Source: Glaciecola sp.
GTDB taxonomy: Bacteria > Pseudomonadota > Gammaproteobacteria > Enterobacterales > Alteromonadaceae
Direction: 5' to 3'
Assembly (NCBI GenBank): GCA_029246415.1
Contig: JAQWNF010000024.1
Coordinates: 1-64,000, forward strand
Length of the DNA stretch: 64,000 nt
The translations under genes and the position numbers were made by a program. A model generated the notes under the pieces. It was not told the origin of the DNA. It did not search any database and saw only the letters and a program-made list of their open reading frames with translations. This document shows, piece after piece, positions 1 through 64,000 of this stretch (within the stretch, counting starts at the first letter, position 1; each line of letters starts with the position of its first letter).

Positions 1-78
1 TCGACTGAACTTCTGATCAACCACTAGGCTGATAGCGTCTAACTTAAATTCTTTTGAATATTTTTTTCTAGCATTCAT
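1..78 (-). CDS. IS3-family transposase OrfA, N-terminal fragment (continues beyond window)
   Basis: Manual translation of revcomp 1-78: MNARKKYSKEFKLDAISLVVDQKFSR. Confidence 0.8.
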   Translation of the reverse strand, partial: MNARKKYSKEFKLDAISLVVDQKFSR

Positions 79-141
79 AATGCACTCCAGTTTTGAGAAT
101 TATCTCTTATCTAGAGTGTCCGAATCAAATCTACCACCTCA
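1..141 (-). mobile_element. IS3-family insertion sequence, left end (partial, runs off the window)
   Basis: Minus strand from 141 reads TGAGGTGGTAGATTTGATTCGGACAC (IS3-type terminal repeat, TG...GGACAC), followed by an ORF starting MNARKKYSKEFKLDAISLVVDQKFSR, typical of IS3 OrfA N-termini. Confidence 0.8.
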
Positions 142-235
142 CTATAGGCTTATCAAATAACCACTCTAAGTAGTAATCGTAATACTCATCAACATATTGA
201 TTCACTGAGTTTTTGAGCGTTGCAGGGTCGAACAT
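131..235 (-). pseudogene. 5' remnant of a gene downstream of wzc, truncated by the IS3 element
   Basis: Translation MFDPATLKNSVNQYVDEYYDYYLEWLFDKPI, then runs into the IS terminal repeat (VRW-stop at 131-133). Confidence 0.6.
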
Positions 236-262
236 TATATTAGGCAAAATATTATCAATTCC

Positions 263-2524
263 TCATGTTTTTGATTTTTTACGTCTTCGTTTATTATGTT
301 GCTCATCGTTATCGTAATTGTAAGTGTAGTAACCATAACCATAACCATAACCATAACCATTATTTTGTTGTTGCATTGCATTAAACACAACACCGTTAAT
401 GTGGATACCGGCGCGATCTAAGCGTGTAGCTGTCACTTCGATCTCTTTTATTGGATTAATACCAAAACGACATACCATGAGATTAGTACCGGTCAATTGA
501 CCGATTATAGTTGCATCCGTCACCGCCATAACTGGTGGTGAATCGATAAGCACCAAATCATATTCATCAGATAGTTTATCTAAGAACTGACTAAAACGCT
601 GAGTCATCAACAGCTCTGAAGGGTTAGGCGGGAATGTCCCTGAACCTATGACAGTGAGGTTTTCCACACCTGAAGGGCTCTTAACTGCTTCATATTCAGT
701 ATCGCCAATCAAATAGTCTGATAATCCATTCGCTTTTTCTAAGTTAAAATATTTATAAATAGTCCCTTTTCTCATATCTGCATCAATTACGACTACTTTT
801 TTACCAGCTTCAGCCAATGTAACTGCAAGATTCACTGCAACAAAAGATTTTCCAATTCCAGGACTTGGACCAGTCACCATAATACGATTGTTTTGTGCTT
901 CAATCATGGCAAAATGCAAAGATGTTCTTACCGAGCGTATCGATTCAACGGCAATATCAGTCGGTTTTTCTATTGCTAACAAATTTGCACGTGTGTCATT
1001 TTTTTGTTTATTTTTCAAAAAGATTTTCTTAAACATGAGCTCTTCTTGAAATGGCGAAAACGGAATCGCTGCTAATACAGGTAAACCCAAGTTTTCTATT
1101 TCCTGAGGGTTTTCAACCCCTTTTCGCATAAATGCACGTACCAAAACGTACATGACTGCGAGCATCCCGCCGAGCATTGCGGCTAGCACAACAATTAATG
1201 CGCGCTTTGGTTTTACTGGTTCATAGAAATTAGCTACCGCATCATCAATGATCCGAACATTTCCGACAGTCCCGGCTTTAAGAATATTTAATTCTTGTAT
1301 TGAATTAAGTAACTGTGTGTAAATCTGAGTATTCACTTCTACATCACGCCTAAGACGAAGTAATTCTTGCTGAGTTTTAGGTAAGGACCGTATTTGTTGG
1401 TTATATCCTTGTTTGCGGTTTTGCAATTCAGCCATTTGAGAGACAAATGCCACATAATTTGGATGCGTAGGTGTAAAACGACGTTGAATGTCAATTTCCT
1501 GCAATTGTAATTCTGATATTTTCTCTTCAATAGCTACCATTTGGGTAAGTAACGCTTCTGTTTCAGATAAAATATTAACCGACTCAGCACTAACTTGATA
1601 TTCATTGAGTCGTGTTTCAGCAGCTGTGAGCTCTATTTCGATTTCGGGTAATCGAAATTCTAAGAAAGCTAAACTCTTACTCGCTTCTGCAGCACTGCGA
1701 TTGACATTTTTCCTAACATAGGTTTCTGCTATGGATTGTAGGATGTTTTCAGCAAACTGAGCATCTTTACTCTCGTACGCTAAGGTCAAAATTCCTGATT
1801 GTTTGCCCTTCTCGGATACCATCAGGTTATTTGTAAGCTGATTAATCGCTTTTAAGCGTGTCACCCGTGTAAGTGTATAGCGCGTATTTGGATACGCATC
1901 GAACGACTGAACAAATAGTGAAATTCCATTATGAGCAACCAACTGGCCCACTTTCCCCGTCAAAACTACATCTTCATTGAGGATTAATTCATATTTATCG
2001 CTACTTAGGTACTGTAATGTAAAGCCAACATCCATTAGCGCTCGAGGAACGTCGAATTGAGTTACTTTAACATTTTCGCCCCCAGCTGCGTATCCATCTA
2101 AGATTAACGGATACAATGGCGCATCGGCTCCACGAAAGCGATAATATTGATCACTAAAAAAAGGCACAATGTAAGGTGTTAATTGGATATCAAGTTGCAA
2201 TGTATCGACAACCTCACCAATCACCATTTTAGATTTGATAATCTCGACTTCAGTAATTGCATCACTTTCAGTGACAAATAAGCTGTCTAATTCTGCTAAC
2301 CCTGGCACACCACCTTGTTTAGATTCAACTTGCAGCATAGCTTCAGCGCGATAAATCGAAGGCTGCAATTTTGCATATAACACGCCCAAAATGGTAAAAC
2401 CAAGGACAACAAACACAATAGTGAATTTTTTTGCCATTAATTTTGCAAATAATTGCATCAAATCAATTTCATCATCGGCTTGATTTGCTATTTCGGGTGC
2501 TTTATTCAATTTGTTATTTCCCAT
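263..2524 (-). CDS. wzc: Polysaccharide biosynthesis tyrosine autokinase (Wzc-like BY-kinase)
   Basis: Wzz domain at N-term, Walker motifs VTGPSPGIGKSFVAVNLA and VVVIDADMRKG, Tyr-rich C-terminal tail GYGYGYGYGYYTYNYD. Confidence 0.93.
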   Translation of the reverse strand: MGNNKLNKAPEIANQADDEIDLMQLFAKLMAKKFTIVFVVLGFTILGVLYAKLQPSIYRAEAMLQVESKQGGVPGLAELDSLFVTESDAITEVEIIKSKMVIGEVVDTLQLDIQLTPYIVPFFSDQYYRFRGADAPLYPLILDGYAAGGENVKVTQFDVPRALMDVGFTLQYLSSDKYELILNEDVVLTGKVGQLVAHNGISLFVQSFDAYPNTRYTLTRVTRLKAINQLTNNLMVSEKGKQSGILTLAYESKDAQFAENILQSIAETYVRKNVNRSAAEASKSLAFLEFRLPEIEIELTAAETRLNEYQVSAESVNILSETEALLTQMVAIEEKISELQLQEIDIQRRFTPTHPNYVAFVSQMAELQNRKQGYNQQIRSLPKTQQELLRLRRDVEVNTQIYTQLLNSIQELNILKAGTVGNVRIIDDAVANFYEPVKPKRALIVVLAAMLGGMLAVMYVLVRAFMRKGVENPQEIENLGLPVLAAIPFSPFQEELMFKKIFLKNKQKNDTRANLLAIEKPTDIAVESIRSVRTSLHFAMIEAQNNRIMVTGPSPGIGKSFVAVNLAVTLAEAGKKVVVIDADMRKGTIYKYFNLEKANGLSDYLIGDTEYEAVKSPSGVENLTVIGSGTFPPNPSELLMTQRFSQFLDKLSDEYDLVLIDSPPVMAVTDATIIGQLTGTNLMVCRFGINPIKEIEVTATRLDRAGIHINGVVFNAMQQQNNGYGYGYGYGYYTYNYDNDEQHNKRRRKKSKT
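331..360 (-). repeat. Five tandem copies of hexamer AACCAT (GGTTAT on coding strand) encoding Gly-Tyr repeats
   Basis: aaccataaccataaccataaccataaccat read directly. Confidence 0.95.
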
Positions 2525-2568
2525 ATTATATTATCTTCCATTTTATACTGCATTCCATTTTAAATTTC

Positions 2569-3003
2569 TTATTTTAAATAAGGTAACCACGAATCAATCG
2601 CGTCAATAATCATCTTATCTGCTAATTCATAGATTTCGGTTGCTTTTTTATATGGATCAGGGATTTCTTTATTGCCAATCCAAGTACCCAATAATTTTGT
2701 TTTACCACGCGCCTCAGGCGCTAATTGTGTCACCGACTCTATGTGTGCTTGCTCCATCACTAGTACCAGATCAAACTTACCCAACATAGTTCTTGTTACT
2801 TGCTTTGCTTCATGTTCATCTAAGCTCACACCGTGACTGTCCATCAAGTGCTTTACCGTGTCATCTGCTCCTCGTCCAACCAAAGCACCAATACCTGCAG
2901 AATCAACTTCGATATGTGATGGAAGCTTATTACGGAACCATGCCTCAGCAGCAGGAGAGCGACAAATATTGCCGTAGCATAAAACTAAAATTCGTTGAAA
3001 CAT
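2569..3003 (-). CDS. wzb: Low-molecular-weight protein tyrosine phosphatase (Wzb-like)
   Basis: LVLCYGNICRSPAAE = C-x4-C-R-S P-loop variant; DPY motif (IPDPYKK); between wza and wzc. Confidence 0.92.
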   Translation of the reverse strand: MFQRILVLCYGNICRSPAAEAWFRNKLPSHIEVDSAGIGALVGRGADDTVKHLMDSHGVSLDEHEAKQVTRTMLGKFDLVLVMEQAHIESVTQLAPEARGKTKLLGTWIGNKEIPDPYKKATEIYELADKMIIDAIDSWLPYLK

Positions 3004-3006
3004 ACG

Positions 3007-4086
3007 TTATTGACCAATATCATCAAGCGTACGTATTGAGGTGATTGATGGTAATATGTTAGATATAAAACGATTCCATCTCGTTATAGGCGCAGCACTT
3101 ACATAAACAACATCACGCGACTGTAGTACAAATTGATCGGCTAATGCTAAATTATATGCTTGGCTGACATCGAGCTGGTATATATCAATAGAATCATATT
3201 CATCTGTTTGTCGCACTACATATATACCGTTAGCGTCTGCACGTAATTCATTAATCCCGCCAGCTTGTGATATTGCCTCCGTAAGTGACAAAGGAAGAGT
3301 CGTAAGAGGAACTGAGACAGGGCGATTCACCTCACCCATCACAAATACCTGCCGACGCGTATTTTCTTGAATGTGAATGAGGTCGTTTTCTTGCAATAGC
3401 ACGTTGTATTGTAATTTGCCATTGTACAGCATTTCGTAGATAGGTAATGTATACTTCTGACCGTCGCGTGTTAACGTAGCACCAAAAATATTGCCATTCG
3501 CATCTATTCCCCCTGATACCGACAACGCATCTAGTATGCGTGTGGGGATATTATTGATTGGATAAACACCAGGCTGGGTTACGTTGCCCGATATAACATA
3601 CCGCTGGCTTTTGTATGCAGCAACTCGCACATCAACCTGTGGTTTTTCTATAAAAGACGTTAATTGTTGAGTAACTAATTCTCTAATCTCTACAACTGTT
3701 TTGCCTAATACTTTAACTTTACCAGCATAAGGATAGTATATAGTACCATCTTCATAAACAACGTTCCCCTGCTCATCTGATGAACGAAATTGACCCAAAG
3801 GGCTTGTTAATTCTGGATGATCCCAAACAACAATAGTAATAACATCTCCAACGCCAATTTTATAAGGAGAAGGATTTTTATTAATAATATCTTCCAACTG
3901 GGTATTAGTATTATTTGTCTGCGCACCAGCCAAATTAGCTATTATAGATGGAGTTATTTTGTGGATATTTACGGATTGCCCATTATCTGTAAACTGCGGG
4001 TCATTTCCACTAATATCAATGTGACTACCAGGGGTTAAAGTACAGCCATACAAAAAAATGCAGAAGATGCAAAAGATATGTTTCAT
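3007..4086 (-). CDS. wza: Polysaccharide export outer membrane lipoprotein (Wza-like)
   Basis: Lipobox FLYGC; YKIGVGDVITIVVWDHPELT poly-export motif; SLBB-like repeats. Confidence 0.93.
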   Translation of the reverse strand: MKHIFCIFCIFLYGCTLTPGSHIDISGNDPQFTDNGQSVNIHKITPSIIANLAGAQTNNTNTQLEDIINKNPSPYKIGVGDVITIVVWDHPELTSPLGQFRSSDEQGNVVYEDGTIYYPYAGKVKVLGKTVVEIRELVTQQLTSFIEKPQVDVRVAAYKSQRYVISGNVTQPGVYPINNIPTRILDALSVSGGIDANGNIFGATLTRDGQKYTLPIYEMLYNGKLQYNVLLQENDLIHIQENTRRQVFVMGEVNRPVSVPLTTLPLSLTEAISQAGGINELRADANGIYVVRQTDEYDSIDIYQLDVSQAYNLALADQFVLQSRDVVYVSAAPITRWNRFISNILPSITSIRTLDDIGQ

Positions 4087-4166
4087 TAGTATTCCAGGAC
4101 GATAATATTCTTTGATTATAACAAAATAAGAAAGATATCCGCAATCGTTATGTTCGCAACCAATAA

Positions 4167-4460
4167 TTATAGACGCAAGTCTACACTGACATTTTTTTCG
4201 TCAAAAAAGAATCTACCCGTAATTAACATACTTAATGCATCAGCAAGACAACTCACTAATAAGCACATGATAATCACTGCACTAATCATTGTGTTTTGCG
4301 GGTTTCCAACGAAATAAACAGCTATTCCTAGCATACCTAAATATAATGTAGCACTGATATATTGATTACGCATGAAACGATGCAAACCAAATACACCAAA
4401 TAATACAGACACTATACTGTATTTGATTCTTTTATACATCGTGGATTCTGAAGTTCTCAT
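4167..4460 (-). CDS. Small TM2-domain-like membrane protein
   Basis: GVFGLHRFMRNQYISATLY motif and two hydrophobic segments. Confidence 0.55.
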   Translation of the reverse strand: MRTSESTMYKRIKYSIVSVLFGVFGLHRFMRNQYISATLYLGMLGIAVYFVGNPQNTMISAVIIMCLLVSCLADALSMLITGRFFFDEKNVSVDLRL

Positions 4461-4679
4461 GTAACTGCTTTTTAAGTCAAATCTTGAAATTATTATAAAG
4501 ATTTAGATTCTGAATACCTATAAGAAAAATTCTTAGTCACTTGAAATTCCTTTAAAAAACATTACGTTCCTTATTAAACTAAAGTACAACAAGCTTCAAA
4601 GACAGTAATAAGTGGTCAACAAATAACCTAAATAAATTCCTTACTTCTCCTTTAGATAGAAATAACTTGTCTACTTTGC

Positions 4680-7364
4680 CTAATTTACTTTATGTAAATG
4701 AAATTGTTGTTTTAAATAAGGAACCCACTGATTTATAGCCACTGGTTGAAATTCGTTATCGTATTGTATCTGTATGCGATGTTCAGGTTGGCTTTGACAT
4801 GTCTGTGTCGCGCTATAGCCTGCTTTGTTTAATGGTGAACACGCATACACCGTATAGTTCAAGTCACCCAAGGTTACTTGACGCAACCCTTTTACCTCAT
4901 TAAAACTTAGCGCTAATGGACGCTTAGCTAAGGTTGTTATTTTCACCAGCCCGTCGGCATCAAATATCAGCTCGTCCCCTTGGACTGAGCGAAACACATA
5001 TTGTGTGTGTTTATTTGTTGGCGCAGTTGGCGCAACTGCCGATGTTGTCGACATATCAGTATCAATTAAATGAGTATCAACTAACTCAGTTTTATTTAAA
5101 GCAGACACCTGACCTGTTACTTGATACTGCCCAACGGTCAATGACCAGTTGTTATTTATTTTTTCTAGGCTCATTGTATTGGCGCTGGTCGCATCTGCGC
5201 TAGTCATATCTATACTGACAATTGTTGTAGCATTCACATCACTAAATACACTGAACCGCGCTGCACGTAATTTCCACCAACGCGCACTCGCATCCGACTC
5301 TAACATAACTGCATGGGTATTATCTAACTGATTGATTCGACTTGTAAAGTAGGTCTTACCACCAACATACTGATTGAATACATTATCCAACGGAATAGAT
5401 AACGATAATCCTTGATGACTCTCAGAGATAGCATTTCGTGATGTTTGGGAAGCCCAAATACCAAATTGCCAACCGTTATTAAATGAGCGGCGTATTTGTA
5501 TTTTTGCACCTGTATCTTGATGGACAAAGCGCCCTGCATGTAGTGCAACATCTAAATCATAAAACGGACTTGCCCAATAGACACTTGCTAGCGCCATCGT
5601 GCGGTTTTTATTAGAGCCATTAGGCTTGGCGTTAGTGCTATCGCGCGCCGACAAATGTGCAACAGATAAGCCAACACTTAGACGTGACTGCCACGGTTGA
5701 AATAACAAATTAGAGCCAACACCTGCCCACTCGTTATCTAATAACCCAGCATAAAGCTGATAATCATATTGAGTATGGGTATCGTATTCAGTAGTGATAT
5801 AACTGTTAGCGTAACGCAGCATCAGTTGGCTGATATGAATGTCTTTGTCGACCAGTTGCTCGACTGCGGTAGGCACATATTTATCAATAGCTTGTCTTTC
5901 GCTAAACGACCAGCGCTCTGCTAAATCTAATTGTGTCTGTTGTTTGATTGACCATTGCGGGGCAAACTCCCAATCGATATCTACATGAGCTTGTAGCAGT
6001 TGACTCATTTTCTCACGCGTATTCTCACGGGGAATGTTCTGCGTATTCTGAATATTTTGAGGGCTTAACCAGCCTTGATGAGCTAGTTTCACCGTAAAAT
6101 CAGGCATAGATGACAGCCACTTACTATTTGCATCATTAAGGATTGAAGAGGTTAACGCACGCGGGGTCATATCCGATACAAATTTAGCCATGATCGGGTC
6201 GCGAATAACATCTCGACGGATTCGATACACTAAATGCCCATCTAACTTCACCACATAATCTATATGAGTAATGTACTTAGGCAATAATAAAAGTAATTGT
6301 TGATGCGCTTGATGGATAGCATCGGGCCAATAGGGATAAGCAGTTTGACTGATAACGACTTGCAAACCAGAGTTATCCAACTCATTCACCACAACACTAT
6401 GTACTTTGATGTTCATCGCAGCCAGTGAGTCTTTTATACGGCTTTGTAAACTGCTTGTGTTTTTCACTGAAGGTAAAGGCGCTGAGGGTGGAGGTGCTTG
6501 CTCACTTGTAGATGGCGACTTCTGTCTAGCTGGCGTACGCTTAGTATCAAGGGCAACTGTCAGCCCTAGGCCGATTGACGACTCTTTACTATGAGTAAGA
6601 CTCAGTGTAATACCTGGGGTAAATTGCCACTGAGCTTGTAACGACCATGGTTGATGACGACTTGGGGCTACTGATAAGCTATTACCTGTTAAGGCATATT
6701 CATCAGCTATATCTGAATACCCTTGTACATCGTCAATATATTGCGCGCTAAACCGAACAGGATAGTCAGTTAAGGTATAATGCACTCCACCAAACAAGCC
6801 ATTTAAGCCGTTAGAGTGAGTGCTAGTTTGAGTATCAGTTCGTCGGGTGTTTGCACCTTTTGCAAAACCCATATCGACTCGCCACTGACCAAACTGTTTA
6901 CTGGCCACCACAAATTGTGCTTTTATATCAGCATTATCCGTAAAATCTTCCATTCCAATAGCAATAGCTGGCCATACATCAGTTTCTTGTACAATCTGCG
7001 CGTTAAAATTATAAGAATAAGCCGCAGGATAACGCTGCTCAACCGGGATCGGTGAAGCTAGCTCAAAGTTTGAATAGGCTACGCCCATGTTTAACCAAGG
7101 CGTGACTTGGTAATCTAAGCGAGCATGCTCTCCCCACTTATCAATATTTAAGCCAAATTCTATTTGCCCATCATTAATTGTCTGAGCACTGGGGGCGCTG
7201 ATAATACGTTGGGTCGATATTGCTTGGGCATTAGCTGCTTGGCTTGCAATCATCAAAACAGTCACCAGTCCCAATCTGAGATAGTGTGTATTGAAATATG
7301 TATTTGAAGCTAAGCGCATTGAAATAAGAGTCCGCTGTTTTTTGGTAACATGTGGGTGGAACAA
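4680..7364 (-). CDS. YjbH-domain exopolysaccharide-associated outer membrane protein
   Basis: Signal peptide, then SAPSAQTINDGQIEFGLNIDKWGEHARLDYQVTPWLNMGVAYSNF...; weakly parallel to second YjbH protein at 9126-11453. Confidence 0.7.
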   Translation of the reverse strand: MFHPHVTKKQRTLISMRLASNTYFNTHYLRLGLVTVLMIASQAANAQAISTQRIISAPSAQTINDGQIEFGLNIDKWGEHARLDYQVTPWLNMGVAYSNFELASPIPVEQRYPAAYSYNFNAQIVQETDVWPAIAIGMEDFTDNADIKAQFVVASKQFGQWRVDMGFAKGANTRRTDTQTSTHSNGLNGLFGGVHYTLTDYPVRFSAQYIDDVQGYSDIADEYALTGNSLSVAPSRHQPWSLQAQWQFTPGITLSLTHSKESSIGLGLTVALDTKRTPARQKSPSTSEQAPPPSAPLPSVKNTSSLQSRIKDSLAAMNIKVHSVVVNELDNSGLQVVISQTAYPYWPDAIHQAHQQLLLLLPKYITHIDYVVKLDGHLVYRIRRDVIRDPIMAKFVSDMTPRALTSSILNDANSKWLSSMPDFTVKLAHQGWLSPQNIQNTQNIPRENTREKMSQLLQAHVDIDWEFAPQWSIKQQTQLDLAERWSFSERQAIDKYVPTAVEQLVDKDIHISQLMLRYANSYITTEYDTHTQYDYQLYAGLLDNEWAGVGSNLLFQPWQSRLSVGLSVAHLSARDSTNAKPNGSNKNRTMALASVYWASPFYDLDVALHAGRFVHQDTGAKIQIRRSFNNGWQFGIWASQTSRNAISESHQGLSLSIPLDNVFNQYVGGKTYFTSRINQLDNTHAVMLESDASARWWKLRAARFSVFSDVNATTIVSIDMTSADATSANTMSLEKINNNWSLTVGQYQVTGQVSALNKTELVDTHLIDTDMSTTSAVAPTAPTNKHTQYVFRSVQGDELIFDADGLVKITTLAKRPLALSFNEVKGLRQVTLGDLNYTVYACSPLNKAGYSATQTCQSQPEHRIQIQYDNEFQPVAINQWVPYLKQQFHLHKVN

Positions 7365-7411
7365 TTTATGCAGCGAATTATACCAAGCTAACAGCGATGT
7401 ACAATCAACGA

Positions 7412-7870
7412 TTAGTTGGATTGTCTAAGTGATTTTCTTAGATGGTGAGGTGGGTCTAGCCATGGGTTAATAAGATTGACATCAATATGCTTAAAATCTT
7501 TTTCATTTCGTGTTATTAACGTTAACTTTGAAACTAGACTAGTTGCAGCTATCATCGCATCTCTTTCTGACTTTGGATCTGGAACTTGCAATTGTGCACA
7601 TTTCAAAGCTATATCAGTATCAAATGATATAATTCTGTGTGCAAATGTCGTTAGAACATATTCATTAAGCCACACCCTGTAAATTGAAGCTTGCAGGGGA
7701 TCCTTTCTTAAAACTTTTAAAATTCCCATTTCTATTTCTAAGATTGTTATCGAAGAAATATACATCTCGGAAACTGAAATACTTTTAGCCCATTGGATAA
7801 CATTATGGTTTGCTTTTTTAGAAGAAGCTTTCCTGAGCTCAGATAACACATTTGTGTCTAACAAATACAT
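7412..7870 (-). CDS. PIN-domain VapC-like toxin
   Basis: MYLLDTNVLSELRK...SITILEIEMGIL...DPKSERDAMIAATSL: PIN acidic residues; start overlaps antitoxin stop (ATGA). Confidence 0.92.
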   Translation of the reverse strand: MYLLDTNVLSELRKASSKKANHNVIQWAKSISVSEMYISSITILEIEMGILKVLRKDPLQASIYRVWLNEYVLTTFAHRIISFDTDIALKCAQLQVPDPKSERDAMIAATSLVSKLTLITRNEKDFKHIDVNLINPWLDPPHHLRKSLRQSN

Positions 7871-8118
7871 CAGTCAAAGATCATCGGTTTAATTGAACTG
7901 GCATCAAACTTATCAAAATTCATATCATCACCTTCAATTGGCATTGATAAAAGCTCTACAATATTTTTTGATTGTCCTGTTATTGCCTCATACTCTTCTA
8001 TAGATAATAAGACGTGAGATACTTTGCCTCTTTCCGTAATTCGGACAGGTTCTTTACTAGCTTTTCTTTTTACGGCGGTTGGGTTTTGATTAAACACCTG
8101 ACTAGTAACTGTCTGCAT
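7870..8118 (-). CDS. Phd/YefM-type antitoxin
   Basis: FNQNPTAVKRKASKEPVRITERGKVSHVLLSIEEYEAI; likely start MQTVTSQVF at 8118 with GGAG Shine-Dalgarno. Confidence 0.9.
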   Translation of the reverse strand: MQTVTSQVFNQNPTAVKRKASKEPVRITERGKVSHVLLSIEEYEAITGQSKNIVELLSMPIEGDDMNFDKFDASSIKPMIFD

Positions 8119-8289
8119 AAAAACTCCAAATGGCACATATGTAGTTAGTATACTAGGTTTTCTTTATTTAACAAAAATTTTTTTTAGTCCTATACTGCTT
8201 AAATTCAAGATTAAAACTTAATGCCATTTTGTTTCCGTAAAATACATTTCTTATGGCGTACCCACCAAGAACATAAATAGGAGATTAAA

Positions 8290-8433
8290 ATGGCGACAAT
8301 AACTTATAGAACTACATATGATAAAAAAGAAAATGTATATGTGCAAAAACTCAGTGAGACATCAAACCGATTTCACAAACTCACTATTATCCACCACCAT
8401 CTCAACTGGCTTATTCAGCAATTGGATAAGTAA
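8290..8433 (+). CDS. Short hypothetical ORF (47 aa), 3' part antisense to the rfaH-like gene
   Basis: taggagattaaaATG Shine-Dalgarno arrangement; MATITYRTTYDKKENVYVQKLSETSNRFHKLTIIHHHLNWLIQQLDK. Confidence 0.3.
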   Translation: MATITYRTTYDKKENVYVQKLSETSNRFHKLTIIHHHLNWLIQQLDK

Positions 8434-8901
8434 AATGGCACGGTTTTCACCTTTGGGCTCTTGGTATATCGCAGGGATATTATTGTATTGTGGATTGTTT
8501 AGGACAACCTTGTCACCCTTTGCTGGGATCGAGGCATCGAGCTTTTCTAATGTATCGCAATCTTGAAAGAGATTGATCAATGACTCTGGGACTTTTTGAT
8601 AATCTTTGCCTTGTTTTACAAAACCTATCACGCCACGCGTAGAACGCACCGATGTAAAATTATGCTTTGCATGATCAAGCTGCGCAAATACATAATTAGG
8701 AAACAAAGCTTCTTCGACACGTTGACGTTTACCACGTAGCACTTTGGTAATATTAACCTTAGGATAAAACGCATTCACACCTTGATTAGCCAAATGCATC
8801 ACAGCACGACTTTCTTCTTTGGCTTTGCAGTACAACAAATACCAGATAGTGCCTTGGGGAGTATCAAATAGTGCTTTGGAGGAGGAGGTTTGCTCGGACA
8901 T
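8362..8901 (-). CDS. rfaH: Transcription antiterminator RfaH/NusG family
   Basis: WYLLYCKAKEESRAVMHLANQGVNAFYPK...EEALFPNYVFAQLD...VRSTRGVIGFVK; start taken as MSEQTSS at 8901 because the longer ORF overlaps tRNA-Trp. Confidence 0.88.
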   Translation of the reverse strand: MSEQTSSSKALFDTPQGTIWYLLYCKAKEESRAVMHLANQGVNAFYPKVNITKVLRGKRQRVEEALFPNYVFAQLDHAKHNFTSVRSTRGVIGFVKQGKDYQKVPESLINLFQDCDTLEKLDASIPAKGDKVVLNNPQYNNIPAIYQEPKGENRAILLIQLLNKPVEMVVDNSEFVKSV

Positions 8902-8925
8902 GGTAAGGATCACCTTGGAAAAGAT

Positions 8926-9002
8926 TGGCAGGGGCGGAGGGATTCGAACCCCCAACCATCGGTTTTGGAGACCGCTGTTCTACCAATTGGAACTACGCCC
9001 CT
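8926..9002 (-). tRNA. tRNA-Trp (CCA anticodon), CCA end encoded
   Basis: AGGGGCGTAGTTCCAATTGGTAGAACAGCGGTCTCCAAAACCGATGGTTGGGGGTTCGAATCCCTCCGCCCCTGCCA on minus strand. Confidence 0.97.
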
Positions 9003-9125
9003 GCAACAAACGCTTCGCATTATACAAGTAAACTACTAAAGGTAAAGCATATTTACCTGATAATGCGAAATTGTCGATTATAGCAACATAATTGTTACCT
9101 CAATCGTTCACTCTGAACGTTTACG

Positions 9126-11453
9126 CTAGTCATTCACAAATTCAGCATATGCTTGGCGTAAACGCGGTAAGTTTTCATTGATATAGGCTATACCTAAACG
9201 GTCAAAGTTAAAATAACGACCATTAAGCTGCTGCATATACGCAGGACGATACGCACGGTTGACAAATATTTGGTTAGTGCCGTTGTAACTCGATGTCGCC
9301 AACCCATAATTAAAGCGCTCTGCGGTACGTGCTTGGAAGCCATATTTAGACGGCGCCATATCCTTACGTGAGCCTAATGGGATGGTAAAGCCAATGCCTT
9401 TAATACTGACGTCAGTTTCACTTGCAAACACGCGCAAAATACTATCACCGATATTAGTACTCAAACCCACCGTTACCCCTTTGTCTCCGGCCCAAAACTG
9501 CCCGCCTTCCATAAACACATTCAGATCCAGCTCCGGCATATAATAACGATAGGAGCCTGTGAATATACGACGGTCGATACCGCTAGCCAGACGTGTTTGC
9601 AAATACGCATAATGATAGCCTAAGCGGTGACGACCATTGTTGGATTGCCACCCGGCTTCAAGCACAGCGACATTATGCTCTTCGTTATATTGCTCTTTAA
9701 CAATACCGACGCCACCTGCTACATAGACATTAAATGGTAACTGCATAGTCTGACGGGCAAACACAGACTTAAGGCCGGTTTGACTTCGGTACTTCCAAAA
9801 CGAGCCTCCTGCGTCAAAGTCTTCAGAGCGTGCGACGCTTAAATCATACTCAGCATACACTTCCGCACCCTGCCAAATCGGCATGTGCACATTAGTACGC
9901 AAGGTTAAGTTAAAATCAACCTGGCCGATTTCGGTGCCTATAAAATTAGGCACAATAGGATACACTTTAACTCGTGGGGTAAAATATGGTTGTTGCTCAC
10001 CACCAATCCAACTGGCTAATACGCTGTCGCGATCTTGTGGCGTAGCAGCAGTTAATTTTGGCTCCATAATAGCGCCATCGTAAAACTTCACCAATTGACT
10101 CAAGCTTGCCTGTGCCCTAAATGTCGGGACACCATAGCGTGATAACGTAAAGTCTAGCGCAGCAAGCTCAGCTGGCGCATGATTTGCCACCATGCCAAGG
10201 GCAACACCGATGGCATCGATGTTGTTGCGGTTGTATAAGGAGTTTTCTAACCGTACAAACAACTGACTAGCTTGGTGCCCTACCCATACATCTTCAAAAC
10301 CATGCTCAAGTAACGCTTGCTCTAGCGCAATTAGGTGACTGACTTGATCGGCAAATGCAGGCTGTTGCATTTGTTGACCGTTTTGTAATTTACTTTGATA
10401 ACCATCGGCAAAGCTCTCTTCAAAGCCGGGTATATTTTCCCCAGCTAAAAACCAGCCTAAATCATCACTCATCTTCATTGCTTTATAAGTATGAGTATCT
10501 AAGCCAGTGTTAGTACCTTGAAATAAGTTTACGCGCAATCCCACTTGATAAAAAACGCTGTCATTACCATCACCGACATCATGGTCGCCGGTCATCACCG
10601 AGCCATACAATTGTGCTTGGTTATTCATCCATGCTTTAGGGGTTTTAAATTTTGCAGCAATGGCGTTGTTGACCCCATCATGCTCTGCTTGTAGTTGCAG
10701 CCATTCAAACGGTTGATATTGGATCCCATAAAAACCGCCTACGTAGCGTTTGGCTAGACGTGCACGATTTGATTTAAAGCTACCGGTTCCGGCAGTGAAA
10801 CGTAATGGACCAAGATCCTTTGACACTACCACAAACTGACTATCTAAATGATCGGTGATCCCACCCAAATCTTGCATACCAAAGGCAATAGAGAACCATT
10901 CTTTTGGGATAAACGTTGGAGAGTATTTCACATTAGCCGACAGATCTGACCCTGCATCAAAGGTTCCGCCCGTATTACGGACAGTCGCTTCTAAACCTGG
11001 AAAAGGGCTAGCCGTTAACGTCAGGTTGTTACCATCTTGATACAGTCCATTGGAAGTTGCGTTAGTATAAGCGCCATTATCGGTAAGATTAGAAAACGTC
11101 CAATGTAACTCGCCATAGCTAATGGTGTTAGCTGTTGGCACGTTAATCAGACCACCAAAGCCTTGCACATTGACATCGGTATCTATTTGTTGCGTGCGCC
11201 AGAAGGATGGTGAAGTAGCGCTAGCACTCTGCGAGGTAGTTTGCACAGACTCAGCAGACTGAGCCTGCATAGCAATGCTTGACAATAACAATGATACTGA
11301 AGCTAACAAAACAGTATTCGATAACGATGCGCTACGCTTAGTCCTAATCTTAGTCTTAGACCTTTGCTTTAGCTTTGGCTGCGCACACGCATGTGAAGTA
11401 AATAGAGAGCTCATACAACGATTCTTTATAGTCATTTTTATATTAATTATCAT
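9126..11453 (-). CDS. YjbH-domain exopolysaccharide biosynthesis outer membrane protein
   Basis: VNVQGFGGLINVPTANTISYGELHWTFSN...GLEATVRN...SANVKYSPTFIPKEWFSIAFGMQDLGG..., YjbH family hallmarks. Confidence 0.85.
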   Translation of the reverse strand: MIINIKMTIKNRCMSSLFTSHACAQPKLKQRSKTKIRTKRSASLSNTVLLASVSLLLSSIAMQAQSAESVQTTSQSASATSPSFWRTQQIDTDVNVQGFGGLINVPTANTISYGELHWTFSNLTDNGAYTNATSNGLYQDGNNLTLTASPFPGLEATVRNTGGTFDAGSDLSANVKYSPTFIPKEWFSIAFGMQDLGGITDHLDSQFVVVSKDLGPLRFTAGTGSFKSNRARLAKRYVGGFYGIQYQPFEWLQLQAEHDGVNNAIAAKFKTPKAWMNNQAQLYGSVMTGDHDVGDGNDSVFYQVGLRVNLFQGTNTGLDTHTYKAMKMSDDLGWFLAGENIPGFEESFADGYQSKLQNGQQMQQPAFADQVSHLIALEQALLEHGFEDVWVGHQASQLFVRLENSLYNRNNIDAIGVALGMVANHAPAELAALDFTLSRYGVPTFRAQASLSQLVKFYDGAIMEPKLTAATPQDRDSVLASWIGGEQQPYFTPRVKVYPIVPNFIGTEIGQVDFNLTLRTNVHMPIWQGAEVYAEYDLSVARSEDFDAGGSFWKYRSQTGLKSVFARQTMQLPFNVYVAGGVGIVKEQYNEEHNVAVLEAGWQSNNGRHRLGYHYAYLQTRLASGIDRRIFTGSYRYYMPELDLNVFMEGGQFWAGDKGVTVGLSTNIGDSILRVFASETDVSIKGIGFTIPLGSRKDMAPSKYGFQARTAERFNYGLATSSYNGTNQIFVNRAYRPAYMQQLNGRYFNFDRLGIAYINENLPRLRQAYAEFVND

Positions 11454-11479
11454 TATTATTGTTTATTTTACGGGTAAAA

Positions 11480-11505
11480 AAAAAGCCCTTAGCTAAGGGC
11501 TTTTT
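11480..11505 (-). terminator. Rho-independent terminator
   Basis: AAAAAGCCCTTAGCTAAGGGCTTTTT. Confidence 0.9.
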
Positions 11506-11540
11506 GTATTTAGCTAGATGCTATGGCTATCGGGTATCAT

Positions 11541-13121
11541 TTAGATACCGCCACCGCCAGTACCACCAGTACCACCAGTTCCTGTACCTGTATTACAATC
11601 ATAAGTGATTGGCGCAGATTCATCGACACCGTCAGCTGTGATTTGCACTGAGTAATCACTAACACCAGCAATACCAGAGTTGATGTTAACGTTATACGTC
11701 GCATCTTCTTCTAATGCAGATAATAAGTAGTTACCGTTTGCAATATGAGGAGCTGTTAAGAATGCGCCTGTTGCATCTTCTGCGCGATATGTCACTACAG
11801 CGTTAGTATCAGCAGTAAAAACAGTATCATCACCTGCACATGTTGCAGTGACGTTTAAGGTTTCGCTTAACGTGCTAGGAGCCGTTAATACAACATTAAC
11901 CGCACCACAAATTGCAGCATTACTCGCTGAGCCCCAGACGTTACCTGAACCATCTTTTACAGTAATATTAGCAGTTTCAGAAGCGGATTGCGTATCAGCA
12001 AATGTCAACTGAGCTGCATCTGCCGCTAGTGTGCGTGTAACACGACCAGAGATAGAACGAGTCATGTTGAAAATCAAACCATTAACCGCTGCATCACCCG
12101 TAAAGTTAACAGAAGAAGCCGTCGCACATTTATCATTAGCAACGACTTTACCTGCAGCAAATGTAGTTAAGTGAGAAATTTGGAATGTACCAGGGTAGAA
12201 ACCATTGCTCAATGCACCAACGGTTACTGTGTTAGTTTCACTTGTCCATAAACCTGTGTCTTCGTCATAAGACTTAAGAGTTAGCTCTTGGCCTTCAGTC
12301 ACACCGCGTGACGCTGGGATGTTCATCGCTACAGTAATTGGTGAAGTAAAACGAGTAATTTTGTTACCGTTTGAATCAACGAAGTTAATCGTTGTCGCAG
12401 CTACTGGTGAAAATACGTCAGTAGACGTTGCATCTTGTAAGCCAGCTGGTAATAATTCGGCAACAGACAATGAGTCATCGCCGGCATCATCAGAATCAAT
12501 CGCAACAACTTGGAATGTGACGTTAGCACCGGAGATAGCATTACCGTCTTCATCTTGTAATACCACGCCTGCAGGGATAGTAACTTTAGATGCACCCGTT
12601 GTTGCTGCAGCTTCAATGACCACTTCAGTAGCAACAACACCACCGGCAACAGCATTAGTTTGCTCTGTTACAGTAACACCCTGAGCAGTCGCAGATACAA
12701 GCGTAAATGCAAGAGTGTTTTCATCAGCAGCATTGTTGATATCAAACACTATAGTTTCAGATAAGAAACCATCGGCTTCGACTAAAATGGTCACATTAGA
12801 GATATCAGTAAATTGGTCAAAACCGAATGCAAACGAACCGTTAGTGGCAGTTAATTCGCTAACGCGCGTTAGATCATCATCTAATAAACGAGGTTCTATC
12901 GTTGCAGCGCCTTCACTTAAAAAAGTAAGGGTCGCACCAGAGATAGCAGCGCCAGTTGTAAAGTCAACTACGTTACCAGATACTTCTACATCAATAATAG
13001 TTGCCGGAGGTGGCGGTAACACGACATCAGGGAAGTTTGGAGCATCTACTCCACCAAAACAACCTGTCAATCCCATTGTAGTAGCGACAACAAACGCCAG
13101 TTGAGTTTTTTTAAACGACAT
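11541..13121 (-). CDS. Secreted lipoprotein with carboxypeptidase-regulatory-like N-terminal domain, Gly/Thr-rich C-terminus
   Basis: Lipobox GLTGCFGG; VSGNVVDFTTGAAISGATLTFLS; TFQISHLTTFAAGK; tail GTGTGGTGGTGGGGI. Confidence 0.6.
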   Translation of the reverse strand: MSFKKTQLAFVVATTMGLTGCFGGVDAPNFPDVVLPPPPATIIDVEVSGNVVDFTTGAAISGATLTFLSEGAATIEPRLLDDDLTRVSELTATNGSFAFGFDQFTDISNVTILVEADGFLSETIVFDINNAADENTLAFTLVSATAQGVTVTEQTNAVAGGVVATEVVIEAAATTGASKVTIPAGVVLQDEDGNAISGANVTFQVVAIDSDDAGDDSLSVAELLPAGLQDATSTDVFSPVAATTINFVDSNGNKITRFTSPITVAMNIPASRGVTEGQELTLKSYDEDTGLWTSETNTVTVGALSNGFYPGTFQISHLTTFAAGKVVANDKCATASSVNFTGDAAVNGLIFNMTRSISGRVTRTLAADAAQLTFADTQSASETANITVKDGSGNVWGSASNAAICGAVNVVLTAPSTLSETLNVTATCAGDDTVFTADTNAVVTYRAEDATGAFLTAPHIANGNYLLSALEEDATYNVNINSGIAGVSDYSVQITADGVDESAPITYDCNTGTGTGGTGGTGGGGI

Positions 13122-13388
13122 AATTATGTTCCTGTAAATTTAGCAAAATGAGCAATGAGGTAAACAGTCCTTTGGTTGTAAGCTGTCTACATCGTTTAAA
13201 TTGTTACTTGTACTATTCAGTGTTTGTATTTACCAAATGGTTATCTTGTGCACCTAAATATATCGGCACAGTTTCCACTTATTGAGTTCAATATGGATAT
13301 AAAATTGATAACGTTATTATACTTAAGACTTAATTGAATAATCATTATAAAATTAACAGAAATCATTAAAAAAAACAAACTAATTTGT

Positions 13389-14918
13389 CTAAGTGATTTT
13401 CTTAGTATGGGCTTGCATCCACGCGTCATGCTCGGCTTGCTCAATCGCATCAGTGCGCATTTCCGTCTTGAGCTCCGCATCCATCGAACCATCAAAGCGA
13501 CGTAAATAAAACCCAGCCAACGCTAACATCACACCACATATAGCAGCAATCAGTGATAACGAACCAAACCATAATAATGCCACAGTACCGAGCATTTGTT
13601 TAGTCACGGCATTCCCCTCTGCCACATCATAAGCATACATAGCTAGACGATAAACTTGATTTTGGTTAATTAACTGGTTGATCTCGCTTAATTTAACTCG
13701 ATTCTCATTATTGAGCGTAAATATTTGTTCATCAATGCCAAAGGACTTTTGAGCCATTTCATCCAATTTAATGTATTGCGCATCTTGGTAGGTTTGCACT
13801 TGTGCTAAGCCTTCTTCACGCACGTTAATAAAGGCGCGCTTATCCCTTGCATCTCGACTATAAATAGCATTAACCAGCTGTTCATTTTCTTGGGTACGGC
13901 TAATAATATCTTGTTTGGCATCATCAATACGCTCGTTGACTTCATCAACGCGGCGTTGATATTTACTATTCACAAAATCAATTTGTTGGCGCAATTGATC
14001 TTGCATCGTGGATTGTTTGGTAATGGCATCCCCACCTAAATAGCCAGAGGTAATGGTGCCAAGTTGTTTTTCTTTGGTAGCAATTAGTGCCCGATACTTA
14101 CGCTCGATACCACCGCGAGTAAAGAACCCTGCCTCCGCTAATGCATTACTAAACTCTGATTTTAGTGTATTCAGTTCGGCCAATAGACGTTCGCGCTCTT
14201 GCGAGCTACCCGAAATATTACCCACTAACAACACATTAAAACGCGCCTCAACAGCCTGAGTCTCAGCCGCCCAATCGGTATAATATTGATCACGAGTCAC
14301 AATCAACTGATCGATTTTAGCTTCGAGTTCATCCACAAAATCATAACTAATTTGATTTATCGCACTACTGGTACGACGATTAATTGCGCTGGTGTCAGTA
14401 TCAAATTTGTCATTGTTCTCACCGCGCATCGAATCCAACTCTTCTAATAATTCATCTTCGGTAAATTTAACAATGTAGGCACGACGCTCTTCTAATAAAA
14501 ACTTAGCTGATTCGTTGTCAGCAATCGCATTATTGCGCTCATCAATCGCACGATTAAGATTGGAGAAATTACGCTCAAACCCATTGAACATAGTTTCAAA
14601 AGTAATCAAACATAAAAATAACACGAAGATCAAAAACAAACCGCGCCAAAAGAAGTTTTTGACCGCCATAAACGCAAATACCAACGGGATCTTACAAATC
14701 TCAACTACCGCAATTAACACAAAAGGTAAACTGGTGACTAAAGTCGCTGACACTCCCGCAATAAAACCGCTGCCTTGAGACTGGCTAAAGGCATCGTAAG
14801 CGGAAATCCCCATCACAATAGAAATCGTCAGGCCGATTAAGACTGCAATTATTTCTACGGACCAAGCGAGTTTGACCAGTAAATCTGAATATTGTTTGGT
14901 GAGTTGTTTGGTGTACAT
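13389..14918 (-). CDS. Hypothetical membrane protein with long coiled-coil between N- and C-terminal TM segments
   Basis: Clean 509 aa ORF; hydrophobic N-terminal third and C-terminal TM pair flanking charged heptad-like region. Confidence 0.75.
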   Translation of the reverse strand: MYTKQLTKQYSDLLVKLAWSVEIIAVLIGLTISIVMGISAYDAFSQSQGSGFIAGVSATLVTSLPFVLIAVVEICKIPLVFAFMAVKNFFWRGLFLIFVLFLCLITFETMFNGFERNFSNLNRAIDERNNAIADNESAKFLLEERRAYIVKFTEDELLEELDSMRGENNDKFDTDTSAINRRTSSAINQISYDFVDELEAKIDQLIVTRDQYYTDWAAETQAVEARFNVLLVGNISGSSQERERLLAELNTLKSEFSNALAEAGFFTRGGIERKYRALIATKEKQLGTITSGYLGGDAITKQSTMQDQLRQQIDFVNSKYQRRVDEVNERIDDAKQDIISRTQENEQLVNAIYSRDARDKRAFINVREEGLAQVQTYQDAQYIKLDEMAQKSFGIDEQIFTLNNENRVKLSEINQLINQNQVYRLAMYAYDVAEGNAVTKQMLGTVALLWFGSLSLIAAICGVMLALAGFYLRRFDGSMDAELKTEMRTDAIEQAEHDAWMQAHTKKIT

Positions 14919-15085
14919 GGCGAACCTTTTGTATTATTTTTGTTATTATTATGTTGTGATTTTTACACGAGGTTGATAATACACCGTAAGACATATCTTA
15001 CAAAATTTTTATTTTGTGGATAACTTTAGATAGCGGCTTTAGATAGGAGTTTTAGATAGCAGCGCTAATGGACAAGTATGCTTAT

Positions 15086-15991
15086 TTAGATCAATAACGC
15101 CCAAGCTTGGTTTATGATTAGCGCCAAGCGCACATATAACTCGGTTTGCTGTTTGACTGTCGCAGCGTCGCAATCGGTTTGCTGAGTGTAGGCTTGGAGC
15201 AGCTGGGTTTGTTGCTGCGCTGATAACTGATTAATCACAACACACATGGCGAGATCAAAGTAGCGCGGCCCCGTAGCGGCATACTCCCAATCCACACACT
15301 TGTACCCACCACAATCGAAATCCCCACGCACATGATTAAGGTGCAAATCGTTGTGACACAAGACAAGTTCATTATGGCTGTTTTTTAGCGCCGCAAACTT
15401 CGTAAGTAGATTGTCTAAAGCAAAGGTTAACTCCCCAGCTTGATTACTTGATGATGTGTTTTGCACAGTGTTAATTAGTGTTTGGCACTGAGCGATAGGA
15501 TCGAGTTGCCGAATAGTTGAGGTTTTAGTTGAGCCACAGGTTTTAGACAAGCCAATGCGATGTAATTTAGCTAATGCTTGAGCAAGTATTTCTTCTGGTG
15601 TTGCTAAGCTAGATGTTGCCACTTTTATATTGGAAACATACGCCTCTATCCATAGCGTATTTTCCGGACTCAGATATATCGGCTCAGCGGCGATGCCGAT
15701 GGCAAACAAACGCTGTTGCAATGCAAACGTCGACGCAAATGAAAACGCCTGCCCCGCATGCTCATGCAACTGTTTAACAATCAGTCTTTCTGTATGTGTG
15801 TGTGTCTGAGCGTTTATTTCAAATGCACACTCCCACACCTGATGGGTACCACTAAGAGGGGTAAAGTATAAATCTGAAACAACCACTTGGTGCCCAAATC
15901 GCAGGGCAATAATCTCAGTGAGTCGTTCAAGATGAGCTTGTGTTGGTACAAGCGACTCTGTTGGTGTGGCAGGAGCGTCTTGATTTAACAT
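15086..15991 (-). CDS. APH/choline-kinase-fold phosphotransferase, probable thiamine kinase
   Basis: LVLCHNDLHLNHVRGDF (Brenner motif) and CVDWEYAATGPRYFDLA; start MLNQDAP overlaps pnuC-like stop; in TPP-riboswitch operon. Confidence 0.75.
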   Translation of the reverse strand: MLNQDAPATPTESLVPTQAHLERLTEIIALRFGHQVVVSDLYFTPLSGTHQVWECAFEINAQTHTHTERLIVKQLHEHAGQAFSFASTFALQQRLFAIGIAAEPIYLSPENTLWIEAYVSNIKVATSSLATPEEILAQALAKLHRIGLSKTCGSTKTSTIRQLDPIAQCQTLINTVQNTSSSNQAGELTFALDNLLTKFAALKNSHNELVLCHNDLHLNHVRGDFDCGGYKCVDWEYAATGPRYFDLAMCVVINQLSAQQQTQLLQAYTQQTDCDAATVKQQTELYVRLALIINQAWALLI

Positions 15992-16557
15992 TGCGCATTC
16001 TGGCGCACTAAACCACGCCACTCGCGCCAGCCATAAATCGCAAACACAATATACAACGCAAATAATCCTGCACTCACCGTCAAACCAGATGCACTATATA
16101 TAATAACGGCTAGAGCATTGATCACCATCCAATAAAACCAGTTTTCATAAACTTTGTGTGCGACCATCACAGTCGTTAACACGCTAAACACGCTCATTAT
16201 GATATCTAAGGCATTGATCCAATTGGCACTAGTCACCCCTATTAATATCGCACTGATCAGCGCGCCAGTGGCGATAACCAACACATGAAATTGTAGTGGT
16301 CTTGGCTGTATAGTTAGCGCAGCCTCGGAATTGTCATTCGTGCCTTGGCGCCACTGCCAATAACCGTAACCGGCCATCACCATGTAATACACATTCAGCG
16401 CCATGCTAAAGGATAATGCTGCCTCAAAAAACACAACAGTGAACAGCGCCGTAGACACAAATGCAAAAAACCAGCACGCGATATGCTCACGTGCCACTAA
16501 CACCATGTAAAACAGGGCGCAGATTACCGCGCCCGCCTCTAATAAACTAAAAAGCAT
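15985..16557 (-). CDS. PnuC-family transporter, probable thiamine transporter (PnuT)
   Basis: MLFSLLEAGAVICALFYMVLVAREHIACWFFAFVST..., WQWR and YGWREWR motifs; TPP riboswitch context. Confidence 0.85.
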   Translation of the reverse strand: MLFSLLEAGAVICALFYMVLVAREHIACWFFAFVSTALFTVVFFEAALSFSMALNVYYMVMAGYGYWQWRQGTNDNSEAALTIQPRPLQFHVLVIATGALISAILIGVTSANWINALDIIMSVFSVLTTVMVAHKVYENWFYWMVINALAVIIYSASGLTVSAGLFALYIVFAIYGWREWRGLVRQNAQC

Positions 16558-18706
16558 AACTTACTTGTACGCCAGTTTGACGTTGTCCACCAAATTGTAC
16601 GTAGCCTTTAGGGATCTCGTAGTATTCGCGAGGATCATTACTGAAGCCACCAAAACCACGTACATAATAGGTTTTATCCGTTACATTATGCACAAAGGCG
16701 CTTAGCTCCCAACCCGATAACGCCCCTGACAAAGGCATTGTCACTCGTGTGTTCACTATGCCATAGCCAGGATTGATTTCATCGTGCCCATCCGAAAAGC
16801 GATGCGAAGATTTAGCATCCACCGATACATGCCACAACAGATCATCATTAAGATTCATATTAATGAAAGCATGCGCGGTGTACTTAGGCGCTTGCGCTTG
16901 GCGTTGTTTATCAATTACCGAGCCATCATTACGGGTAAACCCACTAAATGTCGCATCCAAATACCCAACATTGAACCCCACATCAACATTTGGGTTAAGC
17001 TGCCAACTAAGTTCAGCTTCCACACCTTGGTTGATCCCCGTATCGGCATTATCAATAATATCGATAAACTCAACCGGTTGAGCATTGCCCGCCTCGTCAT
17101 TGTCTTGCACGAGTACGTCATAATCACTGATTTGTGTATTTTCACGGGTCATATAAAACAACGCAACACGCACACTGGCGTCACCGTCAGCCAAACGTGA
17201 TTTTACCCCTAGCTCATAATGCCAATTGTATTCTGCTTCATAGATACGTTGCGCATCACTAACACGTTCGTCAGGATTGAAGCCGCCGGCTTTAAAGCCA
17301 CGTGCCACAAACCCATACAATGTACTCATATCACGCACATAACTCAGCGCGACTTTACCGCCCACTAGCGTTTCATCGTTGTTTTCAACAAAGCCATTAC
17401 TATCTTGATAATCAATTTGCTGTTGTTCAACGCGCAAGCCAGCTTCTAACGAAACCGCTTTGACTGGCAACGTGATTTGGCCATACAGCGCAGTGCTGCT
17501 TGGCGTATATAGAGAAGTAAAGTCACTGTCTGCGTAAGTATATTCGCGCAGTAAGTCATCTTCAGCTTGTTTGTATAACACACCCGCTACCCATTGCATG
17601 CTTTGCTGTGCGCTAGAACTAGAGTTGGAGCTAGCTTGTAATTCAACAGTTTGGCTATCGCGGTTACGAAAATAATAATCGGTAGAAGAATATTCCCACG
17701 GGTGAAAACCCACATACGTCCAATCTTCATCATAACCATACACAGTATCCGATTGAGTGTGAGAGCTTTGTAAGCGCCACTGTCCCCACTGGGTCTGACT
17801 GATCAAATTCAGACTCATCGCGGTAGCATCTAGGGTATCTTTGCCTGGCTCATCTGAACGGGCCACATTATCGTTATCCAACGAAAACGCATCATAGCCG
17901 TTGTCGGTATCTACATGAAATATTTGCGCATTCACAGACATCGACTCAGTAATATTGTATGAAGCGGCCAAACGCGCACTTAGCTCATCGATGTTATTGG
18001 TATCATCGCGCTCTAAGTAAGTGTTTTTAACAAAACCATCAGAGGTAGTTTGCTTGATTGCGCCGCGCAGACCTAAGCCATTATCCATAGTAAAACCATA
18101 CGCCGCTTGCACGTCTAGCGTATCTTGTGTCGCACTGCTGATAGAGAATGAGCCTGATGGTTCATCTGTCGGACCATTACTCACAATATTGACCACTCCG
18201 GCCAATCCTGAGGTACCAAATACGGTTGCCTGCGGGCCGCGCAATACTTCGACTTGTTGTGTATCTAACAAGGTCGCCATACCACCTAAACCAGATACAT
18301 CCATACCATCAATGACTAAACCGACTGATGAGTTTAACGGCTCAGAAAACTGACTGCGCTCGCCAATACCACGAATTTGGATATATTTGCCACGAGAAGC
18401 ACCAGAAGTAAAATTGACATTGGGAGCTAAGCTCACTACCCCATCAAGATGACTGGCGCCGCGCTGATTGAGCTGTTTGCTGGTAATGATAGTCGCAGAT
18501 TGGGCGATTTGGTCGAGTGATAATTGTGAATAATCACCAAAGACATTGATGAGCTCGACGTTACTTGCTTTGAGATTACTTGCTGTAACATTGCTGTCAT
18601 CGGCAAAAACTGGCGCAGAGAAACTAGCGATTACCGCTATGGCAACTGCACTTAAGCTTTTTGGTCGCAATGATAGATTTGATTTGAGATGTGGAACATG
18701 TTTCAT
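16547..18706 (-). CDS. TonB-dependent receptor, probable thiamine/thiamine-phosphate uptake
   Basis: Plug domain (QIAQSATIITSKQLNQRGASHLDGVVSLAPNVNF), C-terminal YVQFGGQRQTGVQVSYAF; directly downstream of TPP riboswitch. Confidence 0.88.
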   Translation of the reverse strand: MKHVPHLKSNLSLRPKSLSAVAIAVIASFSAPVFADDSNVTASNLKASNVELINVFGDYSQLSLDQIAQSATIITSKQLNQRGASHLDGVVSLAPNVNFTSGASRGKYIQIRGIGERSQFSEPLNSSVGLVIDGMDVSGLGGMATLLDTQQVEVLRGPQATVFGTSGLAGVVNIVSNGPTDEPSGSFSISSATQDTLDVQAAYGFTMDNGLGLRGAIKQTTSDGFVKNTYLERDDTNNIDELSARLAASYNITESMSVNAQIFHVDTDNGYDAFSLDNDNVARSDEPGKDTLDATAMSLNLISQTQWGQWRLQSSHTQSDTVYGYDEDWTYVGFHPWEYSSTDYYFRNRDSQTVELQASSNSSSSAQQSMQWVAGVLYKQAEDDLLREYTYADSDFTSLYTPSSTALYGQITLPVKAVSLEAGLRVEQQQIDYQDSNGFVENNDETLVGGKVALSYVRDMSTLYGFVARGFKAGGFNPDERVSDAQRIYEAEYNWHYELGVKSRLADGDASVRVALFYMTRENTQISDYDVLVQDNDEAGNAQPVEFIDIIDNADTGINQGVEAELSWQLNPNVDVGFNVGYLDATFSGFTRNDGSVIDKQRQAQAPKYTAHAFINMNLNDDLLWHVSVDAKSSHRFSDGHDEINPGYGIVNTRVTMPLSGALSGWELSAFVHNVTDKTYYVRGFGGFSNDPREYYEIPKGYVQFGGQRQTGVQVSYAF

Positions 18707-18761
18707 AGGAAGATCCTTTTTATAAATTGATAAAAAAGATCCGGGATCTGGGCAAAGATGG

Positions 18762-18850
18762 AGGTTTCCATTCCCTACGCCGGCATTATCCGGATCAGGT
18801 AAAAGGGTTTCTTTCGATCTCAGCCTATCTTTACGACAAGCACCCCTTGG
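18762..18850 (-). promoter_or_regulatory. TPP riboswitch (THI element)
   Basis: Minus strand: GGGGTGCTTGTCGTAAAGATAGGCTGAGATCGAAAGAAACCCTTTTACCTGATCCGGATAATGCCGGCGTAGGGAA matches conserved THI core (GGGGTGC, GCTGAGA, ACCC, CCTGATCYGGATAATGCCRGCGTAGGGAA). Confidence 0.97.
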
Positions 18851-18891
18851 ACGAGGTGGATAATACGGATTACAAAACAGTTTGGCAAGGG

Positions 18892-20646
18892 CTAAACGGG
18901 GATTGTCACACTAAATGCGACGAATGCATCCTTACCAAATTTTAACGACACATCGGATTTAACATCGCTGTAACAAACTATATCCCAATTATTGCGTTCG
19001 CAGACTTCTTTGACGACGCCTAAACCTAAACCACTGCCGTCTATGGTCTCAGCATTTAAACGCACAAAACGGGTAAATACACTCTCACACTCAGCTTCAG
19101 TTAAGCCGTCGTGACCATTCATCATTAACAATTCAAGGGCGGCGGTACGTGTTGGGTGATAACCTAGTTTTATTTCAATCCACTCGTAACGTTCTGTGTA
19201 CTTAAGCGCGTTACTGAGCAAATTATCGACAACCAATTCAAAAGAGATCTGGTCATAATTGGTAATAAATCGGGTCAGACCCGAATAATCAACACCTAAC
19301 GTAATATCCTTTTGACGAAAGCTCGCTTCATACTCAGCAATCATATGTTTAAGGTGGCCAATCAACTCATGTTGCTGGGGATCAAGGGACAAACGCTCCG
19401 TCGTTTTTACTTCTAGAATATGCTCCACCAAGCTCGTCATCTTTTGGGTTTGTTGGGTGATCGTATCGAGATTAAACGCCGTGTCAGACGATTTATCTTT
19501 TTGCCGTTGCAATTGTTGGCTTGCCAAGGATATCAGAGTTAATGGTGTATTTAACTGATGTGAAATGTAAGCCAACATATCTGATTGGGTTTTTAAGTTG
19601 TGGGTCAGCTTGTTATTTACCGCGACGAGTTTGGCTTGTTTTCGTTCAATCACAGTATATAACTTGTTAAAAAATACGATACACGCAATGGCTAATACAC
19701 ACAAAGCACTCATCAGTTGCCAACTAATTTGTTTAATCCCAAAATTAAACGCCGTCTGGATCGTGATTTTACGACCGTATAATAAGACCTCTTGTTCGTT
19801 AATAATTTGGGTTGACCAAAACTCATTGGTCAATGGCTCACCAAACCAGATCTGGTCTTGCGCTAAATTAGTCACACCGATACGTAAATCATTCACATTG
19901 GCTATCTTGGATAAATAATCGCGAAAAATATCTAACTCTATGAGGATAGAGGTAATATGTGCAGGAAATGCTTCTCCTTGATGCATAACCTCGCCCACCG
20001 CTTGATTCAACGAAATCGCGAAGCCACCTTCAAATAAAGCAAATGCATCCGTCACCGTCTTTTGTAATTGATTAGGTGCCTCTAATAATCGGTCGAATTT
20101 GGTATCTTTTTGTTGTGTAAATAGGCTTTGTAAAATATTTAACGGAAACACATCAAGACCTATTATTGGCCTCGTTTTAGGGCTGAGTGGAAATACGTAA
20201 TCAACTATAAAATTAAAATCTTGGGGAGTGTATTCTCTTAGACCCTTATGGCCATCAGGAAATTGATTGGTTTGTTTGAGTACAAAACTCGCTGATAATT
20301 TTTCGGTTAATTGTGCTTTGTCGTAAGCTGAGGCGATGGATAATGTATACAGATACGGTAATTATTTGGTCACAAACTCACTAAAGCGGTCTTTTTCTAT
20401 TTGCGAAGGTCTAGGAGATTGGTCGATAAAATCACTAAAATTAGTGAGCGCAATAATGGTTTGATTGTTCACTTGTGAGATGATGTTTTCTAATACTAAC
20501 TGCTCATTTTTTTGATTCAGTGTCAGCATCCGAAAGTCGTTATACATAGTCGCCAAACATAAACTAATCATCAAAATGATGATCGCCACACCCCGTAAAA
20601 ATTTAATTCTGGCGATGGTTTGTTTATATGGCCGTTCTCTACTCAT
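18892..20646 (-). pseudogene. CHASE-domain sensor histidine kinase interrupted by an in-frame TAA (20362-20364)
   Basis: ORFs 20362-20646 and 18892-20151 are in the same frame; the intervening frame is open except for one TAA: ...RFSEFVTK*LPYLYTLSIASAYDKAQLTEK...FPDGHKGLREYTPQDFNFIVDYVFPLSPKTRPIIGLDV...; HisKA motif AYISHQLNTPLTLISL and HATPase GSGLGLGVVKEV. Confidence 0.8.
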
Positions 20647-20709
20647 GAATAATTATTTCGTTTTATGGTACATTAACGTTATATTATTTATCTTTGCTCT
20701 ATTGCATCA

Positions 20710-23088
20710 ATGAAACATTATTTACGTAGTCTGTACTTAGTTAAATCAGATCCTGATTTGCTGCAATATTGCATGCAAAACCTAGATCAATACTGTAAAA
20801 CTCTGTGTGAGTATACCAGTTGCAATAACCAATCTCATCACAAAAATTTACGAACTCCTCAAACTCCAGCTACTGCGCCTCGAACTAGTCAACCTCGAGT
20901 ATTGTGGATAAGTGATTCGCTTAATATCAGTTCAGAAAACCCCTCACGACATATCACATTTATTCACGCCAAACATTACCGACAAATACTTGGGCAAGAG
21001 TTTAGTCTGATTATTTATGATATTTCATCTGGCGTTAGAGCCAATCCTTGGTATGCAGTCATTGGTACATTGCAACTTGGTGGAACTATGCTGTTACTGA
21101 CACCGAGTTTAGAGTTAGCGTATTTACCTAGCGCATTACCTATGTCTTATATCGACTCAGTGGAAGAAGTTAGCTCTGTTCTTGAATATGGTTACCTCTC
21201 ACACTTTAATCGGTTATTTGCAGACTTGTTCAGCCAGTTTTTTCCTCATCAAATCATGACTAATACACAACAACTTCAGACACATCTTGATAAGTGGCTC
21301 GATATCCAGATCCAACGCTTAAGTAACAACCTACCTGAGTCAGTTGTGCAACAGCTAGATGTAGCCATTTCAGAACAAGCCAAAGTTGGTACTCGTCTAA
21401 TTAAACAATTAATGTCGGATGTTATTAGTTTCTCCTCTAATGAAGCCATTAGGCATAAAAGTAATATCCATGTACTACAAGCAGATAGAGGTCGGGGTAA
21501 AAGTGATTTACTGGGTCAGCTGCCAATGTTGTTGCTTAGTAACAGCGCTGAGTCTGAGGTTACTTCGCCTACTAGTTCTAGTTCTAGTTCTAGTTCTAAA
21601 ATGATATTTAACCGCGTTATTTATATTACACAAAGTAATGAAGCGAGCCATACCATCCGAAATGGCCTTTATAGATTTCATGACCACTTAACAGGTCATG
21701 AAAATCGTACGGAAAATATTGGACCCATACAGGTCCGATTCTGCTCGCCAGATGATCCTCAGTTATTTTCAGAATTTGCGGTTCAGGATACATCTACCAC
21801 TTTATTACTGATAGACGAAGCTGCTTCATTACCAGTTTATTGGTTGCAACAAGCTGTAGCCCATTATTCTTCAATTGTGTTTGCTACGACCACCCATGGT
21901 TATGAAAACAATGGAATGGGATTTTCATTAACATTTTTACCCTCACTTCCCCATTACACTACACACCAACTGACCCATCCAATTCGCTTTGTGGCCCCGT
22001 GTCCTGTAGAAAAGTTTGCTCAAACATTGCTCTCCCCAATCAACACTAATACATATTCACTAACATTTACTGATGGATTACATATGCTAACTCATCAACA
22101 GCTAATGTCCTCGGCAGAACTGCGTCGTGCAGTAATGGAATGTTTGATGGAAGCACATTATCAAACAGCTCCGGATGATCTTCAGCGCTTGCTAGACGCA
22201 CCAGATATGCAATGTGGTGTTTATATACGAGATCAGGAACTTATCGGCTGTATATGGATAGTACAGGAAGGTCAGATCAATGATGAACAATTACAGCAAA
22301 GAATAGCTCAAGGCACTAGGCGCGTTAATGGCCATTTATCGCTACAACAACTGGCCTATACATATGGTGTTACATCGATACTCAATAAAAAAGTGTGGCG
22401 CATAAACCGTATTGCAGTGTTACCACAATATCAACATAGCGGTGATGGCACGCAAATATTAGCAGCACTTCTGAAACAAGCTAAATTAGCCAATATCCAC
22501 ATGATAACTAGCGCGTTTGGCGCATCAGAGCGATTACTACGGTTTTGGCAAAAAAATGATTATAAAATCGTTAAACTAGGTCAACAAATCAATTCGGTGA
22601 CAGGCTTAGTCAATGCAATTGTTATTCTGCCAATAGCACCACATATCCCATCGGATTTAGTCTCTCATATACAAAAATGGCACACCATTGCTCAAGATTG
22701 GCACGCTTTACTTAATCAAGCCAATCAGTCGCCAGTTATTGCTAACACAGGTATTTATAAGGTAACGAGCGCTCAGGCCCCTAGTCATGCTCATACTTAC
22801 ATTTATACGGAAGTTAATGCACAATCTCATGTAAAGAATATGCTTATTGAGTTCTTAGATGGGTGTCGTAGCTTTGATTATGTTGAAATGTATATTTATT
22901 GGTATGTTCAAAATATAGTAAATTCTGAAGCTTTAATTATGAACTCGGCAGTATCAGCATCAATCCTCACTGACCGATATATCCATGGCCATTCACTCAA
23001 CACAATAATGACTCATTACCAATTAGCCAATAAAAAAGCCGTTATTAGCGCAATAAAATCAGCATTACAAAAAAATTCTAAAACGTAA
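20710..23088 (+). CDS. tmcA: tRNA(Met) cytidine acetyltransferase TmcA
   Basis: LQADRGRGKSDLLGQL Walker A, LLIDEAASLPVYWLQQ, GNAT region VWRINRIAVLPQYQHSGDGTQIL, ITSAFGASERLLRFWQKNDY. Confidence 0.93.
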   Translation: MKHYLRSLYLVKSDPDLLQYCMQNLDQYCKTLCEYTSCNNQSHHKNLRTPQTPATAPRTSQPRVLWISDSLNISSENPSRHITFIHAKHYRQILGQEFSLIIYDISSGVRANPWYAVIGTLQLGGTMLLLTPSLELAYLPSALPMSYIDSVEEVSSVLEYGYLSHFNRLFADLFSQFFPHQIMTNTQQLQTHLDKWLDIQIQRLSNNLPESVVQQLDVAISEQAKVGTRLIKQLMSDVISFSSNEAIRHKSNIHVLQADRGRGKSDLLGQLPMLLLSNSAESEVTSPTSSSSSSSSKMIFNRVIYITQSNEASHTIRNGLYRFHDHLTGHENRTENIGPIQVRFCSPDDPQLFSEFAVQDTSTTLLLIDEAASLPVYWLQQAVAHYSSIVFATTTHGYENNGMGFSLTFLPSLPHYTTHQLTHPIRFVAPCPVEKFAQTLLSPINTNTYSLTFTDGLHMLTHQQLMSSAELRRAVMECLMEAHYQTAPDDLQRLLDAPDMQCGVYIRDQELIGCIWIVQEGQINDEQLQQRIAQGTRRVNGHLSLQQLAYTYGVTSILNKKVWRINRIAVLPQYQHSGDGTQILAALLKQAKLANIHMITSAFGASERLLRFWQKNDYKIVKLGQQINSVTGLVNAIVILPIAPHIPSDLVSHIQKWHTIAQDWHALLNQANQSPVIANTGIYKVTSAQAPSHAHTYIYTEVNAQSHVKNMLIEFLDGCRSFDYVEMYIYWYVQNIVNSEALIMNSAVSASILTDRYIHGHSLNTIMTHYQLANKKAVISAIKSALQKNSKT

Positions 23089-23113
23089 AAATTAAATCAT
23101 CCAAAAATAAGAC

Positions 23114-23141
23114 AAAAAAAACGACCCGAAGGTCGTTTTTT
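23114..23141. terminator. Bidirectional rho-independent terminator between convergent genes
   Basis: AAAAAACGACCCGAAGGTCGTTTTTTA. Confidence 0.9.
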
Positions 23142-23178
23142 ACGTTCTAACACACGGTCTAACAGTCTAGGATGTCAC

Positions 23179-24480
23179 CTAGATTGTGATACCACGATTC
23201 TTTGCTTTTTCTTTGATGTATGGCGCCCATGCTTCAGCATTACGACGTAATTGCTTAGACTTCTTAGCTTCAAGTACATACTTATATGCAGTACGGAACT
23301 TGTTCTGATAGAAGTTAGCTTCCATTAAAGAAAAATGAATACGACCTGGCTCTTCGATACCTAATTCTAACGCTTTTTCAAACGCTACAACCGCACCTTT
23401 ATAATCTTCAGCAGACATCAATAATAGACCTTGCTTACGATATAAATCAGCGTTGTTCTCGAATTTAGCAGCAATCTCATAATACTTTGCAGCTTCTTTA
23501 TGCTGTTTAGCAGAATGGTGGGCATTAGCCAGTAACGAATAGTTAGCTTCGTCCTTTTTAATTAAGCCACTGTTGATATGCTTTTCTAAGATCTTCGTCG
23601 CTTTGTACGGAATATCATTAGTTGAGTATAACTGTGCTAAAGCCTTAAACTCAGACGCTTTAGTCAAATAACCTTGGTTATTGGCCATTTCAAAAGTAGA
23701 TAATGCCTTCTTGTAATCTTCTACAAGCATGTAGAAGAAACCAAGTTGTGTCCACCAACGCGGCGTATCAGGAAACTGACGAACAAGTTCTTCAGCAACT
23801 TTTACCGTTTCAGGGTAGTTTTTGCGCTCATAATATGAGGTTAACTTTAACACGTAAGGGTTTTTATTAACTTTTCCAGCTTTAGAATATAACGCAATGG
23901 CTTTATCCGCAGGAGCAATGATTTTATCAAGTTGCTTTAACTCATAAAAACCTTGTGCCATACGAGTATAAATTGCAGGATCTTCTTTACACGTAAAGTC
24001 CATCCATTTGTTATACCATTTGATCGCAGTCGCATACTCTTTCTCTTGTAGGTTTAAATCACCTAGTAAGCGAAGAGTATCAGCGTGTTCACGGTCATTC
24101 AGCACCTTAGTAGATACCGACGCAGTTAAACGCACATTTGCTTCTTTAGCACGATCTTTTTCAGCTGCTAGCAAGTTACCAACAAAACGGTCAACATATG
24201 CCTTGTCAAACGTATCTGAAGTCTCAATGTCGATTAAGATCTGAATTGCTTCAGCGATTTTATCTTCATTATAAGCTTCAAATGCACGCTGTACTTTTTT
24301 ACCTGTGCGCTCACCCACTATCTGTGTTGTACCACGCTTATAGCCTGGACATTCAACAGGTAGTACTGGAGCAGGTGCGGCCTTTTTAGCCTTGCTATCT
24401 TGCGCATGCGCAACATTTGCAAGTACCAAAGAGGATGATAATGTTGCAGCAACAACTGCTACTTTAAATAAATTCTTCAT
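23179..24480 (-). CDS. TPR-repeat periplasmic protein of TonB2-type operon
   Basis: Signal peptide; repeated TPR motifs; last gene of energizer operon. Confidence 0.8.
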   Translation of the reverse strand: MKNLFKVAVVAATLSSSLVLANVAHAQDSKAKKAAPAPVLPVECPGYKRGTTQIVGERTGKKVQRAFEAYNEDKIAEAIQILIDIETSDTFDKAYVDRFVGNLLAAEKDRAKEANVRLTASVSTKVLNDREHADTLRLLGDLNLQEKEYATAIKWYNKWMDFTCKEDPAIYTRMAQGFYELKQLDKIIAPADKAIALYSKAGKVNKNPYVLKLTSYYERKNYPETVKVAEELVRQFPDTPRWWTQLGFFYMLVEDYKKALSTFEMANNQGYLTKASEFKALAQLYSTNDIPYKATKILEKHINSGLIKKDEANYSLLANAHHSAKQHKEAAKYYEIAAKFENNADLYRKQGLLLMSAEDYKGAVVAFEKALELGIEEPGRIHFSLMEANFYQNKFRTAYKYVLEAKKSKQLRRNAEAWAPYIKEKAKNRGITI

Positions 24481-25094
24481 TATGATTTATCCAATTTAAA
24501 GTCTAGTTGAACCTTCATACCAAATTGTTTTTCAGGTTTCCCATCAACAATTTTAGGCTTGTATTTCCACTTACGCAAAGCTCTCTTTGCTTCTCGGTCG
24601 AATACACGCTTAGGTTCAGCTTCAATTACATCAACATCTTCAACACCACCTACTTCATTGATAGTGAATGACAGTCTTACCCATCCTTCTTTACCATCAC
24701 GAGCAGCTTGTACTGGATACTTAGGTTCGATACGAACGATAGGCGTAGCATCACCATCACGACGCATTGCGCCAACTCCACCTAGGTTTATACCAACACC
24801 GCCAGTATCAATACCAGGAACGTTTAAGCTGAAACCATCCGCATCTGGATCCACATCATCAGGCTCAGTAGGCTGCATTTTAGGCGGCTGCTGAGGTGGT
24901 GGTGGCGGCGGCGGCGGAACACGATTACGCGTTTGCGTTTCGTCATCCGGTGTACTCATTACAATGTCGATCACCGGTGTATCTGGCACTTCTTCTGCCG
25001 GACGACTGGTGTTTTCAATCAACTTGGCCATGACTACAAACAAAGTAAAAGCAATACCGGCGCCAATTAGAATAGAAACTATAAAACGTCCCAT
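24480..25094 (-). CDS. tonB2: Energy transducer TonB (TonB2 type)
   Basis: N-terminal TM, VPPPPPPPPQQPPKMQPTEP, C-terminal RIEPKYPVQAARDGKEGWVRLSFTINEVGGVEDV. Confidence 0.93.
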   Translation of the reverse strand: MGRFIVSILIGAGIAFTLFVVMAKLIENTSRPAEEVPDTPVIDIVMSTPDDETQTRNRVPPPPPPPPQQPPKMQPTEPDDVDPDADGFSLNVPGIDTGGVGINLGGVGAMRRDGDATPIVRIEPKYPVQAARDGKEGWVRLSFTINEVGGVEDVDVIEAEPKRVFDREAKRALRKWKYKPKIVDGKPEKQFGMKVQLDFKLDKS

Positions 25095-25096
25095 TA

Positions 25097-25495
25097 TTAA
25101 CCCCTTGTTGCGATAGAAATCTTATCGATTCCCGCATCTTTAACTTGATCCATAATCTCTACGACTAATCCGTGCTTCGCTTTTTCATCAGCTTGAATTA
25201 TTACGTAGTCTGTAGGCTGTTCGGTTAGAAGACGTTCGACATTGGCACGTACAGAATCAGCATCCACTTGACGCTTATCTAACCAGACGTCTCCATCTTC
25301 AGTTATCGCAATAAAGATGTTGGCATTTTTTGGCATAAACGACTCAGATGCTTCTGGTTTATTTACTTCAATACCGGCTTCTTTTACGAAAACTGTCGTG
25401 ACGATAAAAAATATCAACATGATAAACACGATATCGAGCATCGGTGTCATATCAATTGCTGCATCTTCTTCTTCTTCTCTGACTTTACGAGCCAT
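25097..25495 (-). CDS. exbD: ExbD/TolR family protein
   Basis: IDMTPMLDIVFIMLIFFIVTTVFVKEAGIEVNKPEA. Confidence 0.95.
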   Translation of the reverse strand: MARKVREEEEDAAIDMTPMLDIVFIMLIFFIVTTVFVKEAGIEVNKPEASESFMPKNANIFIAITEDGDVWLDKRQVDADSVRANVERLLTEQPTDYVIIQADEKAKHGLVVEIMDQVKDAGIDKISIATRG

Positions 25496-25507
25496 AATAA
25501 TCTCTCT

Positions 25508-26032
25508 CTAGTGATGAGGCAGGCTATCGATAAGGTTTTCGCGTGCCATCTTCGCTTTAGCTTCTAAGCGAGAGCTCACAAATAACCCTGATAATGCCGC
25601 AACCATACCCGCCATTGTCGGGATTGTTGCCATTGAAATACCTGCCGCCATCAAACGTGCGTTACCCGTGCCTTGAGCTGCCATGGTTTCAAATACTGTA
25701 ATCATTCCGGTTACGGTACCTAACAAACCAATGAGCGGACACATAGCCACTAACGTTCTAATAATCAACATACGTGCGTTAAGCGCGTCTGACGCTTCTG
25801 AAATCCATGTATCACGGATTCTATGCGCATACCATGAAGTAGTATCAGCTCGAGCGTCCCAACGGGCGATAATATCACCACGTACTTTTGGGAACACCGA
25901 TGTCAAATACCAATAACGCTCTACCATCAATACCCACATGAGGAAGAGCGCGGCAGCAACGAAATACAACACGTCACCGCCGGTAGCGATAAAGTCCCTG
26001 ACAGATTCCCATAATCCAATCAGGTAATACAT
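25508..26032 (-). CDS. exbB: MotA/TolQ/ExbB proton channel protein (ExbB2)
   Basis: CPLIGLLGTVTGMITVFETMAAQGTGNARLMAAGISMATIPTMAGMVAALSGLF; start taken as MYYLIGLWES. Confidence 0.93.
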   Translation of the reverse strand: MYYLIGLWESVRDFIATGGDVLYFVAAALFLMWVLMVERYWYLTSVFPKVRGDIIARWDARADTTSWYAHRIRDTWISEASDALNARMLIIRTLVAMCPLIGLLGTVTGMITVFETMAAQGTGNARLMAAGISMATIPTMAGMVAALSGLFVSSRLEAKAKMARENLIDSLPHH

Positions 26033-26033
26033 A

Positions 26034-27392
26034 TTACGCTTTCTCCGACTCTGCGTGAGTTGCAATAATACCAGCAGTCTGCTCATCTAAGATATGAACG
26101 ATAGACTTGCTGCGTGAAGCTACAATGCTGTGAGTTAAGATTAATGGTAATGCTGCGATAATACCTTGCGCAGTTGTTACAAGTGCCATTGAGATTGAAC
26201 CAGCCATAATACGTGGGTCACCAGTACCGAATAACGTAATTTGTTGGAACGTCGCAATCATACCTAATACCGTACCTAGTAGACCTAGTAACGGAGCAAT
26301 CGCTGCGAAAATCTTAATGATGTTGATACCAGAATCAATTGATGGCAATTCACGTAAAATCGCTTCATCTAATTTAAGTTCAAGATTTTCAGTATCAGCA
26401 GACTTGTTAGCTTGATATACCTTAAGGATACGACCTAGTGGGTTAGCATCAGAAGGGCTATCGATGTTGTTAAGCTGAGCGCGCATTTTGCCAGAGACTA
26501 GTGTTAAGGTAATTACCTTATACAAACCAATCAATAGACCGATAGCAAGCATAACAGTGATGATATAACCAACGATACCACCAGCGTGGTAACGCTCCAT
26601 CATTGTCGCTTTTTGCTTCAATAGACCTAAGATAGAACCACGTGATGGATCTACAAAAACAGGAATGAAACCGCTGTTTGCATCGCGAAGATCTTGTGCA
26701 GATGAAACCATGTGACCATCTGGTTGACGACCTAATGGAACAACTTGATTGTTCGCATCATCATAGATTAAGTAACCTTGCTCACCAACTAAGTTGAATG
26801 TACCAATACGGACGACTTCTTGTTCAGCAGAACCACCATCAAGGCTGATTACGTTAGCTTTGAACTTAGAAACACGACCTGATTCAGTCATTTCAGTTTG
26901 TAGTGCAAACCATAGGTCTTCTAGTTCACGAATGTTTGGAAGACCTTTAGAGTCTTCAGACATGCGCGCTAAGAATACGTCACGGCCAGGAAATTCAGCA
27001 CTAACGATTGATGTAGAAATACGACCAAACGCTTCAGAAGAAGCTTGACGTACCACACCAAACATTTCACCTAACGTACCGGTTGCTTGGTCTAATTCAA
27101 TAGATTTTTCAGAAAGAGTGACTTCGTTATCAGCATATTGCTTGGCTAAACGGTCACCGCGATCTTGCTCGGCTTTTAATTCACGCTCAGCTTTGTTTAA
27201 CAAGGCTTGCTTGTCTGCACGAGCTGATTGGAATTCTTTTTCACGAGCGGTATTTTGACGTGCTTCAGAAACACGGTTGCTCTTAACTTGCTCAAGTAAC
27301 TGTTCAAGAGACTTAACTTCTTGTGCTTGCACTGAACAAGATAAAACAGCGATTGAAGCTGCAGTCAGTAGCGTTTTAACTAATACTTTCAT
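26034..27392 (-). CDS. TtpC-like long ExbB/TolQ family protein with periplasmic coiled-coil
   Basis: Signal peptide, coiled coil, then APLLGLLGTVLGMIATFQQITLFGTGDPRIMAGSISMALVTTAQGIIAALPLIL. Confidence 0.9.
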   Translation of the reverse strand: MKVLVKTLLTAASIAVLSCSVQAQEVKSLEQLLEQVKSNRVSEARQNTAREKEFQSARADKQALLNKAERELKAEQDRGDRLAKQYADNEVTLSEKSIELDQATGTLGEMFGVVRQASSEAFGRISTSIVSAEFPGRDVFLARMSEDSKGLPNIRELEDLWFALQTEMTESGRVSKFKANVISLDGGSAEQEVVRIGTFNLVGEQGYLIYDDANNQVVPLGRQPDGHMVSSAQDLRDANSGFIPVFVDPSRGSILGLLKQKATMMERYHAGGIVGYIITVMLAIGLLIGLYKVITLTLVSGKMRAQLNNIDSPSDANPLGRILKVYQANKSADTENLELKLDEAILRELPSIDSGINIIKIFAAIAPLLGLLGTVLGMIATFQQITLFGTGDPRIMAGSISMALVTTAQGIIAALPLILTHSIVASRSKSIVHILDEQTAGIIATHAESEKA

Positions 27393-27397
27393 TGTCT

Positions 27398-28186
27398 TTA
27401 CTCCGCCGCTGCTGCTTTGATTGGAAGTTTAATTAGGTCTGCAGGTACTAAATTACGCGCCATACGAACCGCGTTAATTACAGAACCTAGGTACTCATCG
27501 CCTAACTGTTCCCAAGTACGAGATTCATTATCCCATACCCATGCATTTTTTTGATCTAACGATAGTGCTAATAAAGCAGTACGACCTAGGTTGAAGAAAT
27601 CAACCGTTACCGTTGTACCATTGCTATCGATTTCGCCTTGGTACGCCTGGATGCGCGCGCCATACTCATTTTCAATTTGATATGCTTCGATAACTTGGCG
27701 GAACTGTTCAGAAACAGTCACGTTTGAGTTACTCATTACCGCACGAAGACGTTCAACACGTGCTAAACGCTCTTCTAAATTGATCGGTACATCTAACTTA
27801 ACGAATTGCTCAAGAGAATCAATCATGCGGAACATCAATGGAACGATGTTTTGCTTAGTTTCTTCGATTGAATCAATCTGACGTTGTAGTGAATCGATGT
27901 TACGTTGTTGGTCAGCAACTAGGCTTGCAACGTAATCGTTATACACTTTCAAGTTTTCAGTTTCATCAACTACGGCACGATACTCGACCAACAATTCTTG
28001 AGATTGCTCAAATAAAGAGTTAATTTTTTCCTGAGATTTTTTCGCAGCCACGTGAATTTTTGCTTCTTCTTTATGAAGAGCATTTAACGGATCTGCTGAA
28101 ACGACAGCGCTATTACCTAGTGCGAATGCACCGATAACAGTTGTCGCAATAAGAGTTCTCTTGCTCATTTTGGACATAATTCCCAA
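27398..28186 (-). CDS. DUF3450 family periplasmic coiled-coil protein
   Basis: NSLFEQSQELLVEYRAVVDETENLKVYNDYVASLVADQQRNIDSLQRQIDSIEETKQNIVPLM; first gene of TonB2-type cluster. Confidence 0.88.
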   Translation of the reverse strand: MGIMSKMSKRTLIATTVIGAFALGNSAVVSADPLNALHKEEAKIHVAAKKSQEKINSLFEQSQELLVEYRAVVDETENLKVYNDYVASLVADQQRNIDSLQRQIDSIEETKQNIVPLMFRMIDSLEQFVKLDVPINLEERLARVERLRAVMSNSNVTVSEQFRQVIEAYQIENEYGARIQAYQGEIDSNGTTVTVDFFNLGRTALLALSLDQKNAWVWDNESRTWEQLGDEYLGSVINAVRMARNLVPADLIKLPIKAAAAE

Positions 28187-28267
28187 CCAATTAGTGTTAT
28201 TTTATGTGTAACCTTCGTGTAACAAAACCACGAAAGTATGTAAAAAACGTTTATAAGTAATATGAAT

Positions 28268-28288
28268 AATGGGCACAATCCGTGCCCA
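28268..28288. repeat. Short perfect hairpin
   Basis: atgggcac-aatcc-gtgcccat; no T tract. Confidence 0.5.
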
Positions 28289-28407
28289 TAACCATTAAAT
28301 AATCCCATAATAGAAGGCGTTAATCAAGCTAACAAACCTGTAACATTGCAAATAAATATGTTGACACGGCATGCTTACTATTAACAACCTTCAAACGTTT
28401 TGTAATT

Positions 28408-30369
28408 TTATTTCAGATGTTTTGCAAAAAATGCTTCCATCTGGTTATAAAAATCGTATTTATTTTTATCTTGCTGATACCCGTGACCTTCATCACGTAG
28501 CATCGATATATACGGCTTACCAATGCGCTTTAAGTTCGATGATAAGACATCGTATTGCTCCATAGGAACGCGCACATCTTCACGACCATGCGCTATAAAT
28601 AAGTCCGCTTTAATTTTATCAACATTATATGCTGGTGAAAATTTACGTAACTGAGCTTCATTAGTCCCGACTACACGGTCTAAGTATTTGCGTCCCGAAG
28701 CACGCTTGGGCACATCACCGGATTTTTTAAATTCGATTAATGAATAGACACCAACATAGCCAATACCACATTTATATAAGTCTGGCTCTCTAACTACAGA
28801 TTGTAATGTTCCATAGCCGCCGTATGAACCGCCGTATACACACATCTTGTCTTTATTTGCATAACCTTTGTCGATCATCCACATGGTCGCATCAGTCATG
28901 TCATCAATCATTTTGCCGCCCCATTCATTGTAGCCTGCCTCTTGGAACGCAATACCATAACCGCCAGATCCTCGGAAGTTAACTGATACCACGGCATAAC
29001 CACGGCTTGCTAAGAATTGTGCTTCTCGGTTCCAGCCCCACGAATCACGAGGGCCATGAGGACCACCATGGATAATTTGAACCATTGGCCAAGGCGCCTT
29101 ACCTGTTATCGGCAAGGTGTAATAGCCATTTAGCTCCATGCCATCACGGGCGTTAAATTTAAATGGTACCATCGTAGCCATTAGGCTTGGGTCAATTTCA
29201 GACTTGGCCACATCTAACATGGCAATAGATGGACTAGAACCATCAATACCACGGTTGAATAAATAGAACACACCAGGATCGCGATCTGACATTAATTTGA
29301 AGACTAACTTGTTGCCATCACTGGTAAAAGACGAAATACTGATATCGGTATTTTCATCATTTACACCAAATGTGGCAAACAACTGCGTCATAATAGTTTT
29401 CATTTCACTATCGTCAGATAAAAATACCGTACGATTGTAATCTGGAGAGAATGATACCGCTTCTAATGCACCATTATACATCTGGCCAAGACCGGTGATC
29501 TCAGCAACATTCTCCTCGTGTACCAGTTCAGTTTTTAGCGATGCCATATCAACCGAATAAATACTCGGTACTTTGGTTTTATAATCAGACGCTACATATG
29601 CTTTTGTGCCTTTTGCATCAAAACCAAGCAAGCGGATTGAACCGCCTTTCTTATAAATAGGGAGTGAAATTTTACGCCAATTCGCATTCGCTTCTTGTTT
29701 TATATAAAAAATCGTGTCGCCTTTACCAAACTCATCATCATCACTTTCTTCATAAGCAAACGCAAAACGTGGGTTACCTTCAAAATCAGTGATAATGCCT
29801 TGAGCATCACGCGCTTCACCACCTACATAACTTTCTTTACCGTTTTCGATGTTGATTTCAAAAAGCTTCACTGCGCCTTCATCAGCCCAATGTTGCTTAG
29901 TCACTAAGATCTTTTCAGGATTATTAGGCAATAAACTAATCACATTGTAACGCGTGCGCTGTGGCACAGTTAACTGACGACCATTTTTCCCGTCTAAGTC
30001 ATAGGCGACCAAAATAGGTGGACTGCCATTAGTGTCGAGATAACCGACAAACTTAGCATAAGACAAAATAAAACGATCACTGCGTGGCCACATAACCTGA
30101 CTAATACGCATAAACTCGCCAAAGTTAATATTCGCTTTAACTTGGGTCAAGCCAACATCCATGATTGCAAGACTGTTAGATGTCCCCGTATCATAGATAA
30201 CCGCTAAGTGTTGCCCATCTGGAGAGATGGACATACTGGAAAATTTTGCATCTTTAAAGAACGCTTCCATCGGAATAGAAGCAGGGTTTAAAGGTGTTGT
30301 CGTTTTGTTTTGCGCATGCGCACTGCTCATAGACAGTAGCAACATGGCAATAATGGACCAAATTCGCAT
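28408..30369 (-). CDS. S9 family (prolyl oligopeptidase-like) peptidase
   Basis: HGGPHGPRDSWGWNREAQFLASRGYAVVSVNFRGSGGYG, CVYGGSYGGYGTLQ nucleophile, FIAHGREDVRVP. Confidence 0.93.
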   Translation of the reverse strand: MRIWSIIAMLLLSMSSAHAQNKTTTPLNPASIPMEAFFKDAKFSSMSISPDGQHLAVIYDTGTSNSLAIMDVGLTQVKANINFGEFMRISQVMWPRSDRFILSYAKFVGYLDTNGSPPILVAYDLDGKNGRQLTVPQRTRYNVISLLPNNPEKILVTKQHWADEGAVKLFEINIENGKESYVGGEARDAQGIITDFEGNPRFAFAYEESDDDEFGKGDTIFYIKQEANANWRKISLPIYKKGGSIRLLGFDAKGTKAYVASDYKTKVPSIYSVDMASLKTELVHEENVAEITGLGQMYNGALEAVSFSPDYNRTVFLSDDSEMKTIMTQLFATFGVNDENTDISISSFTSDGNKLVFKLMSDRDPGVFYLFNRGIDGSSPSIAMLDVAKSEIDPSLMATMVPFKFNARDGMELNGYYTLPITGKAPWPMVQIIHGGPHGPRDSWGWNREAQFLASRGYAVVSVNFRGSGGYGIAFQEAGYNEWGGKMIDDMTDATMWMIDKGYANKDKMCVYGGSYGGYGTLQSVVREPDLYKCGIGYVGVYSLIEFKKSGDVPKRASGRKYLDRVVGTNEAQLRKFSPAYNVDKIKADLFIAHGREDVRVPMEQYDVLSSNLKRIGKPYISMLRDEGHGYQQDKNKYDFYNQMEAFFAKHLK

Positions 30370-30389
30370 GGTATATCCTTGTGTTTGGT

Positions 30390-31268
30390 TTATTTAGTAG
30401 CAATCAATGTGAGCGCAATTGGCGCTGCGGCAAAATCAAGTGTGTTAAACGTCGTGTTGGTCACACTAAATGGCATTTCATTTGACTGCATTTGAGCAGC
30501 TTGTTGTGCTGCTTCTATTTGTTGTGATAATCGCTCCGCTTGCGCAGCAATATCCTGTCCAAGTAATTTTAAATGATGAATTAAATCTACAAGGGGTGCA
30601 TTAGACTGTAAAATGTTAAAGACTTTTTGTCCAATTAATTTCACATCTTCTTGTGCATTTTCGGGTACTTGGTGTAAATGTGTCGTCAAAACCTTAAAAC
30701 AAGAACTTTTTAGTGCATCAATGCTACCAATTTTTACATTATCAAAACCAGTTAACATAGGCTCTTGCAACAGACTATTAATAACCGCAAGCGTTATCTT
30801 TGATTGCTGTGTAATAATACTTTTAGGATGATGCATTACTAATACACATTGACCATTTGGTGTTAGTACTCGATGCACTTCAGAAAGTGTACGCGATAAA
30901 TCACTATACTCTATGCCATACATACTCACCACAACATCAACGCTATTATCCGCAAAAGGTAACGCATGCATATCAGCCTGTGTGTGCGTGATACAGGGGT
31001 GCGCACTAGGAGCTTGGATATGGGCATAATCAATATTATGCCATGCTTTGCATTGCGGTAAAGGCTTATGCTTAATGTACAGATGACTAAGTGCACCATT
31101 CCCCGCTCCTAAATCAGCCACAACCGCATCATTAGGCAACATATCGAATACTGATTGCCAATAACTATCAATCACGCCATAAGGCCCTTCGCCAGACTCA
31201 TATTCATGCATAAATGAATTATGGGTTGCATGTGATTGCCAATAAGATTGCCAAGGTTTAGCACTCAT
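30390..31268 (-). CDS. Class I SAM-dependent methyltransferase
   Basis: VVADLGAGNGALSHLYI, ALPFADNSVDVVVSMYGIEYSD; start taken as MSAKPWQSYW. Confidence 0.85.
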   Translation of the reverse strand: MSAKPWQSYWQSHATHNSFMHEYESGEGPYGVIDSYWQSVFDMLPNDAVVADLGAGNGALSHLYIKHKPLPQCKAWHNIDYAHIQAPSAHPCITHTQADMHALPFADNSVDVVVSMYGIEYSDLSRTLSEVHRVLTPNGQCVLVMHHPKSIITQQSKITLAVINSLLQEPMLTGFDNVKIGSIDALKSSCFKVLTTHLHQVPENAQEDVKLIGQKVFNILQSNAPLVDLIHHLKLLGQDIAAQAERLSQQIEAAQQAAQMQSNEMPFSVTNTTFNTLDFAAAPIALTLIATK

Positions 31269-31347
31269 AACGACTCCGAAAAAATAATGTGGTGACCACC
31301 ATGTACAAAACACACGACAGTATTCATCAAAAATAAAATTTTAGCAT

Positions 31348-31375
31348 AAAAAAAGCGAGCCTAAGCTCGCTTTTT
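31348..31375 (-). terminator. Rho-independent terminator
   Basis: AAAAAAAGCGAGCCTAAGCTCGCTTTTT. Confidence 0.9.
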
Positions 31376-31392
31376 ACAACAGTTAACTAATC

Positions 31393-34062
31393 TTAGAAAG
31401 ATTGAGTATAACGTGCATATACGATACGGCCGTAACCGTCATATAGGCTGAAGTTATATTCACGTGAACCGTCTGGATCAGTACCTAAGATTGGAGCTTT
31501 ACCACCAATGTTGTTAGAACCGACTGTTACTTTACCGCCCCAAGGAGCATTGTAAGAAACGTTTACGTCATTCGTGATCCAAGTAGAAACTGGAAGATAC
31601 TCTGCACCAGATAAACGGGCTGTATCACCAATGATGTTCATGTTCCATGCTAGGTCAAAATCACCGATTGAATAAACATTCGATAATACACCACGATACG
31701 CAGGGAATGCAGAGAAATCTAATTGATCAGCACCATCTACGTCATACTTTTCAGTATAAGACATTGATAAGTTAGAACGTAATGCACCCATTTCATTGAA
31801 ATCAAAACGTGTGTTTAAGTTCAAATCAAGACCAGAAGTTTCAAGCGTACCTTGGTTACCGAAACCACGTACAACGCGGTCAATTTCACCAAATTGATTA
31901 CGTACAACTTCCATACCAGCTGGTAAAGCTTGGTTAGTATTTTGTAACGCAATAAGTTCACCAGAACTGAACGCTTTAATACGGTTATCGATTTCGATAT
32001 TGAAATAATCAAGTGAGAAATCAATCCACTCAGCTGCTTCATAAGCCATACCAAGCGCGTATTGAGTAGACGTTTCTGACTCTAGGAATGGGTTAGCAAT
32101 AACATATGCATCAATCTGGTCTGAACATGTTGCAGCAGAACCAATCGCTAAACAGTGTTGTGGATCACGAACTGAGTCAGCAGAGAAAGATTCTTTTTGC
32201 GTTAAGATATCCAAAGATGGCGCACGGAAACCTTCACCGTAAGAAGCACGAAGTACTAGCTCATCAGTTGGGTTATAACGCACAGAAACTTTAGGAGATA
32301 CATCTGAACCGTAATCATTATAGCTGTCGTAACGCGCAGCGGTAGTGACTTCTAAGTTATCTTGAACTGGGAAAACAGCTTCAACATATGCCGCTTTAAC
32401 TTGACGAGTACCACCAGCAGAGTTACCAGCAGAACCACCAATTACGCCACCTTCTGACAATGAATCATATTGGTCATTGTAGAAGATATCACGCCATTCG
32501 CCACCAACGATAGCTACAGCTGTGCCACCATCCATGTCGAACAAATCAAATTGTACAGAACCGAATACTTCGTCTTGGTTGTAATCACCAATACGTGAAA
32601 TAGTCGCTTTCATTGAGTTAAGCACATCAGCAGAGTTGCGATCTAAATCGCCAACTAAATAATCACCATCATTCATATATTGCTCAGCAATAGGGATGAC
32701 TACGTAGTTACGACCAACATCATAAGTGCGTGATTTGTTACGACGTACGCCAAACTCAACCAATACACCATCAATGTCACCTTCAACAGCAACTAATAAA
32801 TCAGACAAATAGTTATCAACATCATTGTCACGGTTACCAAGACCTGCAAAACGATGTAAAATATCAACAGGAACAGCTGCAGGCGCATAACCTTCTAAGA
32901 AGTATGGGCTGTCTGGGTTAGTCGGGTTGTTAGGACTTCCAGCATCAACAGTAGTAAATGCTAAAGAAGGCGCGTAACGACCAAATGAAGATGATTTAGA
33001 AATATTCATGTTAGAGAATATTGACCAGTCATCATTGATTTCATAACGGCTGTTTAGGAAGAAACCTACGTTACCAGTAGATGCTTCATCAGCAGAAACA
33101 GATGCAAAGTTAAATCCACAACGGTTACCATCCACAGCTGGAGCATAAGCCACGGAGCTGAATTCGCCTTGGTCACAAGCACCAGGGATACGGGACCATG
33201 AATTGTAACGCAAATCAGCTGAAGTTAGCTCGCCATCATCATTGTTATCAATTTGTGAACCGTCAGCGTTATATGATAAACGATCGTTGATGTTCCAATC
33301 TGATAAGTAATCAGCATTGTTTGAGATTGAAAAGTTTTGTGAGTAGAAAGAACCACCTGGCGTGTACCAATCAAATGCGCGAGCAAAGATAATGTCACGG
33401 CTGTTCCAAGAAACACCACCTAACATAGAGCCTTTGTCACCAGAAGCACCGAAGATGATTGAACCTTCTTCGCGATCACCGCCTTCAACGTCAACTTGAG
33501 CTGCGCCTAGTTTTAGTTCAACACCAGTAAAATCTTTACGAGTAATGATGTTAACAACACCACCGATTGCATCAGAACCGTACACCGCAGATGCACCGTC
33601 GGTAAGGATTTCGATACGCTCAACTGCAGCAGCTGGGATACCATTCAAATCTTGAGTTGCACCAGTAGAAGGTGAACGTGCTAAACGACGACCATCAACC
33701 AATACCAAAGAACGGCTAGCACCAAGACCACGTAAGTTGATCTGAGAAACACCTTGAGCAGATGAACCAGACTGTGGACGGAAAGAACCAGTCGAGTTAA
33801 AAGAAGTATTACGTAACAAATCAGCTACAGAAGTTTGACCTGAAAATTCAATCGCTGCGCGATCGATAACAGTAACAGGTAATGCACCTTCCATATCTGC
33901 ACGCTTAATACGTGAACCAGTTACCTGGATTTTTTCGACAACGTTAGCTTCAGCTTCTTCTGTCTCTTGTGCTACTGCAGCAGTTGAAAGGCTTAGGCCA
34001 GAAACGGCACCAAACGCAATCGCTAACTGAATAGACTTTGCTAATTTCGTGTTTGCAAACAT
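31393..34062 (-). CDS. TonB-dependent receptor
   Basis: VEKIQVTGSRIKRADMEGALPVTVIDRAAIEFSGQTSVADLLRN...SRSLVLVDGRRL...IEILTDGASAVYGSDAIGGVVNIIT. Confidence 0.95.
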   Translation of the reverse strand: MFANTKLAKSIQLAIAFGAVSGLSLSTAAVAQETEEAEANVVEKIQVTGSRIKRADMEGALPVTVIDRAAIEFSGQTSVADLLRNTSFNSTGSFRPQSGSSAQGVSQINLRGLGASRSLVLVDGRRLARSPSTGATQDLNGIPAAAVERIEILTDGASAVYGSDAIGGVVNIITRKDFTGVELKLGAAQVDVEGGDREEGSIIFGASGDKGSMLGGVSWNSRDIIFARAFDWYTPGGSFYSQNFSISNNADYLSDWNINDRLSYNADGSQIDNNDDGELTSADLRYNSWSRIPGACDQGEFSSVAYAPAVDGNRCGFNFASVSADEASTGNVGFFLNSRYEINDDWSIFSNMNISKSSSFGRYAPSLAFTTVDAGSPNNPTNPDSPYFLEGYAPAAVPVDILHRFAGLGNRDNDVDNYLSDLLVAVEGDIDGVLVEFGVRRNKSRTYDVGRNYVVIPIAEQYMNDGDYLVGDLDRNSADVLNSMKATISRIGDYNQDEVFGSVQFDLFDMDGGTAVAIVGGEWRDIFYNDQYDSLSEGGVIGGSAGNSAGGTRQVKAAYVEAVFPVQDNLEVTTAARYDSYNDYGSDVSPKVSVRYNPTDELVLRASYGEGFRAPSLDILTQKESFSADSVRDPQHCLAIGSAATCSDQIDAYVIANPFLESETSTQYALGMAYEAAEWIDFSLDYFNIEIDNRIKAFSSGELIALQNTNQALPAGMEVVRNQFGEIDRVVRGFGNQGTLETSGLDLNLNTRFDFNEMGALRSNLSMSYTEKYDVDGADQLDFSAFPAYRGVLSNVYSIGDFDLAWNMNIIGDTARLSGAEYLPVSTWITNDVNVSYNAPWGGKVTVGSNNIGGKAPILGTDPDGSREYNFSLYDGYGRIVYARYTQSF

Positions 34063-34560
34063 TATATGTCTCCCTAGGGCACTATGTTAAAATAGTATTA
34101 ACTTACTAAAAATAGTGAAATTGTGTCGTTTAAACGACTTTTTATAAAAAGCGGTTGGAATCTGGTAAGATGTCCCACCTCCCTGCATGATAATCACAAG
34201 TACAGGGTGCGGTCAACTATGCGTTTACAGCTTTAAGGATAAGTTCAGTTTTTTTTATAACATTTTAGGATTATTTGTAACAAAAAAAGCGTGTTAGACC
34301 ATGGTTTTACACCAAATCAGACATTTGCGGCGGAATTTTGAAAGAATGGTCATAAAATTGTCACAAAATGATGACAGAGTGTTCTTTTTGCTTATGAAGT
34401 GTGCAAGTGGCAACTAATACAACGTTGCATCGAGGCTCGATGTAATTATTTATGCGTTTAAATTGCAAGAAAATACCCTCTTTATGCAAAAAACTGCATG
34501 GAAATTCAAAAGTATAATTTAAAAAACATATGAGCATATAAGAGGAAATTAGGGTGGCAA

Positions 34561-34658
34561 ATCTCCAGCCACATCCGCGCACATGAGTCAATTGCTACGG
34601 CTGCTCCCTTCCGGGTCTGACCGAGTTCACAAAATATCATTGCGAGAGGACCAGAGAC
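34561..34658 (-). ncRNA. ffs: 4.5S SRP RNA (bacterial small SRP)
   Basis: Minus strand: GTCTCTGGTCCTCTCGCAA...GGTCAGACCCGGAAGGGAGCAGCCGTAGCA...; canonical SRP domain IV GGTCAGACCCGGAAGGGAGCAGCC; ends approximate. Confidence 0.92.
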
Positions 34659-34772
34659 TTACCATTGAAGAGCGCGTATTATGCCTATCGATATAGACTT
34701 TTGCAATGGCTTTACGCGGGTTCTTATTGATTATATTAGTTTATTTTTGCTTTGTATCTGCGTAATTAAGGT

Positions 34773-35831
34773 TTATGTAGGTTTATGTGCAAATTTAGCT
34801 TCGGCTAACTGATTAGCAACCACATTGGTTCCAAGCTGCTGTACCTGAGCTAACTCAAATATTTGCGTCAATGTCGAACCAATCATTTCAATATGCGCTT
34901 TCATTTTCTCAGGCGTGCTGTCGACTTGTTGATGATGAATATCGATAATCCCTGCCGCGTTGATCACATAATCAGGCGCATAGGTTATGCCTTTGTTATG
35001 CAATGACTGGCCGAGATCTTCAGTTAATAATTGATTATTCGCAGCTCCTGCAATCACCTTGGCTTGGATCTGGTCTATGGTATCAGGGTTTATACTCGCT
35101 CCTAACGCACAAGGGGCAAAGACATCACAAGCTATTGCATGGATTTCATTTATATCCACTACTTGCGCGCCAAATTCTTGTTGCGCTCTAGCCACCGCAG
35201 GTTCAAATGTATCAGCAATGATTAACTTAGCTCCGGCATTATGTAAATGCTGTGCCAAACGATAGCCAACCTGCCCTACGCCTTGGATCGCAACGGTTAA
35301 CTCACTTAAATCTTTGCCTAATGCAAAATCAACGGCCGCTTTTAATCCAACAAACGTTCCGTAGGCAGTAGAAGGGGCGGGATTGCCATCAGATGGTTCG
35401 CCTTCATAGTTAAACTTTGCATTTAAACCGCCCGCATACTGGGTGTTTTCAGCCATTAAATGTACGTCACTGACCGCAATACCTGAATCTTCAGCAACAA
35501 TGTAACGTCCACCTAAAGACTCTACAAATGCACCCATTGCACGCATTTTTTCAGGAGATTTATCGGTATGAGTGTTGCCAATGATCACCGACTTACCCCC
35601 ACCCATTGGCAAATTGGCCAACGCTGCTTTGTATGTCATCCCTTTAGCTAAGCGTAGTACATCGGTAATTGCCTCTTCGTCAGTGGCATAAGGATACATC
35701 CTACAACCGCCTAATGACGGACCTAAGTTAGTATTATGCACAGCAATAATGGCACGCAAACCCGAAACGGGATCTTGGTGAAATGCGACATATTCGTGAT
35801 TATCAAATGCCGAATGTTGAAACAGTGCCAT
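34773..35831 (-). CDS. Leucine dehydrogenase / Glu-Leu-Phe-Val dehydrogenase
   Basis: LGPSLGGCRMYPYATDEEAITDVLRLAKGMTYKAALANLPMGGGKSVI; VAIQGVGQVGYRLAQHLHNAGA. Confidence 0.93.
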   Translation of the reverse strand: MALFQHSAFDNHEYVAFHQDPVSGLRAIIAVHNTNLGPSLGGCRMYPYATDEEAITDVLRLAKGMTYKAALANLPMGGGKSVIIGNTHTDKSPEKMRAMGAFVESLGGRYIVAEDSGIAVSDVHLMAENTQYAGGLNAKFNYEGEPSDGNPAPSTAYGTFVGLKAAVDFALGKDLSELTVAIQGVGQVGYRLAQHLHNAGAKLIIADTFEPAVARAQQEFGAQVVDINEIHAIACDVFAPCALGASINPDTIDQIQAKVIAGAANNQLLTEDLGQSLHNKGITYAPDYVINAAGIIDIHHQQVDSTPEKMKAHIEMIGSTLTQIFELAQVQQLGTNVVANQLAEAKFAHKPT

Positions 35832-35967
35832 GACCTATCCTTTTGATTTTGATGATATATGTAGAGTGTTATATTCGATATGATACAAGAGATGCTAAGG
35901 ATAAGGATTGCTAAACGATTTGTGAAGTGTTTTTTTAGCGTAGTAAAGTATTGCACTCATCATTATT

Positions 35968-35985
35968 TTAGGATATATATCCTAA
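35968..35985. promoter_or_regulatory. 18-bp perfect palindrome, candidate Lrp-family operator
   Basis: TTAGGATATATATCCTAA in leuDH/lrp divergent intergenic region, 27 nt before the lrp-like ATG. Confidence 0.6.
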
Positions 35986-36012
35986 CACTAAGAATAATAT
36001 AGAATACTCGTA

Positions 36013-36480
36013 ATGAAATTAGATAAGTTTGATCGTGAAATTTTGAGAGTGATGCAAAAAGATGCGACCATTTCTATGGCCGATTTAAGCCAAAAAGTCG
36101 GACTATCACACACCCCTTGTTGGCGTCGTGTTAAAAAAATGGAAGCCGATGGCCTGATCCGTCAAAAAGTCACCCTACTTGATTGTAAAAAACTCAATTT
36201 GGGCGTGTCTGTGTTTATCTATATCACCCTTAAAAATCATGATGGCGATTCGTTAACGGATTTTGAACAAGCCGTGCAAGAAATTGATGCTATCGTAGAG
36301 TGCCACACGACGAGTGGTGAAAAAGATTATTTGTTGAAAGTCATCGTCGAGAGTATTGAAGAATACGAACAACTATTGAAATCGACACTGACGCACCTAC
36401 CTTGCGTAGAACACGTCAGCTCGACATTTGCAATGAAACAGGTCAAAAACACGACCGAGTTACCGATCAAGCGACTTTAG
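36013..36480 (+). CDS. Lrp/AsnC family transcriptional regulator
   Basis: KLDKFDREILRVMQKDATISMADLSQKVGLSHTPCWRRVKKMEADGLI. Confidence 0.95.
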   Translation: MKLDKFDREILRVMQKDATISMADLSQKVGLSHTPCWRRVKKMEADGLIRQKVTLLDCKKLNLGVSVFIYITLKNHDGDSLTDFEQAVQEIDAIVECHTTSGEKDYLLKVIVESIEEYEQLLKSTLTHLPCVEHVSSTFAMKQVKNTTELPIKRL

Positions 36481-38033
36481 ATTTTAACTGTCGCTTTATT
36501 GATCCCATATTCGCGCAGTTTGTTAGCAATAGCGGTATGGGATAATCCTAATTTACGTGCTAATTGCCGCGTACTCGGATAAGACGGATAGAGTTTTTTC
36601 AGTAAGTCTTTTTCAAACTTCTTCACTTCTTGGTCCAAGGTCCCTTCAAAGTTTTCGTCGATATAGCTCACTGTGGTCGCACATGACGGTAAATGAATAT
36701 GCTCTTTGGTAATTTCATTACCCTCTAACAATGTCAACGCACGATATAACGCATTTTGTAATTGACGCACATTACCCGGCCACGGATAAGTATTTAGATA
36801 GTCCACGCAAGACTTGCTCAACTTAGCAATATTACGGCCTAACTTAACACAATGTTGTTTCAAAAATGCTTCCGTTAACGGCATGATATCTTGTTTACGC
36901 TCCCGTAATGCAGGAATCACTAAACTTAACACATTCAAACGGTAGTATAGATCTTGACGAAAACGCCCAGACTCGACTAATAATCCGAGATCTTTGCTAG
37001 TCGTACACATAAATCTCACGTCTACGGCAATGGCTGCCTCATCGCCAACTCGACGAAACTCAGCATCTTCAATAACACGTAATAGTTTGCCTTGTAACTC
37101 TGGAGACATATCAGCAACTTCATCGAGTAATAGAGTGCCGCCTTGGGCTTGTTCTAACAAACCTTGTTTAGCTTTAGTGTTGCCAAAGTCATTTGCTGCG
37201 CTGCCGAATAGCTCGGTCTCCGCGATATCGTCAGTCATAGTAGCGCAATTTAGTGATAAAAACGGCCCCTCCGCTCGACTTGATGCCTCATGACATGAAC
37301 GCGCGATGAGTTCTTTACCGGTACCTGTCTCACCAAAAATTAATAATGGGCCATCTAGGTCGGCCATGCGGCTAGCGTCATTAACCACCTTGCGCATCGC
37401 TAGGGAATTAGCATGAAACTTATCAAAGCTTTCTGCTTCTTTTTTATGAAAGGTATTAAACTGCTGGCCTAAACGTAATTCTGATTTAAGAATAATGACA
37501 GCACCTGCCAATATCTCTTGCCCGTCACTATCTGGTACCGTAACAGGTAAAATATCAGCAATATAGTCTTGTTGTACAAATTTGACTTTTTGCGTTTGTG
37601 CCAGTGTTTCTTTACTGTCGAGCCATTTTTCAAACTTGAAACCAGACACCCATTCTTCAATTTCTGCTTGGTCGAGTAAATCTACATCGTTATCTACACT
37701 AAATTTGGCGGCGTCGTTAAATAAAACAATACGGCCTTTGGTATCTATCGAGAAAACTGGGTCTGGCATAGTTTGGATCATGGCGCGCAGTTCGTTACGT
37801 TCGCGCTCTATTGGCATATATAAGGTGGTTTTGACATCGTCAATCCCATCTATACGCCTGATTTTAGGCATAAACTGTTGGAAATCGGCAAAATCAATAT
37901 TTGGAAAACTCAAGTAAATCTTACCTGATTCATTGATTTCTATGCCGCGTAAATCAATTTGATGAGAGCGCAAAAGCTCCAATACATCTTGCGCAATCCC
38001 CAATCTATCTTGACAACTAATCTCTAAACGCAT
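36477..38033 (-). CDS. tyrR: TyrR-like sigma-54-type regulator (ACT-PAS-AAA+-HTH)
   Basis: MRLEISCQDRLGIAQDVLELLRSHQIDLRGIEI ACT start; IFGETGTGKELIARSCHEASSRAEGPFLSLNCA; C-terminal STRQLARKLGLSHTAIANKLREYGI. Confidence 0.9.
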   Translation of the reverse strand: MRLEISCQDRLGIAQDVLELLRSHQIDLRGIEINESGKIYLSFPNIDFADFQQFMPKIRRIDGIDDVKTTLYMPIERERNELRAMIQTMPDPVFSIDTKGRIVLFNDAAKFSVDNDVDLLDQAEIEEWVSGFKFEKWLDSKETLAQTQKVKFVQQDYIADILPVTVPDSDGQEILAGAVIILKSELRLGQQFNTFHKKEAESFDKFHANSLAMRKVVNDASRMADLDGPLLIFGETGTGKELIARSCHEASSRAEGPFLSLNCATMTDDIAETELFGSAANDFGNTKAKQGLLEQAQGGTLLLDEVADMSPELQGKLLRVIEDAEFRRVGDEAAIAVDVRFMCTTSKDLGLLVESGRFRQDLYYRLNVLSLVIPALRERKQDIMPLTEAFLKQHCVKLGRNIAKLSKSCVDYLNTYPWPGNVRQLQNALYRALTLLEGNEITKEHIHLPSCATTVSYIDENFEGTLDQEVKKFEKDLLKKLYPSYPSTRQLARKLGLSHTAIANKLREYGINKATVKI

Positions 38034-38111
38034 CAGTATTTTCTCACAGTAATTGTTATGTGATAGATACGCAGCGAGACTAGGTAGGATCAAAAAACCG
38101 CCAACAAATTG

Positions 38112-38567
38112 TTACAGCTTGCTCAGTTCGCGGTCTAATTGAAATGCTTTACTGGTGACATAGGTTTCTACATCGCGTAAACGGCGTTCACTATCATCAA
38201 AAATGGCTTTTACTTCATGGAATGCTTTTGATGGTGCTTGGCCTTTTTGCCATACTTTTTGTTTAACTGAAATTTTATGTTTAGCATTTGGATACCAGCC
38301 TTTGCCGATATTCCCTTCCATACCGACCACGTTACTCGTATCTACCGTAATATGATCCGGTCGGGTGTCTAAAATAAACCAACAAGCGATATAAGCGACG
38401 ATAACAAAGGGGCCGGCCAATAAGAAAAACGCAGTCACTGTTAATACGCGCGCCAACCAAGTTTCAATCCCAAAATAATCAGCAATCCCAGAGCAAACTC
38501 CAGCGATGCGTTTATCATCTGGGTTGCGGTATAAACCTTTTACAGTATTCATACTTTTTGTCTCCAT
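38112..38567 (-). CDS. pspC: Phage shock protein C
   Basis: LYRNPDDKRIAGVCSGIADYFGIETWLARVLTV. Confidence 0.95.
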   Translation of the reverse strand: METKSMNTVKGLYRNPDDKRIAGVCSGIADYFGIETWLARVLTVTAFFLLAGPFVIVAYIACWFILDTRPDHITVDTSNVVGMEGNIGKGWYPNAKHKISVKQKVWQKGQAPSKAFHEVKAIFDDSERRLRDVETYVTSKAFQLDRELSKL

Positions 38568-38788
38568 TGTGGTGCTTCTGAATCAAGGATCGTCTCAAGA
38601 GTGTTAATCCGCTCCGACATTTTCTCCGCTTTATCCGCTAACATTTGTAGATCTTTAAAATCGTTCTCGGACAAGCCCTTATTGATTTGACGTTTACCTC
38701 GATAATGTAAAATTAACCAAGTCGGTGCCACAAATAACATAAACAAAATCATGGGGACGCCGACGGCTACTATAAAAAATTCTTCCAT
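38549..38788 (-). CDS. pspB: Phage shock protein B
   Basis: FVAPTWLILHYRGKRQINKGLSENDFKDLQMLADKAEKMSERINTLETILDSEAPQWR. Confidence 0.95.
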   Translation of the reverse strand: MEEFFIVAVGVPMILFMLFVAPTWLILHYRGKRQINKGLSENDFKDLQMLADKAEKMSERINTLETILDSEAPQWRQKV

Positions 38789-38860
38789 TATCTTTTCCTC
38801 TTTGTATCTTTAAATATCTAAGTTGGTGCATGTGTTAGTTAAAGCAGAGCGCCGAGGCGC

Positions 38861-39535
38861 TTATTCTGCTGTTTTTGCTTTTTTCGCTAATTGCGCTTTT
38901 AATGCCGCTAGTTCGTCTTCGACTTTATCATCGGCTTGTAACTCAGCAAATTCATCATTGAGTGACTTTTTACCTAAGTCATAAGACTCGACTTGCGCTT
39001 CAATATCATTGATTTTGCGCTCATACTGCTCAAATCGTCCCATCGCATCTTCTACCTTAGAGCTATCTAAGGTCTTTTTCACATCCAAACGTGATGTTGC
39101 CGTAGATTGACGCAACAAGATTGTTTTTTGGCGCGCTTTGGCATCCGCTAATTTCTCTTGCAATTGCCCTGTTTCTAATTGTAGCTTAGATAATTGCGTA
39201 TCGATATTATCTAACTCATTAGTTAATACAGCAGCGGTATCGTTACACTTGCTGCGTTCTTGCAATGCAGCTCGAGCGAGATCTTCACGCTCTTTAGTGA
39301 TCGCTAATTCCGCTTTTGCAGACCAATCATTGGCTTGAAATTGCAACTTATCAATCTGCATTTGAATGTCTTTTTTGGTGGCGATAGTTTTAGCTGATGC
39401 AGAACGTACCTCAACCAATGTATCTTCCATCTCTTGAATAATTAGGCGAACCATTTTTTCAGGATCTTCAGCCTTGTCTAATAACGCATTGATATTAGAA
39501 TTAATAATATCGGTAAAACGTGAAAATATACTCAT
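38861..39535 (-). CDS. pspA: Phage shock protein A
   Basis: MSIFSRFTDIINSNINALLDKAEDPEKMVRLIIQEMEDTLVEVRS. Confidence 0.97.
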   Translation of the reverse strand: MSIFSRFTDIINSNINALLDKAEDPEKMVRLIIQEMEDTLVEVRSASAKTIATKKDIQMQIDKLQFQANDWSAKAELAITKEREDLARAALQERSKCNDTAAVLTNELDNIDTQLSKLQLETGQLQEKLADAKARQKTILLRQSTATSRLDVKKTLDSSKVEDAMGRFEQYERKINDIEAQVESYDLGKKSLNDEFAELQADDKVEDELAALKAQLAKKAKTAE

Positions 39536-39566
39536 AAGTTACTCCTAATTGAATTACATAGATTAC

Positions 39567-39584
39567 ATCCAACTATCGTGCCAA
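39567..39584 (-). promoter_or_regulatory. Sigma-54 promoter of pspABC
   Basis: Minus strand TTGGCACGATAGTTGGAT = TGGCAC-N5-TTGg, 32 nt upstream of pspA ATG, divergent pspF. Confidence 0.8.
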
Positions 39585-39709
39585 CTCACCGATATTCGCT
39601 AACCCATTGATAATAGTCAATAAATAAAAAAACAAAAACTATTCGCCTTTTTACCCATTAATGAATTACACTAATATTTAGTCTAAATGACCAAATCATA
39701 AGGTTACCC

Positions 39710-40846
39710 ATGAGTCGCTTTCGCAAACAAGATAATTTGATCGGCCAAGCCAATGTGTTTTTAGAGGTACTTGAGCAAATATCACAAATCGCACCACTAA
39801 ATAAACCCGTGTTAGTGATTGGTGAGCGCGGTACAGGTAAAGAGCTCATCGCGGCGCGTTTACATTATCTTTCGACCCGTTGGGATCAGCATTACCAAAA
39901 ACTCAATTGCGCAGCGTTAAACGAAAGCTTACTCGAAAGTGAATTATTTGGCTACGAGGCTGGTGCTTTTACCGGAGCGAGTAAACGTCGTGAGGGACGC
40001 TTTGAAGTCGCGAATAATGGCACGTTATTTTTAGATGAATTAGCCAATACCTCAGCGATGATCCAAGAAAAACTCCTTCGCGTGGTGGAATACGGAGAAT
40101 TTGAACGCGTCGGTGGCTCTAAAACCGTCAAAGTCGATGTGCGTTTAATCGCTGCCACCAACGAAGATCTGCCAACACTCGCTGCCAATGGAGAATTTAG
40201 AGCGGATTTATTAGACCGTTTGGCCTTTGACGTAATCACCATCCCGCCTCTACGCGAACGCCCTGAAGATATTATGATTTTGGCTGAACAATTTGCCATC
40301 AACATGGCACGAGAATTAGAAATGGAGTTATTTAGCGGCTTCAGTAGTAAAGCCCAAGATACCTTAATGCAATATGCCTGGCCAGGTAATGTTCGGGAAC
40401 TAAAAAATGTCGTAGAACGCGCGGTGTATCGCAACAACAATGCCCACGTACCAGTGCACAACATAGTGCTTGACCCATTCGAATCAGCATTTCGCCCGCA
40501 GCAACGAATAAAGGTCGCGACTCCACAGATCTCAGGTGGCGTTAATGAAAATCAAATCAATGAACCATTACCAGCGACCCAATTTGCGCCCAGTGATACA
40601 AATAGTATGCATCAGCCGTTGACATCCACTAGCCAACCGGCTCACAATAGCGCTTCAATGGTGTTCCCTTTAGATTTAAAAGCCCGTTCTCAGGCATTTG
40701 AAATTGATATGATCAAACAAGCTTTAAAAGACAGTCAATACAACCAAAAGAAAACCGCTGAAAAGTTATCATTAACCTATCACCAACTGCGTGGGTATTT
40801 AAAAAAATACAGCCTGTTAGATGAAGGCCAAGAGAGTCATTCATGA
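39710..40846 (+). CDS. pspF: psp operon sigma-54 activator PspF
   Basis: VIGERGTGKELIAARLHYLSTRWDQHYQKLNCAALNESLLESELFGYEAGAFTGA; divergent from pspA. Confidence 0.95.
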   Translation: MSRFRKQDNLIGQANVFLEVLEQISQIAPLNKPVLVIGERGTGKELIAARLHYLSTRWDQHYQKLNCAALNESLLESELFGYEAGAFTGASKRREGRFEVANNGTLFLDELANTSAMIQEKLLRVVEYGEFERVGGSKTVKVDVRLIAATNEDLPTLAANGEFRADLLDRLAFDVITIPPLRERPEDIMILAEQFAINMARELEMELFSGFSSKAQDTLMQYAWPGNVRELKNVVERAVYRNNNAHVPVHNIVLDPFESAFRPQQRIKVATPQISGGVNENQINEPLPATQFAPSDTNSMHQPLTSTSQPAHNSASMVFPLDLKARSQAFEIDMIKQALKDSQYNQKKTAEKLSLTYHQLRGYLKKYSLLDEGQESHS

Positions 40847-42519
40847 GCGTATTGCTTGATCGGCTTACCAGTGTTTATCCACCTTTAGCTTTGCTGCTAT
40901 CAGCACTGCTAATGCTTAGCCTAGGTGGATGCACCGATGCAAAAATCGACTCGAGTATATCTGGCAAAGCCCCTGCAGGTGTTATTTATTGCTCTGAGAG
41001 TAATCCAAGTTATTTTAATCCTCAACTCGACACATCTTCGACAACCGCAGATGTCAGTGCCCATCAAATCTATAGTCGTTTATTAGAATTTGACCCTAAT
41101 ACGGGACGCATTCAACCTGGATTAGCTAGCAGCTGGCTCGTTTCTGATGATGGCCTAACCTATACCTTTCAGCTACGCCGTAATGTAAAATTTCACAACA
41201 CGAATTATTTTACGCCTACGCGTAATTTTAACGCTGATGATGTTATTTTCAGTTTTCAACGTTGGTTAGATGACGCTCATCCTTATCACGATGTAAATAA
41301 TGCAACCTATCCCTATTTTTCCAGCCTTAATTTATCCAAAACTATCGCCAGCATTGACCGCATCAATGGCTACCGCATTGAAATTAAGTTATTTGAACGT
41401 GATTCTTCATTCTTAGCTAACTTAGCGACGGATTTTGCGGTGATTTTATCCCAGCAATATGGCGAATATTTACTGGTCAATCAACAACCTGAAAACATTG
41501 ATTTTTACCCTATAGGTACCGGCCCGTTCAGATTTGACGAATATCGTAAAAACCAATTTATCCGTTTGCTACCGCATTTAGAATATTGGAAAGATGTGGA
41601 TTTGGCCGATCAACTGATTTATGACATTACTCCTTCAAGCTCAATTCGCTTTGCGAAACTACGCACGGGCGAATGTGACAGTATTGCTTATCCTTCTCAA
41701 GCTGAAATCACAATTATGCAAGCAGATCCCAATATTGTGGTGCAAGAAGCGCCAGGTCTCAATGTTGGATTTTGGGCATTTAATACTGCCAAAGCGCCGT
41801 TTGATCGAGCCGATGTACGCCGTGGATTAGCCTTGGCAATTGATAAAAACTCCATTCTCGATGCAGTGTATTTCAATTCAGCTTCCCGTGCGCGCTCACT
41901 GATCCCACCATCGTCATGGGCATACAACACTGACATCAAAGAAATTAATTACAACCCAATGCGAGCCCGTGAACTGTTAGATAAGGCAGGGATCCCGAAA
42001 GGGTTTAGAATGACTATTTGGGCTATGCCAGTGGTGCGCGCATATAACCCCGATGCCGAACGTATGGCGCAGTTAATCAAAAGCTATCTTGCTGCAGTCG
42101 ATATTGATGCCACGATTGTGACTTATGATTGGAACACCTTCCGTGACAAACTTAGCCAAGGCGAACATGATAGTGTGCTGATCGGCTGGTCAGCTGACAA
42201 TGGCGATCCCGATAACTTCTATCGCCCATTGCTGAGCTGTGACGCCATTCCATCAGGCACCAATCGAGCGATGTGGTGTAACCCTGAATTTGATGCACTC
42301 GTTAACTCCGCGATTAAAATATCTGACGAAGATAAACGTGCTATTTTGTATGCCAAAGCAAACAATATGATCGCCCAAGAAATGCCGTTATTGCCCATCG
42401 CCCATGCTAATCGTTATCAAGTGAAAAATGCAGCGTTACAAGGTTTGACGATCAATCCTTATGGTAGTATCCGCTTTGAAGGTGTCATCAAAACCTTGCC
42501 TGAGGTACAGCGACCATGA
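40843..42519 (+). CDS. sapA: ABC transporter substrate-binding protein (SapA-like)
   Basis: SBP_bac_5 family; lipobox LSLGGC; ATGA overlap with pspF; first of sapABCDF-like cluster. Confidence 0.88.
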   Translation: MSVLLDRLTSVYPPLALLLSALLMLSLGGCTDAKIDSSISGKAPAGVIYCSESNPSYFNPQLDTSSTTADVSAHQIYSRLLEFDPNTGRIQPGLASSWLVSDDGLTYTFQLRRNVKFHNTNYFTPTRNFNADDVIFSFQRWLDDAHPYHDVNNATYPYFSSLNLSKTIASIDRINGYRIEIKLFERDSSFLANLATDFAVILSQQYGEYLLVNQQPENIDFYPIGTGPFRFDEYRKNQFIRLLPHLEYWKDVDLADQLIYDITPSSSIRFAKLRTGECDSIAYPSQAEITIMQADPNIVVQEAPGLNVGFWAFNTAKAPFDRADVRRGLALAIDKNSILDAVYFNSASRARSLIPPSSWAYNTDIKEINYNPMRARELLDKAGIPKGFRMTIWAMPVVRAYNPDAERMAQLIKSYLAAVDIDATIVTYDWNTFRDKLSQGEHDSVLIGWSADNGDPDNFYRPLLSCDAIPSGTNRAMWCNPEFDALVNSAIKISDEDKRAILYAKANNMIAQEMPLLPIAHANRYQVKNAALQGLTINPYGSIRFEGVIKTLPEVQRP

Positions 42520-43538
42520 TCACGACGTTAATCCGCTATTTCAATCTAACGTTTTTAACTTTACTAATACTGGTGATGTTATCGTTTGGGTTGGCGTATT
42601 TTTTTCCAGGTGATCCGCTTACTAATTTGCTGGGAACCGATATTTTACCAAGCCAGCCCATCTTAATGCTGACGAGTCAACAAACCAATATTTTCATGCA
42701 GTTTTGGTACTACGTGCAAGCATTACTCGCAGGTGAATGGGGCGTCAGTTTTGCTACAGGTAAACCCTTATATCAAGATATTATGCGCTTGTTGCCGGCA
42801 ACATTAGAATTAAGCGTGTATGCGGTAACGGTCGCGTTATTATTTGGCATCCCATTAGGATTTTTGGCTGGTATGAATTACCACAAAAAAATCGATAACA
42901 TCTTCATGTCTTCTAGCATGATCATGTATTCATTCCCTGTATTTTGGCTAGCATTATTACTGATTCTATTGATCAGCTTACAAGCACAATGGTTACCTAT
43001 GTCTGGGCGCTTAAGTTTGTTGTTTAATGTGCCTCACTACAGTGGGTTTATCTTAGTGGATATTTTGGTATCCGATATTGAAAACAAGCGCTTTGCATTT
43101 AACAATGCGTTACAACATCTAATTTTGCCGACTTTATCGGTCGCATTTATCGCATTTGCGGTATTCTTACGCACCACAAGACGAGCTGTAGCTGATGTAT
43201 ACCAGGCTCAATATATTAAATCTGCGCAAACGCGCGGGTTACCTGCAACCACGATATTCTTTCGCCATGTGCTGCGCAATGCATTGTTGCCGGTATTGCC
43301 GATCCTCGCAGTACAAATTTCAACATTAGTCACTAATGTCATGATAGTAGAAACTATTTTTTCTTGGCCAGGTATAGGCGATTGGTTAATCCAAGCAATT
43401 TATGAGCGCGATTACCCCGCAATCCGCACCGGTATGCTATTAGTGTCGGTGGTGGTCGTGATTATTACCATGAGTTTAGAATGTATCAGTCAATTGATTG
43501 ATCCCACCCGAGATAGGTTTGCTTATGCTCGACGCTAA
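42516..43538 (+). CDS. sapB: ABC transporter permease (SapB-like)
   Basis: DppB-type permease; ARTR...VMIVETIFSWPGIGDWLIQAI. Confidence 0.88.
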   Translation: MITTLIRYFNLTFLTLLILVMLSFGLAYFFPGDPLTNLLGTDILPSQPILMLTSQQTNIFMQFWYYVQALLAGEWGVSFATGKPLYQDIMRLLPATLELSVYAVTVALLFGIPLGFLAGMNYHKKIDNIFMSSSMIMYSFPVFWLALLLILLISLQAQWLPMSGRLSLLFNVPHYSGFILVDILVSDIENKRFAFNNALQHLILPTLSVAFIAFAVFLRTTRRAVADVYQAQYIKSAQTRGLPATTIFFRHVLRNALLPVLPILAVQISTLVTNVMIVETIFSWPGIGDWLIQAIYERDYPAIRTGMLLVSVVVVIITMSLECISQLIDPTRDRFAYARR

Positions 43539-44418
43539 TTTGTACGAAGAAGAACTCCACCCGACGCCACTAGGCGCAACGTGGCGCGAATTCAAACAGC
43601 GCCATGTCGCAGTATTTGGGTTAGTGATACTAACCGTGTTTATTGTGGTGGCGATTGCTGGCCCTTTGCTCAGCCCTTACGCGCCAACCACGCAACATAC
43701 CAATGCCCTGTTGATCCCACCTGCTTGGAATGACAATGGAAGTATTTTACATATATTGGGTACCGATGCGCTCGGTCGAGATATGCTTACGCGATTATTT
43801 TATGGTACACAAGTGACGCTTTTTTCCAGTATTGCAACCGTATTTATCGCTCTGAGCTTAGGTGTTGCAATGGGTGTTGTAGCAGGCATGTCAAAGGGGT
43901 TACGCTCAAGCTTTATCAATCATGTGTTAGATATTTTAATGCTGACACCGACATTGTTAATTGCGATTATTATTGTGGCAATTTTGGGTACCGGGTTAAC
44001 CAATGCCATGCTAGCGATTGGTTTGGCATTAGTGCCGCGGTTTGTGCATATGACACGCGATTTTGTTCGCGAAGAAATGAATAAAGATTACATCAAAACC
44101 GCACGATTAGATGGGGCGAATTTAACCCAAGTGTTTTTATTCAACATCCTACCGAATATGGTTGAGCTGTTAATTGTACAAGGGACACTAGCAATCTCAG
44201 TGGCAATCTTGGATATATCCGCGCTTGGATTTTTAAACCTTGGTGCGCAAACATTAATGCCAGAACTTGGCGTGATGATAGCTGATGGTTTATCTACAGT
44301 GTACATCGCACCTTGGAACATATTATTACCTGGGTTATCAATATTTTTAATGGTGCTTTCGATTAATATTGTCGGTGATGGATTGCGCTCAGCATTACGC
44401 AACAGGTTGACGCACTGA
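43525..44418 (+). CDS. sapC: ABC transporter permease (SapC-like)
   Basis: DppC-type permease; HILGTDALGRDMLTRLFYGTQVTLF; start taken as MLDANLYEEEL. Confidence 0.87.
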   Translation: MLDANLYEEELHPTPLGATWREFKQRHVAVFGLVILTVFIVVAIAGPLLSPYAPTTQHTNALLIPPAWNDNGSILHILGTDALGRDMLTRLFYGTQVTLFSSIATVFIALSLGVAMGVVAGMSKGLRSSFINHVLDILMLTPTLLIAIIIVAILGTGLTNAMLAIGLALVPRFVHMTRDFVREEMNKDYIKTARLDGANLTQVFLFNILPNMVELLIVQGTLAISVAILDISALGFLNLGAQTLMPELGVMIADGLSTVYIAPWNILLPGLSIFLMVLSINIVGDGLRSALRNRLTH

Positions 44419-45413
44419 TGATTATTTTGGATATCAAAAATCTCACCCTAGAAATTGAAAGTAATGGGGTATTGATTAAGGCATTGGATAAGGTCAGCTT
44501 GACCATCCAAGAAAATGAAATTCGCGCTTTGGTTGGCGAGTCTGGCTCAGGCAAGAGCTTGATTGTTCGCGCCATCTCAGGCGCCCTACCGCCACAATGG
44601 ATAGTCACAGCGGATCGCTTAACATGGCGAGGCCAAAACCTAGTCAAAATGACCCGCGCGCAACGACAAGCCATTATGCGACGTGACATTGCGGTGATAT
44701 TCCAAGATCCTATGGCAGCACTTGATCCTTCGGCGAAACTAAAAGACCAAATGCTAGAAAGCGTACCCAGTGAGTTTATTGAAGGTCGTTACTCTTGGCA
44801 ACGATACGCGTCAAGGCTGAGTATTTCCCATAAAATACTGCACAAAGTCGGTATTCAAAACATCGAAGCCTGTATTAATAAATATCCGCATGAGCTCTCA
44901 GCTGATATTTGCCAAAAATTTATGATTGCGATGGCATTAGTCTCGCAGCCAACATTATTAATTGCAGATGATCCCACACGAGGGATGGAGACCAATACCA
45001 AGAAACAAATCCTCGCGTTGTTTACCCGATTAAACAAAACCCGCAACTTGAGCATTTTGTTTGTGAGTCACGATTTATTGGCGATTTCTGCTATGGCACA
45101 TTCAATGACGGTTTTATATTGTGGGCAAACAGTCGAATCGGGAAAAATGAAAGCAATGCGCCGCCGTCCATTACACCCTTACACTAAAGCATTAATGGAT
45201 AGTGCGCCCAGCTTTAGCCCTGACTTGAAACCTAAATCGATGTTAGTGGCACTGGATGGCACCATCCCAACCCTACAGCATTTACCTATTGGCTGTCGCT
45301 TAGGCCCTCGTTGCCCTCGTGCTGCCAAAGAATGTGTGCAAATGCCAATCGAGCGCTCGATAAACCAACACACCTATCGTTGCCATTACCCCATGCATGT
45401 GGAGTCAGTATGA
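44418..45413 (+). CDS. sapD: ABC transporter ATP-binding protein (SapD-like)
   Basis: LVGESGSGKSLIVRAISG Walker A; VIFQDPMAALDPS; C-terminal oligopeptide domain. Confidence 0.87.
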   Translation: MIILDIKNLTLEIESNGVLIKALDKVSLTIQENEIRALVGESGSGKSLIVRAISGALPPQWIVTADRLTWRGQNLVKMTRAQRQAIMRRDIAVIFQDPMAALDPSAKLKDQMLESVPSEFIEGRYSWQRYASRLSISHKILHKVGIQNIEACINKYPHELSADICQKFMIAMALVSQPTLLIADDPTRGMETNTKKQILALFTRLNKTRNLSILFVSHDLLAISAMAHSMTVLYCGQTVESGKMKAMRRRPLHPYTKALMDSAPSFSPDLKPKSMLVALDGTIPTLQHLPIGCRLGPRCPRAAKECVQMPIERSINQHTYRCHYPMHVESV

Positions 45414-46189
45414 CGCCGTTATTAAGTATTCAACAACTGACCTATAACCCACCTAAACGTTGGGAGTTTTTGAGTCCTCGGTCTGAGTTTGTATTAGGTC
45501 CAGTTGACTTACATGTACACGAAAGTGAGACGCTAGCGATTATCGGTAGTAATGACTCAGGTAAATCCCTATTGGCTAAACTCATTGCCGGGGCGGTCAA
45601 ACCTACCTCAGGTGAGATACTCCTCAATGGCCAACCGATAGGTACACATCAATCTAAAGCCCGTGCTAATAATATCCGTATGGTGTTTCGTCATTCTGCC
45701 GAATCATTAAATCCTGGTATTTCAATTGGTTCGATGCTGGATGAGCCACTGCGCTTAAACACCCAGTTGAGCCCTGCGATGCGCTTAGAAAAGGTGATGC
45801 AAACATTATCTTTGGTGGGGTTGATGCCTGATTATTATTATTTTTATAAACACATGCTCTCGGATGGCCAGCAGCAGCGTGTAGCGTTGGCTAGAGCGTT
45901 GATCCTTGATCCACAAGTGATAGTCGCCGATGAGCCTTTTGCCGCCTTAGATCCATCTGTACGCTCACAGACCGTAAATCTATTACTCAAGCTCCAAGCT
46001 GAACTGGGTTTGGCGTTTATCTTTATTTCACACAACTTGGGCATCGTCAGACACATGGCAGATCGCACTATTGTGATGAGTAATGGTCAGATTGTTGAGA
46101 GTAACCTCACCCAAACACTCTTTACCGCCCCTGAGCATCCAAGTGCACAAAAGCTAATACATGCGCATAACTCGATGTTGAAGTTGTGA
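45410..46189 (+). CDS. sapF: ABC transporter ATP-binding protein (SapF-like)
   Basis: IIGSNDSGKSLLAKLIAG; LSDGQQQRVALARALILDPQVIVADEPFAALD; ATGA overlap with sapD. Confidence 0.87.
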   Translation: MTPLLSIQQLTYNPPKRWEFLSPRSEFVLGPVDLHVHESETLAIIGSNDSGKSLLAKLIAGAVKPTSGEILLNGQPIGTHQSKARANNIRMVFRHSAESLNPGISIGSMLDEPLRLNTQLSPAMRLEKVMQTLSLVGLMPDYYYFYKHMLSDGQQQRVALARALILDPQVIVADEPFAALDPSVRSQTVNLLLKLQAELGLAFIFISHNLGIVRHMADRTIVMSNGQIVESNLTQTLFTAPEHPSAQKLIHAHNSMLKL

Positions 46190-46224
46190 TAATACTTCAT
46201 TACTGAGCGGAATGACGTTGTAAC

Positions 46225-46260
46225 AATAAACACCTAACAAAATTTCGTCAGGTGTTTATT
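46225..46260. terminator. Hairpin terminator between convergent sapF and oadB
   Basis: AATAAACACCTaac...gtcAGGTGTTTATT. Confidence 0.75.
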
Positions 46261-46276
46261 AGAGTAATAGAAGGGT

Positions 46277-47407
46277 TTAACCAACTAACGCCAGTAAGAT
46301 ACCCGCAGCAACAGCCGATCCAAGTACACCCGCCACGTTTGGACCCATAGCGTGCATTAACAAGAAGTTATGCGGATTAGCTTCAAGACCAACCTTATTG
46401 ACCACTCGCGCAGCCATAGGGACTGCTGAGACCCCTGCCGCACCAATTAATGGGTTGATAGGTTCTTTACTGAACTTACCTAAGATTTTAGCCATGATTA
46501 CACCAGCAGCGGTACCAATTGAGAACGCTACGGCGCCTAAACCTAAGATACCTAAAGTTTCAACGGTTAAAAACGCTTCTGAAGATAGTTTAGAGCCGAC
46601 GGCTAAGCCTAAGAAGATCGTGACGATATTAATCAGTTCGTTTTGAGCAGTGTTACTCAAACGGTCGACCACACCTGATTCTTTCATCAAGTTACCTAAG
46701 CAGAACATACCGACTAATGGCGTTGCACTTGGCAATACCAAAATAGTCAAAAACAATACCGCTAATGGAAAAATGATTTTTTCACGTTTAGAGACGACAC
46801 GTAATTGGTTCATTTTGATTTCGCGCTCTTCAGGCGTCGTCAATGCTTTCATAATCGGTGGCTGGATAATCGGTACTAGCGCCATATATGAATAAGCAGC
46901 AACAGCTATCGCCCCTAACAGCTCAGGTGCTAGCTTAGATGCTAAGAAAATCGCAGTCGGGCCATCTGCCCCGCCGATAATCGCAATCGCAGCCGCGTCT
47001 TGTAAACTAAACTCAAAGCCCGGTACGGCATTTAACGCAATCGCACCAAACAACGTAGCAAAAATACCAAATTGCGCAGCAGCACCCAATAACAAGGTAC
47101 GAGGGTTAGCAATCAGTGCGCCAAAATCGGTCATTGCGCCTACCCCCATGAAGATCAATAACGGAAATATCCCAGTATCAACCCCAACATAGTAGATGTA
47201 ATGCAACAAGCCGCCGACTTCGCTAAAGCCAGCTAATGGAATGTTAGTTAACAATGCACCAAAGCCAATTGGTAAAAGCAATAATGGCTCAAACTTTTTA
47301 ACAATAGCTAAATACAGTAGACCAAAGCCTACCAACATCATGATTATTTGCCCCATTTCAAAATGAGGTATGGCAGTTGATTGCCATAAGATTTGCAGTT
47401 TTTCCAT
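46277..47407 (-). CDS. oadB: Na+-translocating oxaloacetate decarboxylase beta subunit
   Basis: [53 protein letters not shown]. Confidence 0.96.
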
Positions 47408-47411
47408 GATG

Positions 47412-49208
47412 TTATCCTAGAGTAATGAGGGCTTGACCTGCTTGCACGGCATCCCCTTCACCCACTTCAATAGCGCTGATCACACCGCTGTATTGAGAGC
47501 GTACTTCGGTTTCCATCTTCATCGCTTCCATGATCATGACAACATCACCGTCATTAACTTGGTCACCCACACGCACTAGTAACTTAAAGATGTTACCAGA
47601 AAGCGGCGCATTGATAGATTCGCTCGCACCACTGCTTGCAGCAGGCGCTGCACTTGTAGCCACACCACCGGCATCAATTGCCGTAGCGTTAACGGGTTGT
47701 GCATCAGTTAATTGACCATCTGGTGCGACAGTAACCGCATACTCAGTACCATTCACACGGACACTGTAATGTTCTTCACCGGTGGCTGCTTGAACTGTGC
47801 CTGCTGGCGTTTCAACCGGTGCAACAGGTGCTGGCTCAAATGCGTCTGGATTGGTGCGATTTTTAATGAATTTGAAACCAACTTGTGGGAATAACGCGTA
47901 CGTTAATACATCATCGACTTTTTGTTCCGCTAACGTGGCATTTTCAGCAGCGACGAGTTCGTCTAATTCTGCTTCTAATACAGCAAGTTCAGGCGCTAAT
48001 ACATCAGCAGGACGACAAGTAATAGGTTTATCATCGCCAAGTACTTTGGCTTGTAACTCGGCATTAACTGGCGCAGCAGTCGCGCCGTATTCGCCTTTTA
48101 AGACACCAGCAGTTTCTTTGGTGATGGACTTATAACGTTCGCCAGTCAAAACATTGATGACCGCCTGAGTACCCACAATTTGAGAAGTCGGCGTGACTAA
48201 TGGGATAAAACCAAGATCTTCGCGTACGCGAGGGATCTCTTTAAGCACTTCATCCATTTTATCGGCTGCGTTTTGCTCGCGTAATTGGCTTTCCATGTTA
48301 GTCAACATGCCACCAGGAACTTGCGCAGTTAAGATACGCGCATCGACACCTTTTAAGGCACCTTCAAACGCTGAGTATTTTTTACGTACTTCTCTAAAAT
48401 AAGAAGCAATCGGCTCTAGACCTTCTAAATCTATGCCGGTATCGCGATCGGTACCTTCAACGATTGAAACCATAGTTTCAGTAGCAGTGTGACCATAAGT
48501 CATACTCATACTAGAAATCGCAGTATCTAACATATCAATGCCAGCATCGACTGCCATTTGATAGGTTGCAGTCGATAAACCAGTTGTTGCGTGACATTGC
48601 ATCGCAATAGGCACATTGACGGTTTTCTTTAATTCGGTGATCAGCTCTTTACAATCATACGGCTTTAATAAGCCCGCCATATCTTTGATGCAGATTGAGT
48701 GAACCCCCATATCTTCAAGGCGTTTAGCCATGTCTAACCACAATCCTAGGTTATGAACAGGGCTAACTGTATAAGAAATCGTACCTTGTGCATGTGCACC
48801 GACTTCAATCGCAGAATTAATCGCGGTTTCTAAATTACGTACATCGTTCATCGCATCAAAAATACGGAATACGTCGACACCATTGGTGTGTGCACGTTCA
48901 ACGAATTTTGCCACAACATCATCTGCATAATGACGGTAGCCTAATAGATTTTGGCCACGTAACAACATTTGATGCTTGGTATTAGGCATGGCAGCTTTTA
49001 ACTGACGGATGCGATCCCACGGATCTTCACCTAAATAACGAATACAACTATCAAAAGTTGCCCCACCCCAAGATTCTACGGACCAGTATCCTACTTTATC
49101 TAGCTCAGCGGCAATCGGTAACATATCGTCGATACGCATACGCGTAGCTAACAAAGACTGATGGGCATCACGTAAGACTAGCTCAGTTAACGCTAATGGT
49201 TTAGTCAT
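47412..49208 (-). CDS. oadA: Oxaloacetate decarboxylase alpha subunit (biotin-containing)
   Basis: [14 protein letters not shown]-terminal [15 protein letters not shown] biotinyl site. Confidence 0.97.
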
Positions 49209-49219
49209 GATAGTGGTTC

Positions 49220-49516
49220 CTACTTAGATGGTGGCTGATTGCCCTGCCGATAGGCAGACACAGCGTGAGTGATTGCAGTAATCACATCTTGTTGATTGGT
49301 GACAGCATGATTTGCTGAATGATTTGCTGACGCGGCAGGCGCTCGACGCGGCGTCGCATAAGTGGTTGCAGCAGGCTCAGGAAAGGCCTCAACAAACTTG
49401 GCAATGAGTTTCACACTGACAATCAACACACTTAAAAAAATAAACACGCTAGACATACCGACCACTAAAAGTGAGCCAGCCTCAAGCAACTGTTCAGATA
49501 TAGATGGTGTATTCAT
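49220..49516 (-). CDS. oadG: Oxaloacetate decarboxylase gamma subunit
   Basis: Small single-TM protein upstream of oad[37 protein letters not shown]; start taken as MNTPSISEQ. Confidence 0.85.
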
Positions 49517-49865
49517 AATACACTCCACATTATTTTGGTGCGTACTTTGTACCAATCTATGAATAAAAACACAATGTTTTTTTACCAATTTGCTACTTTT
49601 TGATGAGTTTACATTCGCTGAAGAATTGTTATCAAGGTGTAAAAAATCACAACTTAAAAATAAAAAACACTATAAAACAAACAGATAGAGATTATTAGAT
49701 ATTTCTATAGATAAAACACATAAATGGTAAGACCAATTTACTATTATGCGGAAATTGTGCATAAATAATCACTTTAATTAGGTAAATATTAGACGATATT
49801 TTGTGGAATGCGAGTTTGTTGGGTAATATTGTTGGGTTAAAGCTGGATCTTGGGGAATGGGACAC

Positions 49866-49895
49866 AAAAACGGCGCTCTAGTTGAGCGCCGTTTT
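49866..49895 (-). terminator. Rho-independent terminator downstream of DUF4402 gene
   Basis: AAAAACGGCGCTCTAGTTGAGCGCCGTTTT. Confidence 0.9.
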
Positions 49896-49918
49896 CGTAT
49901 AATTAGGATACTACGAGT

Positions 49919-50536
49919 CTAGTAATCTACTTTTACAGCGTAAGTACCTGAGTATATACCATCAGTATATTCTTTATCTTTACCAGAAATCGCTAATTGA
50001 CCACCAACATTAAAGCTAATGACGCCATTTTCGTCAGAAGTAATGGTCCCTACGCCAGAAGTCAAAGTCACATTAGCAGTTTTACCCACTTCTCTTAATG
50101 TAAAAGCACTTAAAGAAAATTCTCCCGCTGCAGTATTGCCATTACTGGCTTTTAACGATACAGCGGTTGTGGGTAAGGTGATTTTCATACCTGTAAAACT
50201 AGCTACATTACTAACATCAAATGTAGCTGGCGTTCCCGCAGTAATTTGGTTCAATGTACCTAAATTTGCATCACCATCAGCTGAATCAGTTGTACCGTCT
50301 GGATTAATGGTAATTGTTGGGTTATAAGTTTCACTACCCGAAGTAGTAACTGGATCAGCTGACGCTTTGACTGCTGTTACAACACCAAAACTAAGCTGTG
50401 TCGTTTCAACTAAATCAAAAGCATTTTGAACTGTGACACTCGCTGTACCGTTAATTGACTCTTCAGCAAATGTTGGCGCGCTAATAAGGGTTGTTGTCGC
50501 CAATAAAGCGAACATAATTTTATTACGTTTTAACAT
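49919..50536 (-). CDS. DUF4402-like putative pilin/surface subunit
   Basis: Signal peptide; GTASVTVQNAFDLVETTQLSFGVVTAVKA; ...GTLNQITAGTPATFDVSNVASFTGMKITLP; last gene of chaperone-usher operon. Confidence 0.75.
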   Translation of the reverse strand: MLKRNKIMFALLATTTLISAPTFAEESINGTASVTVQNAFDLVETTQLSFGVVTAVKASADPVTTSGSETYNPTITINPDGTTDSADGDANLGTLNQITAGTPATFDVSNVASFTGMKITLPTTAVSLKASNGNTAAGEFSLSAFTLREVGKTANVTLTSGVGTITSDENGVISFNVGGQLAISGKDKEYTDGIYSGTYAVKVDY

Positions 50537-50758
50537 GGAAATCTCCGTATATTTTAAACTTGTCCATTACATCATTGACGCCACCATTAGCGTGAAATCA
50601 GTACTGTCGAGACCACTTTGTTTAGTTTGTCATCTCGCCAAATAGTGAGGTTTTATTCTGCCTACAACAACTTATCGACGAGATGCAAATTTACTAAAAC
50701 ATTTTTTTCAAAAAATCCATAATTAATTAAAAACGCCCTTTATTAACAATAAAAAATA

Positions 50759-51595
50759 CTATTGAAGTGTCACTTCTTTTTGAGCTAATACTTGCCCACT
50801 GAATTCTTTTTTGCCCTCGAAAACGACTGTTAAACTACCCTTGCTATTCTCTGGAATGGGCGTGTGCCAAATCAATTCTTTTGTTTGTGTTGGACTATCA
50901 TTATAAAAACTAAAATCATTTAATGTACCAACATTGATCGAGTTATTACTTCCAAAAGGTATGTAATAAGCATTTAGGCTTCCAGTACTACTAATATTAC
51001 CTTTTTGAGATAGTTTCACTAGTAACTGACGCATATTGGGCTTTTCTGGTACTGGATTGATCACCACTTCCTCTATCTGCGTTTCGATACTTGCTTCTCC
51101 ATTACGTAGTAGCACTGGAACAGAATAGCTCATCAATAAATTCAACTTCATCAACATACCTTTACTTGGTGAGCGGTTATCATTGCTGCGATCTATAGGG
51201 AGTGCGGTAAACAATAGATGTGAACGATATTCTTGTTCAGGCATATTGGCTTTTCTTCGCGCCAATACTTTTACGACTTGACGCTCTCCGGGCCCTAAAG
51301 TGACTTGACGAGGGGTGAAACGCAGGTATGGGCTGGCAATTGGAAAACTTTGCTTTTCTTCATCAGTTAGCATCACGTAGTTGCCATTCTCATCTACGCG
51401 CTTCTCTTCCCAACCCATACGGTAACTTTTAGTTTCGTTACCTGAGTTGATTAAAGTGATAGATTGCACACGCTCTCTGTCACTAAACGCTACGCGAGTA
51501 GGCGAGATCAACAAGTTTGCTAATGCCGTATCACTGAATACGAACATCGCCAATAACGCACACGTGCTTTGTTTCAATAGTAAAGGTAATTTCAT
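50759..51595 (-). CDS. Periplasmic pilus chaperone (PapD-like)
   Basis: LLISPTRVAFSDRERVQSITLINSGNETKSYRMGWEE...SPYLRFTPRQVTLGPGERQVVKVLARRK. Confidence 0.85.
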   Translation of the reverse strand: MKLPLLLKQSTCALLAMFVFSDTALANLLISPTRVAFSDRERVQSITLINSGNETKSYRMGWEEKRVDENGNYVMLTDEEKQSFPIASPYLRFTPRQVTLGPGERQVVKVLARRKANMPEQEYRSHLLFTALPIDRSNDNRSPSKGMLMKLNLLMSYSVPVLLRNGEASIETQIEEVVINPVPEKPNMRQLLVKLSQKGNISSTGSLNAYYIPFGSNNSINVGTLNDFSFYNDSPTQTKELIWHTPIPENSKGSLTVVFEGKKEFSGQVLAQKEVTLQ

Positions 51596-51652
51596 GGTGT
51601 TTCTTCCTTGATTAAAATTTCTGTATCAATATTCTTATTTAATGTTTATAAA

Positions 51653-52123
51653 TTAATAACTAACAGTTAACTTGAGTTGGTGTGTGTAGGTAGTGTCAAC
51701 AAAGTGATTCACACCAGAACCTGATGTCGTCAGCTTACCGCCAAATGGGACCACCGCGCTCCCATCGCTCTCTGTATATATCCGCTGAGTGACGTGAATT
51801 TGTTCTAGCGTGAAAACTTCACTCGAATATTTTTCAGCAAACGATTGTCCTTGTAAGATATGCGGTGTGATATGTAATTCGACATGTTGATAAAAGTCAG
51901 TCAATTCCATCACGCCTACCTCACCTACCGAGATAATATGAATATTATTCGACGAGCTAACTTGTCCGTACTGATTAATATTAATAAATCCAGGTGTATT
52001 ATTATTGGCGATGACAATATTCCCCATGCTTAATGGTTGTATTAGTTCTATTTCTTGCCCATCTGCAACCGACAAGTTTACCAGTAGAAGGCTTACTGCA
52101 AATACATCACGATAGAGACCCAC
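51653..52123 (-). CDS. Putative minor subunit/adhesin, DUF4402-like
   Basis: Signal peptide; IELIQPLSMGNIVIANNNTPGFININQYGQVSSSNNIHIIS; C-terminal HQLKLTVSY; inside the chaperone-usher operon. Confidence 0.5.
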   Translation of the reverse strand: MGLYRDVFAVSLLLVNLSVADGQEIELIQPLSMGNIVIANNNTPGFININQYGQVSSSNNIHIISVGEVGVMELTDFYQHVELHITPHILQGQSFAEKYSSEVFTLEQIHVTQRIYTESDGSAVVPFGGKLTTSGSGVNHFVDTTYTHQLKLTVSY

Positions 52124-52140
52124 GTTATCCCCTCCTATAT

Positions 52141-53151
52141 TTATAATGCTTCACCACTAAAATCCGTTACTCTGCAGTATTGTTTATTTTGGCGCACTTG
52201 TTGGCAAAATGCTTTAGCACCTAACTTGGTATCGTAAGGACCAACTCGTAAGCTATAAAACACCTGATTTTGAACGGCGACTTGTTTTACCACTGCCCCC
52301 TTATTACAGATAAATGGGTATTTTTTCGCTACATCATCCCACGCTTTAGTCAAAAAGCTCTCTTGCTTAAACGATGAAACATTTACGCCATATACACTTT
52401 TATCAGGTGCGACTTCTGTGGGTCTACACTCTTGATATGCTCGTTCAATAATATCTTTTGCGATGAGCTGCGTTTGTTCGCCACCTATATCTTGTGAGCG
52501 TGCAGTATTTTGTTCAGATACTGTTGAAGATTTAAAAGCATTAGCCACTGGACTTCCTGCTGCAGCCGCTTGTAAACCTACAGTTTGTACTTTTACCTGA
52601 TTGATTGGTTTTATGGGAGGTACGACCTTAGCGACGATAGTTTCTGGTGAGTTCGGTTCTGTTATAGCATTCGTACTGGGAGTATTTATAGTGGGAGTAA
52701 CAGCGGGTACCAGCTCTTCGCTCATATCTGATTCAGCAACAATACTGGTATCTGACGCCACACTATTTAACTCCACAGTATTATCAACCACGACAGGCTC
52801 AATGACTTCGCTTTCATCTAATGGTTTAACATCTGTTACTGGTTTAATTTCAGCTTTCGCTACTTGTACGCCATCATCATCTTGAAATCTTGCAATCTGG
52901 GTCACCAGTGTTCTTAGATCTGATTCAAGGGCCACTAATCGCTCAATCGCAGGGCGAGCAGCTTCATAATCAGCTATATGCGATTCAAGCTGTTCTTTCA
53001 TAATCTGTTGTTTAAGTGCAAGGTTTAACCCACCTTCAGCCGGTTTAGGTGTTGATTCGCATCCTGACATCGTCAACATGAGTAACATCAACGCCAACAA
53101 CCGACGTTGCCCAGCATTAAAAATATGAGTGTTCATCGTTTTCTTCCTCAT
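52141..53151 (-). CDS. Lipoprotein with C-terminal SPOR-like domain
   Basis: LTMSGCESTPKP lipobox; C-terminal VKQVAVQNQVFYSLRVGPYDTKLGAKAFCQQVRQNKQYCRVTDF; ATGA overlap with usher. Confidence 0.7.
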   Translation of the reverse strand: MRKKTMNTHIFNAGQRRLLALMLLMLTMSGCESTPKPAEGGLNLALKQQIMKEQLESHIADYEAARPAIERLVALESDLRTLVTQIARFQDDDGVQVAKAEIKPVTDVKPLDESEVIEPVVVDNTVELNSVASDTSIVAESDMSEELVPAVTPTINTPSTNAITEPNSPETIVAKVVPPIKPINQVKVQTVGLQAAAAGSPVANAFKSSTVSEQNTARSQDIGGEQTQLIAKDIIERAYQECRPTEVAPDKSVYGVNVSSFKQESFLTKAWDDVAKKYPFICNKGAVVKQVAVQNQVFYSLRVGPYDTKLGAKAFCQQVRQNKQYCRVTDFSGEAL

Positions 53152-56100
53152 GGTATTTCAACTTTGTGTGTGATTATTTCACACGCTATTCCTTGTTGTT
53201 CAAGCGCATTACATTGCTCAAACGCGTATTGTTTGTTTTGGTACAACCCCACACCTAAATAATCACCTTGCTGCGGATCATCATCATTGAAAAAAAAGGG
53301 CTCATTTAACATTGCTTTAGATTCATCACTTGTCGAACGTAATAATATTTGCCAGTAAGTTTGCATGATATCAGGTGTATTAAACTGACCTAGTGTGACT
53401 GCGTACTGTGCATCGTATTGTTTGGCATTAAGCATAAAATCGACACCACTGATCAAATCACCTTTTGCGCTGAGTGTGATTGGAATATCCTGAACAGGTT
53501 TTGCATCTCTAGCACGTAAATACTCATCGTCTACTTCTATGTGGTAATCACCAGGTAAAATATCTAAGAACAAATAATATCCGTCATATTCACTCGAAAT
53601 GCTTTGTACTAACTCACCATCGCTATTAATTAAATTAAGGGTTACGTATGCAAGCTGACGTTGGTTATCATATGCGTCAGTGAAAAAAACATTGCCTTCG
53701 ATTTCACTCGACATAGTGACCGGTATTGAAACTTCATTAATAAAGCCACTTCGACCACGTACCGCAAACCCTTTTTCAAGTTGCATCATAAATGGATCCG
53801 GTAAAGTATCTCGGTGAACAATAATATCTGTGACCACGCTGTCACGAATACCAGTAATACCAGCCACACCATCCTCGTTGGTTACCGCCCGACGTGTCGC
53901 TTGAGGCGCAGAGACTTTTACATTAGGTAGCGGTTCGTCATTTTCATCAAACACGCCATTGAGGTTATTATCTAAAAAAACGAGGGCAACTACAGTACCA
54001 GCACTTGTCAAACTGCGTCGATTCATTACCATGGTTTTAGCATCATCAACCAATCCCATCCCAAAACGGATATTCATACTAGAATTCCATCCCAAAATAT
54101 CGGAGTAGTTAAAATATGAAGATAATGAAAAGCTATCATGTCGCCAATTGATGTTTAAAGAGGTTTGTCCCGTCTTGTTTTCCAAATTACGTGATAAAGT
54201 CAAACGCGATTTGATATTGTTAGTGATATTGTAATTGAGCTGAGCGGAGAGCTGTTCAACATTCCACGTATCAAAATCAAACTGCGATTGCATATTCACG
54301 TCTACTTGGCCAATTTTGCGTGATACGTTTAAGCTACCAGATACATAATTTGAGCTATCATCGCCAAATTCGTCATCATTAAATGGTTGTGTATCATCAT
54401 CAACGCGATTAACAATCACGCCCAAATTTACGTTAGTTCCATATAGTCGACTACCAAACCGACTGCTTAGCCGTTTAGTAATAATGTCATTAACATTGCT
54501 ATTAATCGTAAAGTCATTTTGATAATTGAGATTTATATCACCAATCAATGGAAAGCCACCACTGGCCGATAGGAGTAAATTGCTAGCTGAATTGGTTTGT
54601 TGAATATCATTTTCATCTATGAACTCAGCTTGAGAATGTGAGACACTCGCAGATAGTGCGTGTTTTTTGAAACTGGTTCTCAATGAAGCATTAACCGATT
54701 TTTGTCCCGCATCAGTTCCTGTAAAGCTCAACCCCATGAGTAATTGATTCAACCATTGGGTATTTAACCCAACATTAAATAACTGTAAGTCCGTATCGCC
54801 ACCAAAACGATTTTCATACCCGGCACGAATCGCTAATGAAGGGGTGAGACTTTTTTCGTAATAACTACTTAGTAATGACCCATTTTTAATATCAGTATCA
54901 AGCTTATCGATATTAAGCATACTGTTATCTAAATCGGTTAACGATAATCCAAACAGTCCTTTTTTAGATTGCAACGTTTGGGTCACTATTCTTTCTATAA
55001 TCTTTGAATCCACCTGCCCTTGTGGTCCATAAAATTTCAACTCAAACGTGTTTTTTCCATAAAATAGTGGGATATCTTTAAACTCATATCGCCCAGTATC
55101 CACGGCAATCTGTCGTTCGATTAAGATCCCATTGCGGTATAGCTCAACATCCCAGTCCGTTTGTATTGGTCCTTGTAATGTTGTGACATCGATATCTTGC
55201 TCTGAATTGTTCGAGCGGTTTGTAAATGCAATACCTCTAGATAGGCCACCTGTCGAACTCAACCCTCCACGGACTGATTGCACATCACCAAATTCGATTT
55301 CAGTGATCCCTGTATTAAGTATCGAACCATTGAGAGCTTTTCTCGAAAAATTAAGTGACGCACTCTCCAAACCGGATTGATTAGACCCTCTTAAAAAAAA
55401 CTCACTACGCATAAACGCAAGATCACGCGCTCCTAAAGCGGAATAACCAAACGAAGTAGTACTATTGCCATGGCTCGCATTGAGTACCACGTCCATGGTT
55501 TGTGGGGACAGTAACTGATAATCGGCGTCTTTGGGCGTAAATTGCGCAGCCTGACGACCATATCCTTTATTGATTTTGTTATTTTTTCTGGCGTAACGTA
55601 ACTGTACTGGCAGCGGTGAACTGGCAGTTAAAATACACTTTAAGTTAATAAAGTCATACTCAAGTGTTAATCCAAACCACTGTGCTAATAATTCACCATT
55701 AATATAAATATCATCAAACTCGATTTGGTAATCATCTTGTTGTAGCTCTGATTGCACCCCGTTGATTTCTACAGTAACACTTTCAGCGCTACCGTCTTCG
55801 GGTCGATTGATGCTGAGTGAAAATAAATTCGCTTCTTTTATAAACCAACCGGTATATTCTGTCTGTTTGGCATTGACCTCAATAGCAAAATCCAAAGCGG
55901 TCTGAAATTCGTTTAATCCCAACCGTAATCCGTTTTGGTATTTATATGAGAATAACTCTCCGAGCTTCAGATTATCGATAATGATTGCAAAAATAAGCTC
56001 TTCGCCGTCTTTAAATCGTTTACTCGGATCTTTTAGCAACGGCGCTATGGGAATATCTTGTGTGATGGTTTTGTATTTATCGTTTAATCGGTATAACGCC

Positions 56101-56249
56101 TCTAAAAACTCGGCTTTTTGTGACTCTTGAAGCGGTAATTCTGACACTTCCTCACCGTGCACGTCAGACACACTGAAACACAGCGTCGATAGGCATAAAC
56201 CCAACAACACTATGTTTTTCAATGTATTAACCGAACTAAACACCATCAC
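53148..56249 (-). CDS. Outer membrane usher-like protein with Cna/SdrD-like domains and SPOR-like C-terminus
   Basis: Beta-barrel with plug (TDWDVELYRNGILIERQIAVDTGRYEFKDIPLFYGKNTFELKFYGPQGQ), VALVFLDNNLNGVFDENDEPLPNVKV, C-terminal YAVTLGQFNTPD...GVGLYQNKQYAFEQCNALEQQGIACEIITHKVEIP. Confidence 0.8.
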   Translation of the reverse strand: MMVFSSVNTLKNIVLLGLCLSTLCFSVSDVHGEEVSELPLQESQKAEFLEALYRLNDKYKTITQDIPIAPLLKDPSKRFKDGEELIFAIIIDNLKLGELFSYKYQNGLRLGLNEFQTALDFAIEVNAKQTEYTGWFIKEANLFSLSINRPEDGSAESVTVEINGVQSELQQDDYQIEFDDIYINGELLAQWFGLTLEYDFINLKCILTASSPLPVQLRYARKNNKINKGYGRQAAQFTPKDADYQLLSPQTMDVVLNASHGNSTTSFGYSALGARDLAFMRSEFFLRGSNQSGLESASLNFSRKALNGSILNTGITEIEFGDVQSVRGGLSSTGGLSRGIAFTNRSNNSEQDIDVTTLQGPIQTDWDVELYRNGILIERQIAVDTGRYEFKDIPLFYGKNTFELKFYGPQGQVDSKIIERIVTQTLQSKKGLFGLSLTDLDNSMLNIDKLDTDIKNGSLLSSYYEKSLTPSLAIRAGYENRFGGDTDLQLFNVGLNTQWLNQLLMGLSFTGTDAGQKSVNASLRTSFKKHALSASVSHSQAEFIDENDIQQTNSASNLLLSASGGFPLIGDINLNYQNDFTINSNVNDIITKRLSSRFGSRLYGTNVNLGVIVNRVDDDTQPFNDDEFGDDSSNYVSGSLNVSRKIGQVDVNMQSQFDFDTWNVEQLSAQLNYNITNNIKSRLTLSRNLENKTGQTSLNINWRHDSFSLSSYFNYSDILGWNSSMNIRFGMGLVDDAKTMVMNRRSLTSAGTVVALVFLDNNLNGVFDENDEPLPNVKVSAPQATRRAVTNEDGVAGITGIRDSVVTDIIVHRDTLPDPFMMQLEKGFAVRGRSGFINEVSIPVTMSSEIEGNVFFTDAYDNQRQLAYVTLNLINSDGELVQSISSEYDGYYLFLDILPGDYHIEVDDEYLRARDAKPVQDIPITLSAKGDLISGVDFMLNAKQYDAQYAVTLGQFNTPDIMQTYWQILLRSTSDESKAMLNEPFFFNDDDPQQGDYLGVGLYQNKQYAFEQCNALEQQGIACEIITHKVEIP

Positions 56250-56327
56250 TGTCCTTGCGATTACGCCGTCAACAAAGAGTCATTTTTTCGACAAAATGAC
56301 GTCATTGATCTTCCTTCACGGATTATT

Positions 56328-56343
56328 TGCAATAATCACACCA
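56328..56343 (-). promoter_or_regulatory. Candidate sigma-54-type promoter upstream of usher operon
   Basis: Minus strand TGGtgtGATTATTGCA: GG/GC elements at correct spacing, three mismatches in -24 element. Confidence 0.4.
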
Positions 56344-56433
56344 AGATGAACATATGTATTTATAGATTAGGACGAGGTGACAAATCGAAGGTACATGTAA
56401 TTTGGGTGCGCGTTGGCGTGAAATCGCAGACAT

Positions 56434-56459
56434 AAAAAAACCACCCAAAAGGGTGGTTC
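56434..56459 (-). terminator. Terminator of tRNA-Ser/tRNA-Arg transcript
   Basis: Minus strand CGAACCACCCTTTTGGGTGGTTTTTT. Confidence 0.85.
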
Positions 56460-56468
56460 GTTTATAGT

Positions 56469-56545
56469 TGGCGCGTGCGGAAGGATTCGAACCTCCGACC
56501 GCCTGGTTCGTAGCCAGGTACTCTATCCAGCTGAGCTACGCACGC
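56469..56545 (-). tRNA. tRNA-Arg (ACG anticodon)
   Basis: GCGTGCGTAGCTCAGCTGGATAGAGTACCTGGCTACGAACCAGGCGGTCGGAGGTTCGAATCCTTCCGCACGCGCCA. Confidence 0.97.
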
Positions 56546-56586
56546 GCACTAAAACTTGTTCGTTGTACTCTTCAACCATTTAAACA

Positions 56587-56678
<92 letters not shown>

Positions 56679-56843
56679 ACAACGAGGAGTCGCATTCTAC
56701 TCGACCCAGTTGATAAGTCAATGCTTTAACTAAACAAAATATTAAAAAAATGCAATCTCTTCATTTTTTGTTTATTAAACCGTCAAAACAATGCTTATTG
56801 CACAGAAATCTAAGGATAAAGGATAGGAGTCACGTATTTAATT

Positions 56844-56897
56844 TTTTCCCTATGATTTTCGAGACCTGTTAAGTGGTCTTAAAAATCATAGGGAATA
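56844..56897. repeat. Long compound inverted repeat (12 bp + 5 bp arms)
   Basis: CCCTATGATTTT-cg-AGACC-tgttaagt-GGTCT-ta-AAAATCATAGGG. Confidence 0.85.
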
Positions 56898-57119
56898 AAA
56901 AGGCTGTATGCTAACTAATGCCGTCTATTGGCTATCGAATACAAAGCTGCTCTACTCGACCACTTCCACAAACCCAATAGACCTTACATAAACTCTACGT
57001 ACCTGACACAACCGACACACTTTATTACGTTATGGGTAGGCCAGTTTTACCGTCAGCATATTCCCAAGATAGACTTTCGCAACTAGTATTAATCCACCAA
57101 TCACAAACCAAGGCCGCTC

Positions 57120-57374
57120 ATGAAAGCGATTAGACCGATTTTGGTACAAAGCTCAACGAGTATCTCAGAGCTAAAAAAGAACCCTAGAGCCGTTATTCAA
57201 CAAGGTGAGGGCTTTCCCGTAGCGGTATTAAACAGAAATAAACCGGAGTTTTATTGTGTGCCAGAGGCATTATTTGAAAAGATGACGGATCAGTTAGAAA
57301 ATATGCAACTACTTAGGTTAGTAGCTCAGCGACACAGTCAACCTGAGAGTGAGATCAACATTGGACATTTATAA
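57120..57374 (+). CDS. Phd/YefM (StbD/RelB)-like antitoxin
   Basis: VQSSTSISELKKNPRAVIQQGEGFPVAVLNRNKPEFYCVPEALFEKM. Confidence 0.9.
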   Translation: MKAIRPILVQSSTSISELKKNPRAVIQQGEGFPVAVLNRNKPEFYCVPEALFEKMTDQLENMQLLRLVAQRHSQPESEINIGHL

Positions 57375-57627
57375 ATTAATATTTAAAAAAGAAGCCCTAG
57401 AAGAATGGCTGCAATGTGAAGCCTTTGTCCAACGCCAATTTAAACATCAATTAAAAGCGCGCTTATCAATGCCTAAAAGAGGGGCTGATAGGCTAGATGA
57501 ACGCACTCAATCCTATAAAATCACGCTAACACAGTCACAATACAGACTAGTGTATCAAGTGAGGGATGGCGCACAAGAAATAGCGATTATTGCTATCACT
57601 CACCGCGCTTTTCATCATCTTTGGTAA
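57349..57627 (+). CDS. RelE/StbE-like toxin
   Basis: YKLIFKKEALEEWLQCEAFVQRQFKHQLKARL...DRLDERTQSYKITLTQSQYRLVYQVRDGAQEIAIIAITHR. Confidence 0.9.
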   Translation: MRSTLDIYKLIFKKEALEEWLQCEAFVQRQFKHQLKARLSMPKRGADRLDERTQSYKITLTQSQYRLVYQVRDGAQEIAIIAITHRAFHHLW

Positions 57628-58384
57628 ATTCTGCGTCAACATCGTTTTCAGGATCACCCACAACGTCTTCTAGGCGCACTTTATCAACGCTTCTGAAAGT
57701 ATTAACAGGTCCTGCTAGAGCATATAATGCAAATACAATAAACAATACCAGCGCAGGCTCTGTAGCAACAACTACAAACACGAGCATCACAATCAATAAT
57801 GCAACAAACGGGACTTTACCCGCCCAATTGACTTCTTTAAACGAGTTATATTTAAAGTTACTGACCATTAGTAACCCACTTAACGCAGTAATACCGGCCA
57901 GTACCCAACTCATATAATCTGAAGCCAAAGAATATTCTTGTGCAACCCATACAAAACCAGCTACGACACCAGCGGCAGCTGGGCTTGCTAATCCTTGGAA
58001 AAAGCGTTGATCAGCAATGCCTACTTGCGTATTAAAACGCGCTAAACGCAACGCACCTCCGGCTACATAAATAAATGCCGCAAGCCAGCCGAGTTTACCT
58101 AAGTCAGCAAATCCCCAGTTATAAGCGACTAATGCAGGAGCGACACCAAATGACACCATATCTGCCATGGAGTCATATTCAGCACCAAACTCACTTTGTG
58201 TGTTCGTGATCCGTGCGACACGACCATCCAAGCCATCAAAAATCATCGCAATAAATATAGCAATAGCAGCCGCTTCAAAACGACCATTCATACTCGCAAC
58301 AACTGCGTAAAAGCCAGAAAACAAGCCTGCGGTCGTTAATAAATTAGGAAGAAGGTAGATACCTTTCTTTGGAACAGGGGACAT
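57596..58384 (-). CDS. pssA: CDP-diacylglycerol--serine O-phosphatidyltransferase
   Basis: FDGLDGRVARITNTQSEFGAEYDSMADMVSFGVAPA: CDP-alcohol phosphatidyltransferase motif DG-x2-AR...G-x3-D-x3-D. Confidence 0.95.
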   Translation of the reverse strand: MSPVPKKGIYLLPNLLTTAGLFSGFYAVVASMNGRFEAAAIAIFIAMIFDGLDGRVARITNTQSEFGAEYDSMADMVSFGVAPALVAYNWGFADLGKLGWLAAFIYVAGGALRLARFNTQVGIADQRFFQGLASPAAAGVVAGFVWVAQEYSLASDYMSWVLAGITALSGLLMVSNFKYNSFKEVNWAGKVPFVALLIVMLVFVVVATEPALVLFIVFALYALAGPVNTFRSVDKVRLEDVVGDPENDVDAEFTKDDEKRGE

Positions 58385-58550
58385 AATTCAATCTCGTCTA
58401 GTTGATGCCGATAATGTAACACAAGTGGTTGAGTAAATTAATATTGTGTTTAGGTAATTGTAAGATAAATGTCTGATTCTTTTACACTTAACGGATCAAT
58501 AAGCCCGAAGATAACAGTTAACCCATTGATTACTAATCACTTTAAAACTA

Positions 58551-58566
58551 TGGAACAATGTTTGCA
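58551..58566 (+). promoter_or_regulatory. Candidate sigma-54 promoter of the PEP-CTERM gene
   Basis: TGGaACAATGTTTGCA: one mismatch to TGGCAC-N5-TTGCA, 78 nt before ATG. Confidence 0.7.
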
Positions 58567-58643
58567 ATCTTTTGAACAGCTGGTTAATTATGCGTGATTG
58601 AACAGTGACATACTTCAATTAAAACTAAGATAAGGATAGTCCT

Positions 58644-59462
58644 ATGAACTTTTTTAAACGTTCAGTGACAGTCATAGCCACATTTGGTGCACTTTCGTTA
58701 GCTGCTCCAGCTGCATTTGCGGGATATAACGTCATTGATTTTGACAAAACGGACACAGGTGCGAACATCTCAGATGGGCGCATTATAGATAATGAGTACC
58801 TCACTAATTTTGGTGTGACTATTTCCGGTTGTAACTGGCGTGGAACGGCAACAACTCACCAAATGAAAAACAATAAATGTACTTCTAATGACATTGCAAA
58901 CAACCAAGTTGCGTTTGATACCAATAATTCACACAGCTGGGACAATGATTTAGAGTTTAATAACCCACATAATGATTATAGTAGTGAATACACAGCTCTT
59001 AACATTGGTGATTATCAAGGTTCAAGCAAGCCAAATAACATCTTGATTATTCAAGAAGATTGGAAACAACATTGTGATGCCGTTGAATGTGAAAATCCAA
59101 ATGATGAAGGTGCACAACCAGCTGGTTTCTTCCAATTTGATTTCGACCAATTAGTGGATATCGTTAGCATTGACTTCTTTGATATTGAAGAAGGTACAAA
59201 TAGCTGGAAAAACAGAATTTCTTTCTATGAAGGCAACACTGAAAAATCTTTCGGTAACGTCCCACAAACAGGTGATGGTAGCTACGAGCGCGTTGCGTTC
59301 AATGCTGTTGGCATCGACCGCTTAGTGATCAGAATGCCTGGCTCTGGTGCTATTGATAACCTAGTATTCCGAACTGGACATGCTGATGTACCAGCTCCAG
59401 CATCGCTTGCAGTTTTATTATTAGGCATAGTCGCCTTAAGTTTCCGCAAGATCCGCGGATAA
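58644..59462 (+). CDS. PEP-CTERM sorting-signal secreted protein
   Basis: Signal peptide; C-terminal VPAPASLAVLLLGIVALSFRKIRG (Pro-Ala-Ser, TM, basic tail). Confidence 0.85.
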   Translation: MNFFKRSVTVIATFGALSLAAPAAFAGYNVIDFDKTDTGANISDGRIIDNEYLTNFGVTISGCNWRGTATTHQMKNNKCTSNDIANNQVAFDTNNSHSWDNDLEFNNPHNDYSSEYTALNIGDYQGSSKPNNILIIQEDWKQHCDAVECENPNDEGAQPAGFFQFDFDQLVDIVSIDFFDIEEGTNSWKNRISFYEGNTEKSFGNVPQTGDGSYERVAFNAVGIDRLVIRMPGSGAIDNLVFRTGHADVPAPASLAVLLLGIVALSFRKIRG

Positions 59463-59482
59463 CCTAATATAGCAAGACACTA

Positions 59483-59519
59483 AAAACGGTGTTGCTGGGA
59501 GCAGCGCCGTTTTTTTTTA
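59483..59519 (+). terminator. Rho-independent terminator
   Basis: AAAAACGGTGTTGCTgggAGCAGCGCCGTTTTTTTTT. Confidence 0.9.
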
Positions 59520-59554
59520 CACAATTTGTCAGAATTTGATACAGGATGTAACAA

Positions 59555-62398
59555 ATGGGGTTTAAGGGAATATTTTGTGCGGCAATATTTGTTGCATGTA
59601 CATTACAAACAACAGTAATGGCTCAAGATAATTCAGATACGGTATATGCCTATTATGAAGAAGCCGTCGTTAGTTTTAACCAAGAAGAATATGAAACGAG
59701 TTATATTCATCTCAAAAATGCGCTCGATATCGATCCTGACCATTTACCATCTAAAATTCTGATTGGTAGATTACTCTTAATCAATAACCTACCCGAAGCT
59801 GCTATCACTGAATTTGAAGAAGCATTGTTAGCTGGTGCCGATCCTAATATTGTTTTGGTCCCTTTGATACGCGCATATATTTTTGTCCAAGAATTCAAAA
59901 AAGCGACAACCGTATCCTTGCAAAATCTTTCTCGTGAAAACAAGTTTGAAGTCTATTTACTCCAGGCTAGTGCTTATAGCAATACTGACAACACAGAATT
60001 AGCATTTGCACATTATCAAAAAGCCAAACTATTAAAGCCAGAAAATACACGTTTATTAAATTCAATGGCATCGCTGTATATGAGTAACGATGTGTGGGGC
60101 AAAGCGGCTACATTAATCCAAGAGTCATTAGCTTTAGACCCAAACAATCCCAAGACCCAACACCTTCAAGGCACATTTTTATTACTGCAAGACAATGTTG
60201 ATGGGGCGATTAAAACGTTTGAATATGCATACTCAAAAAGTCCAGGCAGCCCGATAATTCAACGCTCATTAGCAAGTGCTTACTTACGTAAAGGTATGCA
60301 AAAAAAAGCGTTAACCTTAATTGAACGCATGTTGAAAGAAACCCCCGATCCGTTCACTAAACTCCTATATGCGCAGCTCACCAATGACGAAAATAATGAG
60401 CAGGCAAATAAACTTTACCAAGAAGTAACGCAAACATTGAGTTTGTTACCAGAGGATATTCGAGTTAATCGTAACGATATTACATTAATTAATGCCCTTG
60501 CCTCCTACTTTCAGAAAAACTACGAACAAGCTGCCAATGATTTACAGCGCTATGTAAAAAATGCACCAAACAACATCAACGCGTTGAAATTATTGGTCGA
60601 TTCGTATATTCAATTAGAACAATTTCTTAATGCAGTGCGCGTATTAGAAGCTAATAACGCGATGGTAATGAAAGAGCTGCCGCTCACCGTTACCCTGTGT
60701 AATCTATATTTTGAGCTTGATCGTGGATTTAAATGTGAATCTATTATCCGCGAATTACGCGTCTTTATGGAAGACCAAAGTACCCTGAACCTATTAGAAG
60801 TGCGTTCTCTAAATAACCGTGGCGAAAGCCGTGAAGCCTTGACCATGTTTGAAGAATTCTTCAATAACGTCAATTATCCTTACTTAAGACAACTGCACAT
60901 TGAGCTGCTATTGCAAAACGGCCTGACTTCTCGTGCACGCCAAGTGATGGATAGTGAAATTAAACGTGCAGCTGGTGTCATTGGCGATTTACCGCGTGAG
61001 ATCCACCTGCTCAATGCAACGGTATTATTACAAGAACGCAAACTCGAAGACGCGTTTAATGAAGTACAAACCGTTCTAAAACGCGAGCCTAATTTATCAA
61101 GTGCGCGCTTTCTTCAAGCGCAAATCATGTATTATCAAAATCGCTTTGATGATTCTATTGTGATGCTAGATTCGATTAATGAAACGTACTCTCCTTTGGA
61201 GGTTGCTAAGTTTATTGCACAAAATAAAATTTCACAGAACAAGCTCGAAGAAGCATATGACTTAATCAACCCACTCTTTGAAAAAAATCCCAAAAATATC
61301 AGTATTCTGGAAATGATGATGGAGATTTTTTCACTCAAAGAAGATTATGAAAATGCGTTGTGGATCAACCAAAAGCTAATGAAAACATCCTTCATGAATA
61401 CACAGTATTTAATAACACAAGCCAATCTATACCTAAAATCGAATCAATTAGAAAACGCTGTGACCTCATTTGCTAAAATAGCCAACGTCGTCAAAGACAA
61501 CCCGGTTGGATTGGTTCAATTAGCTCAATTACAAAGTGAAGCGCAACTATTTGATGACGCGTACGAAAACATCAAGCGTGCACGAACTATGTTGCGTGGT
61601 GATATGACATTGGATATGCAGGCGCGTATTTTACAAGCTGACATTCTATTTAAAAACCGTCAGTACAATCAGGCGATCACTTTAGCGCGCTCGGTAGTAT
61701 TAAATGCATTTAGCCGTGATGAAAAAAAGATCCTTCGCTTACAAGCTATGTTTATTATCGGTGAAGTTTATCGTGCGCAGGCACAGTACCAACAAGCAGC
61801 AGATATTTTTGTCGAGCTGTTTAATAATGGTCTACCCAATCAAGCTGGTGCCTACTTATATGAGTTGACCACCAAACGACTTAACGAAGATGTGTTTACG
61901 ATCCATGCTGAAAACTTATTAAAAGCCCAACCTGAGCAACAATTTGTGCGCCGTTTGTTAGCCGACTTTTATCTCCAGACTAATCAAAAAGAGCTAGCAA
62001 TGGGCCATTATAACCGTTTACTCGAAAGTGAAAACGTGACTAAACGCGAACAAATTTATAATAATTTAGCGAATATCTTGGTTGATACGGATCTAGATGA
62101 AGCTGATAAATACGTACAAATGGCATTTGAAATCAATCAACAAGATGCGCAAATCATCGATACCATGGGCTGGATTTATTTTCAGCGCAGTGATTATCTC
62201 AATGCTCTTAGACAGTTTCGCAAAGCCTATGTTCTAGACAGCACTGAGCCAGGTATTAAATATCACCTAGCGTATGTACTGTACAAATTAGGGCGTGTTG
62301 ATGAAGCGAAAAAACAGCTCGAACGTCTGTTTGATGAACATGAAGACTTTCAGCAGCAAGCTAAAGCAAAAGCCTTACTCGCTGCATTGAAAGTCTAA
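59555..62398 (+). CDS. TPR-repeat protein resembling PEP-CTERM system protein PrsT
   Basis: YYEEAVVSFNQEEYETSYIHLKNALDIDPDHLPSKILIGRLLLINNLPEAAITEFEEALLAGADPNIVLVPLIRAYI; about 20 TPRs; next to PEP-CTERM gene. Confidence 0.75.
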   Translation: MGFKGIFCAAIFVACTLQTTVMAQDNSDTVYAYYEEAVVSFNQEEYETSYIHLKNALDIDPDHLPSKILIGRLLLINNLPEAAITEFEEALLAGADPNIVLVPLIRAYIFVQEFKKATTVSLQNLSRENKFEVYLLQASAYSNTDNTELAFAHYQKAKLLKPENTRLLNSMASLYMSNDVWGKAATLIQESLALDPNNPKTQHLQGTFLLLQDNVDGAIKTFEYAYSKSPGSPIIQRSLASAYLRKGMQKKALTLIERMLKETPDPFTKLLYAQLTNDENNEQANKLYQEVTQTLSLLPEDIRVNRNDITLINALASYFQKNYEQAANDLQRYVKNAPNNINALKLLVDSYIQLEQFLNAVRVLEANNAMVMKELPLTVTLCNLYFELDRGFKCESIIRELRVFMEDQSTLNLLEVRSLNNRGESREALTMFEEFFNNVNYPYLRQLHIELLLQNGLTSRARQVMDSEIKRAAGVIGDLPREIHLLNATVLLQERKLEDAFNEVQTVLKREPNLSSARFLQAQIMYYQNRFDDSIVMLDSINETYSPLEVAKFIAQNKISQNKLEEAYDLINPLFEKNPKNISILEMMMEIFSLKEDYENALWINQKLMKTSFMNTQYLITQANLYLKSNQLENAVTSFAKIANVVKDNPVGLVQLAQLQSEAQLFDDAYENIKRARTMLRGDMTLDMQARILQADILFKNRQYNQAITLARSVVLNAFSRDEKKILRLQAMFIIGEVYRAQAQYQQAADIFVELFNNGLPNQAGAYLYELTTKRLNEDVFTIHAENLLKAQPEQQFVRRLLADFYLQTNQKELAMGHYNRLLESENVTKREQIYNNLANILVDTDLDEADKYVQMAFEINQQDAQIIDTMGWIYFQRSDYLNALRQFRKAYVLDSTEPGIKYHLAYVLYKLGRVDEAKKQLERLFDEHEDFQQQAKAKALLAALKV

Positions 62399-62407
62399 AC
62401 GAAATAA

Positions 62408-62436
62408 GAGTCTAGACATATTGAATGTCTAGACTC
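62408..62436. repeat. Perfect 12-bp-stem hairpin between convergent genes, possible terminator
   Basis: GAGTCTAGACAT-attga-ATGTCTAGACTC; no T tract. Confidence 0.6.
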
Positions 62437-62443
62437 AAGGTGA

Positions 62444-64000
62444 CTACGCGGGGCTATCAGTAAACTCTATTGTTAGTCGCCCATCAAGGACGTCCACTTG
62501 CACGGTATCTAAGTGCTTGTCACTCAGGCTCAATAACTTAGTCGCTAATGGGTTTTCCAGTTCATGCTGGATAGCCCGTTTTAGCGGTCTAGCGCCATAG
62601 ACAGGATCAAACCCAACACTGGCGATTTGATTCAACGCCTCTCCAGAAATACTTAGTGTAAAGCCTTTTTCTAATAGACGCTGGCGTAAACTCTGTAACT
62701 GGATCTTGGCAATCGCTTTGATGTTTTCTAAGCCCAAAGGATGGAACACCACAATATCATCCACACGGTTAATAAACTCAGGTCTAAAATGCATTCCCAC
62801 CGTCGCCATTACCATGCTTTTCATTGCATCATAGTCATTGTCTTTGGCTTGTTCTTGGATAATATCCGAGCCTAAGTTAGACGTCATGATGATCACGGTA
62901 TTTTTAAAATCTACCGTGCGCCCTTGCCCATCGGTTAAACGCCCGTCATCTAAGACTTGTAGCAAAATATTAAATACATCAGGGTGTGCTTTTTCAACTT
63001 CATCCAGCAAAATAACTGAATAAGGCTTACGGCGCACCGCTTCGGTTAAATATCCGCCCTCTTCATAGCCGACATAACCCGGAGGCGCACCGACTAAGCG
63101 TGATACCGAATGTTTTTCCATAAACTCCGACATATCAATGCGCACCATGGCATCTTGCGAGTCAAATAAGAAATTAGCTAACGATTTACACAGCTCTGTT
63201 TTACCCACACCAGTAGGACCTAAAAACAAAAACGACCCAATCGGTTTAGCAGGATCAGCCAGACCCGCACGCGAACGACGGATCGCATTTGCGACACTAG
63301 TCACCGCTTCATCTTGACCGATGACTCTGTCGTGTAGCGCTTCTTCCATGCGTACCAGCTTATCGCGCTCACCTTCCAGCATTTTAGACACTGGGATCCC
63401 CGTCCAACGGGATAACACATCTGCGATTTCAATTTCAGTGACTTTGTTTTTTATTAGTTGCGCGGTAAAATCTTCTGCGCTATTGGCTTTTTCTAACTGT
63501 AGCTCTAGCTCTGGAATACGACCGTATTGCAGTTCTGACATACGGTTGAGATCGCCTGCACGTCGCGCAATTTCCAAATCAATCTTAGCTTGTTCGAGTT
63601 GTGTTTTGATGCCTTGGGCACCTTGCATTGCATCTTTTTCAGATAACCAAATAGTTTCTAACTCTTTATAACGCAGCTCGGCTTTTTCTCGTTCTACCTC
63701 AATGATTTCTAAGCGTTTGAGACTCGCTTCATCGGTTTCTTTGGCCAATGCTTGTTCTTCGAGTTTTAACTGAATAATCCGGCGGTCGAGCTTATCCATT
63801 TCATCTGGCTTTGAATCAATCTGCATACGAATACTCGACGCCGCTTCATCAATCAAATCAATCGCTTTGTCAGGTAATTGTCGGTCTGCAATATAACGAT
63901 GTGACAAACTTGCCGCAGCCACAATGGCGGGATCGGTAATGTCTACCGCATGGTGCAATTCATAACGTTCTTTGAGGCCGCGTAATATCGCAATCGTATC
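62444..64000 (-). CDS. clpB: ATP-dependent chaperone ClpB, C-terminal part (continues beyond window)
   Basis: [37 protein letters not shown]...[25 protein letters not shown]; frame open to window end. Confidence 0.97.

Follow-up and report, generated by a model that had tools for sequence, protein, structure and literature searches.

The operon at positions 49919-56249 of the window, the 64,000-nucleotide stretch of Glaciecola sp. DNA analysed here, encodes by computation a divergent chaperone-usher system in which the usher and a partner lipoprotein both carry SPOR-type domains, the former by structure prediction and the latter by Pfam. Its five genes, all on the minus strand, encode in order the usher, the SPOR lipoprotein, a small subunit, a PapD-type chaperone and a DUF4402 subunit, and the lipoprotein ATG overlaps the usher stop codon as ATGA, an order and coupling that the first-pass annotation had read in the same way and with which the ORF positions agree (Table 1). 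Since all five gene types are present in 64 of 80 retrieved loci and a second, paralogous operon lies elsewhere in the same genome, a chance origin of the arrangement is excluded. As to function, we consider it an evenly balanced proposition that the operon specifies the platform of a chaperone-usher pilus, that the lipoprotein is its main attachment to peptidoglycan, and that the usher tail more likely serves as a docking domain. The probable terminator behind the last gene was read by eye and is absent from the output of a pattern scan.

Table 1. Genes and features of the operon (window positions).
Feature	Position	Strand	Basis
Usher, 1033 aa, outer-membrane pilus assembly pore with C-terminal SPOR-fold extension	53148..56249	-	ORF, AF2, Foldseek
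Usher N-terminal periplasmic domain, residues 84-209	55623..56000	-	AF2 secondary structure
Usher beta-barrel region including plug, residues about 251-734	54048..55499	-	AF2 strands, FimD/PapC fold match
Usher SdrD/Cna-B-like C-terminal domains, residues about 750-942	53424..54002	-	Pfam SdrD_B, AF2
Usher SPOR-fold tail (predicted), residues about 945-1031	53157..53417	-	AF2, Foldseek, profile match, homologous tails
Partner lipoprotein, 336 aa, lipobox MSGC	52141..53151	-	ORF, ATGA overlap, lipobox
Lipoprotein N-terminal helical motif (SHIADYEAARPAIERLVALESDLRTLVTQIARFQ)	52882..52983	-	Motif HMM, sequences
Lipoprotein SPOR domain	52180..52398	-	Pfam SPOR; genome search match at identical coordinates
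Small DUF4402-like subunit, no N-terminal donor strand	51653..52123	-	Profile match to DUF4402 subunit family
PapD-type periplasmic chaperone	50759..51595	-	Pfam PapD_N
DUF4402 major subunit, donor-strand-like N-terminal extension (NGTASVTVQNAFDL)	49919..50536	-	Pfam DUF4402
Probable terminator, ACGGCGCTC-AACTA-GAGCGCCGT, then T-run, 3' of last gene	49865..49894	-	Read by eye

Judged by its predicted structure, the pore is a true FimD/PapC-type usher, although the Pfam Usher model misses it. The AF2 model of the whole protein (pLDDT 85.2) finds only FimD or PapC among its top 18 PDB matches in Foldseek, the best being 3rfz (E 6.1e-26, 928 alignment columns), and it resembles the ushers of type 1 and P pili in its predicted N-terminal domain, plugged beta-barrel and C-terminal domains. 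However, identity in the fold alignment is about 11%, and Pfam Usher (PF00577) gives no match to the window usher at E up to 1. Two distant members (L091 and L102) match PF00577 weakly, below the cut-off, and the N-terminal part of one of them, L091, matches Cu_amine_oxidN1. Since Pfam fails for the window usher and for its tail, we used fold and family-level evidence; the same failure of the standard model implies that domain-based surveys would overlook this group of ushers. PDB sequence searches with usher and tail profiles returned neither an usher nor a SPOR match, and the antibody matches that they did return were set aside as noise. What Pfam recognises in the usher is SdrD_B (E 2.2e-8), along with CarboxypepD_reg, and the SdrD_B match and the AF2 model agree on the Cna/SdrD-like modules that had been proposed near the C-terminus. 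These modules and the SPOR-fold tail distinguish the window usher from FimD and PapC, as the DUF4402 subunits and the dedicated lipoprotein distinguish the operon from theirs.

The last ~90 residues of the usher are predicted to adopt a SPOR-type fold. Structure prediction had been set beforehand as the check on this C-terminus, and it returned an RNP-like SPOR fold of beta-alpha-beta-beta-alpha-beta topology (pLDDT 88.9), for which the top PDB match is the SPOR domain of CwlC (1x60; Foldseek probability 1.00, E only 0.013). The window tail itself has no Pfam match, SPOR included, and 13 of 48 homologous tails match Pfam SPOR at E up to 1 (best 4.9e-9); every other family is matched by at most one of the 48, and Vasculin, Cep192, Glyco_hydro_1 and similar weak Pfam matches were dismissed as noise. 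The family profile of the tails matches that of the lipoprotein SPOR domains (probability 98.5%), and an invariant C-x9-C pair is present in both families, the window cysteines C1013 and C1023 being invariant across the aligned tails. Topology, the CwlC match and the homologous tails together sustain the earlier reading of a SPOR-like tail on the usher.

The second SPOR-like domain that had been read, at the lipoprotein C-terminus, is recognised by Pfam directly, with E 7.5e-6 over the whole protein and 26.6 bits where the cut-off is 21, and 57 of 58 homologues match SPOR. A CooC_C match (E 0.0097, far below the cut-off) falls on the helical motif near the N-terminus and was discounted as reflecting a coiled coil. 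This helical motif is common to partner lipoproteins with different C-terminal modules: SPOR in most lineages, an AMIN-type module in alphaproteobacterial loci and FlgO in some Paraglaciecola. An HMM of the motif, built from SPOR-type lipoproteins only and run against 1538 ORFs, finds four FlgO-type and six alphaproteobacterial-type partner lipoproteins (E 9e-10 to 4e-4), with the next unrelated match at E 0.66. Three of the six alphaproteobacterial-type proteins match Pfam AMIN at E up to 0.05, with 22.5 bits in L093 against a cut-off of 20.5 and 18.5 bits, just under it, in L096, and proteins of this type match PilQ in the PDB (E 3e-4). Fusion of the motif to FlgO is seen in L035, L037, L039 and L058. 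FlgO-like genes also recur beside the operon in sampled loci; some operons merely adjoin flagellar genes, so separate FlgO-like genes were not taken as parts of the system and only the fused form was counted.

SPOR and AMIN domains have both been described as binders of denuded peptidoglycan (PMC5285504), and the glycan-site residues of the SPOR domain protein RlpA are Q270, R309 and R311 (PMC6895207). Among the lipoproteins, 56 of 58 have a basic residue at the R309/R311 positions and 32 of 58 a Gln at the Q270 position, whereas the corresponding counts among usher tails are 5/48 and 2/48; the window tail carries T, Y and G at the three positions. Many lipoproteins thus retain the known sugar-binding residues, most of which have gone from the usher tails, and this makes the lipoprotein the likelier wall anchor of the two. 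Because the tail has largely lost the residues with which RlpA and FtsN engage denuded glycan, the case that the usher binds the wall directly is the weaker part of the proposal. The peptidoglycan-anchored machine envisaged in the first-pass annotation therefore keeps its domain reading and a likely anchor in the lipoprotein, and loses ground where the usher tail is concerned. At the RlpA positions the lipoproteins are of two subtypes, QRK and HSR. The window protein, with N, S and R, falls in the HSR-type subset rather than among the canonical QRK proteins, and it may therefore recognise a different ligand.

It is possible that the usher tail binds peptidoglycan through a changed site, giving the pore and the lipoprotein two independent wall anchors. 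Many of the glycan contacts of RlpA come from the main chain (PMC6895207), so that loss of side chains need not end binding; moreover, the tail with its predicted SPOR-type fold is kept in 64 of 64 usher members of the main clade, and distant Desulfobacterota and other ushers have clearer SPOR domains, in tandem in some. However, the steep difference in glycan-site residues between tails and lipoproteins speaks against this scenario, which we regard as unlikely. We give an equally low probability to the notion that the SPOR-fold domains are protein-protein modules, with the lipoprotein serving as a pilotin or gatekeeper for usher insertion, dimerisation or opening and with no wall binding at all. 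The sugar-site residues lost in the tails, the non-canonical HSR subtype, the gene overlap and the constant partnership of usher and lipoprotein would all fit such a role, and SPOR-type topology is also seen in many protein-interaction folds. However, a pure docking role does not predict that SPOR is swapped for AMIN, another wall-binding domain, nor that QRK-type lipoproteins retain a canonical glycan site.

The remaining components resemble those of FimD/PapC systems, with a PapD-type chaperone (PapD_N, PF00345; E 2.4e-5 and 24.8 bits, the cut-off being 23) and two subunits, of which one has a donor-strand-like extension and the other does not. The last gene matches DUF4402 above the cut-off (E 1e-7). 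The small subunit has no Pfam match; its family profile nevertheless aligns with that of the DUF4402 subunits (probability 99.6%), in keeping with its initial description as DUF4402-like. Its alignment to that family begins only at the start of the mature protein, and profile comparison places the alternating hydrophobic N-terminal extension in the major subunit and not in the small one. By this comparison the small subunit lacks a donor strand, as a tip subunit would, and is probably the tip or first subunit.

We infer that the gene products assemble a thin pilus or surface fibre via the chaperone-usher route. The chaperone would bring subunits to the divergent usher in the outer membrane, the small subunit would enter first and come to sit at the tip, and the DUF4402 subunit would polymerise behind it by donor-strand exchange. 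The outer-membrane lipoprotein would dock on the platform through its conserved helical motif, a contact with the usher that is guessed from the order of the genes. With its C-terminal module, which is SPOR in the window but AMIN or FlgO in relatives, it would grip the wall, most likely at glycan stripped of peptides by amidases. The SPOR-fold tail of the usher would most likely be a docking site, perhaps for the sister SPOR domain of the lipoprotein. Coupled to the wall in this way, the pore would withstand pulling forces, and the platform could be positioned at septa and new poles in the way that PilQ is by its AMIN domains.

A close parallel is PilQ, the type IVa secretin of Pseudomonas aeruginosa, an outer-membrane pilus pore tied to a septal-peptidoglycan-binding domain, whose AMIN domains recruit parts of the pilus to division sites (PMC5285504). 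Pore and pilus are unrelated to those described here, and the wall-binding domain of PilQ is on the pore itself, whereas here it would be mainly on the lipoprotein. This precedent, together with the AMIN-type domains in the alphaproteobacterial partner lipoproteins, makes the septal placement proposed in the first-pass annotation more plausible. The scaffold GspB/OutB likewise connects the pore of a type II secretion system to peptidoglycan, going by the title of PMC9239104, with another pore and other proteins. FtsN, DamX, RlpA and CwlC share the SPOR fold, and their glycan-site residues recur in the QRK-type lipoproteins; however, their roles lie in division, wall cleavage or spore lysis and not in the assembly of pili, and the family described here differs in its conserved C-x9-C pair and in usher tails without those residues. 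One may propose, tentatively and as a possibility rather than an expectation, a widespread, undescribed chaperone-usher class in which modular lipoproteins, composed of a shared helical docking motif and an interchangeable SPOR, AMIN or FlgO module, couple the usher to peptidoglycan and pre-install the platform where cells divide, so that the pili would be septal or polar. If so, the septally pre-installed platform would be the chaperone-usher counterpart of PilQ recruitment.

A literature search found no published description of a SPOR-bearing usher/lipoprotein operon, and to that extent the claim of a new system stands; however, the system is not peculiar to the window, the operon family being present in several orders. 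Homologous loci were found by an alignment-based scan of genome contigs, where a single-sequence scan had found nothing. Those with all five gene types come mostly from marine Gammaproteobacteria, with Alphaproteobacteria also represented, and the five-gene organisation is old and widespread. In Desulfobacterota the ushers carry clear SPOR domains in cis, and a lipoprotein gene of this kind is absent from the retrieved locus; seven sampled ushers have neither the tail nor such a lipoprotein. Co-occurrence of tail and lipoprotein in a pair test on the tree gave only four independent pairs, too few changes for significance. Perhaps, then, this is an ordinary chaperone-usher pilus to which tail and lipoprotein are accessories of minor consequence, since relatives without them show that the core family can manage without, and the usher core fold and the chaperone are of a known kind. 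Yet the tail is retained across the main clade and several families together with one or more lipoproteins, whose genes often number two or three, and we consider so plain a pilus very improbable. In the best-studied chaperone-usher systems the usher is an outer-membrane pore that is not known to be linked to the wall, which raises the questions of how usher pores resist pull and where on the cell they sit. The SPOR-bearing family offers natural ushers with a putative wall-binding partner, in which both questions become testable, and some of its marine hosts, Pseudoalteromonas and Shewanella among them, can be cultured.

The first-pass annotation had read this locus as an operon of usher, SPOR-like lipoprotein, small DUF4402-like subunit, chaperone and DUF4402-like subunit, and its gene order and coordinates are borne out by five real genes on the minus strand, the usher stop overlapping the lipoprotein start in ATGA. 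The usher itself escapes Pfam, giving no match to PF00577 at E up to 1 and matching only SdrD_B and CarboxypepD_reg. In its AlphaFold model (input 55 homologues, pLDDT 85.2) a long beta-barrel follows an N-terminal domain and is itself followed by SdrD/Cna-B-like C-terminal domains and, at the very end, an alpha/beta domain. FimD and PapC account for every one of the first 18 PDB fold matches, led by FimD in 3rfz (E 6.1e-26, 928 columns). The protein is a far-diverged usher.

Coordinates of the operon and of neighbouring or related features
Feature	Location	Position	Strand
Chaperone-usher operon	window	49919-56249	minus
Pair of Phd/YefM-like antitoxin and ParE-like toxin	window	57120-57627	plus
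Exported protein with PEP-CTERM-like tail (PAPASLAVLLLGIVALSFRKIRG), then 947-aa TPR protein	window	58644-62398	plus
In-frame stop within the lipoprotein's SPOR domain, the remainder resuming past it in the same frame	paralogous operon L020 (G000:C29)	about 9160-9165	

The tail of the usher had been proposed to be SPOR-like. Modelled alone with 48 homologous tails, its last ~90 residues adopt the strand-helix-strand-strand-helix-strand order of a predicted SPOR fold (pLDDT 88.9), and the top Foldseek match among 350,542 PDB chains is the SPOR domain of CwlC (1x60; probability 1.00, E 0.013). This match alone falls short of proof, since many folds have such a topology and an E-value of 0.013 is modest. 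The proposal holds nonetheless: 13 of the 48 homologous tails match Pfam SPOR (best 4.9e-9), no other Pfam family is matched by more than one of them, and the SPOR profiles of tail and lipoprotein match each other at 98.5%, a C-x9-C pair being invariant in both families. SPOR domains above the Pfam cut-off also occur in distant ushers of Desulfobacterota and other Gammaproteobacteria. Three loci from same-family genomes (L027, L028, L029) encode several DUF4402-like subunits and very long ushers (1178-1214 aa) whose C-terminal extensions of about 300 aa carry further SPOR-like sequence besides a Pfam SPOR domain (L027, L029); these loci hold no member of the partner lipoprotein family.

The SPOR domain claimed for the partner lipoprotein is likewise confirmed, scoring above the Pfam cut-off, and 57 of 58 lipoprotein homologues match the family too. 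Its lipobox, MSGC with Glu as the next residue, predicts an outer-membrane location under the usual Lol rule. A helical motif, approximately W-x3-KPxIERLxALExDLxxLIxQL, is common to the N-terminal parts of the partner lipoproteins. An HMM of this motif, trained on SPOR-type lipoproteins only and searched against 1538 ORFs from all loci, picks up ten other lipoproteins (E 9e-10 to 4e-4; next unrelated ORF 0.66). Four of these, three from Paraglaciecola plus L058, end in a FlgO domain (Pfam on L035, E 1.8e-36; the other three by sequence likeness). The remaining six, all from alphaproteobacterial-type loci, carry an AMIN-type domain, with L093 above the Pfam AMIN cut-off, three of the six matching at E up to 0.05, and their profile matching PilQ in PDB (E 3e-4). 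AMIN, SPOR and LysM are described as binders of denuded peptidoglycan, and the AMIN domains of PilQ as required for recruiting components of the type IVa pilus to sites of division (PMC5285504). The SPOR/AMIN swap is the strongest argument that wall contact would be the point of the system, because one lipoprotein family uses two unrelated wall-binding domains. FlgO-like lipoprotein genes (PF17680) also recur beside operons (L024, L027-L029, L033, L041, L054, L056, L062), some near flagellar genes, and may belong to pilus or flagellum.

How the two SPOR domains might engage the wall can be gauged from RlpA, which holds the glycan with Q270 and a patch of arginines (R302, R309, R311), and from FtsN, which relies on Q251 and R285 (PMC6895207). 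Judged by the residues aligned with Q270, R309 and R311, most of the lipoproteins belong to one of two co-varying subtypes, QRK (27/58) or HSR (17/58), while usher tails keep the Gln in 2/48 and a basic residue in 5/48. Given these counts, the QRK lipoprotein is the canonical predicted wall binder, and for the usher tail a docking role or a modified site is the likelier reading. In the window these positions hold N, S, R in the lipoprotein and T, Y, G in the usher tail; the lipoprotein is of the less certain HSR subtype, and the window copy is not the most canonical. Several systems hold one QRK and one HSR lipoprotein, and many operons are of this two-lipoprotein kind (L033, L034, L041, L054, L056, L061, L081), in several loci with one gene before the usher and the other after it. 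QRK and HSR lipoproteins may differ in ligand or partner.

The small subunit and the DUF4402 subunit are homologues (probability 99.6%), and their match takes in the mature part of the small subunit from its very start. Ahead of the matched region the DUF4402 subunit carries an extra N-terminal stretch with alternating hydrophobic residues, e.g. TASVTVQNAF; from this pattern, and going by chaperone-usher pili, the stretch would be the donor strand and the small subunit, which is without it, the tip.

A genome-contig scan with a six-usher alignment found 194 relatives, and 64 of the best 80, which were fetched, hold all five gene types: 25 from Alteromonadaceae, 24 from Pseudoalteromonadaceae, the others from Shewanellaceae, Psychromonadaceae, Colwelliaceae, Vibrionaceae, Oceanospirillaceae, Ferrimonadaceae, Alphaproteobacteria and others. 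Most often the genes run lipoprotein, DUF4402 subunit, small subunit, chaperone, usher, lipoprotein; the window, with its usher first, shares the arrangement of the Glaciecola-like group. The main clade of a FastTree tree has 64 members, each with the SPOR-fold tail, and none of seven sampled ushers without it has a partner lipoprotein in its locus, with too few independent tree changes to test significance.

Computation establishes the operon, the fold of the usher, SPOR as fold or domain in usher and lipoprotein alike, a common lipoprotein motif joined to interchangeable modules, and the glycan-site loss in usher tails. Beside these features we propose that a chaperone-usher fibre would be tethered to the wall, mostly via the lipoprotein, and that the platform may possibly be placed at septa or new poles. 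The wall-anchored assembly machine of the first-pass annotation is retained in part: SPOR on both usher and lipoprotein speaks for it, but the usher tail largely lacks glycan-site residues. Our literature search, with coverage so thin for subscription papers and bioRxiv that absence is only suggestive, found no paper on DUF4402 or PF14352 and no description of this system under usher combined with SPOR or wall-binding terms. The operon is a new variant of the chaperone-usher system, whose function we infer; its usher/lipoprotein architecture and SPOR/AMIN/FlgO swap should surprise specialists and are directly testable.

A tRNA-Arg and a tRNA-Ser lie just upstream of the operon. Its flanks, oxaloacetate decarboxylase-type genes and a phosphatidylserine synthase-like gene on opposite sides, recur around the operon of a same-genus genome (L021); with identical neighbours on both sides, the locus is vertically inherited there. 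Another contig of the window's own genome carries the paralogous operon, whose in-frame stop means either that this copy is decaying or that the assembly is wrong at this point. L021 also has the window's pair of PEP-CTERM-like-tailed exported protein and TPR protein.
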